Shown here one piece after another: positions 1 to 64,000 of a DNA stretch of 64,000 bases. A model generated the notes under the pieces. That model was not told where the DNA came from, ran no database searches, and worked only from the letters and a program-made list of their open reading frames with translations. Position numbers and translations under genes: made by a program. The stretch spans positions 1 to 64,000 of the forward strand of contig CALUXG010000004.1 in assembly GCA_944324685.1 (NCBI GenBank). Direction: 5' to 3'. The stretch is from an uncultured Elusimicrobiales bacterium (lineage in GTDB: Bacteria > Elusimicrobiota > Elusimicrobia > Elusimicrobiales > Elusimicrobiaceae). Each line of letters begins with the position of its first letter. Positions within the stretch are counted from its first letter, which is position 1.

Positions 1-60
1 GCTTTCGTAACCCTTAAAGAAGGCGATAAAATAGAAGTGGTGGAAGCCACTGCTAAGTAG
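1..60 (+). CDS. rplW: 50S ribosomal protein L23, C-terminal fragment
   Basis: The first 19 codons and a TAG stop read AFVTLKEGDKIEVVEATAK, which matches the C-terminal end of bacterial L23, where a strand containing VTL.EGDKI precedes the stop. The rest of the gene lies left of the window. L23 binds 23S rRNA at the polypeptide exit tunnel. Its place directly upstream of rplB is the usual S10 operon order and supports the call. Confidence 0.85.
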   Translation, partial: AFVTLKEGDKIEVVEATAK

Positions 61-83
61 AGTATTAAGGAGAACTACTAACT

Positions 84-926
84 ATGCCTATTAAGTCATT
101 TAGACCTTATACCCCTTCCCGCAGAACAATCACGGTGGCCGACTTTTCGGAAATCACCAAAAAAACCCCGGAGAAGAGCTTAACCAAAGGTCTGCGCAAA
201 ACCGGCGGACGCAATAACACCGGTATGGTCATGGTTCGCCACATTGGCGGCGGACACAGACGCGCTTACAGACAAATTGATTTTAAGAGAGAAAAACTGG
301 GCATTCCGGCCAAGGTTGTTGCCATTGAGTACGACCCGAACCGCAGCGCCCGTATTTGTCTTTTGAATTATGCCGACGGCGAAAAGAGATACATTCTTCA
401 CCCGGTTGGCGTAAAAGTGGGGGACGTATTAATGTCCGGCCCTACTGCTGAAATTAAAGTGGGTAACTGCCTTGCTCTTAAAAATATTCCTGAAGGTACT
501 TTTATCCACGCCATTGAACTGCAAGTAGGCAAAGGCGCCCAGCTTGCCAGAAGCGCCGGCTCTCAAGCCCAGCTGATGGCCCGCGAAGCGGAATATGCCC
601 ACATCAAAATGCCGTCCGGCGAAATCCGCCTGGTGCCCAGCGCCTGCTGCGCTACGATAGGGCAAGTCGGCAATGTAGACCACGCCAACGTGGTAATTGG
701 TAACGCCGGCCGCAACCGTCACCGCGGTATCCGCCCGACTGTACGCGGCAGCGCCATGAACGCAGTGGACCACCCGATGGGCGGCGGCCGCGGACACGGC
801 AAAGGCGGCAACATACCTCGTTCCCCCTGGAACCAACAGACTCGCGGTTTGAAGACCCGCTCCACTAAGAAAGCGTTTGGTTGGATGATCGTCAGCGACA
901 GAAGAAAAAATAAGGCTGGTAAGTAA
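84..926 (+). CDS. rplB: 50S ribosomal protein L2
   Basis: Full-length L2 (280 residues, the normal family length). L2 binds 23S rRNA and is needed for subunit association and the peptidyl-transferase centre. Visible hallmarks are the N-terminal FRPYTPSRR, the GGGHRRAYR segment, and the C-terminal [14 protein letters not shown] region that carries the conserved histidine near the active centre. The TTAAGGAG ribosome binding site lies about 8 bases before the ATG. It sits between rplW and rpsS (2-base gap) in S10 operon order. Confidence 0.98.
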
Positions 927-928
927 TT

Positions 929-1213
929 ATGGGAAGATCAACTAAAAAAGGTCCTTATGTAGATTTAAACCTGTTGGAAAAAGTTCAAGCGATGAACTCT
1001 TCCAATGAAAAGAAACCTATCAAAACGTGGGCGAGAGCCTGCACGATTGTTCCCGAATTTGTGGGACACACCTTCTTGGTGCATAACGGCAGAAAGTTCC
1101 TTCCCATCTATGTCTCTGAGAGAATGGTAGGTTACAAACTCGGTGAATTTTCTTTCACCCGGGTATTCAAAGGCCACGGTGGTATGACCAAAGACTCCAC
1201 CGCCTTGAAATAA
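929..1213 (+). CDS. rpsS: 30S ribosomal protein S19
   Basis: A 94-residue S19, which binds 16S rRNA in the head of the 30S subunit near the A site and forms intersubunit bridges. The N-terminal [12 protein letters not shown] and the C-terminal [17 protein letters not shown] and LGEFSFTR segments are diagnostic. It starts two bases after rplB stops, so translation is probably coupled. Nothing unusual is seen. Confidence 0.97.
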
Positions 1214-1229
1214 GAGTTGAGGATTTGAT

Positions 1230-1589
1230 ATGGAAGCTTGTGCAAAAGCTAAATTTCAACGCTACGGCAGCCGCAAGGTGAACCTGGTGCTGGACCAAAT
1301 CCGCGGCAAAAACGTAAAGGCGGCGGAAGACCTGCTTCCGTTTATTGCCAAACGCACCGCTGATCTGGTGGCCAAGACCCTGCACAGCGCCGCGGCAAAC
1401 TTGGAAGTCAAAGCCGGCAAAAAGCTGGATTACAGCAAAGTATTCATCAAAGAAGCCTTTGCCAATTTAGGCCCCAGCGGCCACTTGAGACGGATTCAGC
1501 CCGGGCCGCAAGGCCGCGCCATGCCCTACAAAAAGAGCATGTGCCATCTGACGGTGATTGTATCCGACGAAAAAAAGGGAGGTCGCTAA
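1230..1589 (+). CDS. rplV: 50S ribosomal protein L22
   Basis: A 119-residue L22, a globular domain plus a long hairpin that lines the exit tunnel. The pattern [14 protein letters not shown]-like (here [15 protein letters not shown]), the [16 protein letters not shown] helix and the C-terminal [17 protein letters not shown] hairpin are recognisable. The hairpin tip is where macrolide resistance changes occur in other bacteria; nothing abnormal is seen here. A GAGGA ribosome binding site precedes the ATG. Confidence 0.97.
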
Positions 1590-1592
1590 ACT

Positions 1593-2327
1593 ATGGGACA
1601 TAAGATTCACCCGCGGTCTATCAGACTGGGCTATATTCAAGACTGGCGTTCCCGCTGGTTCGCCCCCAAGAATATGCCGGCGTTGATCATGGAAGATTTC
1701 CAGATCCGCAAGATCGTGGACGACAAATTTAAGATGGCCGCCGTCAGCTATGTGGGCATTGAACGTGCCGGTGCTTTTCTGCGCCTGAACATTCATACGG
1801 CCCGCCCGGGCGTGGTCATCGGCAAAAAAGGCGCCGACATTGAAGCGTTGCGCAAAGAAATTGAAGCCTTAACGGGCAGCAAAACCTTTGTGAACGTCAT
1901 TGAAATCAAGAATCCGGAAACGGACGCCCAGCTGGTGGCGCAAAATATTGCCATGCAATTGGAAAAACGCGCTCACTACGGGGCTGCCATGAAAAAAGCC
2001 ATTGAAAAAGCTTTGCAGGGCAAAGCGTTGGGCATAAAAATCATGGTGTCTGGCCGCTTGGGCGGTGCAGAAATTGCCCGCACGGAATGGAAACGTGAAG
2101 GCCGTGTGCCTTTGCATACGCTGTGCGCCGATATTGATTACGGTTTTACCGAAGCGCAAACCGTCAGCGGTAAAATCGGCATCAAAGTTTGGATTTTCAA
2201 ACGGACGCACTTTGCCAAATCCCCCAAGGAAATCATGAACGAGCTGAAAAAGCACCGCGAAATGACCGAGGGCGCTGTGGACGCCGGATCTGTAGAGACT
2301 GCCGCTCCGGCTCAGGAAATCAAATAG
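1593..2327 (+). CDS. rpsC: 30S ribosomal protein S3
   Basis: A 244-residue S3 with an N-terminal domain (MGHKIHPRSIRLGYIQDW), a type II KH domain containing GVVIGKKGADIE around residues 70-80, and a C-terminal domain with VSGRLGGAEIARTEW. S3 forms part of the mRNA entry channel, where it contributes to helicase activity. The tail after about residue 215 is an extension rich in Glu and Ala (EGAVDAGSVETAAPAQEIK), common in S3 proteins. It lies 3 bases after rplV. Confidence 0.98.
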   Translation: MGHKIHPRSIRLGYIQDWRSRWFAPKNMPALIMEDFQIRKIVDDKFKMAAVSYVGIERAGAFLRLNIHTARPGVVIGKKGADIEALRKEIEALTGSKTFVNVIEIKNPETDAQLVAQNIAMQLEKRAHYGAAMKKAIEKALQGKALGIKIMVSGRLGGAEIARTEWKREGRVPLHTLCADIDYGFTEAQTVSGKIGIKVWIFKRTHFAKSPKEIMNELKKHREMTEGAVDAGSVETAAPAQEIK

Positions 2328-2339
2328 AGGAATTTGCTT

Positions 2340-2750
2340 ATGTTGATGCCTAAAAGAGTAAAATACCGCAAACCGCATAGCGCGCCTCGTATTAAAGGAA
2401 ACGCTACCCGCGGTGCGACCGTGGTGTTCGGCGAATACGGCCTCAAAGCGCTGGAACCGAAATGGATTACCGCGCGTCAAATTGAGTCGGCCCGTATTAC
2501 CCTGTCCAGATTTATCAAAAAGAAAGGTAAACTTTGGATTCGCGTGTTCCCCGACAAAGCCATCACCAAACATCCGGCCGAAACCCGTATGGGTAAAGGC
2601 AAAGGCGCTCCGGATCATTGGGTGGCCGTTGTCAAACCGGGCACCATCTTGTTTGAATTGGAAGGTGCCACGCTGGAAGATACGCAGCGCGCCATGCGTC
2701 TGGCCTCAGACAAGCTGCCTATCAAGACCAAATTGGTAGCGAGAAGATAG
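2340..2750 (+). CDS. rplP: 50S ribosomal protein L16
   Basis: L16 (136 residues), which binds 23S rRNA near the A-site tRNA elbow. I chose the ATG at 2340 ([11 protein letters not shown]) over the upstream TTG at 2334, because the L16 family begins ML.PKR.K.RK and the AGAGG ribosome binding site at 2326-2330 is spaced correctly for it. The segments [19 protein letters not shown] and the C-terminal [12 protein letters not shown] are typical. It is followed after one base by rpmC. Confidence 0.96.
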
Positions 2751-2751
2751 T

Positions 2752-2955
2752 ATGAAGACCAAAGAAAAAGAAGCTTTGAAGAATAAAACCGTGGCCGAAC
2801 TGAATGAAGCGTTGGCCAAGGCGCAGGAAAAGAAATTTAATCTTCTTTTCAAACACAGCACCACCCCCATCGCCAATCCGATGGAAATTCGGGCGGTCAG
2901 ACGCGAAATTGCTCTTTTGCAAACGCTGATTAATCAGAAAAAAGAGCAGAACTAA
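2752..2955 (+). CDS. rpmC: 50S ribosomal protein L29
   Basis: A 67-residue L29, a small two-helix protein at the tunnel exit beside L23 that helps to form the docking site for SRP and trigger factor. The family pattern is visible: ALKNKTVAELNEALAKAQEKKFNL, then a loop, then NPMEIRAVRREIALLQTLI. It is one base downstream of rplP, so it is translationally coupled. Confidence 0.95.
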   Translation: MKTKEKEALKNKTVAELNEALAKAQEKKFNLLFKHSTTPIANPMEIRAVRREIALLQTLINQKKEQN

Positions 2956-2966
2956 GAGGTTGATAC

Positions 2967-3236
2967 ATGGAAAACCAAGAAACCCGCGGCCTGAGAAAGG
3001 TCCTTACCGGTGAAGTTGTATCGGACAAGATGAACAAGACCCGCGTCGTGAAAGTGGAGCGTCTGGTCCGTCATGGCCTGTACAGCAAAACCTTAAAAAG
3101 AGCGGCCAAATACCATGCGCATGACGAAGGCAATGAAACCAAAATCGGCGACAAGGTAGAAATTATGAGCTGCCGCCCGTTGTCCAAAACGACGAAATGG
3201 CGCATTTCCAAAATTGTGGAAAAAGCCAAAGCATAA
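2967..3236 (+). CDS. rpsQ: 30S ribosomal protein S17
   Basis: An 89-residue S17, an OB-fold primary binder of 16S rRNA. The signature LTGEVVSDKMNKTRVVKVER, the YSKTLKRAAKYHAHDE segment and the C-terminal GDKVEIMSCRPLSKTTKWRI are standard. GAGGTTG before the ATG acts as the ribosome binding site. This is the last gene of the classical S10 set and is followed without a terminator by rplN. Confidence 0.97.
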   Translation: MENQETRGLRKVLTGEVVSDKMNKTRVVKVERLVRHGLYSKTLKRAAKYHAHDEGNETKIGDKVEIMSCRPLSKTTKWRISKIVEKAKA

Positions 3237-3266
3237 GTTTTGTTAGCAAACTTACGGAGTTAATGT

Positions 3267-3635
3267 ATGATTCAATTGAGAAGCATCGTCAACGTGGCCG
3301 ACAATTCCGGCGCCCGCAAAGTGCAGTGCTTTAAGGTGCGCGGCGGCCACCATCGGGATATTGCAACTTTGGGAGACGTCGTGATGTGTTCCGTCAGAGA
3401 TGCAATCCCTACTTCCGCCATTAAAAAAGGCGACGTGGTGCGCGCTGTTGTAGTGCGCGTGGCGCGTGAAAAAAGACGCAAAGACGGTTCCTATATTCGT
3501 TTTGATGACAATGCAGTATGCATCATTAACGACAATGGGGAACCCAAAGGCACCCGTGTGTTTGGGCCGATAGCCAGAGAATTGCGGGAAAAGAATTTCC
3601 TGAAAATTATTTCGCTGGCGCCGGAGGTAGTCTAA
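3267..3635 (+). CDS. rplN: 50S ribosomal protein L14
   Basis: A 122-residue L14, the normal length. It forms intersubunit bridges with 16S rRNA. The start [18 protein letters not shown] is diagnostic, as is the C-terminal [23 protein letters not shown]. It is the first gene of the spc block. Its TAA overlaps the rplX ATG by one base (TAATG at 3633-3637), which indicates coupled translation. Confidence 0.98.
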
Positions 3636-3943
3636 TGCAAGTTAAGAAGAAAGATACCGTACTCATTTTGTCCGGCAAAGATAAAGGTAAAAAAGGCGAA
3701 GTGAAATCTGTCAATCCGTCTAAAAACACCGTAACGGTGGTTGGAATTAACATGATTTCCAAACACGTGAAGCCTTCCCAGAACAAACAGGGCGGCATTC
3801 AAAAGATGGAAGCTCCGCTGGATGCCTCCAATGTCGCCGTCGTTTGCAGCAAGTGCAAAAAAGCCATGACGCCCAAAATTCAGATTTTGGAAAATGGCGA
3901 TAAAGTGCGCGTGTGCCGCAAATGCAACGAGACGCTTATTTAA
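3635..3943 (+). CDS. rplX: 50S ribosomal protein L24 with zinc-ribbon tail
   Basis: L24 (102 residues), an early 23S rRNA assembly initiator with an N-terminal KOW motif (VLILSGKDKGKKGEV). The C-terminal part contains two Cys pairs, CSKC at about residues 69-72 and CRKC at about 93-96, which form a zinc-ribbon-like site found in many but not all bacterial L24 proteins. Start overlaps the rplN stop by one base. Confidence 0.96.
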   Translation: MQVKKKDTVLILSGKDKGKKGEVKSVNPSKNTVTVVGINMISKHVKPSQNKQGGIQKMEAPLDASNVAVVCSKCKKAMTPKIQILENGDKVRVCRKCNETLI

Positions 3944-3957
3944 TCAGGTAAAGCAAA

Positions 3958-4551
3958 ATGACTAAAGAAACGAAGAAAACGACCTCTCCCGCGTCCGATT
4001 ATCAGCCGACCCTGCAGAAACTCTATAAAGAGAAAGTGCTGCCGGCCCTGCTGAAAGACATGGGCGTTAAAAGCCCTATGGCCGCGCCCAAATTGGAGAA
4101 AATCGTCATCAATATCGGCGTAAAAGAAGCCAGAGAAGACATAAAAGCGCTGGAAATTGCCAAAGATGACTTGACGGCTATTGCCGGTCAGGCTTCTCAG
4201 GTGCGCCGCGCCAAAAAGTCCATTTCCAACTTCAAACTGCGCGAAGGTATGCCCATCGGCGTGCGTGTTACGCTGCGCGGAGCGCGCATGTATGAGTTTA
4301 TGGAGCGCTTCATCAATATTGCCTGTCCCCGCATTCGCGACTTTCAGGGTTTCTCTGATAATGCGTTTGACGGGCGCGGGAATTTGAACTTGGGGATTAA
4401 AGAGCATTATATTTTTCCGGAAATTGATGTGGAAAAATCGCCCAAAGCTCATGGTATGAACATTACGTTCGTTACCACCGCCAAAAACGATGATGACGGC
4501 CGCCTGCTCATGAAATACATGGGTATGCCGTTTAAGAAATCGGCCAAATAA
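3958..4551 (+). CDS. rplE: 50S ribosomal protein L5
   Basis: L5 (197 residues), which binds 5S rRNA and contacts P-site tRNA. The L5 core starts near [20 protein letters not shown]; about 15 extra N-terminal residues ([15 protein letters not shown]) precede it. Family features are [46 protein letters not shown] and the C-terminal [27 protein letters not shown]. Confidence 0.97.
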
Positions 4552-4566
4552 GGAGCAAGAGAATTT

Positions 4567-4752
4567 ATGGCTACCAAAGCATGGGTTGCAAAAATGGCCA
4601 AGGACCAGAAATTCGCCGTCCGCTATCACAACAGATGTCAGATTTGCGGACGTGCCAGAGGGTACTACCGCGATTTCGGTCTTTGCCGTATCTGCCTGAG
4701 AAAAATGGCACACCAGGGGCTTATCCCGGGTCTGAAAAAATCAAGCTGGTAA
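4567..4752 (+). CDS. rpsN: 30S ribosomal protein S14, zinc-binding type
   Basis: A 61-residue S14 of the short, zinc-binding class. The CQIC and CRIC Cys pairs at about residues 24-27 and 40-43 form the zinc site, and the C-terminal [18 protein letters not shown] is diagnostic. S14 lies in the 30S head close to S3 and S19. An AGGAGCAAGAG ribosome binding site precedes the ATG. Unusually, it is followed by a 70-base gap before rpsH. Confidence 0.97.
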
Positions 4753-4771
4753 ATTTACAGGAGGAGGCCGC

Positions 4772-4807
4772 GTGTGCGAATTAACTCCATTGCGGAAAGT
4801 AATTTGA
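4772..4807 (+). promoter_or_regulatory. Possible 11-codon leader ORF between rpsN and rpsH
   Basis: The rpsN-rpsH gap carries a strong Shine-Dalgarno sequence (CAGGAGGAGG, around 4759-4768) with no gene where it should act. Four bases later GTG opens an 11-codon frame (MCELTPLRKVI) ending in TGA at 4805-4807, 15 bases before rpsH. The rpsH ATG itself has only a poor ribosome binding site. A coupling or regulatory ORF is inferred and unproven; the frame may be chance. Confidence 0.3.
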
Positions 4808-4822
4808 GCGCAGCCTGAGACT

Positions 4823-5215
4823 ATGGATCCAATTGCAGATTTCTTGACCAGAATCAGAAACGCAAACATGAAGAAAAAAGAAAAAGTGGATATCCCTTTT
4901 TCTAAAATTAAAACGGAAATTGCGCGCATTTTGAAAGAGGAAGGTTATATTTCCAATTTCAAGGCCGTACACAATGAAACCAAAGGCGGCGTTGTCCGCG
5001 TGTTTTTGAAATATACGCCGGAAAACGAATGCGTCATTCAAGGTTTGCGCCGTGTTTCCAGACCCGGGCAACGGGTGTACAGCGCGTACAACAATATTCC
5101 TAAAGTACGCGGTTCCTTTGGCATTACGATTTTATCTACGTCCAAAGGCATTATGACCGACGCACAGGCCAAGGCCGAAAAAGTCGGCGGCGAATTATTG
5201 TGCCAAGTTTGGTAA
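4823..5215 (+). CDS. rpsH: 30S ribosomal protein S8
   Basis: A 130-residue S8, a primary 16S rRNA binder and in E. coli the autoregulator of the spc operon. [30 protein letters not shown] and the C-terminal GISILSTSKG-like motif (here [17 protein letters not shown]) plus GGELLCQVW are typical. The start codon lacks a clear Shine-Dalgarno sequence, which contrasts with its neighbours; see the possible leader ORF at 4772. It is followed after 9 bases by rplF. Confidence 0.97.
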
Positions 5216-5224
5216 GGAGGGAAT

Positions 5225-5776
5225 ATGAGCAGAATCGGTAAGAAAGTGATTAACATTCCCGCCAAGACCAAAGTGGACGTGAAAGATAATGTCGTTACTG
5301 CCACGGGTGCGTTGGGCACTTTGTCCTACACCGTACCGGCCGACATTCAAATTAACATTGAAAACGGCGTGATGACTTTATCCATTGATGAAGCCCGCAG
5401 AAAAGAGCTCAACGCCATTCACGGCACCACCCGCGCCAATGTGTTTAATATCATTGAAGGCGTAACCAACGGTTTCCACAAAAATTTGGAAATCAACGGT
5501 TTGGGATACCGCGCTTCCGTGGCAGGCAATAAACTGACGCTGGAGCTTGGTTTCTCCCATCCGGTGATTATTGAAGTCCCCGCGGGTATTACCGTGGTGG
5601 CTGACCCGAAGAGCAATTTGGTGGAAATTAAAGGAAGCGATAAGTTTGCCGTAGGCGATTTCGCCGCTAAGATCCGCCGGATCAGACCTCCCGAGCCGTA
5701 TAAAGGCAGCGGTATCAAATATCAGGGTGAGCACATTGCCCGCAAAGCCGGTAAGACCGCGGCAGGAGGCAAATAA
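5225..5776 (+). CDS. rplF: 50S ribosomal protein L6
   Basis: L6 (183 residues) with the two repeated RNA-binding domains of the family. [17 protein letters not shown] opens the protein; the second domain ends with [16 protein letters not shown], the classic L6 signature around residues 152-167. L6 sits near the GTPase centre. A strong AAGGAGGG precedes the ATG. It is followed by rplR after 2 bases. Confidence 0.98.
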
Positions 5777-5778
5777 TT

Positions 5779-6147
5779 ATGGCTACTAAACAGGAAAGAT
5801 ATCAATTCAGAAAGGACAGAAGCCGCAAACACCTGCTCGCGGCCGCCGGCGCACACCGCCCGCGCTTGTCCGTATACAGAAGCTTAAAATATCTCTACGC
5901 CCAAATTATTGACGACAATACGCATGCCACTTTAGTGTCGGCTACCACGTTGTCTAAAGAGCTGGAAGGGAAATATGAATCCTCCGGCAAAAGCGTAGAA
6001 GCCGCCAAAGCCTTAGGCGCCGTTATTGCCAAGAAAGCTTTGGACAAAGGCATTACCGAAGTCATGTTTGACCGCGGCGGCCGCGTCTACCACGGCAGAA
6101 TAAAAGCCTTGGCTGACGCCGCGCGCGAAGCGGGATTGAAATTCTAA
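5779..6147 (+). CDS. rplR: 50S ribosomal protein L18
   Basis: A 122-residue L18, a 5S rRNA binder of the central protuberance. The basic N-terminus ([36 protein letters not shown]) and the C-terminal [26 protein letters not shown] are diagnostic. It is transcribed between rplF and rpsE, as in most bacteria. Confidence 0.98.
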
Positions 6148-6163
6148 GAGATAGGTGAATTTA

Positions 6164-6763
6164 ATGACGAACGAAACGCTGAAAAGCGAAAATAGAAGAG
6201 AAGCGAAAGGCAAAAAAGCCGAGTTTCAGAAGACAAGACCCGCTTCCGAAGGCAAAACGACCGTCATCCACGTGGCCCGCACGGCCAAAGTGGTAAAAGG
6301 CGGCAAGCGCTTTGGATTTCGCGCCTTGGTTGTGGTAGGCAATGGCGAAGGCAAAGTGGGTGTTGCCATCGGTAAAGCCAATCAGGTTCAGCTGGCCATC
6401 GGCAAGGCTGAAACCCATGCCCGCAAGCATATGGTTACGTTCCCCATAGTGGGAGACACCATTCCGCACGAAGTGATCGGCCGTTTTGGCGCCGCTTCCG
6501 TGTGGATGAAACCTGCCGCCCCGGGTACCGGCGTTATTGCCGGCGCCGGCGTGCGTTTGGTGTTTGAAGCGGCCGGCATCAAAGACGTGTTGGCCAAAAG
6601 CTTAGGCAGCACCAATCCGTGCAACTTGGTATATGCGACGATGGAAGCTTTGAAAATGCTGAAGAGCAAAGAAGCAGTCAACGTCATTCGCGGCAAGGCC
6701 GAAAAAGAAGAAGCTGAAGCCCCCAAAGCGGAAGAAACTGCAACGGCTGCGACGGCCAATTAG
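6164..6763 (+). CDS. rpsE: 30S ribosomal protein S5
   Basis: S5 (199 residues) of the mRNA entry channel, with the double-stranded RNA-binding fold. I place the start at the ATG at 6164 ([11 protein letters not shown]) because AGG at 6153-6155 is well spaced for it; a GTG at 6155 would begin inside that site. Signatures are [27 protein letters not shown] and [22 protein letters not shown]. The C-terminal 25 residues are a Glu/Ala-rich tail. The gene that normally follows, rpmD, is absent. Confidence 0.96.
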
Positions 6764-6784
6764 TTTTGCGGAGAGGATAATATT

Positions 6785-7246
6785 ATGGTAACTTTGAATA
6801 AACTTTTCCCTAAACACGGGTCCAGAAAACCCAGAAAGAGATTGGGCCTGGGTGCGGCTTCCGGCTTGGGCAATTATTGCGGCAAAGGCATGAAAGGGCA
6901 GACTTCTCGCTCTGGCAACAGCCGCAAAGAAAGCAAAGCCGGCGGTCAGATGCCGTTGGTGCGTCAAACGCCGAAAAGCGGTTTTTCCAATAAAGACTTT
7001 GCCCGCCGTTTTGATTATGTGAACGTGGGCACTTTGGAAAAACTTTTTAAGTCCGGTGAAGAAGTAACTCCGGAATTGTTAAAGAAGGCCGGCGCTATTC
7101 ATGATGTGTCCAGCGTCAAAATTTTGGGCATGGGTGAATTGTCCAAAGCGCTGAAAGTGTCCGCCCACGGTTTTTCCAAGACGGCAAAAGCTTCTATTGA
7201 AAAAGCCGGCGGGTCCGTTACTGTACTTGAAAAGAAGACCAAATAA
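6785..7246 (+). CDS. rplO: 50S ribosomal protein L15
   Basis: L15 (153 residues), with the Gly-rich N-terminal extension of the family that threads into 23S rRNA (KHGSRKPRKRLGLGAASGLGNYCGKGMKGQ) and the C-terminal globular domain (VKILGMGELSKALKVSAHGFSKTAKASIEKAGG). It follows rpsE directly, with 21 bases between and no L30 gene. TAATG at 7244-7248 couples it to secY. Confidence 0.97.
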   Translation: MVTLNKLFPKHGSRKPRKRLGLGAASGLGNYCGKGMKGQTSRSGNSRKESKAGGQMPLVRQTPKSGFSNKDFARRFDYVNVGTLEKLFKSGEEVTPELLKKAGAIHDVSSVKILGMGELSKALKVSAHGFSKTAKASIEKAGGSVTVLEKKTK

Positions 7247-8583
7247 TGGAAAACAATACAGTCGCGAATATTTTTAACGCTCCCGAGTTAAAGAAGAGAC
7301 TTCTCTTCTTGCTCGGGGCGTTGGCCGTTTTCCGCATTGCGGCCGCAATTCCCATACCGGGGATCAATACCGACGTACTGCGCCAGATGTTTGCCGCGCA
7401 TGAAAACGGTATTTTGGGCTTTATGAATATTTTCTCGGGCGGAGCGCTTGGGAGATTTTCTATTTTAGCCTTGGGTATTATGCCGTACATCAACGCGTCC
7501 ATTATTATTAGCTTGGTGCGCGGCGCGCATATTTTCCCCGCGCTTGACCGCATGCATAAAGAAGGGGAAGCCGGCCGGCGGAAAGAAAATCAGATTACCC
7601 GAATATTCACGCTGTTCTTGGCGGCCTTGCAAGGCTCCATGATGACGTTTGCTATTACCAAGGTGGAAGGGGCTGGCGGCGTGTCCGCGGTGGTCAATCC
7701 ATCTTTCTTCTTTTTCGTTACTACCGTGCTGACCTTGTGCGCGGGGACGATGTTTGTGATGTGGCTGGGCGAACAAATTACGGAAAAGGGCGTGGGCAAT
7801 GGCATTTCGCTTATCATTTTTGCCGGTATCGTGGACAGACTCCCGGGCGCCATTATGGAAGTCGTCAACCGCGTCAAAACGGACGAGATGGATTTCTTCA
7901 TGGCTTTGGTTATTTTTGCGGCCGTCATTATTATCACGGGTTTGGTAGTATGGCTGGAAACGGCGCAGCGCCAAATTCCGGTGCAGTACGCCAAACGCCA
8001 AGTAGGCAATAAACTATACGGCGGGCAAACCAGCTATTTGCCTTTGAAGATTGACCAGAGCGGCGTTATAGCGGTTATCTTTGCTTCATCGGTTATTTCC
8101 TTGCCGTTGACGATTGCGAGCTTTAACCAAGAGGCTCCTTGGGCGCAGCGTTTGCTGGAAATTATGAACGCTTCTAGCATTTGGTATATGGGATTATTCT
8201 CCGCGCTGATTATCTTCTTCTGTTATTTTTACAATTCCATGACCATTAATCCGTCCGACTTGGCCGACAATATGAAAAAATGGGGTGGTTTTATTCCGGG
8301 TATTCGCCCGGGAGAGCCGACCAAAAATCATATTGAATGGGTCATGAACCGACTAACGTTCTGCGGAGCCATCGCCGTATGTTTGATTTCCATATTGCCG
8401 GATTTTTTCCGTGCGGAGTTTAACGTGGACTTCTATTTCGGCGGTACGGCGTTGTTGATTGTCGTTGGCGTAGCATTGGATACTGTCAGCCAAATCCAAG
8501 CGCACTTGCTGGCGCGCAATTATGAGCCTTTGCTCAAGGGCAGCAAAAGGATTAAAGGACGTTGGTTTAACGTTGGTCAATAA
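7246..8583 (+). CDS. secY: Sec translocon subunit SecY
   Basis: The 445-residue channel-forming subunit of the SecYEG protein translocase in the inner membrane. Ten membrane segments can be traced. Family marks are the first segment with FRIAAAIPIPGI, the plug region FSGGALGRFSILALGIMPYINASII, GEQITEKGVGNGISLIIFAGIV, and the cytoplasmic loop TYFYNSMTINPSDLADNMKK-like (CYFYNSMTINPSDLADNMKKWGG written here as FYNSMTINPSDLADNM). It overlaps rplO by one base. A 183-base gap with a dyad and promoter follows. Confidence 0.98.
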   Translation: MENNTVANIFNAPELKKRLLFLLGALAVFRIAAAIPIPGINTDVLRQMFAAHENGILGFMNIFSGGALGRFSILALGIMPYINASIIISLVRGAHIFPALDRMHKEGEAGRRKENQITRIFTLFLAALQGSMMTFAITKVEGAGGVSAVVNPSFFFFVTTVLTLCAGTMFVMWLGEQITEKGVGNGISLIIFAGIVDRLPGAIMEVVNRVKTDEMDFFMALVIFAAVIIITGLVVWLETAQRQIPVQYAKRQVGNKLYGGQTSYLPLKIDQSGVIAVIFASSVISLPLTIASFNQEAPWAQRLLEIMNASSIWYMGLFSALIIFFCYFYNSMTINPSDLADNMKKWGGFIPGIRPGEPTKNHIEWVMNRLTFCGAIAVCLISILPDFFRAEFNVDFYFGGTALLIVVGVALDTVSQIQAHLLARNYEPLLKGSKRIKGRWFNVGQ

Positions 8584-8694
8584 CACGCGGTCTTTTGCTT
8601 TTGCCGGAAGCGAGGGTTCTGGCGTAGTTTTTGTTCGGAATCTCTTGAAGCAGAAGGCAAAAGAATAAATTTATTTGAAAATTTGTTGTTCTCA

Positions 8695-8730
8695 TTTTGC
8701 GTTTAGTCCTTTTCTGGACTAAACGCAAAA
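8695..8730. repeat. Perfect 15-bp inverted repeat upstream of adk
   Basis: TTTTGCGTTTAGTCC at 8695-8709 is the exact reverse complement of GGACTAAACGCAAAA at 8716-8730, with a 6-base loop. The T and A runs are inside the stem and no T-run follows on either strand, so it does not look like a canonical terminator. The right arm overlaps the putative -35 box of the adk promoter, which fits an operator. Confidence 0.85.
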
Positions 8731-8742
8731 GTGTCTTATAAA
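8715..8742 (+). promoter_or_regulatory. Putative sigma70-type promoter of adk-map-infA
   Basis: TGGACT at 8715-8720 and TATAAA at 8737-8742 are separated by 16 bases, and a GAGG ribosome binding site and the adk ATG follow. Four of six -35 bases match consensus. The -35 hexamer is embedded in the right arm of the 8695-8730 dyad. Confidence 0.4.
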
Positions 8743-8766
8743 AACTCGGCATGCGAGGTTTTTAAT

Positions 8767-9402
8767 ATGGACATTGTTCTGATGGGCGCCCCGGGTGCCG
8801 GAAAAGGTACGCAGGCCGCCAAGCTGGAAAAAGAGCTGGGACTCAAACATATATCTACCGGAGATGTGTTGCGCGACGAAATTGCGTCCGGAAGTGAACT
8901 GGGCAAACGCATAGCCGCCGTCATCAATAACGGGGATTTGGTGTCTGACGAGTTAATGCTGTCTGTATTAAAAAATATCGTAGCCGGTACGAAAGAAGGC
9001 ATCATTTTTGACGGTTTTCCGCGTACGATAACGCAAGCGAAGATGTTGGATGCCATGCTTGTGCAATTAGGGCGAAAGCTCCGCAAAGCGGTGGCCATTG
9101 AGCTGCCGGAAGAAGTGGTCGTTGAGCGGCTGGGCGAGCGCAAACAATGCAAATTGCCCGATGGAGAAATAAGACAGATTGGGCCGGATTTTTCCCAAGA
9201 GGATTGCCAGAAACAAGGCGGGAAAATTTTTATGCGGCCGGATGATACGCCCGAACATGTACGCCACCGTCTGGCGGTATATCATCAACAGACTGAACCC
9301 GTCATTCAGTTTTACCGGCAGAACGGTTTATATGCAAAAGTAGACGGAAACCAAGATCCGCAGCAAGTATTTGAATCTTTGCTTGCGGTAATTAAACAGT
9401 AA
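8767..9402 (+). CDS. adk: Adenylate kinase
   Basis: Adenylate kinase (211 residues) interconverts ATP + AMP and two ADP in the cytoplasm. The P-loop GAPGAGKGTQ lies near residues 7-16, the AMP-binding ISTGDVLRDEI follows, then DGFPRT, and a long-form LID from about residue 120 to 160. The LID carries two Cys (KQCKLP, EDCQKQ) but not a full four-Cys zinc site. I chose the ATG at 8767 because GAGG at 8755-8758 is 8 bases upstream and the protein then starts MDIVLMGAPGAG, as in the family. Confidence 0.97.
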   Translation: MDIVLMGAPGAGKGTQAAKLEKELGLKHISTGDVLRDEIASGSELGKRIAAVINNGDLVSDELMLSVLKNIVAGTKEGIIFDGFPRTITQAKMLDAMLVQLGRKLRKAVAIELPEEVVVERLGERKQCKLPDGEIRQIGPDFSQEDCQKQGGKIFMRPDDTPEHVRHRLAVYHQQTEPVIQFYRQNGLYAKVDGNQDPQQVFESLLAVIKQ

Positions 9403-9411
9403 GAAGATTTT

Positions 9412-10164
9412 ATGATAGAAGTCAAAAATGAGCATGAGTTGGAGTTGATGAGAAATGCGGGCAGAGTTACCGCAGCCGTGCTTAAAAAAATGACGGAAAC
9501 GGTGGAGCCGGGCATGTCCACCTTGGATTTGGACGCAATAGCCGAAAAAACGATACGCTCTTTCGGAGCGGTGCCGCTTTTTTTGGGTTATGGCGGATTC
9601 CCGGGCAGTATTTGCGCGTCCATTAATGAAGAAGTCGTGCATGGAATCCCCAAAAAAGATAGAATATTAAAGAGTGGTGATATTATCAGTATTGATACGG
9701 GAGCTAAGCTTGACGGCTTCTGTTCAGATGCCGCTATCACCCTCGGCGTCGGCAAAGTTTCCGATGAAGCCCAGAGGCTGATGGATGTTACCAAAAAGTC
9801 TCTTCATAAAGCGATCGGGCTAGTCAAACCGGGTATCCGTTTAGGAGATATTGGAAACGCGGTGGAAACATATGCCGAGCAACAAGGCATGGGCGTGGTA
9901 CGCGATTATTGCGGCCACGGTATTGGCCGTAATATGCACGAGGAGCCCTCTATCCCGAATTTTGGGAAAAAGGGCACCGGTCCTCTTTTGGAGGCAGGCA
10001 TGGTGCTGGCCATTGAACCCATGATTACAGCGGGAACGTGGAGAGTCAGGCAGCTTAGTGACGGTTGGACGGTGGTAACGCGGGACGGCAGTTTGGCGGC
10101 CCACTTTGAACACACGGTAGCCGTTACGGCTCACGGCAGTGAAATTTTTACTGCTTTTGAATGA
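9412..10164 (+). CDS. map: Methionine aminopeptidase, type I
   Basis: A 250-residue type I methionine aminopeptidase that removes the initiator Met from nascent proteins. The pita-bread metallopeptidase residues can be seen: H in [11 protein letters not shown] in [15 protein letters not shown] in [14 protein letters not shown] in AIEPMI and E in [10 protein letters not shown]. It follows adk by 9 bases and is in the usual adk-map-infA order. Confidence 0.97.
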
Positions 10165-10214
10165 ACGCGGTTTTATCCCGCGCTTGTTCCGAATTTACCC
10201 GAACTCGGAGATGT

Positions 10215-10427
10215 ATGAGCGATAAAATAGAAGTGGAAGGAAAAGTACTGGAGTCCTTGCCCAATGCCATGTTCAAAATAGAAATAGCGGGCGGCAAAGT
10301 GATTCTGGGCCATATATCCGGGAAAATGAGAGTTCATCATATAAGAATTCTGCCCGGAGACAAAGTAAAGCTTGAACTGTCCCCGTACGACCTTACCAAA
10401 GGCAGAATAACTTATAGGGAGAAATAA
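10215..10427 (+). CDS. infA: Translation initiation factor IF-1
   Basis: IF-1 (70 residues), an OB-fold protein that occupies the A site during initiation. The sequence [20 protein letters not shown], then [19 protein letters not shown] and [14 protein letters not shown], is diagnostic. The ATG at 10215 gives the family start; the open frame extends upstream into map but that part has no similarity. GGAG at 10207-10210 is rather close to the start. TAAATG links it directly to rpmJ. Confidence 0.96.
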
Positions 10428-10541
10428 ATGAAAGTCAGAGCCAGTGTAAAAAAGATATGCCAAAAGTGCAAAATCATTAAGCGCAACGGCGTGGTACGCG
10501 TAGTGTGCGAAGTCGCCAAACACAAACAGCGCCAAGGTTAA
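10428..10541 (+). CDS. rpmJ: 50S ribosomal protein L36, zinc-binding
   Basis: A 37-residue L36 that begins immediately after the infA stop. It starts [19 protein letters not shown] and ends [11 protein letters not shown]. The C..C pair at residues 11 and 14, Cys 27 and His 32 form the zinc site, so this is the C+ paralogue type. L36 is a small 23S rRNA-binding protein. Its position between infA and rpsM is the conserved one. Confidence 0.96.
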
Positions 10542-10563
10542 TTTACAGGAGTATTGACAAAAT

Positions 10564-10944
10564 ATGGCTAGAGTCGCAGGTATTGATTTACCGAAAAACA
10601 AAAGAATTGACGTAGCGTTGGAATATATTTACGGCATCGGCAAGAAAAACGCCAAAGAAGTATTGGCTAAATTGGACGGCCAGATTGATCCCGCTACCAG
10701 AGTCAAAGACCTCACCGAACAGCAGGCCGGTCTTTTGAATACCATCTTGCAAAAAGAATACAAGGTGGAAGGCGAGTTGCGCAGAGAAGTGGCGCAGAAT
10801 ATTCATCGCTTTATTGAAATCGGTTCCTACAGAGGCCAGCGCCACCGCAGAAATCTGCCCGTGCGCGGTCAGCGGACCAAAACCAACAGCCGCACGCGCC
10901 GCGGCCGCCGCAAAACGGTCGGCTCCAAAGCTGCAGCTAAATAA
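10564..10944 (+). CDS. rpsM: 30S ribosomal protein S13
   Basis: A 126-residue S13 of the 30S head, which contacts P-site t[33 protein letters not shown] is the classic start, and the basic C-terminal [28 protein letters not shown] is the family signature. It opens the alpha block rpsM-rpsK-rpsD-rpoA-rplQ. Confidence 0.98.
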
Positions 10945-10967
10945 CTTTATTTTTAGGATTTAATATT

Positions 10968-11399
10968 ATGGCAGAAGAAAAAGAAACAAAAACCGCCGCC
11001 GCCGCGCAGACGCAAGCTCCCGCCGCGAAAGGCAAAAAGAAAAACGCCAAAGCTCCCGCTTTCGGCGTGGTGCATATTTATTGTTCCTTTAACAATACCA
11101 TTGTTACCGTCTCCGATGACAAAGGCAATACGATTGCTTGGTCTACGGCCGGTTCCCATGGGTTTAAGGGCACCAAGAAAAGCACTCCGTTCGCCGCTCA
11201 AATTACCTGCAACAAAGCTGCTGAAAAAGCCGTTGCCTTGGGTATGCGCGAAGTAGCCGTAAAAGTGTGCGGTCCCGGGCAGGGACGCGAAACCGCCGTA
11301 CGCGCCGTACAGCAGGCCGGATTGACGGTTTCTTCCATTAAAGACGTTACCCCCATCCCGCATAACGGATGCAGACCCCCTAAAGCACGGAGAGTATAA
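10968..11399 (+). CDS. rpsK: 30S ribosomal protein S11
   Basis: S11 (143 residues), part of the 30S platform. The conserved core is [42 protein letters not shown] and the C-terminal [18 protein letters not shown]. The first 30 residues are a low-complexity Lys/Ala-rich extension. The HNGC motif contains the Asn that forms isoaspartate in some bacteria. It ends 5 bases before rpsD. Confidence 0.98.
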
Positions 11400-11404
11400 G
11401 ATTT

Positions 11405-12046
11405 ATGTCCAGAAATACTGAAGCCAGCTGCAAAAAATGCAGAAAATTAGATTGCAAACTTTTCCTCAAAGGTACCAAATGCTACACCAACTGTGTCATA
11501 GATAAGTTGGCCTCGGCAAAGGTACGCGGCGGAAAAGCCGGCGGTAAAACGCGCCGCGCCAAAGTGTCCGAATACGGTATCCGTTTGCAGGAAAAACAGA
11601 AAGCCAGACTGCAGTCCGGCATGTCGGAAATTCCGTTCCGCAATATGTTTGACAAAGCCTCTAAGCTGCAGGGCCAAACCGGCGAAAATTTCTTGCGCTT
11701 GTTGGAAACCCGCTTGGACAATATTGTGCGCCGTTTGGGTTTTGCGGTGTCTTTGAAAACCGCCCGCCAAATTGTGCTGCACGGTTTTGTTACCGTTAAC
11801 GGAAAAGCCGTCAACGTTCCCTCTTTCCAAGTGAAACCCGGGGATAAAGTAACGCTGAAAGCTTCTTTGGCGGAAAATACGGCCGTCAAACAAGGCCTGA
11901 CCGAAACCGAAAAACGCAATCAGCGTCCCAGCTTCTTGGAATACGATGCGGAAAAAATGACGGGCAAACTTTTGAGATGGCCTGACAGAGCGGAAATGTC
12001 CTACCCTGTCAATGAGCAGCTGATTGTAGAATACTACTCCAAATAA
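11405..12046 (+). CDS. rpsD: 30S ribosomal protein S4, zinc-binding type
   Basis: S4 (213 residues), a primary 16S rRNA assembly protein. The N-terminus has the four-Cys zinc site (CKKC at 9-12, C at about 17, then C and C in KCYTNC), found in one of the two S4 classes. The S4 RNA-binding domain is at about residues 103-165 (RLDNIVRRLGFAVSLKTARQIVLHGFVTVNG). In E. coli S4 represses the alpha operon; whether it does so here cannot be seen. Confidence 0.98.
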   Translation: MSRNTEASCKKCRKLDCKLFLKGTKCYTNCVIDKLASAKVRGGKAGGKTRRAKVSEYGIRLQEKQKARLQSGMSEIPFRNMFDKASKLQGQTGENFLRLLETRLDNIVRRLGFAVSLKTARQIVLHGFVTVNGKAVNVPSFQVKPGDKVTLKASLAENTAVKQGLTETEKRNQRPSFLEYDAEKMTGKLLRWPDRAEMSYPVNEQLIVEYYSK

Positions 12047-12062
12047 TAGTGCGGAGGCTGAA

Positions 12063-13070
12063 ATGGCTTTTAACGAATTAGTTCTTCCCCAGAAGATTCA
12101 GTTGGACGAAAAGACTGCCTCGGATTTCTACGGCAAATTTACCGCAGAACCCTATGAAAGCGGTTACGGCCACACGGTGGGCAACTCTTTGCGCCGTATT
12201 TTGCTTTCCGGCATGGAAGGCGCGGCCGTAACGGCTGTACGCATTAAAGGCGCCATTCATGAGTTCAGCACTTTGCCCAATGTGCGGGAAGATGTCATTG
12301 ACATTTTGCTTAATTTGAAAAAGTTACGCGTAAAAATGGATGGCGAAAACCGCATTTGCCTGAACTTGAATGCTGACCAATCCGGAGTGGTAACCGCCGC
12401 CGCCATTGAAGAAAAAGACGGTGTGAGTATTATCAATAAAGACCTTCCCATCGCTACGTTGGAGGCGGGCGGCAGCTTGGAAATGGAAATTGAAATTTCC
12501 CGCGGCAAAGGTTATGTGCCGGCGGAAGATTTGGCCAAGCTGCAGCGTCCGGCCGGTTTTATTCCGGTGGATGCGTTGTTTTCTCCCATTGTGAAAGTTC
12601 ACTATGATGTGGAACCGGCGCGCGTAGGCCAGAAAACCGACTATGACCGCTTAATTTTGGAAATTACCACGGACGGCACCTTGGAACCCGCAAGAGCTTT
12701 GCACCGTGCAGCGGTACTGTTGTCGGGTTCTTTGCACATCTTTACCATTGAAGGAGAAGAGGCCGGCACGGTAGCCGTCAGCATGGGTTCGGACGCTCAG
12801 CAGGAACCTTTGTCTATGACTGGCAGCGTCAGCGGTGCGGCTCCCGTCAATTCCGAATTGGATGAAGAATTGGACCAATCCATTGATTTTATTGAGTTGA
12901 CTTCCCGTTCGCTCAATTGCCTGAAATCAGAGAATATTCATACGGTCCGCCAATTGGTCAGAATGACCGAGGCCGACTTGAAAATGATCAAAAATTTCGG
13001 CGCAAAGTCCTTGGATGAGATCAAAGACAGATTAGCCAAAATGAATTTGTCTCTTGGTATGAAAATTTAG
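12063..13070 (+). CDS. rpoA: RNA polymerase alpha subunit
   Basis: The 335-residue alpha subunit, a normal length. The N-terminal domain (residues 1-230) dimerises and holds beta and beta prime: YGHTVGNSLRRILLSGMEGAAVT is diagnostic. A linker of about 40 residues follows. The C-terminal domain (about 265-335) binds DNA UP elements and activators: LTSRSLNCLKSENIHTVRQLVRMTEADL and KNFGAKSLDEIKDRLAKM. It lies between rpsD and rplQ. Confidence 0.98.
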   Translation: MAFNELVLPQKIQLDEKTASDFYGKFTAEPYESGYGHTVGNSLRRILLSGMEGAAVTAVRIKGAIHEFSTLPNVREDVIDILLNLKKLRVKMDGENRICLNLNADQSGVVTAAAIEEKDGVSIINKDLPIATLEAGGSLEMEIEISRGKGYVPAEDLAKLQRPAGFIPVDALFSPIVKVHYDVEPARVGQKTDYDRLILEITTDGTLEPARALHRAAVLLSGSLHIFTIEGEEAGTVAVSMGSDAQQEPLSMTGSVSGAAPVNSELDEELDQSIDFIELTSRSLNCLKSENIHTVRQLVRMTEADLKMIKNFGAKSLDEIKDRLAKMNLSLGMKI

Positions 13071-13099
13071 GGCATAACCCATTGAAAGGATTGTAAAAG

Positions 13100-13444
13100 A
13101 TGATTAAGAATACCGGATACCGTAAACTCGGCAAAACTTCTTCCCATAAAAATGCCATGCTCAAAAATATGGCCACAAGCATTATTCTGCACGAAGAAGT
13201 CAAAACTACGCTGCCCAAAGCCAAAGAAGTGCGCCGCGTAGTGGAGGGCTTGATTACCTTGGCCAAAGCCAATAATCACTTGGCCGTAAAAGACACCCTC
13301 AAAGATAAGGGCGCTTATAAGAAATTATTTGAAGTATTGGCCGCCCGTTACCAAAACCGCGCCGGCGGTTTCACACGCATTTACCGCGCCGGCGTACGCC
13401 AAGGCGACAATGCGCAAGTGGCAATTATTAAACTGGTGGACTAA
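13100..13444 (+). CDS. rplQ: 50S ribosomal protein L17
   Basis: L17 (114 residues) of the exit-tunnel rim. Typical parts are the N-terminal YRKLGKTSSHKNAMLKNMATSIILHEEVKTTLPKAKEVRR and the C-terminal NRAGGFTRIYRAGVRQGDNAQVAIIKLVD. It normally closes the alpha operon, but here the next gene, mreB, begins at the base after its stop. Confidence 0.98.
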   Translation: MIKNTGYRKLGKTSSHKNAMLKNMATSIILHEEVKTTLPKAKEVRRVVEGLITLAKANNHLAVKDTLKDKGAYKKLFEVLAARYQNRAGGFTRIYRAGVRQGDNAQVAIIKLVD

Positions 13445-14491
13445 ATGGTAATTGACTATCTGGGCGGTTTGTTTTCCTCCGATCTGGGAATGGATCTGGG
13501 CACGGCCAACTGTCTGATTTATGTAAAGGACAAAGGCATCGTGCTTCGTGAGCCGTCCGTAGTAGCGGTGGACCGAGAAACCGGCGATGTAAAAGCCGTC
13601 GGCGTTAAAGCCAAGCAGATGCTGGGCCGTACGCCGGCCAACATCATAGCCGTGCGTCCCATGAAAAACGGCGTTATTGCCGATTTTGAAGTAACGCAGG
13701 AAATGATTCGTTATTTTATTCGCAAGGTTCACAGCCGCAGCAGCTTGTTGCGTCCCCGGATTGTCATTGGCATTCCTTCCGATATTACCGGCGTTGAGCG
13801 CCGCGCCGTTGATGACGCGGCGCGCCAAGCCGGTGCGAGGGAGGTTTATTTGATTGAAGAGCCTATGGCCTCGGCCATGGGAGCGGATTTGCCCATTGCG
13901 GAGCCGCACGCCAGCATGATTGTGGACATCGGCGGAGGTACGACGGAAGTCGCCGTTATTTCTTTAGGCGGTATGGTGGTGGCAAAATCCATTGACGTAG
14001 CCGGCGACGAGCTGACGGAATGCATTGTGCAGTATTTCCGCAAAAAATATAACCTGATTATCGGTGAGACGACGGCCGAAGAAGTCAAAATTAATTTGGG
14101 TTCTGTTTATCCGCTGAAAGAAGAAAAATCCATGGAAGTCAAAGGGCGCGACCAGACGCAAGGGCTGCCCCGTACTTTGACGGTAACCAGCGAAGAAATA
14201 CGCCAAGCACTTATGGAACCGGTGCGGTTGATTATTGATGTCATCAAAAGTACTTTGGAAGAAACTCCGCCGGAGCTGGCCGCCGATTTGGTGGACAGAG
14301 GGCTGGTGGTGGCCGGAGGAGGCAGCTTACTGCGTGGCATAACGGATCTGATTCGCAAAGAGACGGATATACCCGTACACCGCGCGGCCGACCCTTTAAG
14401 CTGCGTGGCGTTGGGAACCGGTAAATTTCTGGAACAGCTTAACGAAAAAGGATCCCGCTTTTTCGGACATCGGGGCAAATCTTTGTATTAA
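13445..14491 (+). CDS. mreB: Rod-shape actin homologue MreB
   Basis: MreB (348 residues), the bacterial actin that organises the elongation machinery under the inner membrane. The phosphate-1 motif [16 protein letters not shown] is at about residues 16-31, [15 protein letters not shown] at about 110, phosphate-2 [12 protein letters not shown] near 160 and the adenosine motif [11 protein letters not shown] near 290. Its ATG follows the rplQ stop directly and has no clear ribosome binding site of its own, so translation is probably coupled to rplQ. A strong terminator at 14507 separates it from mreC. Confidence 0.97.
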
Positions 14492-14506
14492 TTTTGGCAC
14501 CCACAC

Positions 14507-14556
14507 AAAGCGGACAGGGTTCCGGATGGATGGAAAGGAACTTTGTCCGCTTTTTT
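14507..14556 (+). terminator. Rho-independent terminator after mreB
   Basis: AAAGCGGACA at 14507-14516 pairs with TGTCCGCTTT at 14544-14553, with an inner GTTCC/GGAAC helix, followed by a run of T to 14556. It ends the rplQ-mreB transcript. Confidence 0.85.
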
Positions 14557-14629
14557 GTTTGTATATGTTTTCGTGCTCGGACAATTTGTTTTGTTACATG
14601 AAATATTTTCTTGATTTTGAAAAACAGCT

Positions 14630-15493
14630 ATGAAATCCCGCACCCAACAGCCTAAAAAAAGAGTTTTTAACGTCAATCGTCAGAATAGAATTTTGCCGGC
14701 GGTGTTTATTGTGTTGTCTTTGCTATTGATGATATTGCCGCTGGAAAGTCCGGTGGCTTCGGCTAAGGCGCTGCTGTCTTATATTTTTATTCCGCAAATA
14801 CGCGCTTCCCACGCCGTCATGGAGTACGCAGAGGGGGTATCTGATACCGTGAAAGCTTTGCTTCATACACAGCGGGAAAATGTATTGTTGCAAGAAGAAA
14901 TGGGGCGTTTGCGTTTGGAAAATGCCCAAGCGCAGGAAATCTTTGCTGAAAATAAACGCCTTACGGCCGCGCTGAATTTGCCGGCCCCATCCATTTGGCG
15001 GGGCGTTTGGGCCAAGACGGCTTACCGCGATCCGACACAATGGAACAGCGTCGTTATAGACAAAGGTTCTCTGGACGGTATTCATGAGCGTGCGGCTGTT
15101 ATTGCGTTAAAAAATACAGAGCCGGTATTGGCGGGCATGGTGTTGGAAACGGACGAACATACGGCAAAAGTGTTATTGCTGCGCGATGAAGATTTTGCCG
15201 CCGCGGTGTATGCATTGCCGTCCCATGAAGAGGGCCTGCTCAGCGGGGCCGGTGCGGGACAAATGCGTATGCAATATTTGCCCTATCTGTCCGAAATCAA
15301 AGCGGGGGAAAAAGTATATACGTCGTCTTCCAGCAGTATTTTTCCGGCGGGTATTTTGGTGGGTGAAATCGCAGAAGTGGAAGATGAAAACGGTTTGCAA
15401 ACGTCTTTAACCGCACGGGTGGAGCCGGAAGCGGACGCTTCCGTTACGCGGGAGCTTTTTGTCTTGACGCCGCAAAAAGCGGAGGTAAAGTAA
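14630..15493 (+). CDS. mreC: Rod-shape-determining protein MreC
   Basis: MreC (287 residues), a bitopic periplasmic scaffold that activates PBP2 in the elongasome. There is a membrane segment at about residues 21-40, a coiled coil at about 65-115 (ENVLLQEEMGRLRLENAQAQEIFAENKRL), and two beta-barrel subdomains containing VVIDKGSLDGIHERAAVI and VYTSSSSSIFPAGILVGEI. No good Shine-Dalgarno sequence precedes the ATG. mreD follows with no gap. Confidence 0.93.
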   Translation: MKSRTQQPKKRVFNVNRQNRILPAVFIVLSLLLMILPLESPVASAKALLSYIFIPQIRASHAVMEYAEGVSDTVKALLHTQRENVLLQEEMGRLRLENAQAQEIFAENKRLTAALNLPAPSIWRGVWAKTAYRDPTQWNSVVIDKGSLDGIHERAAVIALKNTEPVLAGMVLETDEHTAKVLLLRDEDFAAAVYALPSHEEGLLSGAGAGQMRMQYLPYLSEIKAGEKVYTSSSSSIFPAGILVGEIAEVEDENGLQTSLTARVEPEADASVTRELFVLTPQKAEVK

Positions 15494-15973
15494 ATGGCAA
15501 ACGCCGTGAAACTGTTTTTACTTTTTATTGCGGCAACGATCTTGCACTGGGGTCTTATGACTGTTTTGGGCGGTGCGGGTGTTAACTTAAACATGATGCT
15601 GGTATTTGCCTGCGCGGTATGTGCCTGTTTGGGGCCGCAATATGGCTATCCGACGGCGTTTATCTGTGGATTGTTTTTGGACTTTTTTGGCATTAAGCTG
15701 TTTGGCAATCATGCTTTTGTTTTTACTTTATGCGCCTGCATGATGTACGGGTTGGACAAACGTTTGGATTTTGATGCGCCGGTACCGCAAATGGCCAGTA
15801 TTTTGGTTTTAAGTTTATTCTCCGCATTGTTTAATGCTGTTCTTTTACACGTTTTTGCCGGTTTTTCTTCTTGGGCGGGTATAGGCTCATGGCTGGGCGG
15901 TGCTGTGTGCAACGCGCTGACCGCGCCGTTTGTTTTTTGGACCGTACGCCGGACATTTAAGCGGGAGAGATAA
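15494..15973 (+). CDS. mreD: Rod-shape-determining membrane protein MreD
   Basis: A 159-residue polytopic membrane protein with about five hydrophobic segments. Sequence conservation in MreD is low, and I identify it mainly from size, topology and its fixed position between mreC and the PBP2 gene. The FICGLFLDFFGIKLFGNHAFVFTLCA stretch resembles the conserved GL..D...G..FG...L core. It starts at the base after the mreC stop. Confidence 0.85.
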   Translation: MANAVKLFLLFIAATILHWGLMTVLGGAGVNLNMMLVFACAVCACLGPQYGYPTAFICGLFLDFFGIKLFGNHAFVFTLCACMMYGLDKRLDFDAPVPQMASILVLSLFSALFNAVLLHVFAGFSSWAGIGSWLGGAVCNALTAPFVFWTVRRTFKRER

Positions 15974-15978
15974 AGCGT

Positions 15979-17862
15979 ATGTCCGCCAAAAGAGACAGTT
16001 TTAACGGTCGCCTGCGTACGCTCTTGACATTGGCATTTATTGCCGGCGCTGTGGTGGCTTTGCGGTTGGCGGATATTCAATTGCTGCGCCATGACCGCTA
16101 TTTGCGTTTGGCGGAACGCAACCGTACGCAGGTGCTGTATCAGGTCGCTCCGCGCGGACGCATTTTTACTTCAGATGGCAAGGCTGTCGCTTCCAACGCG
16201 CCCGCTTTTGATTTATACTATTTGTCCGCCGGACCGAAAGACGACTCCTATTTGCGCCGTTTGGCGCAGGATTTTGCCCCACATATAGGATTAACTTCCC
16301 AAGAGGTGTTGGCCCGGCTTGAACAGAGCGTACAAAGCGGCAAAGCCACGGCCTTGGCGGAAAATTTGTCCCCACGTAGTGTATTGCCTATAAAAGAGCT
16401 GCAGCTGTATTATCCGGGTTTGTATTTGATAGAAGAAAACAAACGTATTTATCCGTATGACACGTTTGCCAGCCATTTAATTGGCTATTTGGGCAGCATG
16501 GAAGGAGATGAATGGAAAAACCGCGATCAGTCGCTGGATTACCGTTTAGATGCGAAAACAGGCAAAAACGGCTTGGAAAAAAAGTTTGAAAAACTGCTCA
16601 AAGGCCGTGACGGAGGCGTATTTTTGGAAGTGGATTACCGCGGCCGCGTCCACCGCGTTATTGAAGACCGTCGCTGGCGTGCGGGGGATGATATTTATTT
16701 GACGCTTAACTTTGACGTACAGCGCGCGGCGGAGGAGGGACTGAAAAATTCGCTTACGGGCCGCGGCGCGGCGGTGGCTTTGGATCCGCGGACGGGAGCC
16801 GTCTTGGCTCTTGCGACGGCTCCGGCTTTTGATCCGAATATGTTTATTCCATATTCAGACGGTCCTCAGCCTTCTTCCAAACGCATCAGCGAATACAACT
16901 TGGCCATACAAGGGGTATATCCGCCGGCTTCCACTTTTAAGGTTATCACCTCTATCGCCGCCATAGAACAAGGGGATTTCGATCCAAACAAAGAAGTATA
17001 TTGTCCCGGGTATTATGATGCGGGATCTCGCGTATTTAAGTGCTGGGGTGTGCATCAGCATGATAATTTTTTTGACGGAATGGCGGATTCCTGCGACGTG
17101 TATTTTTATACGCTGGCGGCCAATACCGGCGCGGCCGCAATAGAAAAAACCCAGCGTATGTTTCAATTTGGTTTGCCTACGGGCATTGACCTCCCCGGCG
17201 AAAAAGCCGGCAATCTCTACGGCCCCACCAAACGTGCCCGCAACCGTTCATATTGGTTTATTGGAGATACGTTGAACTTGTCCATCGGACAGGGGGAACT
17301 GTTGGTAACCCCCATAAAAATGGCACAGTTTGCCGCGGCGATAGCCAGCAAAGGTAAAATTTGGCGGCCATATTATTTGGACCGCATCGTTAGCAATCAA
17401 ACGGGCCGCGTGCTGCAGCGCGGGCAAAGCCAATTGCTGGGAACGGTGGATATTAAGCCCTCTACGTGGGATTTGATTTATAAAGCCTTAAAGCATACGG
17501 TAGACGACGGCACGGCACGGCGCGTAAAAATAAAAGGGTTGGATGTATACGGGAAAACCGGCACGGCTCAAAATCCACACGGAGACGACCATGGCTGGTT
17601 TATGGCTTTTGCAGGACGCACGGGAGAAGAACCCAGCTTGGCGGTGGCTGTTTTTGTGGAATACGGCAAAGGCGGCGCCGGTGCCGCAGGTCCTATAGCG
17701 CGGAAAATGATAGAGGCTTATTTCCATATTCCAACGGAAATGCCCAAACGTACCGCTGAACAGCAGAACCATGTGCCAGACGCCGATCCGGCGGTACTGG
17801 TGTCGGATATGCGGCAAATACAGGCTGCTTTGCGCCAAGGAGTTGACGGAGAGGGAGCATGA
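15979..17862 (+). CDS. mrdA: Penicillin-binding protein 2, elongation transpeptidase
   Basis: PBP2 (627 residues), the class B transpeptidase that crosslinks lateral-wall peptidoglycan. A membrane anchor lies at about 15-35, a pedestal domain with RGRIFTSDGKAVASN and GYLG..EG-like segments follows, and the transpeptidase domain has the serine motif STFK (about residue 315), an SCD motif in place of SxN as in other PBP2 proteins, and KTGTAQ (about 525). It overlaps rodA by 4 bases (ATGA), giving tight coupling of polymerase and transpeptidase. Confidence 0.96.
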   Translation: MSAKRDSFNGRLRTLLTLAFIAGAVVALRLADIQLLRHDRYLRLAERNRTQVLYQVAPRGRIFTSDGKAVASNAPAFDLYYLSAGPKDDSYLRRLAQDFAPHIGLTSQEVLARLEQSVQSGKATALAENLSPRSVLPIKELQLYYPGLYLIEENKRIYPYDTFASHLIGYLGSMEGDEWKNRDQSLDYRLDAKTGKNGLEKKFEKLLKGRDGGVFLEVDYRGRVHRVIEDRRWRAGDDIYLTLNFDVQRAAEEGLKNSLTGRGAAVALDPRTGAVLALATAPAFDPNMFIPYSDGPQPSSKRISEYNLAIQGVYPPASTFKVITSIAAIEQGDFDPNKEVYCPGYYDAGSRVFKCWGVHQHDNFFDGMADSCDVYFYTLAANTGAAAIEKTQRMFQFGLPTGIDLPGEKAGNLYGPTKRARNRSYWFIGDTLNLSIGQGELLVTPIKMAQFAAAIASKGKIWRPYYLDRIVSNQTGRVLQRGQSQLLGTVDIKPSTWDLIYKALKHTVDDGTARRVKIKGLDVYGKTGTAQNPHGDDHGWFMAFAGRTGEEPSLAVAVFVEYGKGGAGAAGPIARKMIEAYFHIPTEMPKRTAEQQNHVPDADPAVLVSDMRQIQAALRQGVDGEGA

Positions 17863-19196
17863 CCAAATACAAATCGCGTTTACATAAAGGACTCATAGAT
17901 TGGTTTCTTTTTGGAGCCATGGCTTTTTTGGTCATTTTGGGGGCCTTGTGCATTATGTCTGCCGTTAATGCGGTTGATTTTTCCAATGCGGTTGTCCGTA
18001 CGCATATCATAGCTCTTCCGCTGGGTTTTTTGGCTTTTTTCGCGGCATGGAGCTTTAATTATCAAATTTTTGACGAGCAATGGAAACCGCTTTATGGAAT
18101 TATTTTGGCTTTGTTGATAGGCGTATTGCTTTTCGGTACGTATCAGCGGGGAAGCAAATCATGGTTCGTGTTTCCATTTTTTTCCATGCAGCCGGCGGAA
18201 ATTTGCCGCGTATTGACTATTTTGGCGGCGGCGGCCTTTTTGGACCGCCAAGGTCGTAATATGCGGGACTTGCGCACCTTGGTATGGCTGGGAGTATTAA
18301 TTGCGCCTGTTTTCGGCCTGATTATGTTGCAGCCGGATTTTTCATCCATCGTCATTACGTTTCCTGCTTTGCTGGTGTTGCTGTATTGCGCGGGCGTAAA
18401 CGTGTTTTATTTGGCTTTAGTTTTTGCTTTTGCGGCGGTGGCGGGGTTTTTTACGGTGGCATGGACATTTTTGTATTTACATCCGCAGTGGCTTGACTAT
18501 AAGCTGTTGGACGTTTTTTTTAAGCTTTCCGATCATATTTTGTATATGGGCGTTTTTGTGTTGTTAACGGGTTTGGCGGGATATGTGGCGTGGTGGCTGT
18601 TTAAGCAGCTGCGCATATTTTTGCCGTCTTTTTATTTTGTGTTGGCCACATTGGTGGTGGCGGCGGGGTTTTTTGCGGGGGTGTTTGCCGATCATCAGAT
18701 GAAACCTTATCAACGCAAACGCGTGGAAGCTTTTTTGGCTCCGCAATCCGATCCGCAAGGAGCATCGTATAACGTGCTGCAGGCGCAAATCGCCATGGGA
18801 TCTGGCGGCATTTTTGGAAAAGGGCTGTTTTCCGGAACACAATCGCGTTTAGGGTTTGTACCGGAAAAACATACGGATTTTATTTTGGCCGTAGTGGGGG
18901 AAGAACTGGGTTTGTGGGGGACTTTGTTGGTATTGGGACTGTATTTGGTGATCTTATGGCGTATTGCGGTGGTGGCGTATTTGGCCAGTGACCGCTACGG
19001 CTACTTGGTGTGCAGCGGCATATTCGGCATGTTCTTGACCTATATGCTGATCAACTTTGGCATGTTGATAGGGTTGTTCCCCGTAGCGGGTATTCCTTTG
19101 CCGTTTATTTCCTACGGAGGCAGTAATTTGGTGTCCAGCATGTTGGCTTTGGGCGTGGTGCAGTCCGTATATGCAAGGCGCATTACTTCGGCTTAA
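17859..19196 (+). CDS. rodA: SEDS peptidoglycan polymerase RodA
   Basis: RodA (445 residues), the SEDS-family glycosyltransferase that makes glycan strands with PBP2. Family motifs are QPAEICRVLTILA, QPDFSSIVITFPALLV, AQIAMGSGGIFGKGLFSGTQ, LGFVPEKHTDFILAVVGEELG and the C-terminal GIPLPFISYGGSNLV. It is about 60-75 residues longer than E. coli RodA; the extra part seems to lie around residues 190-270 and adds hydrophobic segments. It overlaps mrdA. Confidence 0.96.
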   Translation: MTKYKSRLHKGLIDWFLFGAMAFLVILGALCIMSAVNAVDFSNAVVRTHIIALPLGFLAFFAAWSFNYQIFDEQWKPLYGIILALLIGVLLFGTYQRGSKSWFVFPFFSMQPAEICRVLTILAAAAFLDRQGRNMRDLRTLVWLGVLIAPVFGLIMLQPDFSSIVITFPALLVLLYCAGVNVFYLALVFAFAAVAGFFTVAWTFLYLHPQWLDYKLLDVFFKLSDHILYMGVFVLLTGLAGYVAWWLFKQLRIFLPSFYFVLATLVVAAGFFAGVFADHQMKPYQRKRVEAFLAPQSDPQGASYNVLQAQIAMGSGGIFGKGLFSGTQSRLGFVPEKHTDFILAVVGEELGLWGTLLVLGLYLVILWRIAVVAYLASDRYGYLVCSGIFGMFLTYMLINFGMLIGLFPVAGIPLPFISYGGSNLVSSMLALGVVQSVYARRITSA

Positions 19197-19207
19197 AAGA
19201 GATGACT

Positions 19208-19897
19208 ATGATAAATGCCCCAAAAATTTATAAAATGCGAGTAGCGTTCACCGTGGCAGGCGCATGGGATTATAAGCGCATTTTTGCCGCTTTGCGCAAT
19301 ACGGTTTTGCGCAGCGGTTTGCCTTTTGAACCGGCCAAAGTCAATAAGAATTGGCCCCGTTTGGCCTATGGCCCCGCTTTAGGATACGCGCAATACAGTT
19401 TGGGGGAATATGCGGATATTTATTTTTCTTCCCCTGTTAAAGAAGATGAGGCTTTGCAGTCGCTGCAAAAAGCGGCGGCGGGCGGACTGACCATCTTGCG
19501 CGTGCAGCGCGTACCGTATGCTTTGCCTTCTGTGAGCAATTTGGCGGAGGTTTTCCGCTATGCCGTAGAGGGGAATTTTGCATTTTACCAGCCCGCGCAA
19601 ACGGCGGAAGCATTTTTTGCAAACAAACATATTTACGTAACGGAAAGTACGCCAAACGGTATTATCGTGCAGAAAGAATTAAAACCGTTTATTTTGTCCG
19701 TAAAACAAGACGGAGAGAACAAAGTGGAATTATGGTTGCAGAAACAAGGCGACAAAACCGCCAAACCCGAGCATGTAATGGCTGCATGGTTGAATGTGTC
19801 CGTACCGGCGGAAACGGAGTTTACGCTGGAACAGTTAAAATTTATCAGAGAGGCTTTGTATTGGCGTGATGCGGGCGGGAACCTGCATGCCATATAG
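19208..19897 (+). CDS. DUF2344 (radical SAM-linked) family protein
   Basis: A 229-residue protein whose N-terminal half fits the DUF2344/TIGR03936 pattern: MRVAFTVAGAWDYKRIFAALRNTVLRSGLPFEPAKV, then RLAYGPALGYAQYSLGEYADI. In many bacteria this domain follows a radical SAM protein and precedes rng. Here rng is next (15 bases), but the radical SAM partner is not adjacent. I use the ATG at 19208 because AAAGAG is 6 bases upstream, rather than the one at 19202. Its biochemical role is not established; a role in RNA modification is often suspected. Confidence 0.7.
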   Translation: MINAPKIYKMRVAFTVAGAWDYKRIFAALRNTVLRSGLPFEPAKVNKNWPRLAYGPALGYAQYSLGEYADIYFSSPVKEDEALQSLQKAAAGGLTILRVQRVPYALPSVSNLAEVFRYAVEGNFAFYQPAQTAEAFFANKHIYVTESTPNGIIVQKELKPFILSVKQDGENKVELWLQKQGDKTAKPEHVMAAWLNVSVPAETEFTLEQLKFIREALYWRDAGGNLHAI

Positions 19898-19912
19898 CCG
19901 AGAGGATTTATT

Positions 19913-21367
19913 ATGAGTAAAAATATGGAAGAAGCGCCTAAAGTAGAGGTTATAGTCAATACTTCGTTTGAAGAAACGCGTATCGCCATTTTGGAAAACG
20001 GCCGGATTAATGAGTTGATGTGGGAACGGCGCGGCTCGCTGAATATCGTGGGCAATATTTATAAAGCCACGGTGGAAAACGTGCTGCCGGGCATTTCCAG
20101 TGCATTTGCCAATATTGGGTATGAGAAAAACGCGTATTTATATATTTCCGACATTTTAGGAGCGGACCGGAAAAATATTGAAAAAGTACTGAAAAAGGGT
20201 CAGCAAATTATGGTGCAGGTGGTCAAAGACGCCATAGGCACTAAAGGCATGAAAGTTACCATGGACGTTACGCTGCCCGGACGCTATTTGGTTTTGACGC
20301 CGCATCAGAGTTTTGTAGGCGTGTCTAAGAATATTGAAGACAGTGAAGCGCGCCACAAATTAAATGAAATTATGCAGGAATTGGCGGAAAAACACTTAAA
20401 CGGCATGGGCTGTATCGTGCGAACGGAGGCCGAAGAGGCCACCAAAGACGAGTTGGAACGAGAAGTTAAATACTTATATCGGCAATGGCAAACCATTTTG
20501 AAGAAATTTGATACGCTTCCCTCTCCGGCTTTATTGCATGAGGATATGGACGCAGTGCTGCAAGTGGCCAGAGACGTGTTAAGCGAAAACGCCGAAGTTT
20601 ATTTGTTGGATAATAAAAAAGACTATGAGCGCGTGTTGGATTTTGTAAAGAAAAACTCTCCGGAGTTGGCCGACCGCGTAAAACTTTACAAAGGCAAAAC
20701 GCCGATTTTTGAAGCATACGGTATTGAGCCGGAAATTGACAATTTGCGCAAAACGAAACTGCCTCTGCCCAACGGCGGCAGCATTATCATACAGGAAGCG
20801 GAAAGTTTGTGCGCCATTGATGTAAATACGGGCAAATTCACGGGCAATAAATCACAGGAAGAAACCGTTACGCAGACCAATATTGAGGCCGCGCAGGAAA
20901 TTGCGCACCAGCTTCGCTTGCGCAATATCGGCGGCATTATCGTGATCGATTTTATTGATATGCGCAAGGCATCCAGCCGCCACCGCGTGGTGGAAGCTTT
21001 GGCCAATGCTGTGCACGGAGACAGGGCAAAAATACGCATTTTGCCTATTACGCGGCTGGGATTGGTGGAAATGACGCGTGAGCGCAAGCGGGAAAGTACG
21101 GGCAGTTTTATCAGCGAGGAATGCCCTCAGTGCCACGGTTCGGGGCGCGTATTATCCGCAGAAAGCATGCGCATTAAAATACAGCGCGAAATTTATGATT
21201 TGACCAGCGGCCGCCCGGGCGGCAATTTGCGCGTGGTGCTGCATCCGTTGCTGGCGGAAGCCGTGAAACAAAAACAAGCGGATATTGAAGAAAATATTCA
21301 CCGTTCCATCAAAATACAATCCGATCCGCAGCTGGCGTGGGAAGATTATAAAATCGTGTTGGAATAG
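19913..21367 (+). CDS. rng: Ribonuclease G family endoribonuclease
   Basis: A 484-residue RNase G, a 5'-end-dependent endoribonuclease for rRNA and mRNA processing. The S1 domain is at about residues 35-125 (VGNIYKATVENVLPGISSAFANIGYEKNAYLYISD). The catalytic DNase-I-like domain has IDVNTGKFTG and GGIIVIDFIDM with its metal-binding Asp residues. The zinc-link CPQCHGSG is at about 405. It lacks the long C-terminal degradosome scaffold of RNase E. Confidence 0.95.
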   Translation: MSKNMEEAPKVEVIVNTSFEETRIAILENGRINELMWERRGSLNIVGNIYKATVENVLPGISSAFANIGYEKNAYLYISDILGADRKNIEKVLKKGQQIMVQVVKDAIGTKGMKVTMDVTLPGRYLVLTPHQSFVGVSKNIEDSEARHKLNEIMQELAEKHLNGMGCIVRTEAEEATKDELEREVKYLYRQWQTILKKFDTLPSPALLHEDMDAVLQVARDVLSENAEVYLLDNKKDYERVLDFVKKNSPELADRVKLYKGKTPIFEAYGIEPEIDNLRKTKLPLPNGGSIIIQEAESLCAIDVNTGKFTGNKSQEETVTQTNIEAAQEIAHQLRLRNIGGIIVIDFIDMRKASSRHRVVEALANAVHGDRAKIRILPITRLGLVEMTRERKRESTGSFISEECPQCHGSGRVLSAESMRIKIQREIYDLTSGRPGGNLRVVLHPLLAEAVKQKQADIEENIHRSIKIQSDPQLAWEDYKIVLE

Positions 21368-21403
21368 TTTGTCCGCGCGTGTGCCGGCGGAGGATTTTTT
21401 GTT

Positions 21404-22984
21404 ATGAGAAAAGTAATTCTGGGTTTATTGTCCGTGCTGTTTTTGCCTGCCGCATTTTTGCATGCGCAGGGAAAAACGGATGTCTATATCTTGGGACGGG
21501 ACAAAGGAACCGTGTCTTCCATGCAGACCAGCGGCGTAACGTTGTTGGACGCCCGCGCGGTAACCAAAAAACTTGGCGGCAGCGTGGAATTGTATGCGGC
21601 GGCCAAACAGATTAAAGTGGCTTTTCCCGGCATGTACGCTGTTTTAAGTGCCCCGCTGGATGAAGCGGTCGTGAATGCGCAAACCGTTAAACTTCCGGCG
21701 GAGGTGGTGGCGTCCGGAAGCAAGATTTTTGTTCCCGTACAATTTTTTATGCTGCCGCAAGTGGAAAAAGCGCTGGACAGGCAAATTACTTTTGAGAACA
21801 ATGCCTTGATAGTGGAAAAAAATTTTACGGTGGCTTTTACGGATAAAGAACAAAAAGAAAAATATGACCGTCTGCATTTTTTTCAAAAAGGCGAAATTGC
21901 TTTTACTTCTCAACAAAAAAACAAACATACGGTGGAAGTCGTTTTCCCTAATGCCGTATTAAAACGTTCCGCCAGTCAAAGATTGAAAGACGATTTTATC
22001 CGCTCTTTTACGCTGACTCAGCATGGAAAGGACGTGCGGCTTAAGGTGATATTGGGCAAAAAAGCAAAAACATGGCGTTTTGCGGAGGAAAACGGGGAAC
22101 TGGTATTTGCCGCAGCTGAAAAAGATCTTCCTTTGGTGTCATCTTCATCTGTGAATGCGGAACCGGAGACGGAGGCGGCTGAAGAGTTGGATTTGTCTCC
22201 GTCCGTTCAGGAAGAAGATCTTCAGACGCTGCCTGTTATGAAGGCCGAGCCTCTGCCGGTAATGATCAGTGCAGAGCCGGAAATCAAAGAAAAACGGAAA
22301 TTGCGCATTATGATTGATCCGGGCCACGGCGGCAAAGATCCCGGGGCCACGCGCCGCGGCAGTGCACAGGAAAAAGCGTTAAATTTGACGGTATCCAAAC
22401 ATCTGTACAATTACCTGAAAAAACAAGGTTTTGACGTCAAAATGACGAGAGATAAGGACGAATTCGTTACCTTGGCCGGACGCAGCAAGATGGCCAACGA
22501 CTTTAAGGCGGACTTGTTTGTTTCCGTGCATACCAATGCCGCGCGCCGCGCCGCCGCCAATGGGTTTGAGGTATATTTCCGTTCCGATAAGGCCACAGAT
22601 AAAGAAGCGGCGGAAGTGGCCGCTTTTGAAAACGAAGCCTTGCAATATGAGGAGGCTCATTACAGTTTTGTGGACATGCTGCTGGAGTCCATGGCCAAAA
22701 ACGAATTCATGAACGAAAGCTCCAAGCTGGCCGGACACATACGCAATTATGTATATAAAGAACCCGGCATAGGCATAGCCGTGCGCCAGAATAATGCCAT
22801 CAGACAGGCAAATTTTTACGTATTGCGCGGTGTGAAAGCTCCGGCCGTATTGGTGGAAATGGGTTATATCAGCAGTGCCAAGGACCGCGCCCGCCTAAAC
22901 AATAAAGCCGCTCAAAAACGCATGGGAGACGGCATAGGCAAAGGCATTGTTTCTTATCTGAAAGCGGAAAGAAAAATCCCCTGA
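21404..22984 (+). CDS. N-acetylmuramoyl-L-alanine amidase
   Basis: An exported amidase (526 residues) that cleaves the lactyl-peptide bond of peptidoglycan. A signal peptide is at 1-22 (LSVLFLPAAFLHAQG). An N-terminal domain (about 25-150) resembles copper-amine-oxidase-N-like wall-binding domains, and an AMIN-like part follows. The Amidase_3 catalytic domain starts near residue 300 with zinc ligands in IDPGHGGKDPG, the Glu in QEKALNL, SVHTNA, and the catalytic Glu in VLVEMGYIS. It ends in a strong terminator. Confidence 0.93.
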   Translation: MRKVILGLLSVLFLPAAFLHAQGKTDVYILGRDKGTVSSMQTSGVTLLDARAVTKKLGGSVELYAAAKQIKVAFPGMYAVLSAPLDEAVVNAQTVKLPAEVVASGSKIFVPVQFFMLPQVEKALDRQITFENNALIVEKNFTVAFTDKEQKEKYDRLHFFQKGEIAFTSQQKNKHTVEVVFPNAVLKRSASQRLKDDFIRSFTLTQHGKDVRLKVILGKKAKTWRFAEENGELVFAAAEKDLPLVSSSSVNAEPETEAAEELDLSPSVQEEDLQTLPVMKAEPLPVMISAEPEIKEKRKLRIMIDPGHGGKDPGATRRGSAQEKALNLTVSKHLYNYLKKQGFDVKMTRDKDEFVTLAGRSKMANDFKADLFVSVHTNAARRAAANGFEVYFRSDKATDKEAAEVAAFENEALQYEEAHYSFVDMLLESMAKNEFMNESSKLAGHIRNYVYKEPGIGIAVRQNNAIRQANFYVLRGVKAPAVLVEMGYISSAKDRARLNNKAAQKRMGDGIGKGIVSYLKAERKIP

Positions 22985-22995
22985 TATCTGTATAA

Positions 22996-23021
22996 AAAAA
23001 GCCCTCTGAAGAGGGCTTTTT
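22996..23021 (+). terminator. Terminator after the amidase gene
   Basis: AAAAAGCCCTC at 22996-23006 pairs with GAGGGCTTTTT at 23011-23021 across a TGAA loop. The T-run sits at the end of the stem. Confidence 0.9.
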
Positions 23022-23035
23022 AGTGCAGTATTTTT

Positions 23036-23066
23036 TTATAAAAAGCCCCCGAATATTTTCGGGGGC
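23036..23066 (-). terminator. Terminator of the 23082-23519 gene
   Basis: GCCCCCGAA at 23045-23053 pairs with TTCGGGGGC at 23058-23066. Read on the minus strand it is followed by a T-run, directly downstream of the minus-strand gene's stop. Confidence 0.88.
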
Positions 23067-23081
23067 GTATATTGCAGGGAT

Positions 23082-23519
23082 TTATTTGAGCGTATTTATG
23101 TCAAACTGGCATAATGCCTGTCTGTAGTAGCTGTCCGGTTTGGTAGAGAGCGATGTGTGGGCTACGGATATAGCCAAGGCGCCTTGTTTGGTGTAGCGCC
23201 TAAGCAATAGATGATAGTAAATAGAGTTGTTTATGGTTACTTGCAGTATCACATCATCATCGTTGCAATATTCCAGAAAGGCATTATTGCCAAACGTTTC
23301 TCTGTTCTTGTCAATGATGGCGGTGTTCACGGGATCTTTGAAAGCTTGCGGGCTAAAAATAAACAAATTCCCGTCTTTTGAAACGAAATGGGTCAAATCT
23401 CCTTCTGTTTTGGAAAAGCGGAAAACTTCTCCCATAAAACTGACTTGCTCCGGCACGGCCGCCCATAAGCAGGCGGCACAAAACAACAATACGGCAACAA
23501 CCGACATTTTTTTCTTCAT
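23082..23519 (-). CDS. Small exported protein of unknown function, paralogue A
   Basis: A 145-residue protein with a signal peptide (MKKKMSVVAVLLFCAACLWA). I start it at the ATG at 23519 because AAGGAT lies about 10 bases upstream; the frame remains open much further upstream but that part looks non-coding. The mature part is about 125 residues and ends YYRQALCQFDINTLK. It resembles its neighbour at 23881-24324: an EYCNDDDVIL/SYCSSDDIVV motif, an RRYTKQGALAISV/KRFTTKGMISVSL strand, and the YRQALCQ tail. I do not recognise the family. Confidence 0.75.
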   Translation of the reverse strand: MKKKMSVVAVLLFCAACLWAAVPEQVSFMGEVFRFSKTEGDLTHFVSKDGNLFIFSPQAFKDPVNTAIIDKNRETFGNNAFLEYCNDDDVILQVTINNSIYYHLLLRRYTKQGALAISVAHTSLSTKPDSYYRQALCQFDINTLK

Positions 23520-23800
23520 AGAGACCATCCTTCTGAATATACTCCTATAATTAGTATAGCAAATTGCCGGCAGCGGGAGCCGGCATGCATGAACGGCCAT
23601 GGGCCGCCACGGCAAATCAATTTTAGCCGTTCCGTTTAAGACCTGCCAATAAGCGCAGGGAATACCCGCAAGAGACGGCCAGACTTGACGAGGCGGGCAG
23701 ATGGAGATGTCTGGGATGAGCGGAATTAGTCGGAAAAGTTTGTAAATCTTATGAAGTAAAAACAATTTCTGGCGCGAATTATGGGTTGGCTCTGTAAATA
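23520..23800. other. Intergenic region between two paralogous genes
   Basis: About 280 bases without a convincing gene. A minus-strand frame runs from 23765 into the gene at 23519 but has no ribosome binding site or family-like residues. The left part is GC-rich and has short inverted repeats, such as GCCGGC at 23566-23571 and 23579-23584 and ACGGC/GCCGT around 23610-23630, so a structured RNA is possible. I see no known RNA family. Confidence 0.3.
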
Positions 23801-23829
23801 TAAAAACCCCCGCTTTTTGGGGCGGGGGT
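23801..23829 (-). terminator. Terminator of the 23881-24324 gene
   Basis: ACCCCCGC at 23806-23813 pairs with GCGGGGGT at 23822-23829. On the minus strand the hairpin is followed by TTTTTA, about 50 bases after the gene's stop. Confidence 0.88.
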
Positions 23830-23880
23830 AGGAACTTTCCAATAAATATCGTCCGGCATTGGAATGTTATGTGCGGCGGT

Positions 23881-24324
23881 CTAGATCAAATCCAGCTGAC
23901 AGAGAGCCTGCTGATATTCCGACGGGGAGAGTTCGGCTTTGATGAGACTCACCGAGATCATTCCCTTGGTAGTAAAACGCTTCAAGTTAAAGGAAAATTC
24001 AGCTGCGTCTAATACAACGATATCATCGGAGGAACAGTAAGACAACTGGCATTTTTCTCCTTCATGTTCCATACAAAATTTGAATGCTTCCTTGGCCTCT
24101 TCTAGGACCTCCCTAGGATCCTTAGGTTTAGGAAATAATCCAAAAGAGAGCCATGCATGATCCGTTTGATCCGTTTTAAAAAAAGATAGAGTGGATCCGG
24201 CATCGAATGTCTTTGTTTCATACAAATGGAATGTCTTATCCAACAAGGTAATGGTCTGTACGGTTCCCGCCCACAGTACTGCCGCGCAGGCCAACACAAG
24301 GACTACAAAGATGCTTTTTTTCAT
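23881..24324 (-). CDS. Small exported protein of unknown function, paralogue B
   Basis: A 147-residue protein with a signal peptide (MKKSIFVVLVLACAAVLWAG). A strong AGGAGG and a TATAAT-type -10 box lie upstream on the minus strand. The mature part carries two Cys close together (EGEKCQLSYCSSDD) and ends YQQALCQLDLI, so three Cys in all. It is a diverged paralogue of the gene at 23082. It has no recognisable catalytic motif and no membrane segment beyond the signal. Function unknown. Confidence 0.8.
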   Translation of the reverse strand: MKKSIFVVLVLACAAVLWAGTVQTITLLDKTFHLYETKTFDAGSTLSFFKTDQTDHAWLSFGLFPKPKDPREVLEEAKEAFKFCMEHEGEKCQLSYCSSDDIVVLDAAEFSFNLKRFTTKGMISVSLIKAELSPSEYQQALCQLDLI

Positions 24325-24415
24325 GGGATTCCTCCTATATAAATACCAAGGATATTATACTAAAATACATGTTTTATGTATCTTTTCCTCTGCTTTTGAC
24401 GGGGAATGCGGCGGA

Positions 24416-25567
24416 TTATTGATACAAAGGGGCGGTATATGTCCGCTTGAAATCATTGCGTCTTTTTTGCCATTCGTTTTTGGGGTAAGCATCGTCGGTC
24501 TGCACCGCATGTCCGCTTTTGCATATCCAGTCGGGGGAATTGGTTTGCGGATGTTGAATATCCCACGCGACCGCTTCTAGCATATTTTGCCGAAGCCAGT
24601 TTTTGTCTTTCAAAAAGGTTTGAGCCTTCGGATCTTTTGCATAAGCGGCCATAGCCGGCACAAGAAAGTCCATTTGTAATAAAGGTAAATATTGCCCGAC
24701 ATATTTATCTTTGCATAAAGCCCGATCGGCTTGACTTCGCAGTTGGGCCAGCATCCCCCAAAAAACGGTTTCTTGAACGGGGGCTTTGAGTCTGGCCATG
24801 CGAACGCTCATGGCAAAAAGATAAATGGGATCGTATTCCCCTATGTGTTCTTTCAGCCATTGCGTAACGTCCGGCTCCGGTATGGAGATGATGAATTCAA
24901 TGGCAAGCTGCTGGAGAGGGTTTATATTGTTGACGGAAGTAATTTTTCCGTCTTTTCTCGTTTCGGTTTGTGTCAGATGGGGGGCTTTTAGTAATTCTTT
25001 TAATTGACTTAAAGCCAGTGAATCATCGGGCTGTGTTTGCCCGGGACGTATGGCGTAGACGGGGGGATTGGTCAGCTTGTCTAAAGAAGCAGACAATGCT
25101 TTGTCGGCCTCGGCGAAGCTTTGCCCTTTTTGCAGAGGGGCTATCATGGATATTTCTTTAATCGTGTTGTCTGGCATCCAAATGCGCCGCACGTAAAAAT
25201 AATTCCCTTCTTTGTCGATAGTGGCCATTGTAACACGCGGATTTTTGGTTTTCGGTTCGGGTATGATGCGCGCGGCGGCGGAGGAAGAAATTTTTTTGAG
25301 GCTCTCCTGCATTTCTTTTAACGTTGCCTGCAGGGTCAGGCCTTCCGGCTGGGGGTATTGGATTATTTGAGCGTGGAGGGCTTTCTTTTCCTGTGGGTCT
25401 GTATAAATATTAACGGGTCCTTCGGCGTTTGTGTATGCTCTGGACAGGGTTAACGGAGTGTCCCCCACCAAAATGGTTCCCGAGAAGGGTTCTTCTTTGC
25501 CGGCAAACCAAAAAAATCCCGCCAAAACCATGAAAAGCGCAAGGCACACAATAAGAAATTTTTTCAT
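24416..25567 (-). CDS. Membrane-anchored or exported protein, function unknown
   Basis: A 383-residue protein with an N-terminal hydrophobic segment (LIVCLALFMVLAGFFWFAG, residues 5-23) that could be a signal peptide or an anchor. A beta-rich region follows (about 30-170, with VRRIWMPDNTIKEISMIAP), then a helical C-terminal part (about 200-383) with several Trp and two Cys. No known motif is seen. It is preceded by a TATAAT-like box and weak GAGAG. The two genes to its right on the same strand are also exported unknowns. Confidence 0.75.
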   Translation of the reverse strand: MKKFLIVCLALFMVLAGFFWFAGKEEPFSGTILVGDTPLTLSRAYTNAEGPVNIYTDPQEKKALHAQIIQYPQPEGLTLQATLKEMQESLKKISSSAAARIIPEPKTKNPRVTMATIDKEGNYFYVRRIWMPDNTIKEISMIAPLQKGQSFAEADKALSASLDKLTNPPVYAIRPGQTQPDDSLALSQLKELLKAPHLTQTETRKDGKITSVNNINPLQQLAIEFIISIPEPDVTQWLKEHIGEYDPIYLFAMSVRMARLKAPVQETVFWGMLAQLRSQADRALCKDKYVGQYLPLLQMDFLVPAMAAYAKDPKAQTFLKDKNWLRQNMLEAVAWDIQHPQTNSPDWICKSGHAVQTDDAYPKNEWQKRRNDFKRTYTAPLYQ

Positions 25568-25709
25568 AATTTCTCTCTACAGAAATAATAATCATCCATT
25601 ATAGCTTAAAATATTCCCAGAAGAAACGAGTTTTGTTTGTCTGCTCGTTCCCATCAGGGGCGGACAAGAAAAGAATACGCTTTTTCTGTCTAAACAACTG
25701 GTGTCAAAT

Positions 25710-25718
25710 TGCTACAAT
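25710..25718 (+). promoter_or_regulatory. Extended -10 promoter giving a leaderless chr transcript
   Basis: TGCTACAAT (extended -10: TG, one base, then TACAAT at 25713-25718) lies exactly 6 bases before the ATG at 25725. The usual -7 to +1 spacing puts the transcription start on the A of the ATG. No Shine-Dalgarno sequence is present. Confidence 0.55.
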
Positions 25719-25724
25719 ATAGCC

Positions 25725-26261
25725 ATGAAATTTTATTTTACCTTGTTTTCTATTTTCTTTAAAATCGGTCTGTTTACACTGGGCGGAGGCTATGCCATGC
25801 TGCCGCTGATTGAAACGGAAATCGTGGATAAGCGCAACTGGATAGATAAAAAAGAATTTTTGGATTTGACGGCCATAGCCCAGTCCGCCCCCGGGGTGTT
25901 GGCGGTAAACATGGCCGTTTTTGTCGGCTATAAATTGCGCGGGCTTAGCGGTGCGGTTGTGGCTATATTGGGTGCGGTGCTGCCGTCATTTTTGATTATT
26001 TTGCTGATTGCCGTTTTTTTGCGCGGTTTTAGGCATTATCCGTTGGTGGAAAGCATCTTTATGGGTATACGTCCCGCCGTGGTAGCGCTGATTGCCGTAC
26101 CGGTGTTTACATTGGCGCGTGCCGCCGGTGTTACGTGCAAAAATGCGTGGGTGCCGATCGTTTGCGCGGGTGCGGTATGGCTGGGAGGCGTTTCCCCCGT
26201 CTACATAGTGTTGGCTGCGGGCGTGGGAGGTTTGGTCTTTTTTAGGGAGAGAGACAAATGA
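25725..26261 (+). CDS. Chromate-type transporter, subunit 1 (short CHR)
   Basis: A 178-residue short-chain CHR family membrane protein with about five hydrophobic segments. The family motif FKIGLFTLGGGYAMLPLIETEIV is at residues 11-33, followed by LTAIAQSAPGVLAVNMAVFVGYK. Short CHR proteins work as heterologous pairs, and the second one overlaps by 4 bases (ATGA). Chromate export is the known activity of some members, but the natural substrate in an anaerobe is uncertain. I start at 25725; an upstream in-frame start would lie in the promoter. Confidence 0.88.
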   Translation: MKFYFTLFSIFFKIGLFTLGGGYAMLPLIETEIVDKRNWIDKKEFLDLTAIAQSAPGVLAVNMAVFVGYKLRGLSGAVVAILGAVLPSFLIILLIAVFLRGFRHYPLVESIFMGIRPAVVALIAVPVFTLARAAGVTCKNAWVPIVCAGAVWLGGVSPVYIVLAAGVGGLVFFRERDK

Positions 26262-26782
26262 TTTACTGGCAGCTGTTTAAGACGTTTTTTAAGATAGGCC
26301 TGTTTAATTTCGGCGGCGGATATCCAATGATTTCGTTTATTCAAAATGAAGTCGTGTTTAAGCACGCGTGGCTGGGCACGGCTGAATTTACCGACATTGT
26401 GGCGGTCAGCCAAATGACTCCCGGACCTGTCGGCATTAATATGGCCACTTATACGGGATATGCCGCTGCTCAAGACGCTTGGGGGGCCGCCGTGGCCACG
26501 GCGGCGGTGTGTTTGCCGTCGTTTATTGTGATGATTCTGTTGACGCGTTTCTTTTTAACGCACCGGCATAATTTGAAGGTGCAGGCCGCATTTAAGGGTT
26601 TGCGGCTGGCTATTGTGGGATTGATTGCTTCCGCCGCATTGGTGCTGGTCAACGGAGAAAATTTTGTAGATTGGATCAGCGTGCTGATTTTCGGCCTTTC
26701 TTTTCTGGCGGTGTTCCGCTTCAAGTGCCATCCGATTCATCTTATCCTGCTGGCAGGCCTGTCCGGCTGGTTAATATATTAA
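26258..26782 (+). CDS. Chromate-type transporter, subunit 2 (short CHR)
   Basis: A 174-residue partner of the preceding CHR protein. Its N-terminus repeats the motif as FKIGLFNFGGGYPMISFIQNEVV, followed by DIVAVSQMTPGPVGINMATYTGY, which is the SQxTPGP signature of CHR domains. About five membrane segments are present. Tight overlap with subunit 1 indicates a heterodimer. No clear terminator follows; a dyad at 26862-26908 may serve. Confidence 0.88.
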   Translation: MIYWQLFKTFFKIGLFNFGGGYPMISFIQNEVVFKHAWLGTAEFTDIVAVSQMTPGPVGINMATYTGYAAAQDAWGAAVATAAVCLPSFIVMILLTRFFLTHRHNLKVQAAFKGLRLAIVGLIASAALVLVNGENFVDWISVLIFGLSFLAVFRFKCHPIHLILLAGLSGWLIY

Positions 26783-26861
26783 GAGCATATGTAAGAGAGC
26801 CGCTCCCATTCCCCTTGAAGGGAGGGGCTTGTTGCATTCTTTTGGAAGAAGGAAAATTCTT

Positions 26862-26908
26862 AAAAGTTAGGAGAAACTAAAAATATTTGTTAGTTTTGCC
26901 TAACTTTT
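26862..26908. repeat. Compound inverted repeat before an exported-protein gene
   Basis: AAAAGTTAGG at 26862-26871 pairs with CCTAACTTTT at 26899-26908. Inside, AAACTAA at 26874-26880 pairs with TTAGTTT at 26890-26896, leaving a 9-base loop. It covers the putative -35 region of the next promoter. It could be an operator or the terminator of the chr pair. Confidence 0.8.
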
Positions 26909-26916
26909 GCTATAAT
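26887..26916 (+). promoter_or_regulatory. Promoter of the 26937 gene
   Basis: TGCTATAAT is an extended -10 with consensus hexamer TATAAT at 26911-26916. TTGTTA at 26887-26892 is a possible -35 with an 18-base spacer. AAGGAGG and the ATG follow about 20 bases downstream. Confidence 0.65.
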
Positions 26917-26936
26917 ATAAATACAAGGAGGAAAAT

Positions 26937-27404
26937 ATGCAAAATCACACACTCATGAAAGTTTTATTTGTTCTTGTTGCATGCTGCGCAGTTCCTTTCG
27001 CGTGGGCTGTTCCCGCGCCTGTAGCACAGGAACAGGAAACGCTGCTGGCCAAAGAGCTGCAAAAAGCGGCCTTGCAGCAGCAATGGACGCAAACGCTTCA
27101 TTTGCTTACTTTGCAGAGTACGTGGGAACGCTGCGACGTGCTGGTGTCGCGCGCCCGCGCAAACGGCAAACCCAGAGTACGCGTGGTGAAACCGTGGACG
27201 TGCCGCCCCGTGAATACTTCGTGCAGCGCCGTTGCGGTCGGAGATAAAATTTTTGCGCCGGCCGCTTGCTTCTACGCCGCCAAAAAAGACGACCAAAGCT
27301 TGTCGCTTAAAGACAGCAAGGTTTTGTCTGAAGACGGCGTGTGGCATTCATTGGCGCAAAATTTCATTGGCAAGGCCAAGGATTTTGTGGTGTTTCAAAA
27401 ATGA
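26937..27404 (+). CDS. Small exported protein, function unknown
   Basis: A 155-residue protein with a signal peptide (FVLVACCAVPFAWAVP, cleavage around residue 25). The start is fixed by AAGGAGG five bases upstream. The mature part has an Ala/Gln-rich helix (about 30-60), four Cys (ERCDV, WTCRP, TSCSA, AACFY), likely in disulfides, and a C-terminal KDFVVFQK. I do not recognise the family. It has its own extended -10 promoter and terminator, so it is a single-gene unit. Confidence 0.75.
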   Translation: MQNHTLMKVLFVLVACCAVPFAWAVPAPVAQEQETLLAKELQKAALQQQWTQTLHLLTLQSTWERCDVLVSRARANGKPRVRVVKPWTCRPVNTSCSAVAVGDKIFAPAACFYAAKKDDQSLSLKDSKVLSEDGVWHSLAQNFIGKAKDFVVFQK

Positions 27405-27485
27405 AAAACATGGTTTTGGTCATGGGGTAAATCAGCGCGGTATGCGTAAATATGCATGGGGACCCGCGTTGCCTGAATGAAAACT

Positions 27486-27515
27486 ACGCCGCATCGTAAA
27501 GATGCGGCGTTTTTT
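27486..27515 (+). terminator. Terminator of the 26937 gene
   Basis: ACGCCGCATC at 27486-27495 pairs with GATGCGGCGT at 27501-27510, with loop GTAAA and a T-run to 27515. Confidence 0.92.
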
Positions 27516-27540
27516 CATGTTTTCGGCAATGATTTATCAC

Positions 27541-27567
27541 AAAAAATCCCCGCTGTTAAGAGCGGGG
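27541..27567 (-). terminator. Terminator of the MFS gene
   Basis: CCCCGCT at 27548-27554 pairs with AGCGGGG at 27561-27567. On the minus strand ATTTTTT follows, about 20 bases after the MFS stop. Confidence 0.88.
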
Positions 27568-27588
27568 GGTGTCGTCTAAAGCAAAAAA

Positions 27589-28821
27589 TTATATTTCCGC
27601 CGCGTCTTGCGCATAATAACGTATTAAACGTCCTTCAGCGCGGGCGGATTTAGCCGACAAATGCAGGAAAAGACATGCCGGAAGCAGAACGGCAATGCAG
27701 ACCAACACAGCTATTTTCAGCCCAAAAGCGTCGGAAATGTGGCCTATCAGGGCGGGAGACAGCGCATCGCCCAAAGCGTGAATGATAAAAATATTTACCG
27801 CAAACGCCATGGAACGAATTTTGCGGCTGCTCAAGGCCACCAAAGAAGCGCTGATGGGACCTTGCGGTAAAAAAATAAACACCATAGCCAGAAAAAAAGT
27901 AATAAGTGAAAAAGGCATGCGATGGCTTACTACTCCGGCACCGGCGAACGGGATCATTAAAATAAAGCTGGCGGCTATCACAATGAAATAGGCGTAATCC
28001 GTTTTTTTAAGTAAACGATCTGCCAGTTTGCCTCCCAAAAACGTACCCAGTGCGCCCGCCGCTATGACCATGCCTCCGAATACCAGACCCGCGCGGGCGA
28101 CGTCCATATCAAAAAAACGGTGGAAATAAGTGGGCATCCATGCGGACAATCCGCCCAGTACAAACGTTTGCATAGCGTGGGCCAGACACAGAAACAGAAA
28201 CGGTTTGTTTTTCAGTAAAGCCAAATATTGTCCCAGAGTGGGTTTTTTGCGATTGTCCAAATTGCGGTGTTCGCGGTCTTTGATAAGCATAAGGGCCAAA
28301 ACACCCAGTGCCAGCCCGGGCGCGCCGGCCAGCATAAACGCCGCCCGCCAACCCCACGAGGCGCCAATAAATCCTCCCAACAAATATCCCAAGGCGGCGC
28401 CGGCGGGCAGTGCCATGCCGAAATAGGCCAAAATGGTAGCGCGCTTTTTCTTAGGATATTGTTCCGCCAAGAAAGGCTGTGCAATCGTGGTAAAACCGCC
28501 CTCTCCTATGCCGGTAACCGCTCTTGCTCCCAGCAAGGAGGCATAGTTTCTGGCCCAACCGCTCAGACAGGTGGCCGCGCTCCATAAAACGGCGCTGGCG
28601 GCTATCCAGTATTGGCGGGGATGACGATCGGCAAAGAAACCCACTACCGGCGCATAGCACATATAGACCAGCATAAAAACGGAGGCCAAAGTTCCCAGCT
28701 GAAAATCCGTAATTTGCAAATCCTGCTGTATCAGCGGAAAAACGGAAAACAATACCTGTCTGTCTATGTAATTAAACAGGTTCAGCAAAAAGAGTATCCA
28801 AAATAAGCGTTTGGCGTTCAT
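27589..28821 (-). CDS. MFS transporter, Spinster-like
   Basis: A 410-residue major facilitator with 12 hydrophobic segments. The N-terminal LFLLNLFNYIDRQVLFSVFPLIQQDL resembles the Spinster branch, in which NYxDR is conserved, and the A-motif-like GFFADRHPRQYWI is in the first cytoplasmic loop. A second half with GGKLADRLLKK supports the duplicated MFS fold. Substrate unknown. No Shine-Dalgarno sequence is seen; a TAGAAT box lies 7 bases before the ATG, so the transcript may be nearly leaderless. Confidence 0.85.
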   Translation of the reverse strand: MNAKRLFWILFLLNLFNYIDRQVLFSVFPLIQQDLQITDFQLGTLASVFMLVYMCYAPVVGFFADRHPRQYWIAASAVLWSAATCLSGWARNYASLLGARAVTGIGEGGFTTIAQPFLAEQYPKKKRATILAYFGMALPAGAALGYLLGGFIGASWGWRAAFMLAGAPGLALGVLALMLIKDREHRNLDNRKKPTLGQYLALLKNKPFLFLCLAHAMQTFVLGGLSAWMPTYFHRFFDMDVARAGLVFGGMVIAAGALGTFLGGKLADRLLKKTDYAYFIVIAASFILMIPFAGAGVVSHRMPFSLITFFLAMVFIFLPQGPISASLVALSSRKIRSMAFAVNIFIIHALGDALSPALIGHISDAFGLKIAVLVCIAVLLPACLFLHLSAKSARAEGRLIRYYAQDAAEI

Positions 28822-28909
28822 TATTTGTATTCTATAAAATATAACGCGGCTGCGAGAGAGCGGGCGCGGGGAGATAGAAATTTATATAATAAGCCAAGGA
28901 GGAGTGATT

Positions 28910-29371
28910 ATGAAAAAAGGTTTTACTTTAGTTGAACTTTTAATCGTGATGGTGGTGGTAAGCGTGTTGGTAACTATTGCTTTGCCCGCGTATAAGACGG
29001 CCATGGAAAAAGGCCGCGCTTTGGAAGGCATAGCCAATGCCGAAGCGATAAGCGAAGCCATGAACGTATATTATATTCGCAATAACCTCAGTTACGGTAC
29101 GGCGCAAAACTTAAAAAATTTTGTGTTGGGCAGTGGTTCCGGCCAAGGCGTAGCCGGCATTACGCAAAGTAAATTTTTTGGCGATCCCACCATTACTCTG
29201 TCTGGAACCACACAGGCCAAAGTGGAGTATAAACGTCTGACCGGTCAGTACACGCTGACTTTTGTCAATCAAAACGGAAAAGTAACTTCCCGCACGTGTA
29301 CAAGCAATACGGCCATGGGAAAAAGATATTGCCGTGCCACCGGCTTAACCAGTATGTCCTCTTATAGATAG
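28910..29371 (+). CDS. Type IV pilin-like protein (short leader)
   Basis: A 153-residue pseudopilin or pilin. The prepilin leader is very short (MKKG), then FTLVELLIVMVVVSVLVTIALP with the invariant Glu at +5. The mature domain has a C-terminal Cys pair, CTSNTAMGKRYC, similar to that of the pilins at 34068 and 39636. AAGGAGG is upstream, so unlike those two genes it has a normal leader and no start-codon palindrome. The assembly machinery is not in this window. Confidence 0.9.
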   Translation: MKKGFTLVELLIVMVVVSVLVTIALPAYKTAMEKGRALEGIANAEAISEAMNVYYIRNNLSYGTAQNLKNFVLGSGSGQGVAGITQSKFFGDPTITLSGTTQAKVEYKRLTGQYTLTFVNQNGKVTSRTCTSNTAMGKRYCRATGLTSMSSYR

Positions 29372-29419
29372 AAAAAAGAGCTATCTTTTTTATTTTGTAC
29401 CCCCGTGTAAGCGGGGGTA
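29366..29419 (+). terminator. Terminator region between pilin and trmL
   Basis: AGATAG/CTATCT around 29366-29386 is followed by a T-rich run and would end the pilin transcript. A second hairpin, TACCCCCG at 29398-29405 with CGGGGGTA at 29412-29419, sits at the convergent trmL end. Confidence 0.65.
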
Positions 29420-29421
29420 AT

Positions 29422-29880
29422 TTATTTCTGGCGGTTTTGTCGTAAGGCTTCAAAAAGCGTAATAGCCGCGGAAGAAGACAGATTCAGCGAACGGACTGGA
29501 CCGGTCATGGGAATGGTAAAGAGTCTGTCTTCATAGAGTGTGTAAAACTCTTTAGGCAAACCGCAGGATTCCGCTCCGAAACACAGAAAACACCCGTCTG
29601 TAAAGCATGCGTCCCAATAATTTTGTTTTCCTTTGGTGGACATAAAAAACAATTGTTCTCTTGCGGGATGGTTTGTTTCTAAAAATTCTTCCCAACTTTC
29701 ATAGCGTCGGTAATCCAAATTCGGCCAGTAATCCAAACCGGAGCGCCGTATTTCTTTGGAAGCTATCTTAAATCCCAGTTTTCCCACCAAATGCAGACGT
29801 GTGCCGGTAGCCACACAGCTGCGGCCGATATTGCCGGTATTAAACGGGATTTCCGGATTAATCAGTACGATGTTAAGCAT
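29422..29880 (-). CDS. trmL: tRNA (cytidine/uridine-34 2'-O)-methyltransferase TrmL
   Basis: A 152-residue SPOUT-class methyltransferase that modifies the wobble ribose of tRNA-Leu. The start MLNIVLINPEIPFNTGNIGRSC is diagnostic, as are the knot motifs CFGAESCGLPKE and IPMTGPVRSLNLSSSAAITLFEALRQ. The ATG at 29880 is preferred over a TTG at 29886. There is no ribosome binding site, and TAAATT lies exactly 6 bases before the ATG, suggesting a leaderless transcript. Confidence 0.93.
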   Translation of the reverse strand: MLNIVLINPEIPFNTGNIGRSCVATGTRLHLVGKLGFKIASKEIRRSGLDYWPNLDYRRYESWEEFLETNHPAREQLFFMSTKGKQNYWDACFTDGCFLCFGAESCGLPKEFYTLYEDRLFTIPMTGPVRSLNLSSSAAITLFEALRQNRQK

Positions 29881-29915
29881 AATCAAAATTTATGTCATGG
29901 CGTAAACGCGTAAAA

Positions 29916-29982
29916 TTGCGGACGAAAAAAAGAAAATATGCTAATGCTGAAACATGAGCGAATTCTTTTTTCTCGTCCGCAA
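29916..29982. repeat. Long inverted repeat between trmL and glgP
   Basis: The 19 bases at 29916-29934 (TTGCGGACGA, then A6, then GAA) pair with 29963-29982, leaving a single bulged C at 29972 and a 28-base loop. It lies between the divergent trmL start and the end of glgP. It is unlike a classical terminator because the T/A run is in the middle of the stem. Confidence 0.8.
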
Positions 29983-30033
29983 AATTCTTTTTCCGCGGCA
30001 AGGAGCGTTGCGGCGATGCGCCAAAAGTTCGTC

Positions 30034-32592
30034 CTATTCTTCCCACCGCAGATACAGCGGCGTCAAAATATTAGGTATTTTGTCGTTGGCGGGCAGAATA
30101 CGCAAGGCATAATCCTGTCTGCCGCTGTTATAGGGAGAAATTTGCACCTCGTATATATAAGCTTCTCCGTCTTTGCCGGTGCAGATCATGTCCACGGCGT
30201 CTTCTTTTTCAATGTCGCCCAGCGTGCCGCGGGTTCCCAAATACAGTTCCGCCTGTATGTCTTTTGGTTCCAAACCTCCCAAAAACACGCGGGCTTTGAA
30301 GTTGATTTTATCTCCCATTAAAATGGCTTTGTCAAAAGCGGGCGTAGCATCCGTCACGCTGACTCTGTACCAATTATCGGCAATCTTTTTGCGCCAAGCG
30401 GCCACTTGTGCGGCATGGTCGTCTTGCGCCAGCAATTGACCGAAATTATGTGCGCCGATGTAAAATTTTTCGTAATATTCTTTGACCATGCGGTTGGTGT
30501 TGAATACGGGGGCGATTTCGCGTATGGATTTTTTCATCAGTGCCAGCCACGCGACGGAAAAGCCTTTGTCATTCTTAGCGTAATAAGCCGGTGCAATTTC
30601 TTGTTCCAGCAGATTATACAAAGACTCCGCTTCCACAGCGTCGCGTTCGGTGTCGGAGGCGTATTTTTCCGCGCCGCCTATGGACCAACCAAAGTCGCAT
30701 GGACCAACCTCATCCCACCAGCCGTCTAGAATAGACAGCATCAGCGCGCCGTTTACGGCCGCTTTCATGCCGGACGTGCCACTGGCTTCCATGGGACGTA
30801 TAGGATTGTTAAGCCATACGTCTACTCCCTGCACCATATAACGCGCGACGTTCATGCTGTAGTCTTCGATGAATACGATTTTGTTCTTAAAACGCGGATC
30901 GTTTTGGGTCAGGTTGTAAATGGTTTTAATAAACTCTTTGCCCATGGTGTCGGCGGGGTGGGCTTTGCCGGCAAAAACGAATTGCACGGGCCGCAGCGGA
31001 TTGTTGACGATTTTATCCAGCCGGTCCAAGTCCTTAAACAGCAGCGTGGCGCGTTTGTAGGTGGCAAAACGGCGTGCAAACCCAATGGTCAAAACATCCT
31101 GTTTCAGAATTTTGCTGGCTTTATTGACCGTCATCATGTCAAAACCTTGGCGTTTGAGCTGGTGTTTCGTGCGCCGCCGCGCCAGATTAATCAGCTTGGT
31201 TTTGCGCTGGGAATGCATGGACCAGAGTTCTTCGTCCGGAATATCAAACACTTTGTCCCATATCTTTTCATCGGAGGGGTCCACTTCTCCCATTTGGTTT
31301 CCGTTAAAAAGATATTTGCGGTACAAATCATTAATTTCATGCGATACCCATGACGCGCTGTGTATACCGTTGGTAATGCTGCCGATGGGCACTTCGTTTA
31401 TGGGCAGGCCGGGCCAGAGATTGTGCCACATTTCGCGGCTTACTTTTCCATGCAGTTTGGCTACGCCGTTGGCATAGGCGGTCAGCCGGAGCGCCAACAC
31501 CGTCATGCAGAACGTGGCGGAGTCGTGTTTTTCTTTTCCCAGCGCTAAAAAATCGTCCCAAGAAATGCCCATTTGCTGTGCATAATATTCCATATATTTG
31601 CGCACAAGCAGCGGATCAAAATGTTCATTTCCGGCAATGACGGGCGTGTGGGTGGTAAAAACGGAAGACGCCCAGACGATTTCTCTGGCCTGTGCAAAAT
31701 TTAATTTGCGCTGCTGCATAATGTCAATAATGCGTTGAATGAGCAAAAAAGCGCTGTGTCCTTCGTTGATGTGATACACCGTGGGATATTTGCCCATGGC
31801 GTTTAAGGCTTTAACGCCGCCGATGCCCAGCACCACTTCTTGGCGTATGCGGTTTTCGCGGTCTCCGCCGTAAAGTTTTTCGGTAATCAAACGTTGGGCG
31901 GGGGTGTTTTCCTGTAAATTCGTGTCCAGCAAATACAAGTCCGTCCGTCCCGTTTCCACGCGCCAAACGCAGGCTTTGACGGTTTCGTTAAATCCCAGCG
32001 GCACATCCACAATAATTTCTTTTCCGTCCTGCCCGCAAACGCGTTCTACGGCCATGTGCGCCCAGTCGTTATCGGGATATTCTTCGTTCTGCCAGCCCTC
32101 GCGGTTCAAAATTTGCTGCACATACCCTTTTTTGTAAAAGAGTCCTACGCCGATGATAGGCATGCCCAAATCGCTGGCGGATTTGATATGGTCTCCGGCC
32201 AACATTCCCAAACCGCCGGAATAAATGGGCAGGCCTTCTCCAATGCCGTATTCCATGGAAAAATACGCCGTCAGCATGTCGCCGTTTTCTTTCTTATGTT
32301 CTTTGTACCATGTGTGAGGATTGTTTTTGTAGTTGTAATAGGCTTCTTTTACCTTATTTACCTGTTCCACGAAAGCAGCGTCTCTGCTGAGTTCTTCCAA
32401 TCGTTTTTGAGGCACGCAGCCCAACATCCATTTCGGATTGCGGCGGGAAGCGGTCCAAAGATGCGGGTCAATTTGTACAAAAAGCAGGATGGCGGGCCAA
32501 TTCCACGTAAACCATAAATCGCTGGCCAATTCTTCTAAAAATTTGATATTTTCGGGCAGATTGGGCTGCACGGTAAAAGAATGGATTTTCAT
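30034..32592 (-). CDS. glgP: Alpha-glucan (glycogen) phosphorylase
   Basis: An 852-residue GT35 phosphorylase that releases glucose 1-phosphate from glycogen or maltodextrin. It belongs to the bacterial alpha-glucan phosphorylase branch: N-terminal FLEELASDLWFTWNWPA, AYFSMEYGIGEGLPIYSGGLGMLAGDH, HINEGHSAF, TTHTPVIAGNEHF, and the pyridoxal-phosphate Lys in ASGTSGMKAAVNG. An AAGGAG site and a good promoter precede it. It is likely to act with the GH57 enzyme at 53050 in alpha-glucan turnover. Confidence 0.96.
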   Translation of the reverse strand: MKIHSFTVQPNLPENIKFLEELASDLWFTWNWPAILLFVQIDPHLWTASRRNPKWMLGCVPQKRLEELSRDAAFVEQVNKVKEAYYNYKNNPHTWYKEHKKENGDMLTAYFSMEYGIGEGLPIYSGGLGMLAGDHIKSASDLGMPIIGVGLFYKKGYVQQILNREGWQNEEYPDNDWAHMAVERVCGQDGKEIIVDVPLGFNETVKACVWRVETGRTDLYLLDTNLQENTPAQRLITEKLYGGDRENRIRQEVVLGIGGVKALNAMGKYPTVYHINEGHSAFLLIQRIIDIMQQRKLNFAQAREIVWASSVFTTHTPVIAGNEHFDPLLVRKYMEYYAQQMGISWDDFLALGKEKHDSATFCMTVLALRLTAYANGVAKLHGKVSREMWHNLWPGLPINEVPIGSITNGIHSASWVSHEINDLYRKYLFNGNQMGEVDPSDEKIWDKVFDIPDEELWSMHSQRKTKLINLARRRTKHQLKRQGFDMMTVNKASKILKQDVLTIGFARRFATYKRATLLFKDLDRLDKIVNNPLRPVQFVFAGKAHPADTMGKEFIKTIYNLTQNDPRFKNKIVFIEDYSMNVARYMVQGVDVWLNNPIRPMEASGTSGMKAAVNGALMLSILDGWWDEVGPCDFGWSIGGAEKYASDTERDAVEAESLYNLLEQEIAPAYYAKNDKGFSVAWLALMKKSIREIAPVFNTNRMVKEYYEKFYIGAHNFGQLLAQDDHAAQVAAWRKKIADNWYRVSVTDATPAFDKAILMGDKINFKARVFLGGLEPKDIQAELYLGTRGTLGDIEKEDAVDMICTGKDGEAYIYEVQISPYNSGRQDYALRILPANDKIPNILTPLYLRWEE

Positions 32593-32619
32593 GTATTCTC
32601 CTTGGTTAAAGTATGTTCC

Positions 32620-32647
32620 ATTATATAAAAATTAAATCTGTACACAA
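32620..32647 (-). promoter_or_regulatory. Promoter of glgP
   Basis: On the minus strand TTGTGT (32642-32647) and TATAAT (32620-32625) are separated by 16 bases, with AAGGAG and the glgP ATG downstream. Confidence 0.65.
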
Positions 32648-32652
32648 GCGTC

Positions 32653-33699
32653 TTACAGCGAAATATGCAAAACGCCAAAATACACCACCATCAGCACCAC
32701 TCCCAGCGGTACGGCGGCTTTGGCCCACTCTTTGCTGGTAATCTGCAGTTTGGAAGCGCATATGATGTTGGGAATGTTTCCCGGGATTAACATGCCTCCG
32801 GAAATGATTAAGCTCATCAGCAGGAAAACCAGATTCCGCGTGGAGATGTCCGGCGTGATTTCAATGGCCGCCAGCGTGGCATTGTCCAAAATGGCGGACA
32901 GCGTATTAATGAAGTACAAAGCGTTTTCGGACAAATGAGCAATGGTCTGTACGGCCAGCGGCTTTAATCCGTCTCCCAACAAGACCAACGCCATGACGAA
33001 TAAATATACTTTGGCGGCACGTACAACGATGCTGGTCAGGGTGTGTTCTTCGCATCGGGCGTCTTGGGCTTGGGCATTATCCGCTCTTTTGATTCGCATA
33101 GCCAGTACGGCCAGCACGATATTTCCCGTCAAGACAAACCAGCCGAGGTGCTTGAGCAAGAACCAAAAGTCTGCATAATGAGGAGCGCCTTTGAGCTTGG
33201 ACAAGACGATCGTTCCCAGCGGTTCTCCTATGGAAGTTAATACGGCGCCCATGCCCACGGCGAAACAGCTGTATACCACCAGCTGTACGCGGCCTTTGCG
33301 GTCAATGGGCAGAAGCGGAATAATTTCAGCCAATATCAGTGCGGCGATAATGGCGGTAATGACGCTGGAAGTCATGCCCAACAAAAAAACAATGGCGGCC
33401 AGTGTGGCGCGCAGTCCGATGACGGATACCGTTTTGGCGGCTGCACGCTGTAAGGTGCGGTGAAACTGTTTGAACAGAAGACCTGCCACCAATACGGCTA
33501 ATGTGATTTTAATAGGGTCTTGCAGAGAAGTTTTTATTAACTCCCAACTCCACATGTTCGTAACGGATACGGCAATGACGCCGCAGGTGAACAAAAACGC
33601 TTCTAGGTTTTCTTCCGCTTTGTGTACGGTTAAAGGCAATATAAGTACGGATAAGATCAGCAAACATAACAAAACAATTTGCAAAACGGACAGTTCCAT
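32653..33699 (-). CDS. DUF1646 family putative cation transporter
   Basis: A 348-residue membrane protein with about ten hydrophobic segments. The N-terminal pattern (LPLTVHKAEENLEAFLFTCGVIAVSVTNMWSWELI) and GMTSSVITAIIAALILAE fit DUF1646, a family in the ion-transporter superfamily that includes NhaD and ArsB. GNIPNIICASKL near the C-terminus is also typical. The ATG at 33699 follows GGGAGGAG; an upstream in-frame start is less likely. Substrate not known; a sodium or other cation is inferred from the superfamily. Confidence 0.75.
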   Translation of the reverse strand: MELSVLQIVLLCLLILSVLILPLTVHKAEENLEAFLFTCGVIAVSVTNMWSWELIKTSLQDPIKITLAVLVAGLLFKQFHRTLQRAAAKTVSVIGLRATLAAIVFLLGMTSSVITAIIAALILAEIIPLLPIDRKGRVQLVVYSCFAVGMGAVLTSIGEPLGTIVLSKLKGAPHYADFWFLLKHLGWFVLTGNIVLAVLAMRIKRADNAQAQDARCEEHTLTSIVVRAAKVYLFVMALVLLGDGLKPLAVQTIAHLSENALYFINTLSAILDNATLAAIEITPDISTRNLVFLLMSLIISGGMLIPGNIPNIICASKLQITSKEWAKAAVPLGVVLMVVYFGVLHISL

Positions 33700-33790
33700 A
33701 ACTCCTCCCTGAAGCAAGTTTTCTTGTATTGTATGAAATTTTCATGTTCTTCGTCTGTAAATATTCTTTCGTTATTGGACATAAAAATAT

Positions 33791-33810
33791 TCCCGCGCAG
33801 CCGCGCGGGA
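33791..33810 (-). terminator. Terminator of tRNA-Glu
   Basis: TCCCGCGC at 33791-33798 pairs with GCGCGGGA at 33803-33810. On the minus strand it is followed by ATATTTTTA, just after the tRNA. Confidence 0.75.
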
Positions 33811-33819
33811 ATAAAAATA

Positions 33820-33893
33820 CGTCCCGTACGAGATTCGAACTCGTGATCTCCGCCTTGAGAGGGCGGCGTCCTAAACCGCTAGACGAACGGGAC
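33820..33893 (-). tRNA. tRNA-Glu (anticodon CTC)
   Basis: The minus strand folds into a cloverleaf with acceptor GTCCCGT/ACGGGAC, anticodon stem CCGCC/GGCGG and a seven-base loop CTCTCAA, giving anticodon CTC for GAG codons. The T-arm contains GTTCGAATC. Discriminator G. CCA is not encoded. Confidence 0.96.
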
Positions 33894-33970
33894 TGAACTT
33901 ATATATTTTAGCAAATTCTGCGCTTGACGCCTAATGATTCTGTTTTGGGAAAGATTTCCAGAAGTATGTC

Positions 33971-34047
33971 TATTGCACCGGAATATAATTCGCTCTTTTC
34001 TGTAAGCGGTGTCGGCAGGCAAATTAAAAGGGCTTGTATTGTTTTTT
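33971..34047 (+). repeat. Pilin upstream cassette, copy 1
   Basis: This region shares blocks with 39527-39621. A 17-base block TATTGCACCGGAATATA is identical (33971-33987 and 39527-39543). TAAGC-GTG-CGGC follows in both, then AAAAGGG and TTGTATTG before a poly-T run. The copies are 97 and 109 bases from the start codons, so the upstream DNA was duplicated with the gene. Confidence 0.8.
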
Positions 34048-34061
34048 TTTTTTGATAAATT
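34034..34061 (+). promoter_or_regulatory. Pilin promoter 1 with a 12-T tract in its spacer
   Basis: TTGTAT at 34034-34039 and TAAATT at 34056-34061 flank a 16-base spacer that contains 12 consecutive T (34042-34053). The -10 box ends 6 bases before the ATG, so the start of transcription is predicted at 34068, the first base of the ATG. Confidence 0.5.
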
Positions 34062-34089
34062 TTGTTCATGAACAAAATTTATCAAAAAA
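34048..34089. repeat. 42-bp perfect palindrome centred on the pilin start codon
   Basis: The 21 bases from 34048 to 34068 are the exact reverse complement of 34069-34089, with no loop. The core right arm starts TGAACAAAATTTATCA. The centre is TTCA|TGAA, so the ATG at 34068-34070 is at the dyad axis. The N-terminal codons (MNKIY) lie in the right arm. A near copy is at 39622-39651. Confidence 0.95.
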
Positions 34090-34583
34090 GCTTTTCTTTT
34101 GTAAAAAACCCCGCCAAAAGGCGATTAGGCGGCTTTACGCTTGCAGAATTTTTAGCAGTTGTATTGATTCTGGCCATTTTGGCAGCGATTGCTTGGCCCC
34201 GATATCAGACAGCCGTATGGAAAAGCCGATACGTACAGCTGATAACGGGGGTGGACCGTCTTTCCGAAGCTCAAGAAATATATTATATGGAAAACGGAAT
34301 TTATGATGCGGACGGAACAAAGCTGTCTGTGTCCCAGCCGCCGGCGTGGTCTTCCCGCGCTTTTATACAGCTTAGAGAAAATGGCAAGGTATATGTGGCT
34401 GCGTTTTATGATAAACCCTTGTATTATGTGCGTTACCAGAAAGGACATGGCGGTTCCCGACAATGCCGTGTATTAGGTAAAGATAAAATAGACCATCGCG
34501 TATGCAGCTCTTTAACCGGAATAGCCGTACATATGAATGCGGATGATCTGAGTGTTTTTAGCTATTATCGGTTTCCGGATTAA
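34068..34583 (+). CDS. Type IV pilin-like protein (22-residue leader), cassette 1
   Basis: A 171-residue pilin-like protein. A positively charged 22-residue leader starting MNKIYQKS ends in GG, then FTLAEFLAVVLILAILAAIAWP with Glu at +5, the N-terminal helix of type IV pilins. The body has AQEIYYMENGIYD, shared with the pilin at 39636. Two Cys near the C-terminus (QCRV and RVCS) probably form a loop. It has no Shine-Dalgarno sequence; the start lies in a palindrome and the transcript is predicted to be leaderless. It stands alone between tRNA-Glu and ychF. Confidence 0.9.
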   Translation: MNKIYQKSFSFVKNPAKRRLGGFTLAEFLAVVLILAILAAIAWPRYQTAVWKSRYVQLITGVDRLSEAQEIYYMENGIYDADGTKLSVSQPPAWSSRAFIQLRENGKVYVAAFYDKPLYYVRYQKGHGGSRQCRVLGKDKIDHRVCSSLTGIAVHMNADDLSVFSYYRFPD

Positions 34584-34621
34584 TGGATTTTTTGGATATA
34601 ACGAGAAGGTTATGCTCGCCT

Positions 34622-34643
34622 CCCGCCTTCCGGCGGGGTTTTT
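34622..34643 (+). terminator. Terminator of pilin cassette 1
   Basis: CCCGCC at 34622-34627 pairs with GGCGGG at 34632-34637, then GTTTTT. The 3' arm and tail GGCGGGGTTTT recur in the terminator of the other cassette (40179-40204). Confidence 0.85.
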
Positions 34644-34702
34644 ATATGCCCAAAATGCTAAAATATATACATATTTCCCTATTACTTTAAGGAGTATATC
34701 TC

Positions 34703-35776
34703 ATGGAAATCGGCATAGTCGGTCTGCCCAATGTGGGCAAATCCACCCTTTTTAACGCGCTGACCTGCGCGGGCGCGGAAGCCAGCAATTATCCCTTTTG
34801 TACGATAGAACCCAATGTAGGCATTGTTCCCATACCGGATAAACGGCTGGATACTTTGTTTGATATGTTCAAACCTCCCAAGAAAACAGCCGCTTTTATT
34901 AAATTTGTGGATATTGCAGGCATTGTCAAAGGCGCCAGCCAAGGTGAAGGGCTGGGGAACAAATTTTTGGCCAATATCCGCGAGGTGGACGCCATTATTC
35001 ACGTCGTACGTTTGTTTGAAGATGAAAACGTAACCCATGTCATGAACAGCGTGGATCCTTTGCGTGATATTGAGGTCATCAATACGGAACTTATGTTGGC
35101 GGACTTGGAAACGGCGGGAAAAATTTGCGACCGACTGGGCAGCAATGCCAAAAGCGGCAAAAAAGAAGCCGTGTCGGCTTTTGAAACCATGAAGCAAATC
35201 AAAGCCGCGCTGGAAGAGGGCAAACCCGTATCTTCTTTGCATTTGGAACCAGAGGTGCTGAAGGAATATCAATTTTTAACGGCCAAGCCCGTATTGTACG
35301 TAGGAAACAACTCTGAAAAAAGAAACGCCGCCAATGCTGAAAAAGTGGCCGAATACGCGCGCAAAACCGGAGCAGGATTTGTGGAACTGTGCGTAAAATT
35401 TGAAGCCGACATTGCGGAATTTTCAGAAGAAGAAAAGAAAGCTTTTCTGGCGGAAACGGGCAGCGATTACACGGGACTTGAAAAAGTGGTGCGCGAGGGC
35501 ATGAAACTGTTAAACCTTTGCACGTATTTTACGGCCGGAAGCGAAGTGGAAGTGCGCAGCTGGCTGATTCCCGTGGGATGCACGGCGCCGCAGGCGGCGG
35601 GTAAAATTCACAGCGATTTTGAAAAAGGTTTTATACGTGCGGAGGTGTATACGTTTGACGATTTGGTGAAATACGGCGATGAAAAAGCGCTCCGCGAACA
35701 CGGACTGATACGTTCGGAAGGGAAAGACTATATCGTAAAGGACGGCGACGTCTGCCTGTTTAAGATCAATGCCTAA
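34703..35776 (+). CDS. ychF: Redox-regulated ATPase YchF/OLA1
   Basis: YchF (357 residues), an Obg-class P-loop protein that prefers ATP and binds ribosomes. G1 is GLPNVGKST at residues 6-14; [14 protein letters not shown] is the switch; [20 protein letters not shown] is G3; NNSE replaces the usual NKxD G4. The C-terminal TGS domain (about 275-355) ends [19 protein letters not shown], as in the family. An extended -10 (TGCTAAAAT, ending at 34664) and AAGGAG lie upstream. It overlaps the next gene by 8 bases. Confidence 0.97.
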
Positions 35777-36986
35777 TTTGTGTAAACATTTCAAACAATG
35801 CGGCGGCTGCGCCATGCTGGACCTGCCCTATGCCGAACAGTTGGCGCGCAAAACGGCGCGCGTCAAAGAATTGCTGCGGGATTTTTGGAGCGGGGATATT
35901 CCCGTTTCCGCGGCGGAAGATCCCTTTTATTTTCGCAATAAAGTGGAATTGGGGTTCTGCCGTCAGCCTGTTTGGAAAGAACCTTTTGACAAAAAAATAA
36001 AACGGGACAAAACTCAGCCGTTGGAATTTGAGCAGACGCTGGGGTTTAAGCTTAAAGGCCGCTGGGACAGGGCGGTGGATATAGAAGAGTGTCTTCTGTT
36101 TGACAAACGGCTCATCCCTCTTTTGCAGGCTGTACGCGCATGGGCCAAAGAGGAAAATTTGCCGTATTATGACCACCGGCGTCACTCGGGTGTTTTGCGG
36201 CATTTGATGCTGCGCGCGGGGAAAAACACCGGCGAAGCGATCGCGGTGCTGTTTGTAACGGACGATGTGCCGGAAAAGAGCTTTGTGCACGCCGTGGAAA
36301 GCGTATGGCCGGAAGCGAATATCATGCTGGCCGTCAATACTTCCTTGGCGGATACTGCCGCTCCGGAAAGTCTGCGCGTACTGAAGGGCAGAGATTACAT
36401 CACGGAAAAAATAATTTTATCTTCCGCGGACGGGACGACGGAAAGAGAAGTGATCTTTAAGCTTTCTCCTCAGTCTTTTTTCCAAACCAATACGCTGACC
36501 GCGCAAAAAATGTACAGCCGCGTCCGCGCACTGGTCAAAGCCATTGCGCCCAAAGTCATATATGACTTGTACGGCGGCGCAGGCAGTTTTTCTCTTTCAT
36601 GCGCCGATTTGTGCCAAAAAAGCCTGTGCGTGGAGTCTGTTGCTCCGGCGGTTTACAACGGAATAGAAAACGCCAAGCTAAACGGCGTAAACAATGTGCA
36701 GTTTTTTTGCGCCAAAGTGGAAGATTTCGTCAAACAGCAGCCGATTGAAAAAAAGGACGCTCTGATTATTCTGGACCCGCCGCGCAGCGGCATGCACCCC
36801 AAAGCCGCCAAAGCGGTGGCCGAATCGGGCGTGGCAAAAATTCTGTATATTTCCTGCAATCCCGTTACGCTGGCAAACGACTTGAAAGCGTTGGCGCGTT
36901 TCTATACGATTACCTCGGCGGAAACATTTGATTTTTTCCCGCATACGGATCATATTGAAACGCTGGTGCAATTGAATTTGAAATAG
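35769..36986 (+). CDS. Class I SAM-dependent RNA (uracil-C5) methyltransferase, TrmA/RlmD family
   Basis: A 405-residue enzyme of the RlmD/RlmCD/TrmA family, which methylates C5 of uracil in 23S rRNA or tRNA. An iron-sulphur cluster motif is at the N-terminus (CKHFKQCGGC), with the fourth Cys probably in EECLLFD. The SAM domain has IYDLYGGAGSFSL, then LDPPRSGMHPKA, and the catalytic Cys is in YISCNPVTLANDL. There is no TRAM domain at the N-terminus. Which uracil it modifies cannot be told from sequence alone. Confidence 0.88.
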   Translation: MPNLCKHFKQCGGCAMLDLPYAEQLARKTARVKELLRDFWSGDIPVSAAEDPFYFRNKVELGFCRQPVWKEPFDKKIKRDKTQPLEFEQTLGFKLKGRWDRAVDIEECLLFDKRLIPLLQAVRAWAKEENLPYYDHRRHSGVLRHLMLRAGKNTGEAIAVLFVTDDVPEKSFVHAVESVWPEANIMLAVNTSLADTAAPESLRVLKGRDYITEKIILSSADGTTEREVIFKLSPQSFFQTNTLTAQKMYSRVRALVKAIAPKVIYDLYGGAGSFSLSCADLCQKSLCVESVAPAVYNGIENAKLNGVNNVQFFCAKVEDFVKQQPIEKKDALIILDPPRSGMHPKAAKAVAESGVAKILYISCNPVTLANDLKALARFYTITSAETFDFFPHTDHIETLVQLNLK

Positions 36987-37001
36987 TTTTTGGATGGAAA
37001 C

Positions 37002-39512
37002 ATGAACGTAGATGAGGCTTTGAAATCATTAAATCCGCAGCAGCTGCAAGCCGTAAATTATGACGCGGGGCCCTGTCTGATTGTCGCCGGAGCGGGTACG
37101 GGCAAAACCAAAACGCTGACCACAAAAATAGCTAAACTGATTCACGACGGATATTCTCCGTACCGTATTTTGGCCGTAACGTTTACCAATAAAGCCGCTC
37201 AGGAAATGCGTGAACGCGTGGAAATGCTCGTCCCGGGCCAAAGCCGCCGCGTGTGGATACATACTTTTCACTCGTTCGGCGTGCGTTTGCTGCGCCAAAA
37301 CGCCGAGAAAATGGGTCTGACGCGCGATTTTGCCATTTATGACGAAAGTGAACAAAAACGGCTGGTAACGTTGCTTTTGGAGCAGATGGGAGTCAAAGAT
37401 CCCAAAAAAGAAGCGGGACAGATCGTAAATATGATTTCCCGCGCCAAAGACGACGGCGTGTCGCCCGAAGGGCTGATGACGCATGCCACCTCCAGCGGGC
37501 TGGATTATAAAATCCGTGCGGCGCAGATATACGAACGTTATGAGCGGGAGTTGCAAAAAGCCGGCGCGCTGGACTTTGGAGATTTGCTGCTTAAAACGTT
37601 GAAGCTTTTGCAGGAACATGAAGACATACGGGATTATTACCAGCAGTTTTTTCAATATATCTTGGTGGACGAATACCAAGACACCAACCGCACGCAATAT
37701 CTCATTACGCGCATTTTAGCGGAAAAAAACCGTAAACTGTGCGTGGTGGGGGATCCCGATCAGAGCATTTATTCTTGGCGCGGGGCGAATATACGCAATA
37801 TTTTGGAATTTGAAAAAGATTTCAAAGATGCCAAAACCATTACGCTGGAGCAGAACTACCGCTCCACCCGCATAATTTTGGAAGCGTCCAATAAACTGAT
37901 TTCCAAAAACGCCCAGCGGAAAGAAAAAAATCTATTTACCGACAAACAGCACGGCGACGATATAGAAGTGCGCGAACTGCCTACAGAAGGGATGGAAGCC
38001 ATTTGGGTGGCGCAAAATATTAAAGTATTGGTGGAGCAGAGCGGATATTCATTAAAAGATATAGCCGTTTTTTACCGCACTAATGCGCAAAGCCGTAATT
38101 TTGAAGAAACTTTCCGCCGTTATCAAATTCCTTACCGTTTAATCGGTACGGTGCGTTTTTATGACCGCAAAGAAATTAAAGACATGCTCTGCTATGCGCG
38201 ACTGTTGATTAATCCTAACGACAATATGAGTTTGCTGCGCGTCATAAATACGCCCAGCAGAGGTTTGGGCAAGACGGCGCAGGAACGCCTGCTCACTTAT
38301 GCCCAGACGCATGATATTTCTATTTACGGGGCGTTAAAAGCCGCACAGAGCGTGCCGGATTTGACACCCATGGCGCGCCGCGCCGCCATGGAATTTGTGC
38401 GCATGGTGGAGGGCTGGCGGGCGGATATGTTTGTTTCCTCTCCAACGGACGTCATGGATAAAATATTAAGAACTTCCGGTTATTTGCAGTCGGTGAAAGA
38501 CGAAATGGAAAAAGATCCCGAAGCGGAGAGCCGTTTGCAAAACTTGGATGAGTTGATAAACGCCGTCAAAGAATATGAGGAACGCAGCATAAAAGAGGAA
38601 AAAGAACCGTCTCTGTCGGATTTTTTGCAGGAAGTGTCTTTGCAAACGGGGGCCGACGATTCGCAGGCGTCGCAGAACGGAGCCGTAACGTTAATGACGG
38701 TGCATTTGGCGAAAGGACTAGAATTTGACGCTGTTTTTGTTACGGGGCTGGAAGAAGGTCTTTTTCCCATTAACCGCGATGACAGCGATGAAATGGAAGA
38801 AGAACGGCGTTTGTGTTATGTGGCCATGACGCGCGCACGGGAGAAACTGTTTATGACGTATGCACAACGCCGCCGCACATACGGCAAAATGTACGAGAAT
38901 GTGCCGTCGCGTTTTTTGTTTGAATGCGGTCTTCTGGACGAAGAGGAACGCGAGCGCTTGGAACAGGAGCAGCCGCGTTATGATAATTTCCGCACAAAAT
39001 ACGGCCTTTACGGACAAGGCGGCGGGGTTTACGGCGGGGCGAAAAACAAAAGCGGTTATCACGGCTCCGTGGGGCGCAGCACCCGCAGTTATAACGGGTT
39101 TGACGGTTTTGTCAGCCGCAGCCGTTTTCAAAAGCAATACGACGAGCAAGGTTATGAAATAGAGAACGCAGATTTGGATTATGCGTCTTCCTCCTCTTTT
39201 TCAAACATTTCTGCTCCGTACGGCGGAGACAAATTCTATACAGGCCGCCGGAGAGGATTTTCCTCCTCTGATGAACGGCGCCGTTTTCCACAGACTTATG
39301 CGTCTCCTGCCAAACAGGAAGAAGGCACTTCCACTACCGCGGCCAACGGAAAGACGGTGGCCGTCGGCGGGAAAGTGAAACACGGCGCTTTTGGTTTAGG
39401 AACGGTAACGGCCGTGGCCGGTTCCGGCGACAGCTGCAAAATTACGGTACAATTCGGGAACGGCGTGCAGCGTACATTTATGCTGTCTTTTGCACCGCTG
39501 GAAATCTTGTAA
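37002..39512 (+). CDS. pcrA: UvrD/PcrA-type DNA helicase
   Basis: An 836-residue superfamily 1A 3'-5' helicase for repair and replication conflicts. Motif I is AGAGTGKTKTL (about 28-38), Ia TFTNKAAQEMRER, II DEYQDTN (about 222), III GDPDQSIYSWRGA, IV EQNYRS, V VHLAKGLEFDAVFV and VI CYVAMTRAREKLF. After residue 660 comes a Gly/Ser/Tyr-rich linker of about 125 residues, then a Tudor-like PcrA tail (KVKHGAFGLGTVTAV). The ATG at 37002 is favoured over a TTG at 36990. The UvrD or PcrA label is not separable by eye. Confidence 0.93.
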   Translation: MNVDEALKSLNPQQLQAVNYDAGPCLIVAGAGTGKTKTLTTKIAKLIHDGYSPYRILAVTFTNKAAQEMRERVEMLVPGQSRRVWIHTFHSFGVRLLRQNAEKMGLTRDFAIYDESEQKRLVTLLLEQMGVKDPKKEAGQIVNMISRAKDDGVSPEGLMTHATSSGLDYKIRAAQIYERYERELQKAGALDFGDLLLKTLKLLQEHEDIRDYYQQFFQYILVDEYQDTNRTQYLITRILAEKNRKLCVVGDPDQSIYSWRGANIRNILEFEKDFKDAKTITLEQNYRSTRIILEASNKLISKNAQRKEKNLFTDKQHGDDIEVRELPTEGMEAIWVAQNIKVLVEQSGYSLKDIAVFYRTNAQSRNFEETFRRYQIPYRLIGTVRFYDRKEIKDMLCYARLLINPNDNMSLLRVINTPSRGLGKTAQERLLTYAQTHDISIYGALKAAQSVPDLTPMARRAAMEFVRMVEGWRADMFVSSPTDVMDKILRTSGYLQSVKDEMEKDPEAESRLQNLDELINAVKEYEERSIKEEKEPSLSDFLQEVSLQTGADDSQASQNGAVTLMTVHLAKGLEFDAVFVTGLEEGLFPINRDDSDEMEEERRLCYVAMTRAREKLFMTYAQRRRTYGKMYENVPSRFLFECGLLDEEERERLEQEQPRYDNFRTKYGLYGQGGGVYGGAKNKSGYHGSVGRSTRSYNGFDGFVSRSRFQKQYDEQGYEIENADLDYASSSSFSNISAPYGGDKFYTGRRRGFSSSDERRRFPQTYASPAKQEEGTSTTAANGKTVAVGGKVKHGAFGLGTVTAVAGSGDSCKITVQFGNGVQRTFMLSFAPLEIL

Positions 39513-39526
39513 AAACTCATCTTTCT

Positions 39527-39621
39527 TATTGCACCGGAATATATAAGTTCCGGAGTTTTTCTTTTGTTTTTTTAATAAGCTGTGCCGGCTGTTTTAAAAG
39601 GGATTGTATTGTTTTTTTTTT
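39527..39621 (+). repeat. Pilin upstream cassette, copy 2
   Basis: This is the counterpart of 33971-34047. It has the same 17-base block at 39527-39543, then TAAGC-GTG-CGGC, AAAAGGG and TTGTATTG. In this copy the first block also forms the stem of the helicase terminator (CCGGAA/TTCCGG). Confidence 0.8.
39534..39560 (+). terminator. Terminator of the helicase gene
   Basis: CCGGAA at 39534-39539 pairs with TTCCGG at 39548-39553, followed by AGTTTTT. It lies inside the conserved pilin upstream block. Confidence 0.7.
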
Positions 39622-39629
39622 GATAAATT
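39604..39629 (+). promoter_or_regulatory. Pilin promoter 2 with a 10-T tract in its spacer
   Basis: TTGTAT at 39604-39609 and TAAATT at 39624-39629 are as in copy 1, but the T tract is 10 (39612-39621), so the spacer is 14 bases instead of 16. The -10 box again ends 6 bases before the ATG. Confidence 0.5.
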
Positions 39630-39651
39630 TTGTTTATGAACAAAATTTATC
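39622..39651. repeat. Palindrome centred on the second pilin start codon
   Basis: The arms at 39622-39636 and 39637-39651 are reverse complements except for one pair next to the axis (39635/39638, T opposite G). The ATG at 39636-39638 is at the axis, as in copy 1. Confidence 0.92.
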
Positions 39652-40175
39652 GAAAAAAGTCCCCTCTTCAAAAAATCCCCACTAAAAGCGTTTTAAGAGG
39701 TTTTACATTGATTGAGCTCTTGGTGGTTGTGCTTATCATTGGCATATTGGCGGCAGTGGCTTTGCCGCAGTATCAAACGGCGATGGCTAAGAGCCGGCTG
39801 ATGAATTATTATCAGACAGCCCGTGGTATAGGCCGCGCGCAGGAAATCTATTATATGGCTAACGGGACGTATACCACACAGCTAGACAAACTGGATGTGG
39901 ATTATTCCGCTCAGTGTTCTCTGATAAACAGTGCTGATAAAGGGGCGTTTCAGTGCCCATTCGGCTATATAGATAATATTCAAGGAGGAGAAGTCAGCGC
40001 GGAAGGAAGCAATGTGCGTATCCGGTATTATCATGCGGGATATACGTATGAGGTATATTCCCCACATGATGCAGAAATAGTTGTCTGGTTTGCCCATTCT
40101 GCCCACCCTAATCAAACGGAATGTACAGGATATACGGCCTTAGGCCGAAGGCTGTGCGGAAGTTTCAAATTTTGA
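39636..40175 (+). CDS. Type IV pilin-like protein (22-residue leader), cassette 2
   Basis: A 179-residue pilin-like protein. The leader MNKIYRKK... is 22 residues, the same length as in cassette 1, and ends in G before FTLIELLVVVLIIGILAAVALP with Glu at +5. The body keeps AQEIYYMANGTY. C-terminal CTGYTALGRRLC matches the Cys loop of the pilin at 28910. There is no Shine-Dalgarno sequence. It lies alone between the helicase and a small membrane protein, with its own terminator. Confidence 0.92.
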   Translation: MNKIYRKKSPLQKIPTKSVLRGFTLIELLVVVLIIGILAAVALPQYQTAMAKSRLMNYYQTARGIGRAQEIYYMANGTYTTQLDKLDVDYSAQCSLINSADKGAFQCPFGYIDNIQGGEVSAEGSNVRIRYYHAGYTYEVYSPHDAEIVVWFAHSAHPNQTECTGYTALGRRLCGSFKF

Positions 40176-40178
40176 TAA

Positions 40179-40204
40179 AAAACCTGCCGAAAAGGCGGGG
40201 TTTT
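40179..40204 (+). terminator. Terminator of pilin cassette 2
   Basis: CCTGCC at 40183-40188 pairs with GGCGGG at 40194-40199 (one T-G pair), followed by GTTTTG. It resembles the terminator of cassette 1. Confidence 0.8.
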
Positions 40205-40225
40205 GTCTGTGAAAAGCCGGTTTAA

Positions 40226-40567
40226 TTAAGCGGCGGTCGCCATGAACAGCAATGCAAACAGGGCTATGGCGCCGAATATGACGGCGGGCAGCAGAATAAT
40301 CAAAAGACTTATCCAACCAAAAATTCCCGCCCAGACGGCCATTTGTTGGGCCTCCTCCGTTTGTTTTTTCTGCAGTTGGTCTTTCGCGCGCAGGGAGAAA
40401 ATCAACGCCGCCAAAGCCAGCGCTATAGTCAAGAAGCCTGCAAAACAAGATAAAAGCAATGCAATGACGGCCAGCGTAAAATGGGTGTTTATATCGGTAC
40501 CGGCCGTTTGTTGCTGGGCAGGGGTCGCATTTGGTGCGGGTAGAGGGGCTTGATTGTTTTCGTTCAT
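40226..40567 (-). CDS. Small two-TM protein, CD225/dispanin-like
   Basis: A 113-residue protein with a Pro/Gln/Ala-rich N-terminal tail (about 30 residues), a membrane segment (about 33-57), a short cytoplasmic loop SLRAKDQLQKKQTEEAQQMAVWAGI and a second membrane segment (about 83-110). This layout, with a charged loop between two segments, fits bacterial CD225/dispanin proteins. GGAG precedes the ATG. Function unknown. The resemblance is to architecture more than strong sequence identity. Confidence 0.6.
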   Translation of the reverse strand: MNENNQAPLPAPNATPAQQQTAGTDINTHFTLAVIALLLSCFAGFLTIALALAALIFSLRAKDQLQKKQTEEAQQMAVWAGIFGWISLLIILLPAVIFGAIALFALLFMATAA

Positions 40568-40660
40568 AAAAAGCTCCGTGCATGCCGAAAAGGTTTGAGA
40601 GAATTATTTCCCTATGGCATAGAAATATTATATAAAATGTATGACAAAGGAGCCTTTAAC

Positions 40661-40939
40661 ATGATATTGGAAAAAGACAATGCCGCGCATTGTGCAAATA
40701 TGACAAAAATTTATCTGACGCCGCAAGAAACGGCCCAGTATGAAAAACAGATGCAGGATTTGTTTGGCTGGGTGCGGCAGCTTTCGGAAGTGGACACTAG
40801 CGGAGTGGACCTTGCCGCTGTTGGCGTTGCTTACTTGCGCCCCGATGAACCGGTAACGGACGCATCTATGGCGCAAACGTTGGTCAGTGCATTTAACGAG
40901 CAAGCGGATCATTGCGCCAAAGTGAAGAAGGTATTGTAA
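40661..40939 (+). CDS. gatC: Asp/Glu-tRNA amidotransferase subunit C
   Basis: GatC (92 residues), the small subunit that wraps GatA and GatB. The ATG at 40661 follows AAAGGAG, so a longer upstream frame is not used. KIYLTPQETAQYEKQMQDLFGWVRQLSEVDTSGVD is the helical GatC pattern, and the LRPDEP motif follows. It lies 1 base before gatA. GatB is not in the window. Confidence 0.9.
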   Translation: MILEKDNAAHCANMTKIYLTPQETAQYEKQMQDLFGWVRQLSEVDTSGVDLAAVGVAYLRPDEPVTDASMAQTLVSAFNEQADHCAKVKKVL

Positions 40940-40940
40940 T

Positions 40941-42356
40941 ATGAAAAGCGTTTTTGAAATAGCCAAGGCCGTGCAGAGCGGACAATTGACCGCGCGGGAA
41001 GCGGTGTTGGAATCTTTGCAAAAAATTAAAGAATTAAACCCGCAGATTAATGCATTTGTGGAGGTCTGGCCGGAAGAAGCTTTGAAACGGGCCGAGGCCA
41101 TAGACGCCAGACGGTCCAAGGGGGAAACGCTGGGTGCCTTGGCCGGCGTGCCGGTGGGCATAAAAGACAATATTCTTTATAAGGGACATAAGGTTACGTG
41201 CTGTTCCAAAATGTTGGAGAATTATGTGGCGCCGTACAGCGCCACGGTGGTGGAAAAACTGTTGGCGGCGGATGCCGTCATTGTTGGCCGCACCAACATG
41301 GATGAGTTTGCCATGGGCAGCAGCAATCAAACCTCTGCATACGGTCCCGTGCATAATCCGGTGGATTTTGACCGTGTTCCGGGCGGAAGTTCCGGCGGCA
41401 GCGCGGCGGCTGTGGCGGCGGGCATGGTGCCTGCGGCTTTGGGGACGGATACGGGCGGTTCTGTGCGCCAGCCGGCTTCTTTTTGCGGCGTGGTGGGTAT
41501 AAAACCCGGCTACGGACGCATTTCGCGTTATGGAGTGGTGGCTTTTTCTTCCAGCGCTGATCAAGTGGGTGTGTTGACGGGGGACGTAAAAAGCGCTGCG
41601 CTGATGTTGGAAACGCTTTGCGGCTATGATGCCAACGATTCCACGTCTTTGCGGGAAGAAGTGCCAGCGTTCAGCCGGCTTTTTACGGCGGATATTAAAG
41701 GGCTGAAAGTGGGATTGCCTAAGGGATTTTTTCATGAGTTGGATGAAGAAATCAAAGAAAAAATCCGTCAGTCGGCCGATAAATTGAAAAGTTTGGGCGC
41801 GCAATTGCTTGAAGTGGATACTCCGCATGCCAAATATTCCGCGCCGTGTTATTATATTATTACCAGCGCCGAAGCCAGCTCCAATTTGGCCCGTTTTGAC
41901 GGAATTCGCTACGGATATGAAGCCAAAAACGCCAAAGACTTAAACGAACAGTACGAGTTGAACCGCGCGCCGTTTGGCGCGGAGGTGAAAAAACGCGTCA
42001 TTATCGGTTCTACGGCCTTGCGTTCAGAAAATTATGAAGCGTGTTATTTGCAGGCCGTTAAAGTGCGGGAGCTGATCCGGCGGGATTTTGCCAAAGCGTT
42101 TGAACGGGTGGACGTTATTTTAACGCCTACCTCTCCCACTACGGCATTTACGCTTGGTGCGCATAAAGACAATCCTTTGGCGGTATATTTGGCGGATTTG
42201 TATACCTGCCAAGGCAATATCGGCGGATTGGCCGGCATCAGCGTGCCGTGCGGAAACGACAAGTTGGGTTTGCCGGTGGGTTTGCAATTTTACGGACCGA
42301 TTTTACAGGAAGAAAAAATCTTAAACGCGGCGTATCACTTTGAGAAAGCCTTATGA
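40941..42356 (+). CDS. gatA: Asp/Glu-tRNA amidotransferase subunit A
   Basis: GatA (471 residues), the amidase that releases ammonia from glutamine so that Glu-tRNA-Gln or Asp-tRNA-Asn is converted to the right amide. The Ser-cisSer-Lys triad is visible: Lys in GVPVGIKDNI, cis-Ser in PGGSSGGSAAA and the nucleophile in GTDTGGSVRQPASFCG. KPGYGRISRYGVVAFSSSADQVG is typical. It overlaps the Nudix gene by 4 bases (ATGA). Confidence 0.96.
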   Translation: MKSVFEIAKAVQSGQLTAREAVLESLQKIKELNPQINAFVEVWPEEALKRAEAIDARRSKGETLGALAGVPVGIKDNILYKGHKVTCCSKMLENYVAPYSATVVEKLLAADAVIVGRTNMDEFAMGSSNQTSAYGPVHNPVDFDRVPGGSSGGSAAAVAAGMVPAALGTDTGGSVRQPASFCGVVGIKPGYGRISRYGVVAFSSSADQVGVLTGDVKSAALMLETLCGYDANDSTSLREEVPAFSRLFTADIKGLKVGLPKGFFHELDEEIKEKIRQSADKLKSLGAQLLEVDTPHAKYSAPCYYIITSAEASSNLARFDGIRYGYEAKNAKDLNEQYELNRAPFGAEVKKRVIIGSTALRSENYEACYLQAVKVRELIRRDFAKAFERVDVILTPTSPTTAFTLGAHKDNPLAVYLADLYTCQGNIGGLAGISVPCGNDKLGLPVGLQFYGPILQEEKILNAAYHFEKAL

Positions 42357-42787
42357 TAGTTTCCGAATTTTCGTGCGGCGGCGTGATTCTGGACGGGCGG
42401 AAAGTGTTGCTCGTTCAGGTCAAAAACATGAAAGGCAAAAAAATATGGACGTTCCCCAAAGGCCATATTGAGGCGGGGGAAACGCCGCGCCAAGCCGCTT
42501 TGCGCGAAGTGTTGGAAGAAACGGGATATAAAGCCGTCATCGTGCGCCCTATGATACGCGTAAAATATGCGTTTACGTTCCAAGGTAATTACGTTAAAAA
42601 AATGGTGCAGTGGTATTTGATGAAAAAATTGGGGCGCATCGGCAAACATGACGCGTCGGAGATTATTTCCATTCGTTGGGTGTCTTTGCAAAAAGCGCGG
42701 GAACTGGTGCAGTATCCCAGCGATATACGGCTGGTGGATATGCTGATGTCGTCTTTGCATATGGAGCCGGCGGAAGAATTGGAGTGA
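42353..42787 (+). CDS. Nudix hydrolase
   Basis: A 144-residue Nudix protein. The Nudix box GHIEAGETPRQAALREVLEETGY (residues 38-60) contains the full G-x5-E-x7-REUxEExG pattern, with the metal-binding Glu residues. The substrate is some nucleoside diphosphate derivative; the short length and KGHIEAGE start are like those of bacterial Ap4A or related hydrolases, but this is not certain. Coupled to gatA. Confidence 0.88.
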   Translation: MIVSEFSCGGVILDGRKVLLVQVKNMKGKKIWTFPKGHIEAGETPRQAALREVLEETGYKAVIVRPMIRVKYAFTFQGNYVKKMVQWYLMKKLGRIGKHDASEIISIRWVSLQKARELVQYPSDIRLVDMLMSSLHMEPAEELE

Positions 42788-43005
42788 GCCGCGTCCGCTA
42801 TTTTCGTTTATAACGGTTCACTTAGCTGCTGTGGACGGCATGGCAAAACGCTCTGTTTTCAAAGCAATACACTCGTCCTTGCCGATAAACCAATATAAGT
42901 CCTCGTTCCCGCCAAGTCCTTGCCGTTATGGTGCGGACACCATATCCGTTTGCATGGCAAATCATTTTTGCTTCATGAAACCGCCGATAAATTTATATCG
43001 GCGGT
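42788..43005. other. Intergenic region between convergent Nudix and deoB genes
   Basis: About 220 bases that hold no convincing gene. Its right end has a 12-bp hairpin: AAACCGCCGATA at 42978-42989 pairs with TATCGGCGGTTT at 42996-43007. This overlaps the deoB stop codon and may end deoB, although no long T-run follows. Confidence 0.4.
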
Positions 43006-44214
43006 TTATTCGTCTAAGAAGCTTTTGCCTGCGGGCAATGGAGGCAAGCCCAAATAATCGGCGGCTGTCTGTCCCAAGTCAGCATACGTTGCCCGTCCTC
43101 CTATAAAACCCGCCTTCACCCGCTTGCCGAACATCAGTACGGGGACATGTTCGCGCGTATGGTCTGTGCCTTTGTAAGTAGGATCGCAGCCATGGTCGGC
43201 CGTGATAAATACAAGGTCGTTTTCTTTCAAACGTGCGGCCAGCTCAGGCAAACGGGTATCAAAATATTCCAAGCCTTTGGCATATCCTTCCACGTCACGT
43301 CGGTGGCCCCATGTCATGTCAAAATCCACGAAATTGGTAAAAACGATACTGTTGTCGGGAGCGTTTTGCACTTCTAGAAGCGTTGTGTCCCATAATTCCT
43401 GCAGGCCGGAAGCTTTCACCGCGCGCGTAATGCCGCAATGTGCATAAATATCGGCTATTTTTCCGACGGATATTACGTTTCCTCCCGCTTCTTTCATCTC
43501 GTCCAGCAGGGTTTTTTGCGGCGGAGGTACGGAATAGTCGTGGCGGTTTTTGGTGCGTTTGAATTCTCCTCTTTTTTCTCCCTCAAAAGGCCGCGCAATG
43601 ACGCGTGCGATATTATAGGGTTTGACATGCTTGAATGCGATTTCGCATATATGGTATAGCCGCTGCAACCCGAAATGTTTTTCATGGGCGGCGATTTGGA
43701 ATACGCTGTCTGCGGAAGTGTAGCAAATGGGTTTGCCCGTTTGGATATGTTCCTCCCCCAGTTCTTCTATAATAACCGTACCGGAGGCGGCCTTATTGCC
43801 CAAAATGCCTTCCAATTGCGCTTCGGCGCATATTTTTTCAATCAGTTCCGTGGGAAAAGACGGGTAATCCGGTTTGAAGTATCCCCAGTTAAACGTAACG
43901 GGTACGCCGGCCATTTCCCAGTGGCCCGAAGAAGTGTCTTTGCCGTGGCTGATTTCTTTCATATAGCCGTATTTGGCGGGCAGACGCAGCGCGGCCGGAG
44001 GTTGTTGGCCTGCCTGCACTTCTCGTCCGGTGGAAGCTTGCGCGGCTTTGAATAAACCCAAAACGGCCAAATTCGGCAGCTTAATGCCGCCGCGTGCGGA
44101 AGCGATATGTCCCAGCGTGTCTGCCCCTTCGTCGCCAAATTTGGCGGCGTCTTCGGCTCCGCCTATGCCAAAAGAATCCATCATTAAAATAATCACGCGT
44201 CCTTTCTCTTGCAT
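43006..44214 (-). CDS. deoB: Phosphopentomutase
   Basis: DeoB (402 residues) interconverts ribose or deoxyribose 1- and 5-phosphates in nucleoside salvage. The alkaline-phosphatase-superfamily metal sites are visible: [13 protein letters not shown] at the start, the nucleophile Thr in [28 protein letters not shown], and the C-terminal [34 protein letters not shown] precedes the ATG. Confidence 0.96.
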
Positions 44215-44325
44215 ACATGCTCCTTGCAGCTGTTTTTTGTGCGCCGTGGCGTTTGTCTTTACTCTAGCAAATTTATTTTGCCGCTTCTAGTCCGAAAAAA
44301 CCGTACGCGCGCATTAAAAAATCAG

Positions 44326-44331
44326 TATAAT
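44326..44331 (+). promoter_or_regulatory. -10 box of the autotransporter gene
   Basis: A consensus TATAAT lies 34 bases before the ATG, with a GGAGGG ribosome binding site in between. No good -35 box is seen. Confidence 0.5.
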
Positions 44332-44364
44332 GGACATAGGCATATTTTCTAAGCCGGAGGGAAT

Positions 44365-47094
44365 ATGAAAAAATTTATAGTATTATTCTCGGCGTTCTTT
44401 CTTGTCGCCGCGCAGGGTTTGGCCGGAACAGGGAAACACCTCGTTTACAACGTTTCTTCTACGATATATGAGGACATTATCCATGCCGATCATGCCGATA
44501 TAGAAGAAAGCGAATTGGAAGAAGAAGTGGACAGCTTTGCCAATTCCGTAACCATTCGCGGAGGAACTTTTAATAATGATGTTATCGTCGGCGAAAGTGA
44601 GTACGGAGACGCTTATCAAAACGAACTGCATGTACATGGCGGAACTTATGGCAATTTGTCGGACTTAAAAGCCGGTTATTCCCGCAGCGGAAACGCCGCG
44701 GAGAATATCGTACGTGTAAACGGCGTAACTTTACGAGGGGAGTTGGTGGCGGGAGACGGCGCCGTTGACGCTACGGACAACGTACTGTCCATAGCGTCCA
44801 GCAATGTGAATTACAATGCTTCTTCTCCCAATAAAATTATCGCTGGCAAAGGATATTCCGGCAATGTTTCTTACAATCGGTTAAACCTAACGGACGGGAC
44901 CGTCGTTGACGCCGTAACCGCCGCCGGTTATAGCGACGGTGAAGCGGAAGTCTCTTATAATACCGTTACGGTGGACGGGAACAGCCTGCTGAACAATACT
45001 TCCAGCAGCAACGGGGTATATGGAGGATATGCCGCTAAGGGCCATTCCGTTCATAATCAGATTTCGTTGCGGCAGGCCGGTAATGTGGCGGCCGATTTAT
45101 ACGGCGGCTACAGCAATGGCGGTGCGGCGGAATATAATTTGGTACAGGTGGAGCAGGCCGGTAATATATCCGGCGCGGTGTACGGGGGGTATACATCCGG
45201 AGCCGATCAAGCCTATTACAATGAAGTACGTATACAGGGAGGGACTCTATCCTCCGAAGCGGCCGGAGGCTGGGCCGCTGCCGAAGGAAATGCGTTAAAC
45301 AACCGTGTAACCGTGGAGTCTAATGCCGTGCTGGCGGATTCGGCTTTGGTATACGGCGGTTATGCCGCACAGGGGGAGGCTTCTCGCAATACGGTTTCGC
45401 TGGCTTCCGCTTCGGTGGGGAAAGCCGCTTATGGAGGTTATGCCGCCGCAGGTGCGGCCAACGGCAACAGTCTGACCGTTTTCGGTGCGACGCGGGGAGG
45501 CAATACGCTGGCCGGCGGATATTCCGCGGCGAGTACGGCGGACAATAATGCTTTGTCTCTGCAAGGGGTTGTCTTATCCTCCGCTGACGGCTGGGCCGGA
45601 GGGTACGCAGCAGCGGGTGCATCGGGCAATACGCTGACGGCGGTGCAATCCGCCTTGACGGGGAATGTGTACGGCGGGCGTACGGCGGCGGGCCATGCGT
45701 CCGGTAACCGCGTTTCCGTTACGGGAGAGACGGTATCCGGCAATATATACGGCGGATATACGCAAGATGGAGAGGCCTCCGGAAATACGGTAGAGTTGGA
45801 CGGAGTAACTGTAGACGGAGACGTTTATGCGGGTTATAGCTCTTCCGGCAATGCAACAGTCAATAATACCCTTATTTTATCCGGCAACACAAAAATCAAC
45901 GGTGATTTTTACGGAGGGAACGGAACGGAATCTTCCGGCAACAGCCTGTTGCTGCGCAACTATACGGGATCCGTCAATGCGGTGGATTCCTTTGAACGCG
46001 TAACGATTTACGGTTTAGGCAGCGATGTTACTTTTAATGAAGACGTAGCCGGCGGCATTGATGTCCAGCTGTATGGCAAACCGTCTGAAATGAGCCAAGT
46101 GCTGGCCCATACCCAAAGCGGTACGGAGCTGACGTTAAACCGCGGCGTGTTGGGCGCGTACGCATATAGCCTGACCGGTACGCCAAACGGATCTTTGACG
46201 GATTGGAGTGTCAAGGGACAATACCAAAATGATTTGGCCAAACCGTATGCGCAGGCGCAGCTAGCGGGATTGGCTCTGGCAACGATAGGCGACGATATGT
46301 TGGAAGACGCCTTTAATGAAGCGGTGGCGCTGAATACGCCCAATGACAGTTTCGGCGGCGTACAGTATTATGACAATTCTTATGAAACGGGCAGCGGATT
46401 TGATTTGCAAAGTTTCGTAGTGCAGGGCGGTCATTGGTATAAGCCCGGGGATTATGTATGGGGTTGGTTTGTGCGTTACGGCCATGGACAATATGACACC
46501 GATCCTCAATCCGCCGACGGCGGGATTGACGATTTCGGCTTGGGCGGTTTTGTCTTGCTGCCTTACAGCGATGAGGGGCGCATAGAAGCCGTTCTGCGCG
46601 CCGGTTATCAGACGGGAGATTTTTCTTCCGACGAACTGTCTTCCAGCTTGGATCTGAAAGGTTTTTATGGGGTATTGTCCGCCGGCTTGGTGCAGAATGT
46701 GTCTGCTTTGCAATTATACGGCAAAATAAACTGGCTGTATCTGACGGGAGACGACGGATATGACAATTTGGGCCAAAATGTGGATTTTGACGCCGTGCAA
46801 AGTTTAAGCGGAAAAATCGGCGCAAAGCTGAATTTAGGCACGCTGGCCAACAAATATAAACCGTATGTCGGGGTGGCCGGAATTTACGAAATAGACGGCG
46901 AAAGCAGCGTCAGCGTGGACGGACATAATGTATCCGACGTAGAAATGGACGGCTTAACGGGGCAGGCCGAGCTGGGTATCAGTTATGAAAACGTGGATGC
47001 CATGCTGCCCATGAAATCCAGCGTTTCCGTTTTCGGCTTGGCGGGGCAAGCAGAAGGCTGGGGCGCAAATGTCCGTTTGGCTTTTTCATTCTAA
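44365..47094 (+). CDS. Autotransporter adhesin-like protein with YGGY repeats
   Basis: A 909-residue type V secretion protein. A signal peptide is at 1-20. The passenger (about 25-620) is made of roughly a dozen diverged repeats of about 30 residues, each with a Y-G-G-Y (or AGGY, YGGR) turn, then a Gly/Ala-rich segment, an Asn, and a beta strand, which fits a beta-helix. A C-terminal beta-barrel of about 270 residues follows and ends GWGANVRLAFSF, with the terminal Phe typical of outer-membrane barrels. It is a probable surface adhesin. It is monocistronic, with a strong terminator. Confidence 0.88.
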   Translation: MKKFIVLFSAFFLVAAQGLAGTGKHLVYNVSSTIYEDIIHADHADIEESELEEEVDSFANSVTIRGGTFNNDVIVGESEYGDAYQNELHVHGGTYGNLSDLKAGYSRSGNAAENIVRVNGVTLRGELVAGDGAVDATDNVLSIASSNVNYNASSPNKIIAGKGYSGNVSYNRLNLTDGTVVDAVTAAGYSDGEAEVSYNTVTVDGNSLLNNTSSSNGVYGGYAAKGHSVHNQISLRQAGNVAADLYGGYSNGGAAEYNLVQVEQAGNISGAVYGGYTSGADQAYYNEVRIQGGTLSSEAAGGWAAAEGNALNNRVTVESNAVLADSALVYGGYAAQGEASRNTVSLASASVGKAAYGGYAAAGAANGNSLTVFGATRGGNTLAGGYSAASTADNNALSLQGVVLSSADGWAGGYAAAGASGNTLTAVQSALTGNVYGGRTAAGHASGNRVSVTGETVSGNIYGGYTQDGEASGNTVELDGVTVDGDVYAGYSSSGNATVNNTLILSGNTKINGDFYGGNGTESSGNSLLLRNYTGSVNAVDSFERVTIYGLGSDVTFNEDVAGGIDVQLYGKPSEMSQVLAHTQSGTELTLNRGVLGAYAYSLTGTPNGSLTDWSVKGQYQNDLAKPYAQAQLAGLALATIGDDMLEDAFNEAVALNTPNDSFGGVQYYDNSYETGSGFDLQSFVVQGGHWYKPGDYVWGWFVRYGHGQYDTDPQSADGGIDDFGLGGFVLLPYSDEGRIEAVLRAGYQTGDFSSDELSSSLDLKGFYGVLSAGLVQNVSALQLYGKINWLYLTGDDGYDNLGQNVDFDAVQSLSGKIGAKLNLGTLANKYKPYVGVAGIYEIDGESSVSVDGHNVSDVEMDGLTGQAELGISYENVDAMLPMKSSVSVFGLAGQAEGWGANVRLAFSF

Positions 47095-47113
47095 CGGGGC
47101 GGTGTAATTTGCC

Positions 47114-47143
47114 AAAGCCCCGATGTGAAATCGGGGCTTTTTT
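47114..47143 (+). terminator. Terminator of the autotransporter gene
   Basis: AAAGCCCCGA at 47114-47123 pairs with TCGGGGCTTT at 47131-47140, followed by a T-run to 47143. Confidence 0.93.
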
Positions 47144-47253
47144 GTCGGGGAACATTTTGACGGGAAGGAGTTTGTCTCTCCTATAAAAAGGGTTCTGAAA
47201 CGCTTTTCAGCCGCGGGCGTTTCTTGTTAAACTATAAAATGGCGGAGGAAAAA

Positions 47254-47829
47254 ATGAACAAAGCCTATGAAACAATGAGAAATTTTTGGTTGGACGTCAA
47301 AAACTTACAGCACAAAGAAGAAGTGCCTTTGTTGGGTGAAAGAAAAATATGCGTGTGCGGCGTGGAAATAGCGGCGCGGGATACAAAGGGAGGCATAAAA
47401 AATTTTTTGATAGCGGCGTCCTCTTTAGGCAATGCCAGCATTTATTTTGAGAACAACAGTGCCAGCGGCATAGGCGGATTTACCGGCGGGGCCAGCAGCG
47501 GTTCCGTGCGGGAAAAAGCTTTGCGCATGATGCAGGCCGGCGCGGCGGCCGCCGTCCGGTTGGAACCAAAAGCCGTACTGACGCCTCAACAAGATGAAAA
47601 TAAAGTAACGTTGTTTGCCGTATCGGGCGACGGGCAAATTTATGCCAGCGAACTGCCGGAAACGGACGTGCGTAATCCGGAAAACGCTTTGTATGCGTTT
47701 TTCGCTTACAGCCAACAGTTAATCAGTGCTTTCCGTGCGGAGAATGAAGCCGTTTCACCGTCCAAAGAAACGGCTAAACCAGCCGCCCCGTCTGCCGCTG
47801 CGGACACCGAGCCAGACAAAAAACAATAA
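47254..47829 (+). CDS. Protein of unknown function, operon partner of an EAL enzyme
   Basis: A 191-residue, probably cytoplasmic protein (no signal or membrane segment). The ATG at 47254 follows GGAGG by six bases; upstream in-frame ATGs overlap this site. The centre has a Gly/Ser-rich stretch (IGGFTGGASSGSVREKAL) and the strand KVTLFAVSGDGQIYASELP. The C-terminal 30 residues are an Ala/Pro/Lys tail. It ends 21 bases before the EAL gene, so a common function in cyclic-di-GMP signalling is a guess from context only. Confidence 0.7.
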   Translation: MNKAYETMRNFWLDVKNLQHKEEVPLLGERKICVCGVEIAARDTKGGIKNFLIAASSLGNASIYFENNSASGIGGFTGGASSGSVREKALRMMQAGAAAAVRLEPKAVLTPQQDENKVTLFAVSGDGQIYASELPETDVRNPENALYAFFAYSQQLISAFRAENEAVSPSKETAKPAAPSAAADTEPDKKQ

Positions 47830-47850
47830 GCGCCCATTTTGGGAATAATT

Positions 47851-50121
47851 ATGTATAAAGTAACCGGTTTTAAAAGAGCATTTTTATTGATACTGGCCGC
47901 CGCGCTGCTGGTGGTGTTGGCGTCTGTTCTTTATTGGCGTCAAGTAACAGACCGGTTAAGCCAAGACGCCCGCACGGTTATCGTCAGTTCCAGCCGCGAA
48001 TTGGCGGATAATTTCAGCCGTCTGCTGGGAGCGGAGTTCCGGCTTTTATCCACAGTGGCCGTTTCTTTGCAAGATTCGCGTTTGCTGGAAAATCAGCAGG
48101 CTTTGGTAAAATATTTGGACCGACAGAACAAAAATAATGCGTTTACGCTTATGGGGTATCAGGGACCGGACGGACGCGCCGTATTTTCAAACGGGGGCGT
48201 ACTGCCGGATTTTATTTCCGCGGAAAACGTGGAAACCGTTTATAAACAAAAGCATTATATTTCCGGCCGGCGCAAGGGTCCTTTTACGGGCAAAGATATT
48301 TTGGTGTTTGCCGTTCCCATGCCCTCTCCTGAAGGAGAAAAAGCGGGCGTGGTTTTCGCAACGCAAACGATTGAATTTTACGCTCGCACTCTTTCCGCCA
48401 ATGCCACTCACGGAGAAGGACTGGCCTTTATCCTTAACCGAAAGGGGGATGTCATTATCGCTTATCCGCGCGCCGCATACGGCAATGTGTTTGAAGCGGG
48501 GCAGCATTCTTCATATGACCGCGGGAAATCCGCCTTGCGTACCCAGCAGGAAATTACCCGCGGGGAAAGCGGATGGACGGGCTATACGCTGGATGGGGAA
48601 CATCGTTTTGCTTCATACTATCCCTTGCGTTATAATGACTGGTTTGCCATGGCGGTGCTGCCCACCAAATCCGTGGCCGAACAGGCACAGCGTTTGGTAC
48701 TCATGTCCTTAGTATTATTCAGTTCCATTATTGTGGTGCTGGGAGTGTTGCTTGTATTTATTTTACGCATGCAGAGCCAAAGCAGTCGCGCTTTGTTTCG
48801 TATGGGTTTTGTGGATCCTTTGACGGAGACGGACAATTTAAACGCTTTCCGTTTTAAGTTTTCCCGCGCGGCGGAAGCTTTTAAGAAAAAAGGAATTCCT
48901 TATGCTTTGGTGATGGTGAATGTAAACCGTTTTAAGGCCGTCAATGACATTTACGGCTTTGAACAGGGAGACCAAGTACTGAAACAAGTGGCGGCGGCTT
49001 TGCGCGCGGGGTTGGAAAAAGGAGAACTGTTCTGCCGCTCTTCTTCGGATATATTTTTATTGTTGCTGGCCTGTCCCGACCGTACGGAACTGGGCCGCCG
49101 CGTAGATTCTTTGGCCGAGCGTGCGGGGCGTTATTGCCGCAGCGGCGGCGAATGTCTTCCTTTGTCTTTAACTTGCGGCATTTATTTGGTTGATGAAGAC
49201 GTTCCTTTCTATATTATGATGGACCGCGCCAATTTGGCGTGGGCTTCGGCCAAGCAGCATGCCGGACAAGTATGCGCGTTTTACGATGAACAGTCGCGCA
49301 GGCAGATTGTGATAGAAAAGCGCATTGAAAGCATTATGGACCAAGCTTTGCGCGATGGGGAATTTAAGATTTATTTGCAGCCGAAATGTGATTTTAAGAC
49401 CGGCTTGACCCGCAGCGCCGAAGCGTTGGTGCGTTGGCAGCATCCGACACAGGGACTGGTGCCGCCCGACCAGTTTATTCCGGTGTTTGAGAAAAACGGT
49501 TTTGTGCTTAAACTGGATATGTTTATGCTGCAGCAGACTTTGCAGCTGCTGAAAGCGTGGAAAGAACAAGGCAAACCCGTGGTTCCTATTGGCGTCAATT
49601 TTTCCCGTTTGCATTTGGAAGATCCGCAATTTATTGACGTATTGGCGCGCATGGCAGACGAATATGGCGTGGAACATCATTTGTTGGAAGTGGAATTGAC
49701 GGAAAGCGTGGTATTTGGCAATGTGGAATTGATGAAAAACGTTATTGATTCTCTGCACGCCAAAGGTTTTTCCGTGGCTATGGATGATTTCGGTTCCGGT
49801 TATTCTTCGTTGAATGTATTGAAAAACTTAGATTTTGATTGTGTGAAACTGGATAAAGAATTTCTGGTCCGCGGGGAAGGAAATCCCCGTATGCGGCAAA
49901 TCATTTCCGGTTTGGTGCGCATGATAAAAAGTTTGGGCAGCGGCGTGGTGGCCGAAGGCGTAGAGACGGCGGAACAGGCTGAATTTTTAAGCGGTATCGG
50001 CTGTGATCTGGCACAGGGATATTATTTTTCCCGCCCGCTGCCGCCGGAAGACTTTGCTCTCCGGCTGGCACAGGAAAAGGAAAAAAATTCCAAAGACCAT
50101 CAAACGCAAAAGGCCGCATAA
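47851..50121 (+). CDS. Membrane cyclic-di-GMP phosphodiesterase (Cache-GGDEF-EAL)
   Basis: A 756-residue inner-membrane protein. Membrane segments are at about 7-27 and 283-305, and the periplasmic part between them resembles a Cache sensor. A GGDEF domain (about 320-480) is degenerate: SSSDIF stands in place of GGDEF, so it is not expected to make cyclic-di-GMP. The EAL domain (about 490-745) keeps EALVRW, ELTES, DDFGSGYSS, KLDKEF and EGVETAEQ and looks active. The ATG at 47851 is used; GGGA is the only ribosome binding site. Confidence 0.92.
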   Translation: MYKVTGFKRAFLLILAAALLVVLASVLYWRQVTDRLSQDARTVIVSSSRELADNFSRLLGAEFRLLSTVAVSLQDSRLLENQQALVKYLDRQNKNNAFTLMGYQGPDGRAVFSNGGVLPDFISAENVETVYKQKHYISGRRKGPFTGKDILVFAVPMPSPEGEKAGVVFATQTIEFYARTLSANATHGEGLAFILNRKGDVIIAYPRAAYGNVFEAGQHSSYDRGKSALRTQQEITRGESGWTGYTLDGEHRFASYYPLRYNDWFAMAVLPTKSVAEQAQRLVLMSLVLFSSIIVVLGVLLVFILRMQSQSSRALFRMGFVDPLTETDNLNAFRFKFSRAAEAFKKKGIPYALVMVNVNRFKAVNDIYGFEQGDQVLKQVAAALRAGLEKGELFCRSSSDIFLLLLACPDRTELGRRVDSLAERAGRYCRSGGECLPLSLTCGIYLVDEDVPFYIMMDRANLAWASAKQHAGQVCAFYDEQSRRQIVIEKRIESIMDQALRDGEFKIYLQPKCDFKTGLTRSAEALVRWQHPTQGLVPPDQFIPVFEKNGFVLKLDMFMLQQTLQLLKAWKEQGKPVVPIGVNFSRLHLEDPQFIDVLARMADEYGVEHHLLEVELTESVVFGNVELMKNVIDSLHAKGFSVAMDDFGSGYSSLNVLKNLDFDCVKLDKEFLVRGEGNPRMRQIISGLVRMIKSLGSGVVAEGVETAEQAEFLSGIGCDLAQGYYFSRPLPPEDFALRLAQEKEKNSKDHQTQKAA

Positions 50122-50132
50122 TGCGGCCTTTT
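50108..50132 (+). terminator. Terminator of the EAL gene
   Basis: AAAAGGCCGCAT at 50108-50119 pairs with ATGCGGCCTTTT at 50121-50132, overlapping the stop codon. Confidence 0.88.
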
Positions 50133-50152
50133 GTTTTGCATAAAAAGCGCGG

Positions 50153-51247
50153 CTAAAAAGAAACTTCTTCTATTTCCTCCGGCGTTTTGTCCAGCGGCAG
50201 CGCTTGATAGACTGCCGTGGCAAAATCTATTTTTGTCAGGTCCACTTTCCGTATGCGGCTGTTGTACATGGTGCGGTAATACAACGCGGGATGTGTCATG
50301 TCGGTAACGGCGGTCCATTGGGTAGCGCTGGGCATGGCGGGGATTTTCTTCTTATCTGCGAACTCCACACCTATGGGAATATCAAAATTATTCAGAATAT
50401 GAAACGCTTGCAGTACTCCCTCCTGCGCGGTGGCGGGAACGGGGGCGGTGCGGTTATAAAAGAATGCGCGCACAAAACGGGACGGAGGGGTAATGTCGCC
50501 GGGCAGCCCCCACAAGCCGGCGCCTGCGCCGAATGCTTTAAGCGTGGTTTGCCCCATATTTTGCGGATGGGTTTCTCCGGTTTGCAGATGAACATAATTG
50601 TTCAGGTTGGTTATTTGCCAAGGGAAAGACGGGGAATTGGTCAGGACTCCGGCCGTGTTTTCATAGATATGGCGCACGCCTGCATTTTCTATTTCCAGCA
50701 CAATGCTGCGGCCTGTGGCGTCGGCTATACGCCAATGACCGGTAGGGGCGGAAGTTTGTCCGTTTTCCGGCGGATAAATGGGGACGATTTCCACTTTTTT
50801 GAGTCCTTTGAGCGCCTCTTCCACGGTGGCGAAATTTGTCAAAAGCCAAGCCACCAGTTCCATATCTCCGATGGACTTAGAGGCCTTTTTCGGATTATAT
50901 TTTCCCAAACTGCCGTACCCGACAAAATAAAACACGCCCGCCGCCAAGCCTTTTTCATTGACGCCTTCTCCGATAAATTTATCTTTGACTACGCTGATGC
51001 CTGCGGCGCCGTATTTGTTTTTCCATTTTAATCCGTTTTGGCCTGCCGGTGTGAGCGAGGTATTTTCCTGTCCGCGCGGAAGAACAATCAGTTTGCTTTC
51101 CAGCGGATAACCGGCCCATTCAATGGTGCGCGCCTGTATTTGCGTGCCGTCTTGCGCGGCAAAAGCGATTCCTGTACAGGCATCGGCGCAAGGGACTTGT
51201 CCCAGCAGCAAAAAGGCGGTTAATATGAAAACGCATGTTTTTTTCAT
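50153..51247 (-). CDS. Choloylglycine hydrolase family protein, exported
   Basis: A 364-residue Ntn hydrolase of the bile salt hydrolase/penicillin V acylase family. The signal peptide ends ...CADA, and cleavage there would expose CTGIAF with the N-terminal Cys nucleophile. An Arg-containing ARTIEW segment and the conserved Asn in GVLTNSPSFPWQITNLNNYV are present. It would act in the periplasm or outside. Bile salt, penicillin V and acyl-homoserine lactone hydrolysis are all known in the family; substrate cannot be assigned. AGGAGG and TATAAT are upstream. Confidence 0.87.
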   Translation of the reverse strand: MKKTCVFILTAFLLLGQVPCADACTGIAFAAQDGTQIQARTIEWAGYPLESKLIVLPRGQENTSLTPAGQNGLKWKNKYGAAGISVVKDKFIGEGVNEKGLAAGVFYFVGYGSLGKYNPKKASKSIGDMELVAWLLTNFATVEEALKGLKKVEIVPIYPPENGQTSAPTGHWRIADATGRSIVLEIENAGVRHIYENTAGVLTNSPSFPWQITNLNNYVHLQTGETHPQNMGQTTLKAFGAGAGLWGLPGDITPPSRFVRAFFYNRTAPVPATAQEGVLQAFHILNNFDIPIGVEFADKKKIPAMPSATQWTAVTDMTHPALYYRTMYNSRIRKVDLTKIDFATAVYQALPLDKTPEEIEEVSF

Positions 51248-51324
51248 GTTTGCCTCCTGTTTGTTTTTATTATAAAAAAGAAAAAGATTTTTTAGAACGT
51301 TTTATTAGGGTTATGCCGAATTTA

Positions 51325-51353
51325 TTGGCAAACGATAATAAAATAAATATGAT
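51325..51353 (+). promoter_or_regulatory. Orphan sigma70-like promoter
   Basis: TTGGCA at 51325-51330 and TATGAT at 51348-51353 are separated by exactly 17 bases, with an A/T-rich spacer. The predicted start is near 51360. There is no annotated gene downstream on this strand until 53050. Confidence 0.6.
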
Positions 51354-51387
51354 TTTTTAGGGATGCGGATGGAAATATCCGTTTTGT

Positions 51388-51437
51388 TTATCACCGGTGC
51401 GTCGGCGCTTGCGCTTCTGTACACCGGTTTGTGATAA
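51388..51437. repeat. Inverted repeat inside the candidate small transcript
   Basis: ACCGGTG at 51393-51399 pairs with CACCGGT at 51422-51428. Outside it, TTATCAC at 51388-51394 can pair with GTGATAA at 51431-51437, as an alternative or extension with a small bulge. Confidence 0.75.
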
Positions 51438-51549
51438 CTTCATATTTTAAGTTTGTTTTTGCGTCTGATATATGGCAAAATTTCATGCCTTTCAGAATGT
51501 GCTTTGGCAAAAAATATATGAATATACGGACGGTGCTTTAGGCAAAACA

Positions 51550-51579
51550 AAAGCCCCGCTCTTTGCAGCGGGGCTTTTT
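51550..51579 (-). terminator. Bidirectional terminator, PhoH gene and orphan transcript
   Basis: AAAGCCCCGCT at 51550-51560 pairs with AGCGGGGCTTT at 51567-51577. T-runs occur on both sides (TTTTT on plus, TTTTGTTTT on minus), so it can end the minus-strand PhoH gene and a plus-strand transcript. Confidence 0.9.
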
Positions 51580-51598
51580 GCAGACAGCCGTTTGGTCT

Positions 51599-52924
51599 TT
51601 ACAGTAATTTGGAAGCCAAATCCGCCAGTCGGCTGCGTTCTGTTTTGGTAAATGTAATGTGTCCGTGCGTTGGCTGTCCTTTCAAACGATCCACCAAATA
51701 AGTCAAACCGTTGGATTCTATGTCCAAATACGGCGTATCAATTTGATACGGGTCGCCCGTTACGACGATTTTTGTGCCGTCTCCGGCACGCGTTAATATG
51801 GTTTTCATTTCGTGCGGAGTCAAGTTTTGGGCGTCATCCACAATCATGTATTGCCCGGGCAGCGAACGGCCGCGCATGTGCGTAACGGAGGCGATTTCAA
51901 TTTTTCCGCTGTCCAAAAGATAATGTGCTTTTTCTTCTCCTTCATCCGGATTTTTGCGGTCGGCCAAGAAAGCCAGATTGTCATAAATGGCTCCCATCCA
52001 CGCTTCCAATTTTTCTTCCTTGGTGCCGGGCAAAAACCCTAGGTCTCTGCCTACGGGTACAATAGAACGGCAGACGACCATGCGGCGGTAAGCGTTGTCG
52101 TCCATGGTGCGCTGCAGACCGGTAGCCAGCGTCAGCAACGTTTTGCCCGTCCCCGCGGTGCCGACCAAAGTAACAATATCCAAACTGTCGTCCAGCAACA
52201 GCTCCATGGCAAAACGCTGTTCTTTATTTAGGGGTTTAATTCCCCATGCTGCCGGATCTTGCGCTGAAAGCGGTTTGAGCACATTTTCCCCGTTGTTGGC
52301 TACGCGGCCCATGGCGGATTTTTTGCTGCCGTCATTTGCTTTCAGGATAAGAAATTGATTGGGAAAATATAGATCTTTGTCCAAATCTAATTTTTTATCA
52401 TGGTAAAAAGCGTCAATTTTTGCCGCCTCCACTTCCACTTCCGCCACGCCTGTGTAGAGTTCATCATAGTTCACTTTGTCGGAAGTGTAATCCTGCGCCG
52501 ACAATCCCAGCGCTTCGGCTTTCAGACGCATATTGATGTCTTTGGTTACTACAAAAACGGGACTTTGGTTTTTTTTGTACGACCCCTCTTTTTTAGCCAT
52601 GGTGTAGGCTATGTTTAATATGGAATTGTCCGACTTGTTAAAAGATAAAATTTGCGGCAGGATGTTGGGTTTGTCCAATTCTATTTTCAGCGTTCCGCCC
52701 TTGGGCAGTTTTACTCCTTCGTTCAAGCGGCCTTTTTTGCGCAATTCGTCCAATTCCCGCGAAACCATGCGGGCGTTTTTGCCGCGCGTGTCGCCTTCGC
52801 TTTTGAAATTGTCCAGCTCCTCAATGACGACCATCGGAATAACGACGTCATTGTCTTCAAACGCATAAATGGAATTAACGTCGTGCAACAAGACATTGGT
52901 GTCTAAAATAAATGTTTTTTTCAT
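51599..52924 (-). CDS. PhoH-like ATPase with N-terminal PIN domain
   Basis: A 441-residue PIN-PhoH protein (PhoH2/YlaK type). The PIN RNase domain (about 1-140) has FILDTNVLLHDVN and acidic residues (IEELD, TKDINMR). The PhoH ATPase (about 230-441) has Walker A GTAGTGKT, then PVGRDLGFLPGTKEEK, Walker B MIVDDAQN and GDPYQID. Such proteins unwind and cleave RNA in other bacteria. The ATG at 52924 follows GAGGTG and gives the family start MKKTFILDTNV. Confidence 0.93.
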   Translation of the reverse strand: MKKTFILDTNVLLHDVNSIYAFEDNDVVIPMVVIEELDNFKSEGDTRGKNARMVSRELDELRKKGRLNEGVKLPKGGTLKIELDKPNILPQILSFNKSDNSILNIAYTMAKKEGSYKKNQSPVFVVTKDINMRLKAEALGLSAQDYTSDKVNYDELYTGVAEVEVEAAKIDAFYHDKKLDLDKDLYFPNQFLILKANDGSKKSAMGRVANNGENVLKPLSAQDPAAWGIKPLNKEQRFAMELLLDDSLDIVTLVGTAGTGKTLLTLATGLQRTMDDNAYRRMVVCRSIVPVGRDLGFLPGTKEEKLEAWMGAIYDNLAFLADRKNPDEGEEKAHYLLDSGKIEIASVTHMRGRSLPGQYMIVDDAQNLTPHEMKTILTRAGDGTKIVVTGDPYQIDTPYLDIESNGLTYLVDRLKGQPTHGHITFTKTERSRLADLASKLL

Positions 52925-53035
52925 ATTTTCACCTCGGGCCGTCATAATGCGGCGGGTTATTTATAGTATAGAGTTTGTGCGGCGTTTAATCAAGTGTTTT
53001 TCGGCGTAATGACAGTGCAAAAAACGCGATTAATT

Positions 53036-53043
53036 GCTATAAC
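53036..53043 (+). promoter_or_regulatory. Extended -10 promoter giving a leaderless GH57 transcript
   Basis: TG, C, then TATAAC (53038-53043) is 6 bases before the ATG at 53050. The predicted transcription start is the A of the ATG. No ribosome binding site exists. Confidence 0.55.
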
Positions 53044-53049
53044 ATATAT

Positions 53050-55422
53050 ATGAAATATCTTTGCATTCACGGACACTTTTATCAACCTCCGCGCGAAAAC
53101 GCTTGGCTTGAAGAAATAGAAACGCAAGACAGCGCGGCCCCTTATCACGATTGGAATGCGCGCATTTGCGCGGAGTGCTATGCGCCCAACGCTTTGGCAC
53201 GCGTCTTAAACGCAAAAGGAGAATTGACCGATTTGGTGGACAATTACGCCCATATCAGTTTTAATTTCGGGCCGACGCTTTTGTCGTGGATGCAGCGGCA
53301 TGCTCCTGAAGTTTATGAGGCTGTATTGGCTTCGGACAAACAAAGCATGGAAAACTTTGGCGGACACGGCTCCGCCATTGCGCAGGTGTACAATCATATC
53401 ATTATGCCGCTGGCCAATGCGCGCGACAAGGAAACCCAAGTCAAATGGGGATTGACGGATTTTAAGGCGCGTTTTGGACGTGATCCGGAAGCCATGTGGC
53501 TGGCTGAAACGGCTTGTGATACTTCCACGCTGGAAGTGTTGGCCGCTCATGGCATGAAATACGTTATTTTGGCTCCCGGGCAATGCGCGCGCATACGGAA
53601 ACTGGGCGAGAAAAACTGGACGGACGTATCCGGTGCCAAAGTGGACCCAAAACGCGCGTATCTGTGCCGCCTGCCTTCCGGCAGACAAATAGCCCTGTTT
53701 TTTTATGACGGCCCTATTTCGCAGGGAATTGCGTTTTCCGATACCTTAAAAAGCGGTGAAAATTTTGCGCGGCGGCTTTTAAGCACTTACCATGATGGCG
53801 GAGAGGCCCAGCTCATGCATATTGCCACCGACGGGGAAACGTATGGACATCATCAGAAATTTGCCGATATGGCGCTGGCCTACTGCTTAAAATACGTGCA
53901 GAATTTGCCGGACGTGCAGCTGACGGTGTACGGAGAGTTTTTGGAGAAATTTCCGCCGCAATATGAAGCGCAGATTTTTGAAAACTCTTCTTGGAGCTGT
54001 TTCCATGGCGTGGAGCGGTGGCGGGCTGATTGCGGGTGCAATTCCGGCATGCACGCGGGCTGGAACCAAAAATGGCGCGCTCCGTTGCGAAAAGCGTTGG
54101 ATTTTGTCCGTGATGAGATGATAAAAGATTTTGATACGCGCGGACGCGAATATTTTAAAGATCCGTGGGCGGCGCGCAACGATTATATCGAATTGATTCT
54201 GGACCGCAGTTTGGACGCGCAGCACCGTTTTTTTCTCCGTCATGCCACGGAAAAAGCGTGGAGAGACCGTTCCTCGGCGTTGATGTTGTTGGAAATGCAG
54301 CGCAACGCTATGCTGATGTATACCAGCTGCGGTTGGTTTTTTGATGAAATCAGCGGCATAGAGACCGTACAAATTCTGCAGTATGCCGCCCGTGCGTTGG
54401 AACTAAAACGAAAGACGGGCGGGGCCGATGCGGAAGCAGAGTTTGTGCGTATGCTGCAGGATGCGCCCAGCAATATAAAAGATTTGAAAAACGGGGCGGT
54501 CGTTTACGAGCGTTTTGTCAAACCGGCGGCCATGCCGGAGACTAAAGTGGCCGTACAGCAGGTGCTGCAGGATTTGCCCGGAGAGGGAACGGAGCCGTCC
54601 GGCGCATACGTGTGGGACGTTTCGCAGTATCAGTGTGAACGCATGCATGAGGAGGAAGGGCATTTATGCTATGGTGGCATGCGGCTGAAAAACCGCGTTA
54701 CCTTGGAAGAGAACGATATTCGTTTTGCCGTTTGCCAAAGTCATGATACGCGCTTGACGTGTGCCGCTTGCCCGTCTGAGGAAATAGACACGTCCGCTGT
54801 TTTTGCTTCTTTGGCACAAGCGGCGCGGAAAGAGGGTTTTGAACATGTACATGAAGAAATCGTCAAACACTTCAAAACCATTTATCCGTTTACATCTTTA
54901 TTTAAGGATGCGCAGCGCCGCGTGATAGACCGCGTGCTGACGCACATTTCTCAAAAAACGGACGAGGAATTTTCGCGCATTTTCGAACAGCAGTATCCGG
55001 CCGTACGCGGCTTAAAATATATCGGCGCGCCGCTGCCGGCGGCTTTTACCACTGTGGCCGATTTTGTATTGACTGCCGACATAAAAACGGAGCTGGCGCG
55101 CGATCCCGTAGATATTAATGCGTTGGAAGAATTGATGGATGACGTGCGCACGCTGGGTTTGCAGACGGATTCGGCGCAGGTAAACGCCAGCGCGGCGGAT
55201 AAGCTTATGCAATATGTGCGGCAATTCTGTCATAATCCTTCCTCTCTGCCTTTGGCAGTTAAAACGGTGGAGTTTCTAAATTATATGGAAATTTTCGGTT
55301 TTACGCCGGATATTTCCTTGGCCCAGCAACAGGTTTTTAAGGCATTGCAGGGACTGCCTATGCCGGAGCGAAACAAAAGCATTTTAGTCGCTCTGGCGCG
55401 AAAACTAAAAATTGCCGTGTGA
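53050..55422 (+). CDS. Glycoside hydrolase family 57 protein with DUF3536
   Basis: A 790-residue GH57 enzyme. The GH57 barrel (about 1-310) starts with CIHGHFYQPPRENAWLEE, and the probable nucleophile Glu is in MWLAETACD (about residue 157), the acid Asp in ATDGETYGHH (about 258). The C-terminal two thirds fit DUF3536 (RNDYIELILDRS, YTSCGWFFDEISGIETVQILQYA). GH57 members act on alpha-glucans as amylase, branching enzyme or similar; which one is not clear. It probably works with glgP. Its transcript is predicted to be leaderless. Confidence 0.92.
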   Translation: MKYLCIHGHFYQPPRENAWLEEIETQDSAAPYHDWNARICAECYAPNALARVLNAKGELTDLVDNYAHISFNFGPTLLSWMQRHAPEVYEAVLASDKQSMENFGGHGSAIAQVYNHIIMPLANARDKETQVKWGLTDFKARFGRDPEAMWLAETACDTSTLEVLAAHGMKYVILAPGQCARIRKLGEKNWTDVSGAKVDPKRAYLCRLPSGRQIALFFYDGPISQGIAFSDTLKSGENFARRLLSTYHDGGEAQLMHIATDGETYGHHQKFADMALAYCLKYVQNLPDVQLTVYGEFLEKFPPQYEAQIFENSSWSCFHGVERWRADCGCNSGMHAGWNQKWRAPLRKALDFVRDEMIKDFDTRGREYFKDPWAARNDYIELILDRSLDAQHRFFLRHATEKAWRDRSSALMLLEMQRNAMLMYTSCGWFFDEISGIETVQILQYAARALELKRKTGGADAEAEFVRMLQDAPSNIKDLKNGAVVYERFVKPAAMPETKVAVQQVLQDLPGEGTEPSGAYVWDVSQYQCERMHEEEGHLCYGGMRLKNRVTLEENDIRFAVCQSHDTRLTCAACPSEEIDTSAVFASLAQAARKEGFEHVHEEIVKHFKTIYPFTSLFKDAQRRVIDRVLTHISQKTDEEFSRIFEQQYPAVRGLKYIGAPLPAAFTTVADFVLTADIKTELARDPVDINALEELMDDVRTLGLQTDSAQVNASAADKLMQYVRQFCHNPSSLPLAVKTVEFLNYMEIFGFTPDISLAQQQVFKALQGLPMPERNKSILVALARKLKIAV

Positions 55423-55451
55423 AAAAAACCTCCGCAAGCCGGAGGTTTTTT
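55423..55451 (+). terminator. Terminator of the GH57 gene
   Basis: AAAAAACCTCCG at 55423-55434 pairs with CGGAGGTTTTTT at 55440-55451, directly after the stop. Confidence 0.93.
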
Positions 55452-55675
55452 AATGACTGTTCTGTTAAAAGGAAATTCGGCGCCAGTTGATGGAAAATGC
55501 GGCAACAGAGATTATGGATATGACAAAGATCCCGGGTAATTAACGGGAAAAGAGATATTGCTCTGCTGAAATGGAGCCAGAAAAACATAGTTGCAAATCG
55601 GCAGACGGCAAATTAGCGCCAAATAAACGACGCGAATATGAATTTCAGAAAATCAAACGAAGGACGAAGTTTATT
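55452..55675. other. Intergenic region downstream of two convergent genes
   Basis: About 225 bases between the GH57 terminator and the stop of the minus-strand repeat protein. Short open frames on both strands have no ribosome binding site or recognisable residues. No clear terminator for the minus-strand operon is visible. Confidence 0.3.
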
Positions 55676-55987
55676 TTAGCCAATGCCCGGGAAGGATTCT
55701 ACAAACTGTATCGTAAAGTCCGGCAGTACATCTACAAATTGCACCGTGAAATCAGGAAAAGAATCCACCAGTTGCCATCTGCCGCAGGAATTGGCGAAAG
55801 AAGATACCTGCTGCACACGCAAATCCGGCAAGAAGAAAACCGCTTTTACGCGAAAATCAGCAAAATGTTCCACGATTTTTACCCTGCCGTAAAGCGGTAT
55901 GCCGTTATAGGTGCAGTCTGGATTAATTTCCGCTTTCAGTGCGGTGGGGAGCAGGCAAAGCAAAAACAAAATAAAATATTTTTTCAT
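55676..55987 (-). CDS. Small exported protein with 11-residue repeats
   Basis: A 103-residue protein with a signal peptide (MKKYFILFLLCLLPTALKAE). The mature part begins DCTYNGIPLYGR and then has six tandem 11-residue units of the form V-[KQ]-x-V-x-x-F-P-D-F-x, for example WQLVDSFPDFT and VQFVDVLPDFT; the third unit has the insert SCG. Two Cys can pair (DCTY and NSCG). The repeats suggest a small beta-solenoid or beta-sheet stack. I recall similar small proteins in other bacteria, without a function. It is the last gene of the lol operon. Confidence 0.75.
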   Translation of the reverse strand: MKKYFILFLLCLLPTALKAEINPDCTYNGIPLYGRVKIVEHFADFRVKAVFFLPDLRVQQVSSFANSCGRWQLVDSFPDFTVQFVDVLPDFTIQFVESFPGIG

Positions 55988-56011
55988 TTTTTATTCGGTG
56001 CGGCGTTTGTC

Positions 56012-56620
56012 TTACAGTGGGTCGTGGCGCAACAAACGCGGGTCGCGTGTTTTTAAGAATTTAACAGCGACGGGTTCTTTTTGCGCTGCGGCCAACGTGT
56101 AATATTTTAAGGCTTCTTTTTCATCTTTTTCCGTACCAATCCCATTATAATAAAATTCCGCCAGCAAACGCTGTCCTAAAGGGCTTTTTGCGTCGGCCGC
56201 TTTTTTCATCCAAAAGAAGGCCTTTTTGTTATCTTTGTCCGTACCGGTGCCGCGGCGGTACATTACGGCCAAATTAATCATTCCCTCGAAGTCTCCCTGC
56301 GCGGCGGTTTGTTCGTAACATGCGAAGGCTTTTTTATCGTCCCGCGTTACGTCTTTGCCTCCGTGATATAAAGCGCCCAGCGCGTTTAAGGCTTTTATAT
56401 GGCCTGTGCTGGCGGCGGAGTGCAAATAGCTTAGCGCCAAGGCTTTATTTTGTGTTACGCGCTTGCCAGCATAATACAACAGGGCCGCTTCATACTGTGC
56501 CTGCGGGTTTGCGCGTGCGGCAAAGTGTAGCGTGTCGGCGATTTTTTTCCGTTCGGCCTTATAACGGTACAAACAAATGGCCGTAGCAAATAATACGAAA
56601 GCGGTTATTAAAAAAGTCAT
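56012..56620 (-). CDS. Membrane-anchored SEL1-repeat protein
   Basis: A 202-residue protein with one N-terminal membrane segment (LITAFVLFATAICLYRY) and about four SEL1-like repeats, such as ALGALYHGGKDVTRDDKKAFACYEQTAAQGD and LAVMYRRGTGTDKDNKKAFFWMKKAADAKS (each split here by the usual 36-residue period). SEL1 repeats form an alpha solenoid for protein binding. The soluble part probably faces the periplasm. It follows the other SEL1 gene by 2 bases. Confidence 0.88.
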   Translation of the reverse strand: MTFLITAFVLFATAICLYRYKAERKKIADTLHFAARANPQAQYEAALLYYAGKRVTQNKALALSYLHSAASTGHIKALNALGALYHGGKDVTRDDKKAFACYEQTAAQGDFEGMINLAVMYRRGTGTDKDNKKAFFWMKKAADAKSPLGQRLLAEFYYNGIGTEKDEKEALKYYTLAAAQKEPVAVKFLKTRDPRLLRHDPL

Positions 56621-56622
56621 AT

Positions 56623-57582
56623 TTATAAAGTATCCTTAATTTGGCGTATTATATTTTCGGCTTGTATGCTGCCGTTGTCGCGCGCCTGTTGCGCCCAGAA
56701 AAGAGCTTCTTGGATGCTGGCGTCCGTGCCGAAGCCTCTTAAATAATATAAAGCAGTTTGTTCCTGCGCCAGCACATTTCCTTGTTTGGCGGCGGTTTTC
56801 ATCCAAGAAAAAGCCCCATAATCGTCCGCTTTGGTTCCTATGCCCTCTTTATACATGTTGCTTAAATCTATTTGAGCTTGCGTTATATCCGCTTGTGCGG
56901 CTTTGCGCATAAAGAGAAAAGCCCTTTTTTCATTCTTAGCCGTACCTGTACCATGTAAATACATGAGTGCCGTTTCATATTGAGCCTGTGCGTTTTCTGC
57001 CTCGGCTGCGGAGAGCATGAGGTGAAAAGCTTTTTCTTTTTCGGGGGATATGTACGGCGGATAACCGTGCATATAGTAAGCGGCCAAACGGGCTTGTGCC
57101 TGCGGCACGGGGACGGGCGCGGTGGCGGCTTTTGTCAGCCAATGGAGGGCTTGCGCGGAGTCGGATGGCGTGCCGAGGCCGTCTTCATATAAACGGGACA
57201 AAGCGTATTGCGCGAGAGGATAGTCGGGAGCAAGGAAGCGTACGCTTTCAAAACCCTGTTTCGGGTCGGCCTTAAAGCCCAGCCCTTGGCTTTGCATAAG
57301 CGCCAGCAGGAGCTTTGCTTCCCTTTGGTTGGTTTTAGCGGCTTTTTGCAGGTATTTGCGAGCTTTTTTGGCGTTTTTCTTTGTGCCGCTGCCGTATAAG
57401 CATGCTTTGCCCAAATTCAAATAATCATGCGGCTGCTTGTTCCAGCCGGCTTGTTTTTTTGCTTGACGAAAAGAGGTATGCGGCGTCAGAGCTTCCCGAA
57501 AGCCTTTTTCCTGTACGACAGGATCGGCAAAAAGCAAAGAGGGGAATAAACATAGAGCCAGAAGAAAAAAGATTTTTCCCAT
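56623..57582 (-). CDS. Exported SEL1-repeat protein
   Basis: A 319-residue protein with a signal peptide (FFLLALCLFPSLLFAD) and about six SEL1 repeats spanning residues 50-310. Clear units are YLNLGKACLYGSGTKKNAKKA, ALSRLYEDGLGTPSDSAQA and LSNMYKEGIGTKADDYGA. It would be a periplasmic alpha-solenoid scaffold. Five bases separate it from lolD and there is no ribosome binding site, so translation is probably coupled. Role unknown; the context suggests the cell envelope. Confidence 0.9.
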   Translation of the reverse strand: MGKIFFLLALCLFPSLLFADPVVQEKGFREALTPHTSFRQAKKQAGWNKQPHDYLNLGKACLYGSGTKKNAKKARKYLQKAAKTNQREAKLLLALMQSQGLGFKADPKQGFESVRFLAPDYPLAQYALSRLYEDGLGTPSDSAQALHWLTKAATAPVPVPQAQARLAAYYMHGYPPYISPEKEKAFHLMLSAAEAENAQAQYETALMYLHGTGTAKNEKRAFLFMRKAAQADITQAQIDLSNMYKEGIGTKADDYGAFSWMKTAAKQGNVLAQEQTALYYLRGFGTDASIQEALFWAQQARDNGSIQAENIIRQIKDTL

Positions 57583-57587
57583 AAAAT

Positions 57588-58259
57588 TTATTTTGTGCGC
57601 AGCAGTTTGCGCTCCTGAAGCGTGTATACCGCATGGGCAAAATGGGCCGCATGTACGTCATGCGTTACCATTAATACGGTTAACCCGTCTTTTGCCAGTG
57701 CGGCAAAATCCTGAAAAACTTGTTCTTTGCGCGCCGCGTCCAGATTGCCAGTCGGTTCGTCGGCCAACAGCAAGTCCGGCTTATTGCACAGTGCGCGGGC
57801 GATGGCGGCGCGTTGTTTTTCTCCGCCGCTTAAATCAGACGGCATTTTATGCGATATGCGGCCTATACCAAAGCGGTCCAGCAATTTTTGCGCCCGTTGG
57901 CTTTCGTCTTTGCCGTGCATAAGCGCCGGCAGCGCCACATTTTCCAGCAGCGTAAATTCCGGCAGTAAGCCGTCAAATTGGAACACAAAACCCATTTTCT
58001 TGCGCCGCAGGGCGGAGCGTTTGGTTTCGTTTTTGATTTTGGTAATCTCTTTTCCCTCAAAGAAAATCTGGCCGGAGGTGGGCTTGTCCAGCAGCCCTAT
58101 AAGATTTAACAATGTGCTTTTGCCGCTGCCGCTTGGTCCCAACAGCACGGCAAACGTGCCGCGCGGGACGGTTAGATCCGCATTTTCCAGCACGCACAGA
58201 TTTTCGGTGCCTTGACCGTATATTTTGGTTAAATTTTTTATTTCCAGTATATCAGCCAT
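57588..58259 (-). CDS. lolD: Lipoprotein-releasing ABC ATPase LolD
   Basis: A 223-residue ABC ATPase of the MacB/LolD group. Walker A is GPSGSGKST (about 37-45), the Q-loop MGFVFQFDGLLPEFTLLENV, signature LSGGEKQR, Walker B LLLADEPTGNLD and H-loop MVTHDVHAAHF. With the LolC-type permease it moves lipoproteins out of the inner membrane towards the outer membrane. Its start overlaps the end of lolC by 8 bases. Confidence 0.93.
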   Translation of the reverse strand: MADILEIKNLTKIYGQGTENLCVLENADLTVPRGTFAVLLGPSGSGKSTLLNLIGLLDKPTSGQIFFEGKEITKIKNETKRSALRRKKMGFVFQFDGLLPEFTLLENVALPALMHGKDESQRAQKLLDRFGIGRISHKMPSDLSGGEKQRAAIARALCNKPDLLLADEPTGNLDAARKEQVFQDFAALAKDGLTVLMVTHDVHAAHFAHAVYTLQERKLLRTK

Positions 58260-59475
58260 AACGTATAGCGTCCGTCGGGTGTACGCGGGAGGCTTTCACA
58301 GCCGGATACAGCCCCGCAAAAAAGCATACTAGATAGCTGCCGCCTATAACGGCCAGTACGTCCCATATATTTATGCGCACGGGTACTTTAGTCAAATAAT
58401 AAATGTCTCCGGGCAGTTCCACAATATTAAACGTGGCTATGATCCAGCACAGCAGCAGCGCCAGCAATACGCCTAAGACGATGCCTACGGTGGCAGTCAT
58501 CATGGCTTCCCACATAAAAATGCCGCGTATCATTTTCGGACTGGCGCCTAAAGCGCGCATAATACCGATGTCGCGCAATTTTTCCGTTCCCAGTAAAATC
58601 AGATTGGAAGCGATATTCAGAGAAGCCACCGCTATAATGAGAAATAAAATGATAAACATGACGGCTTTTTCCAGTTTTAATGCGGCGTAGAGCGTGCTGT
58701 TCATTTGGGCAAATGTGCGCACGGCGTAACCGTAACCGACGGTTTTTTGTATCAGCGGGGCAACGGCCTCGGCTTGGTTCATGTTCTTTAGCTTAACGGC
58801 GATGCCGGTAACGCCTTGCTGCAGCCCCAAAAAGTCGCTGGCGTCGGCCAAGGGAGCATAGACAATCGTATTATCAAACTCATAATATCCCGTACGCAAA
58901 AGACCGCTGATGCGAAAGCGCTTCATTTTAGGAAACATACCGGCACCTGTGGAAATGGATTGCGGGGAAATTAGCACCACGTCGTCTCCTATAAAAAGGT
59001 TCATGTTCATAGCCAGCTCCGCCCCCAGCACAAGCGGCGGCGGGGCGTCCTCTCCCCATTCGTTCGGTGTGTCAAAGGAGCCTTCTGTTAAGGAATCGTT
59101 TAGGTTGTTTATTTTAGCTTCTTGTCTCGGGTCCAAACCGCGGATAATCACGCCCAGACTCTGTCCCCGATAAGAGAGAATGGCTTGACCGTAAATATTG
59201 GGGGCGGCTCCTTCCACGTCCGGCAAATTTTCTATGGCTTGCAGTTTTTGCGGGTAAACATCTTTTGCCATGCGTCCAAAAACGAGTATATGGCTTTGCG
59301 CCCCGATGATTTTTTCTTTGATATCGCTTTGAAAGCCGTTCATCACGGACAAAGTGGTAATCAATGCGGCCACACCCACGCTTACGCCTGCCACACCGAT
59401 TAAGGTGGTAATCACGGCGAAAAGCCCTTTGCGTTTCAGCATATAGCGCATGGCCACAAAGCGTTCAAATTTCAT
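58252..59475 (-). CDS. lolC: Lipoprotein-releasing permease LolC/LolE
   Basis: A 407-residue permease with one N-terminal membrane segment (about 20-45), a large periplasmic domain (about 45-270) and three C-terminal membrane segments. FERFVAMRYMLKRKGLFAVITTLI and VSVGVAALITTLSVMNGFQ are the LolC/E start; ASLNIASNLILLGTEKLRDIGIMRALGAS is the FtsX-family motif. A single permease gene suggests a LolCD (LolF-type) homodimer. No ribosome binding site; TAGAAT lies 6 bases before the ATG, so it may be leaderless. Confidence 0.92.
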   Translation of the reverse strand: MKFERFVAMRYMLKRKGLFAVITTLIGVAGVSVGVAALITTLSVMNGFQSDIKEKIIGAQSHILVFGRMAKDVYPQKLQAIENLPDVEGAAPNIYGQAILSYRGQSLGVIIRGLDPRQEAKINNLNDSLTEGSFDTPNEWGEDAPPPLVLGAELAMNMNLFIGDDVVLISPQSISTGAGMFPKMKRFRISGLLRTGYYEFDNTIVYAPLADASDFLGLQQGVTGIAVKLKNMNQAEAVAPLIQKTVGYGYAVRTFAQMNSTLYAALKLEKAVMFIILFLIIAVASLNIASNLILLGTEKLRDIGIMRALGASPKMIRGIFMWEAMMTATVGIVLGVLLALLLCWIIATFNIVELPGDIYYLTKVPVRINIWDVLAVIGGSYLVCFFAGLYPAVKASRVHPTDAIRYG

Positions 59476-59651
59476 GGATATATTCTACTTTATTTTTTCT
59501 GCTTGCGTAGGAGTTGTGAAAGAGGCTATGAAGCCTGAACGGCGGTTTCAGCGGCAATGGCCGGCATCGGTGCGGTAGAGGCAGTTTCTGCCGGCGATTC
59601 TGTATGTTTGGCTTATTTTATGCTGCTTTTGGGATGCCTTTGGAGAAAATA

Positions 59652-59673
59652 TCCCCCGCCGAAAGGCGGGGGA
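59652..59673 (-). terminator. Terminator of lysS
   Basis: TCCCCCGCC at 59652-59660 pairs with GGCGGGGGA at 59665-59673 across GAAA. On the minus strand TATTTTC follows. Confidence 0.85.
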
Positions 59674-59677
59674 TTGG

Positions 59678-61204
59678 TTATTTTTCTTCTTTGTCTTCCA
59701 ATTTTTTCAATGTGGGGAAGAAGATAATTTCCCGTATGGAATCTTGACCGGTAAGCAGCATGACCATTCTGTCTATACCGATGCCCATTCCGCCCGTGGG
59801 AGGCATGCCCGATTCCAACGCTTCAATGTAATCCCCGTCCAGAATGTCGGCGTTTTCGGCGTCTTCGCCTTGCGCTTTGGCTTTGGCTTCCGCTTGATCT
59901 TTCAACCGCTGGTATTGGTCGGCGGGGTCGTTTAGTTCCGTATATGCGTTGGCAATTTCACTGCCGGACACAAACGCTTCAAAACGTTCCACGATTTCCG
60001 GATCGTCCGGTTTTGTTTTGCTGAAAGGGCTGACGGCCGTCGGATAATCCAAGGCAATGACGGGGCAATGGTAGCCTGCCAACAGCTTGGTTTCAAACAA
60101 TTCGTCAAACAGTTTGCTGTCCGGATCCGAGGCGGAAAAAGATATTCCCTGTTCTTTGGCCAACTTGGCCAAAGGCTCGCGCTTAAACTGGCGTCCGTCC
60201 AGCACTTCATGAATGTCCTGCCCGAATTTTTCTTTCCATGCCTGCGGAATATACAGCCGTTTATACGGCGGTACCAAGTTTATTTCTTCACCTCGGTAAG
60301 TTACCTTTTCAACGCCGACGGTTTTAGCCGCATTGGCCAAAATGTCTTCAAATAAATCCGCCATGGCGTTTACATCTCCGTACGCCTGATACAATTCCAT
60401 CATTGTAAATTCAGGGTTATGCGTGGTGTCTATGCCTTCATTGCGGAACATATGGCCTATTTCGTAAATGCGGTCAAAGCCGCCCACAATCAGCCTTTTA
60501 TGGTACAGTTCCAGCGCAATGCGCAGCCGAAGCGGCATTTTTAAGGCGTTGTGATATGTTTGGAACGGACGGGCTACCGCGCCGCCGCTGTCCGGTGTTA
60601 ACACGGGCGTTTCCACCTCCAAAAAGCCTTTTTCGTCCAAAGTTTTTCGTATGGACGAAATAATGCGGGCGCGTTTGACAAAAATTTCTTTTACATCCTC
60701 GTTGGCGATCAAATCCAAATGGCGTTTGCGGAAGCGTACTTCCGTATCTTGCAAACCGTGGAATTTTTCCGGCAGCGGCCGAATGGCTTTGGAAATTAAA
60801 ACCAGTTTGGATACTTTAATGGTGCGTTCGCCGGTTTTGGTAACAAACAGGTGGCCCGTGACGGATACGAAGTCTCCCACGGCTATATGTTTTTTGAAAA
60901 AAGTGTACGCTTCGTCGCCTAAATTGTCTTTGGCCACATAAAGTTGTACTTTGCCGGAGAAATCGCGCAAATGGGCGAAAGCGGCTTTGCCCATCAAACG
61001 CAGCTGCACCAAGCGGCCGGCGGTGCAAACTTGCGCGTCGTCCGGCGCATTTTTTGCTTCGGCGCAGGTTTGTTTTTTGTCGCAGCGATTGGGGTAAGGG
61101 TTTATGCCGGAGGCTTTTAATTCTTTGGCTTCGGCATAACGTTGGGCGATAATTTCGTCCAATGCATTATTATGTTTTCCTGAGGGTTTGACGCTGTTTT
61201 CCAT
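59678..61204 (-). CDS. lysS: Lysyl-tRNA synthetase, class II
   Basis: A 508-residue class II LysRS. The anticodon-binding OB-fold is at about residues 60-175 (GRLVQLRLMGKAAFAHLRDFSGKVQLYV). The catalytic domain has motif 1 with FLEVETPVL, motif 2 FRNEGIDTTHNPEFTMMELYQAY, and motif 3 GGMGIGIDRMVMLLTG. AGAGG lies before the ATG. It is the second-last minus-strand unit before the tRNA genes. Confidence 0.97.
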   Translation of the reverse strand: MENSVKPSGKHNNALDEIIAQRYAEAKELKASGINPYPNRCDKKQTCAEAKNAPDDAQVCTAGRLVQLRLMGKAAFAHLRDFSGKVQLYVAKDNLGDEAYTFFKKHIAVGDFVSVTGHLFVTKTGERTIKVSKLVLISKAIRPLPEKFHGLQDTEVRFRKRHLDLIANEDVKEIFVKRARIISSIRKTLDEKGFLEVETPVLTPDSGGAVARPFQTYHNALKMPLRLRIALELYHKRLIVGGFDRIYEIGHMFRNEGIDTTHNPEFTMMELYQAYGDVNAMADLFEDILANAAKTVGVEKVTYRGEEINLVPPYKRLYIPQAWKEKFGQDIHEVLDGRQFKREPLAKLAKEQGISFSASDPDSKLFDELFETKLLAGYHCPVIALDYPTAVSPFSKTKPDDPEIVERFEAFVSGSEIANAYTELNDPADQYQRLKDQAEAKAKAQGEDAENADILDGDYIEALESGMPPTGGMGIGIDRMVMLLTGQDSIREIIFFPTLKKLEDKEEK

Positions 61205-61218
61205 AAAAACCTCTAATG

Positions 61219-61248
61219 AAAAAGCCGCCGCCTTATGCCGGCGGCGGC
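61219..61248 (-). terminator. Terminator of tRNA-Gln
   Basis: GCCGCCGCC at 61224-61232 pairs with GGCGGCGGC at 61240-61248. On the minus strand TTTTT follows, 11 bases after the tRNA. Confidence 0.88.
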
Positions 61249-61259
61249 CTGTATAAATC

Positions 61260-61333
61260 TGGTTCCGGGACTAGGACTCGAACCTAGAATTAATGCTCCA
61301 GAGGCATCCGTGTTACCATTACACCATCCCGGA
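61260..61333 (-). tRNA. tRNA-Gln (anticodon CTG)
   Basis: The minus strand gives acceptor TCCGGGA/TCCCGGA, D-arm GTGTAATGGTAACAC, anticodon loop CTCTGGA (anticodon CTG for CAG codons) and T-arm with GGTTCGAGTCC. The 3' ACCA is encoded, unlike in the other three tRNAs in the window. Confidence 0.95.
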
Positions 61334-61478
61334 TCAACATATATATTTTAGCATTTGCTTTTACGGCGCGCAAGAGGAAATCAGCCCGTAAATAAGGCGG
61401 GAAGCAAAGCCCTCGTCATACCATCCTGAATAAGAAAAAGATAGGAAACAATCTGCCAATATAGTGGGGAGAGTTGGT

Positions 61479-61514
61479 TTTTTGTTACACCATTTACTAC
61501 ACTTTTTACTACAC
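61479..61514. repeat. Three tandem 12-bp repeats beside a tRNA 3' end
   Basis: TTTTTGTTACAC (61479-61490), CATTTACTACAC (61491-61502) and TTTTTACTACAC (61503-61514) are adjacent 12-bp units. The last ends 16 bases from the 3' end of the CAT tRNA. Spaced short direct repeats next to a tRNA 3' end are like integrase arm-type sites, but no integrase is present. Confidence 0.8.
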
Positions 61515-61530
61515 TGTCGTCTGAAAAAAA

Positions 61531-61604
61531 TGCGCCCACCAGGACTTGAACCTGGAACCCACCGATTATGAGTCGGTTGCTCTAACCAATTGAGCTATAG
61601 GCGC
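61531..61604 (-). tRNA. tRNA with anticodon CAT, probably Ile2 (lysidine) rather than Met
   Basis: The minus strand forms a good cloverleaf: acceptor GCGCCTA/TGGGCGC, anticodon stem ACCGA/TCGGT with loop CTCATAA (anticodon CAT), and T-arm GGTTCAAGTCC. Acceptor positions 4 and 5 are C-C, as in E. coli tRNA-Ile2 where they are recognised by TilS, and the anticodon arm resembles Ile2. Elongator Met remains possible. CCA is not encoded. Confidence 0.9.
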
Positions 61605-61671
61605 ATCACAAATATTATTATAACAAATTCCTTTCATTTTCGTCATGAATAAGTAAGCGGGCTGTAAAATT

Positions 61672-61679
61672 GCTACAAT
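61672..61679 (+). promoter_or_regulatory. Extended -10 promoter of tRNA-Pro
   Basis: TG at 61671-61672, C, then TACAAT at 61674-61679 match the element at 25710. The predicted start is at 61686, one base before the mature tRNA. Confidence 0.5.
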
Positions 61680-61686
61680 AAAAATA

Positions 61687-61758
61687 CGGGGCATGGCCCA
61701 ATGGTAGGGCGTCCGCTTTGGGAGCGGAAGGTTCCCGGTTCGAGCCCGGGTGCCCCGA
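61687..61758 (+). tRNA. tRNA-Pro (anticodon TGG)
   Basis: Acceptor CGGGGCA/TGCCCCG with C1-G72, typical of tRNA-Pro. D-arm GGCCCAATGGTAGGGC, anticodon stem TCCGC/GCGGA with loop TTTGGGA (anticodon TGG for CCA), and T-arm CCCGGTTCGAGCCCGGG. Discriminator A; CCA is not encoded. A peptidase gene starts 14 bases after it. Confidence 0.96.
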
Positions 61759-61772
61759 TTTTTATATCTTTT

Positions 61773-62732
61773 ATGAACAGCGCAGAACCGAAACTGCCGT
61801 ATCTGACGTTTGTGCACCGTCCTCAACGGGGCTATTTGTTTCACGGGGACGGAGATATTCATACCGTCGTGTCCCCCGCGTTTGAAACGCCGGTGGATTT
61901 TTCGTCGCTGATTCTTTCCGTTAATTACCATACAGCCACCAACGGCTGGCTCCTGTCCGAGGTGCAAATCCGCCAGGGGGGCGTATGGAGCAAATTTTTT
62001 AAGCTGGCGCTGTTTTCCGTGCGCCTGGGGCACAGCTTTGATACACAGGAAGACGACAGTGCTTTCCTGGCGGTGGACGTGCTGCGCGCCAAAACGCCCG
62101 CCCAGGCGTACCGTTTCCGCCTGACTTTACACGGGGATATGGACGTACCGCGCGTATTTGTCTGCCTGACAGACGCCGCAGCCGCATATGACGACTGTGC
62201 CGCCATTTTGCCCTCCGGTCATTTAAAAATCCCCGTTAAACCCCTTTCCCAAATGTGTCTGGCCGTTTCGCCCACGGACAAGCTGCGGCTGTGCAGCCCC
62301 ACTTCGCTGACCATGGCTTTGCAATCATTAGGCGTCAAAGCCGAGCCGCTGCAAACCGCTTCGGCCGTCTATGACGACCGCGCGCGGATTTACGGTAACT
62401 GGACCTTAAACACGGCCTATGCCTCCCGTCTGGGATGTGAGGCGTTTGTCACCCGTTTCCAGCGGCTTTCCCAGTTGGGGGAGTTTTTGACGTCGCAAAG
62501 TTTGGTGTTGGCCACCGTGGCTTACAAGCGCGGGGAGCTGGCCGGTGCGGCGGCGATGCAGACCCCGGGGCATCTGGTGCTGCTTTGCGGGTGGGAAAAT
62601 GGTAAAATACGGGTGGCCGATCCGGCCGCCGAAACCGCCAAGGAAGTAATCCGTTTTTATGACGCAGCAGAATTTGCCCGCGCCTGGCTGATGCACAAAC
62701 GCGGTGCGGCATATTTAGTGAGGAAACTATGA
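61773..62732 (+). CDS. C39-like cysteine peptidase family protein
   Basis: A 319-residue protein. The N-terminal half (about 1-155) is beta-rich. The C-terminal half fits a Peptidase_C39-like domain: Cys in RLCSPTSLTMALQSLG (about residue 175), His in TPGHLVLLCGW (about 270), and Asp in RVADPAAET. There is no signal peptide, so it is probably cytoplasmic or attached otherwise. The frame opens earlier, inside the tRNA, but the ATG at 61773 is the first outside it. No Shine-Dalgarno sequence. It overlaps the next gene by 4 bases. Confidence 0.75.
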   Translation: MNSAEPKLPYLTFVHRPQRGYLFHGDGDIHTVVSPAFETPVDFSSLILSVNYHTATNGWLLSEVQIRQGGVWSKFFKLALFSVRLGHSFDTQEDDSAFLAVDVLRAKTPAQAYRFRLTLHGDMDVPRVFVCLTDAAAAYDDCAAILPSGHLKIPVKPLSQMCLAVSPTDKLRLCSPTSLTMALQSLGVKAEPLQTASAVYDDRARIYGNWTLNTAYASRLGCEAFVTRFQRLSQLGEFLTSQSLVLATVAYKRGELAGAAAMQTPGHLVLLCGWENGKIRVADPAAETAKEVIRFYDAAEFARAWLMHKRGAAYLVRKL

Positions 62733-64000
62733 AGAAACTCTTTTTTGTATGGTTTGTTTGTTTGTGTTTTTTCTGTGCCTGTGCGGAAAAGCAGGATAAT
62801 GATACGTTGATTATGGCCCACGGCGGGGAAATGCAGTCATTGGACCCTGTGTTTTCTTATGACGGGGTAACGCAGGGCATGATGATGAACGTGTACGATA
62901 CGCTGCTGAAATTTAACGGCAGCTCCATGAATGAATTTTTGCCTTCCCTGTCCACGCAGGTGCCTACGGTGGAAAACGGCCTGATTTCCCGGGACGGGCT
63001 GACCTATACTTTTCCCATACGCAAGGGCGTTAAATTTCATGACGGTACGGAAATGACTCCGGAGGACGTACGTTACTCTATTTTGCGTTTTATTCTGTCC
63101 GATGTGTCCGGCGGTCCGTCCTCCCTGCTGCTGGAGCCGATTTTGGGTTATAGTTCCACGCGTGACGAACAAGGCAATATCGTAGTGGATTTTAAAGAAG
63201 CCGCGGAAGCCGTGCAGGTGCAGGGAGACAATGTGGTCATCCGTCTAAAAAAGCCCTTTGCTCCGTTTTTGGGCGTTCTGGCGCGCTGGGGATATGTGGT
63301 GCCCAAAAACTGGGTGGCGGCGCACGGCGGCTGGGACGGCACGGAAGAAACGTGGAAGCAGTTTAACAATTTTGAAAAGCAGTCCTCTTATTTATTTGAC
63401 CATATGAACGGCACCGGCCCGTTTAAGCTGGTGCGCTGGGATATTTCGGGCCGCCGCCTGCAGCTGGCCGCCAACGAGGAATATTTTGAAGGAGCCCCGC
63501 GGCTTAAAAATATTCACATGATGACGGTGACCGAACCGAGCACCCTGCGCCTTCTGTTAGAAGGGGGGGACGTGGATATTGCGGAAATTCCCACCCAGTA
63601 CGCCGACCAGCTTAAAGGCACGGAAGGGGTGGTCATATACGATAATCTGCCCCGTCTGCGCACAGATCCCGTCATCTTTTTTACGCTGGACGTCAATGCC
63701 AAAGGCAACCCGGATATCGGTTCAGGCAAGCTGGACGGCAACGGTATTCCGCCCGACTTCTTTTCCGATTTGGACGTGCGCAAAGGGTTTGAATATGCTT
63801 TTGATTACAACTCGTTTCTCAAAGAAGGTCTAAACGGCCGCGGTGCGCGCGCCTACGGCCCCGCTCCGGAAGGCCTGGTTTTCTATGACAAAAACGATCC
63901 GCATTATGATTTTGACCTCAAAAAAGCCGAAGAACATTTCCGAAAAGCCTGGGGCGGACAAGTGTGGGATAAAGGCTTTGCGCTGACCATTACTTATAAT
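62729..64000 (+). CDS. ABC transporter solute-binding protein, family 5 (partial)
   Basis: The frame is open from the ATG at 62729 to the window edge (424 codons; C-terminus missing). The N-terminus (KKLFFVWFVCLCFFCACAEKQ) is a signal peptide with Cys-rich end, probably of a lipoprotein, although the lipobox is not canonical. Typical family-5 (peptide/opine/nickel) parts are LDPVFSYDGVTQGMMMNVYDTL, YTFPIRKGVKFHDGTEMTPEDV and GTGPFKLVRWD. It would bind oligopeptides or similar for an ABC importer that lies to the right. Overlap (ATGA) with the peptidase suggests linked function. Confidence 0.9.
   Translation, partial: MKKLFFVWFVCLCFFCACAEKQDNDTLIMAHGGEMQSLDPVFSYDGVTQGMMMNVYDTLLKFNGSSMNEFLPSLSTQVPTVENGLISRDGLTYTFPIRKGVKFHDGTEMTPEDVRYSILRFILSDVSGGPSSLLLEPILGYSSTRDEQGNIVVDFKEAAEAVQVQGDNVVIRLKKPFAPFLGVLARWGYVVPKNWVAAHGGWDGTEETWKQFNNFEKQSSYLFDHMNGTGPFKLVRWDISGRRLQLAANEEYFEGAPRLKNIHMMTVTEPSTLRLLLEGGDVDIAEIPTQYADQLKGTEGVVIYDNLPRLRTDPVIFFTLDVNAKGNPDIGSGKLDGNGIPPDFFSDLDVRKGFEYAFDYNSFLKEGLNGRGARAYGPAPEGLVFYDKNDPHYDFDLKKAEEHFRKAWGGQVWDKGFALTITYN

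Follow-up and report, generated by a model that had tools for sequence, protein, structure and literature searches.

The gene for a type IV pilin-like protein in the stretch of DNA analysed here (the window; 64,000 nt of a contig from an uncultured Elusimicrobiales bacterium) raises the question of why a pilin gene should begin at the exact centre of a long palindrome. The palindrome is 42 bp long; its two arms, 34048-34068 and 34069-34089, match as reverse complements at 100% of positions and leave no gap between them, and the axis falls between the A and the T of the ATG at 34068-34070, the sole usable start of the pilin frame. An earlier note, made from the window alone, had described loop-free, exactly reverse-complementary arms, an ATG at the axis and the lack of a Shine-Dalgarno sequence, and inspection agreed on all three points. 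In place of a Shine-Dalgarno sequence, the ATG is preceded by a T-tract and GATAAATTTTGTTC; read from further upstream, the order is TTGTAT, T-tract, TGATAAATT and then six bases. The reading frame gives MNKIYQKSFSFVKNPAKRRLGG/FTLAEFL. Folded as single-stranded DNA the palindrome reached -16.2 kcal/mol (z = -6.8 against shuffles). An Rfam search of the window at gathering scores returned tRNAs only, the palindrome matching no known RNA family. The features of the locus, and those of a second one in the window, are collected in Table 1.

Table 1. Features of the two pilin loci, in window positions
Feature	Position	Strand	Basis or remark
-35-like hexamer TTGTAT (TTGACT, TTGATT or TTGCAT in many relatives)	34034..34039	+	Position conserved as CTTGNNTNG before the T-tract
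T-tract of 12 T, within the 16-bp -35/-10 spacer	34042..34053	+	12 T in 113/155 copies
Palindrome left arm, lying over the -10 and discriminator; outer half-site TTTTTTGATA	34048..34068	+	Complementarity; own-genome conservation block -26 to +22
Extended -10, TG-A-TAAATT (-10 hexamer 34056-34061)	34053..34061	+	Architecture matched in class B pilin promoters
Predicted transcription start 7 nt past the -10, coinciding with the A of the ATG (leaderless mRNA)	34068	+	Spacing only
Type IV pilin-like gene, 171 aa	34068..34583	+	PF07963 (N_methyl), 24.1 bits (cut-off 21.2)
Palindrome right arm, outer half-site TATCAAAAAA	34069..34089	+	TATCAAAA hardly changes, also in copies with a variable inner right arm
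Intrinsic terminator of the pilin gene	34621-34638		Sequence scan
Second-copy promoter: TTGTAT, T-tract spacer (14 bp), TAAATT	39604..39629	+	
Second palindrome copy TTGATAAATTTTGTTTATGAACAAAATTTATCGA, imperfect at the centre (one central mismatch)	39620..39653	+	
Second pilin gene, head as in the first, 179 aa	39636..40175	+	PF07963, 28.7 bits

Both window genes scored above the Pfam cut-off for PF07963, a family defined by the N-terminal methylation motif G/FTLxE and a hydrophobic helix. The two loci also have in common a stretch, ATTGCACCGGAATATA, some 80-100 bp 5′ of the palindrome (33970-33988 and 39531-39546), which suggests that a longer ancestral region may lie behind both.

A 24-bp core of the palindrome, searched for with up to three mismatches, occurred at 12 sites in the 1.40-Mb window genome and at none for a reversed-pattern control, so chance does not account for it; leaving part of the centre free brought the number of copies to 21. 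All 12 sites of the first set preceded a pilin-like frame starting with MNKIYQK or MIKIYQK (frameshifted in L010), in a genome with 76 N_methyl (PF07963) genes. Where enough flanking sequence was available, 145 of 155 copies lay directly 5′ of an in-frame type IV pilin gene; the other ten were for the most part frameshifted pilins or perfect copies read on the reverse strand, and L202, also among the ten, was a pilin missed by the search pattern. No non-pilin site, such as the promoter of a regulator gene, was present among the copies found, which counts against the operator reading given below. A scan of 150 relatives, mostly metagenome-assembled genomes (MAGs), detected up to 53 pattern matches per genome inside one Elusimicrobiota genus, while outside that genus the counts were 0-3, equal to the control. 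Copies from one genome are not independent of each other. A stricter pattern combining promoter and palindrome was present in one of the six genera of the family. Among the matches listed, the named carriers were MAGs of uncultured Elusimicrobiales, Elusimicrobium sp. and Candidatus Avelusimicrobium excrementipullorum. The earlier note had made its reading depend on the core recurring at the pilin starts of relatives, where it was indeed found. Its view that such a start is out of the ordinary holds for pilin genes at large, but many pilins of this genus begin in this way. The central letters of most copies are TATG, not CATG, so the fully perfect 42-bp dyad is the exception. Among the heads of the window genome the conserved block covered roughly -26 to +22, counted from the ATG, with a sharp drop on both sides. 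Taken over the genus, the palindrome looks like a shared control switch of the whole pilin gene family.

Some variants depart further from this form. Locus L218 (G052:C9) holds two copies, one a perfect palindrome with ATA replacing ATG at the axis and the other with its right arm lost to an A-run; such natural variants could be used for testing. In genome G011, which is without class A (defined below), the pilins L220 and L229 have a less strict form of the palindrome, TGATAnnTTTTAT...ATAAAAnnTATCA, at the equivalent promoter position and upstream of a Shine-Dalgarno sequence.

The palindrome overlaps a promoter of constant geometry. Class A copies share CTTG-NNT-NG, a T-tract and TGATANNTT, corresponding to a -35 region, a 16-bp spacer and an extended -10, and the dyad axis lies 7 nt past the -10, at the transcription start predicted from spacing. 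Sigma-70-type features, namely a TANNNT -10, an extended TG and a -35 some 16-17 bp before it, were seen in relatives (TTGACT-16-TGATAAATT) and in class B pilins; the window -35, TTGTAT, is weak, a point against the operator reading, and was too weak to be called in a consensus promoter scan of this strand. Class B comprises some 30 other pilins of the window genome, the promoters of which (TTGACTCG-T12-GATACCCT) are of equal type and lack the palindrome; the symmetry is therefore not needed for promoter function. It might be proposed that the right arm is a promoter in its own right, i.e. an antisense extended -10 firing leftward from the same point. The mirrored right arms of genome G049 keep the TG, T-12, A-11 and largely T-7 (-10 and -9 vary), and the window has an antisense promoter-like match. 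However, no antisense -35 was conserved (information was low at +30 to +36), the geometry is unlike that of known bidirectional promoters, and symmetric co-variation at a free -10 position would be left unexplained, making such a mirror-image promoter hardly credible.

The T-tract of class A promoters ranged from 5 to 17 in length, with a sharp mode at 12. Such changes would alter the -35/-10 spacing, and a slippage switch is possible. A second pilin class of about 30 genes (L015-L018, L021, L024-L031, L034-L043 and others) combines the same T12 promoter with a short, conserved ORF in the leader, MAKNQTPLRRVFERLNAVIGRK, which extends as far as the start of the pilin; depending on how long an A-run is, the two are fused in frame or overlap as ATGA.

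A further set of copies, class A', separates the start codon from the palindrome. These have the form TGATAAATTTTATC-NNNN-GATAAAATTTATCA, with AGAC, AGAA, GGAA or similar as the loop and the ATG downstream, behind a Shine-Dalgarno sequence; the fuller form, TGATAAATTTTATC-NNNN-GATAAAATTTATCAAAAAA-GAGG-n7-ATG or close to it, was found in six genomes (G001, G008, G016, G042, G046 and G050). Neither the -10 nor the axis nor the 30-bp span differs from class A. The start codon, which the earlier note had taken to be the thing centred, is thus displaced downstream, and the distance between axis and -10 stays as it was. This ties the palindrome to the predicted transcription start; in class A the ATG would lie on the axis for no other reason than that the predicted mRNAs have no leader. 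The same note's suggestion that the palindrome acts as DNA is most likely correct. Judged by the -10 spacing, transcription is predicted to begin at the ATG, and relatives have the core at their pilin starts. Retention of the right arm solely for the peptide MNKIYQK was considered and rejected: in L054 the frame is shifted and the arms are still paired, and in class A' the right arm stays outside the coding sequence.

A transcript that included both arms would form a hairpin of -17.6 kcal/mol, its loop holding the AUG, as expected if a hairpin on a longer transcript buried the start codon for translation control or as an RNA thermometer. Yet the -10 lies inside the left arm, RNA beginning at the predicted start had an ordinary fold (z +0.35), and class A' retains the palindrome with the ATG outside it. 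Further, the changed cells of the outer stem showed no G·U excess, which argues against an RNA helix. This explanation was set aside as improbable. That the palindrome block is kept in class A' although non-coding counts instead for an operator. We give about an even chance to the reading that the palindrome is the operator of a putative dimeric regulator, placed over the -10 and the start of mostly leaderless pilin mRNAs.

The symmetry of the arms was followed in 255 heads, among the first matches listed per genome, collected with patterns that specified the left side and allowed any sequence on the right. At the pair 4/25 of these heads, again among the matches listed, A:T was found in 207, C:G in 24 and G:C in three, with few asymmetric cells outside G049. 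Permuting right arms within genomes reached the observed pairing in 0 of 20000 trials at 4/25 and at 11/18, and in 61 of 20000 at 12/17. Within G016 and within G050 the two half-sites change together (A:T versus C:G), which would not be expected of a simple operator and counts against that reading. The pair 5/24 shows another symmetric event, a C:G change in G024, and L054 has a substitution and an insertion that are paired across both arms. At the window-gene locus itself, beside ychF, the pair is A:T in G000 and G046 and C:G in G016. On a tree of the pilin bodies of G016 and G050 the variant letter needs at least 13 changes; for either of the two main variants, branches with strong support force four changes, and the fully supported sister pair L269/L284 differs in both arms together. 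The letter changes on this tree do not support one old duplication as the source of the symmetric variants, although some of the scatter could stem from conversion of heads between paralogues. As judged from these data, the symmetry is kept, not merely inherited.

Such co-variation is what the main rival to the operator predicts directly. In a DNA hairpin or cruciform switch the arms would self-pair under negative supercoiling and either hide the -10 or offer a hairpin to RNA polymerase; the pairing itself would be selected, a specific protein would be unnecessary, and the whole leaderless pilin repertoire would be gated by DNA topology. The co-variation is strong at 4/25 and 11/18 and weaker at 12/17, the symmetric events are independent (C:G, G:C, the neighbouring-pair C:G in G024, and the paired substitution and insertion in L054), four tight copies have DNA hairpins of -15.5 to -17.8 kcal/mol, and a T-tract flanks the palindrome. 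The same data bear on another rival, in which the symmetry has no current function: the family would have spread with its head, the left arm being kept as promoter and the right arm being kept complementary by replication template switching and gene conversion. Template switching perfects quasipalindromes (PMC7202029) and can imitate compensatory change (PMC8794818), and on the pilin tree the palindrome letter has a scattered distribution, as expected of head replacement or conversion.

The outer ends of the palindrome bear on both rivals. The GATA..TATC span was 30 bp in 248 of the 255 copies (among the matches listed), class A' included. In G049 the left arm is constant and the right arm varies as CAAAA(TT/TC/CT/AT/AA)TATC, and the inner right arms have decayed in G012, G063, G014 and G034 too. 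With these five loosened genomes pooled, the outer-right TATCAAAA was 0-3% variable, while inner positions varied by up to 38% (62% in one genome). A hairpin that lost its middle would not be expected to retain its ends, nor would it hold the span at 30 bp when loop length could vary freely; moreover, perfect 11-bp arms occurred in just one of 37 G049 copies (among the matches listed), and one imperfect G049 copy folds at -10.2 kcal/mol. The hairpin or cruciform is on balance unlikely. A symmetry without function, which we regard as still more doubtful, is at odds with an outer right arm that is nearly invariant where the inner arm clearly escapes homogenization, with the sharp conservation edges at -26 and +22, and with the retention of the block by related pilins in which the leader immediately downstream is barely alignable. 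A purely mutational origin is possible; it leaves the outer half-site unexplained. What is found, two half-sites at fixed spacing overlapping a promoter, is what the DNA of a dimeric-regulator operator should show, and the fixed 30-bp span with its conserved outer half-sites suits a protein that reads two sites about three helical turns apart.

In the operator mechanism that we infer, including its transcription start point, the existence of the regulator protein and the sign of regulation, the palindrome would be the shared promoter-operator of one class within an expanded, dispersed pilin family. RNA polymerase would use TTGNNT, 16 bp that are mostly T, and TGATANNTT, and would initiate at the dyad axis, most copies giving a leaderless mRNA the first base of which is the A of the ATG. 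The mirror half-sites, TTTTGATANNTTTTG, would lie one over the -10 and the other at about +8 to +19, spanning 30 bp; a putative dimeric (or dimer-of-dimers) regulator bound to them would block or gate initiation, and all class A pilins of one cell would respond together. Template switching between the arms during replication probably helps to make changes at tolerated positions symmetric.

A site for recombination or transposition, by which pilin genes are moved or their coding regions swapped, was among the options of the earlier note and is now disfavoured. The copies are many and dispersed, and the pilin beside ychF is present in some species and absent from others. Nevertheless, at this one locus the segment missing from the empty sites of G001, G020 and G042 reaches from just after a tRNA gene, on the 5′ side of the promoter, to a point past the terminator, so that its edges lie well outside the palindrome. 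Every copy keeps its own promoter, and searches of viral contigs and phage records returned no palindrome matches. A role in moving pilin genes is very improbable.

The genomes of this gut Elusimicrobiota genus, of about 0.9-1.8 Mb, hold from tens to more than 100 pilin-like genes, and a common start-site element on up to 53 pilins per genome offers a direct handle on the pilin regulon of mostly uncultured organisms. Arm co-variation is a signal commonly taken as proof of RNA structure; the natural variants (symmetric, half-decayed and ATG-free) could separate protein recognition, DNA pairing and template switching as its causes.

Repeats and other elements were also seen in the leaders of these genes. 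The window pilin has a leader segment, AAAAACCCCGCCAAAAGGCG (34104-34123), that is close to the reverse complement of the terminator of the same gene, CGCCTTCCGGCGGGGTTTTT (34624-34643), and other class A leaders show comparable AAAACCGC...GCGGTTTT repeats at the equivalent place. Eight class A prepilin leaders of the window genome (L004, L005, L006, L011, L032, L050, L054 and L055) are up to about 170 codons long, with in-frame repeats (VILRSCNSGSQPF..., GCRVKASRHDDN...) between the first GGF and the real AGFTLIELL that resemble palindromic repeat elements inserted into coding sequence. Palindrome-free pilins of relatives (L235-L237 and L241-L246; G040, G060 and G026) have a long, apparently structured 5′ region, CCAAAAACAGTCG...ACGGCTGTT...GGCCGTTTTT, which is terminator-like, has apparently paired changes and gave no Rfam match in the loci scanned.

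Elusimicrobiota reportedly have type IV pilin expansions with large numbers of pilin-like genes. The genomes studied here are alike in this; a start-site palindrome common to pilin genes was not described in the open-licence papers searched. The HrcA-CIRCE system has an inverted-repeat operator of about 30 bp over the transcription start, with two half-sites around a short spacer. The pilin palindrome is likewise a long inverted repeat of about 30 bp at the start region, but its sequence is unrelated, its regulon consists of pilin paralogues instead of chaperones, its regulator is putative, and its half-sites co-vary within one genome. The promoters of the phage N4 virion RNA polymerase, which are of the hairpin or cruciform type, also have an inverted repeat at the promoter and a potentially extruded DNA hairpin; the palindrome differs in belonging to a predicted bacterial sigma-70-type promoter and in its longer, AT-rich stem, and its extrusion is hypothetical. 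In bidirectional bacterial promoters (Warman et al. 2021, as described in PMC10268837) the -10s are reciprocal and the distance between the divergent starts, 7-25 bp, is usually 18 bp. Symmetry of the -10 is common to both, but in the palindrome the mirrored -10s point towards one another, which places the two predicted starts together at the axis and not 7-25 bp apart; a bidirectional promoter of that type was rejected. Finally, hairpins maintained by template switching (PMC8794818) resemble the palindrome in their paired changes in both arms and their perfected inverted repeats. They were described for RNA genes, whereas the fixed span and the outer half-sites of the pilin palindrome suggest that selection has been added.
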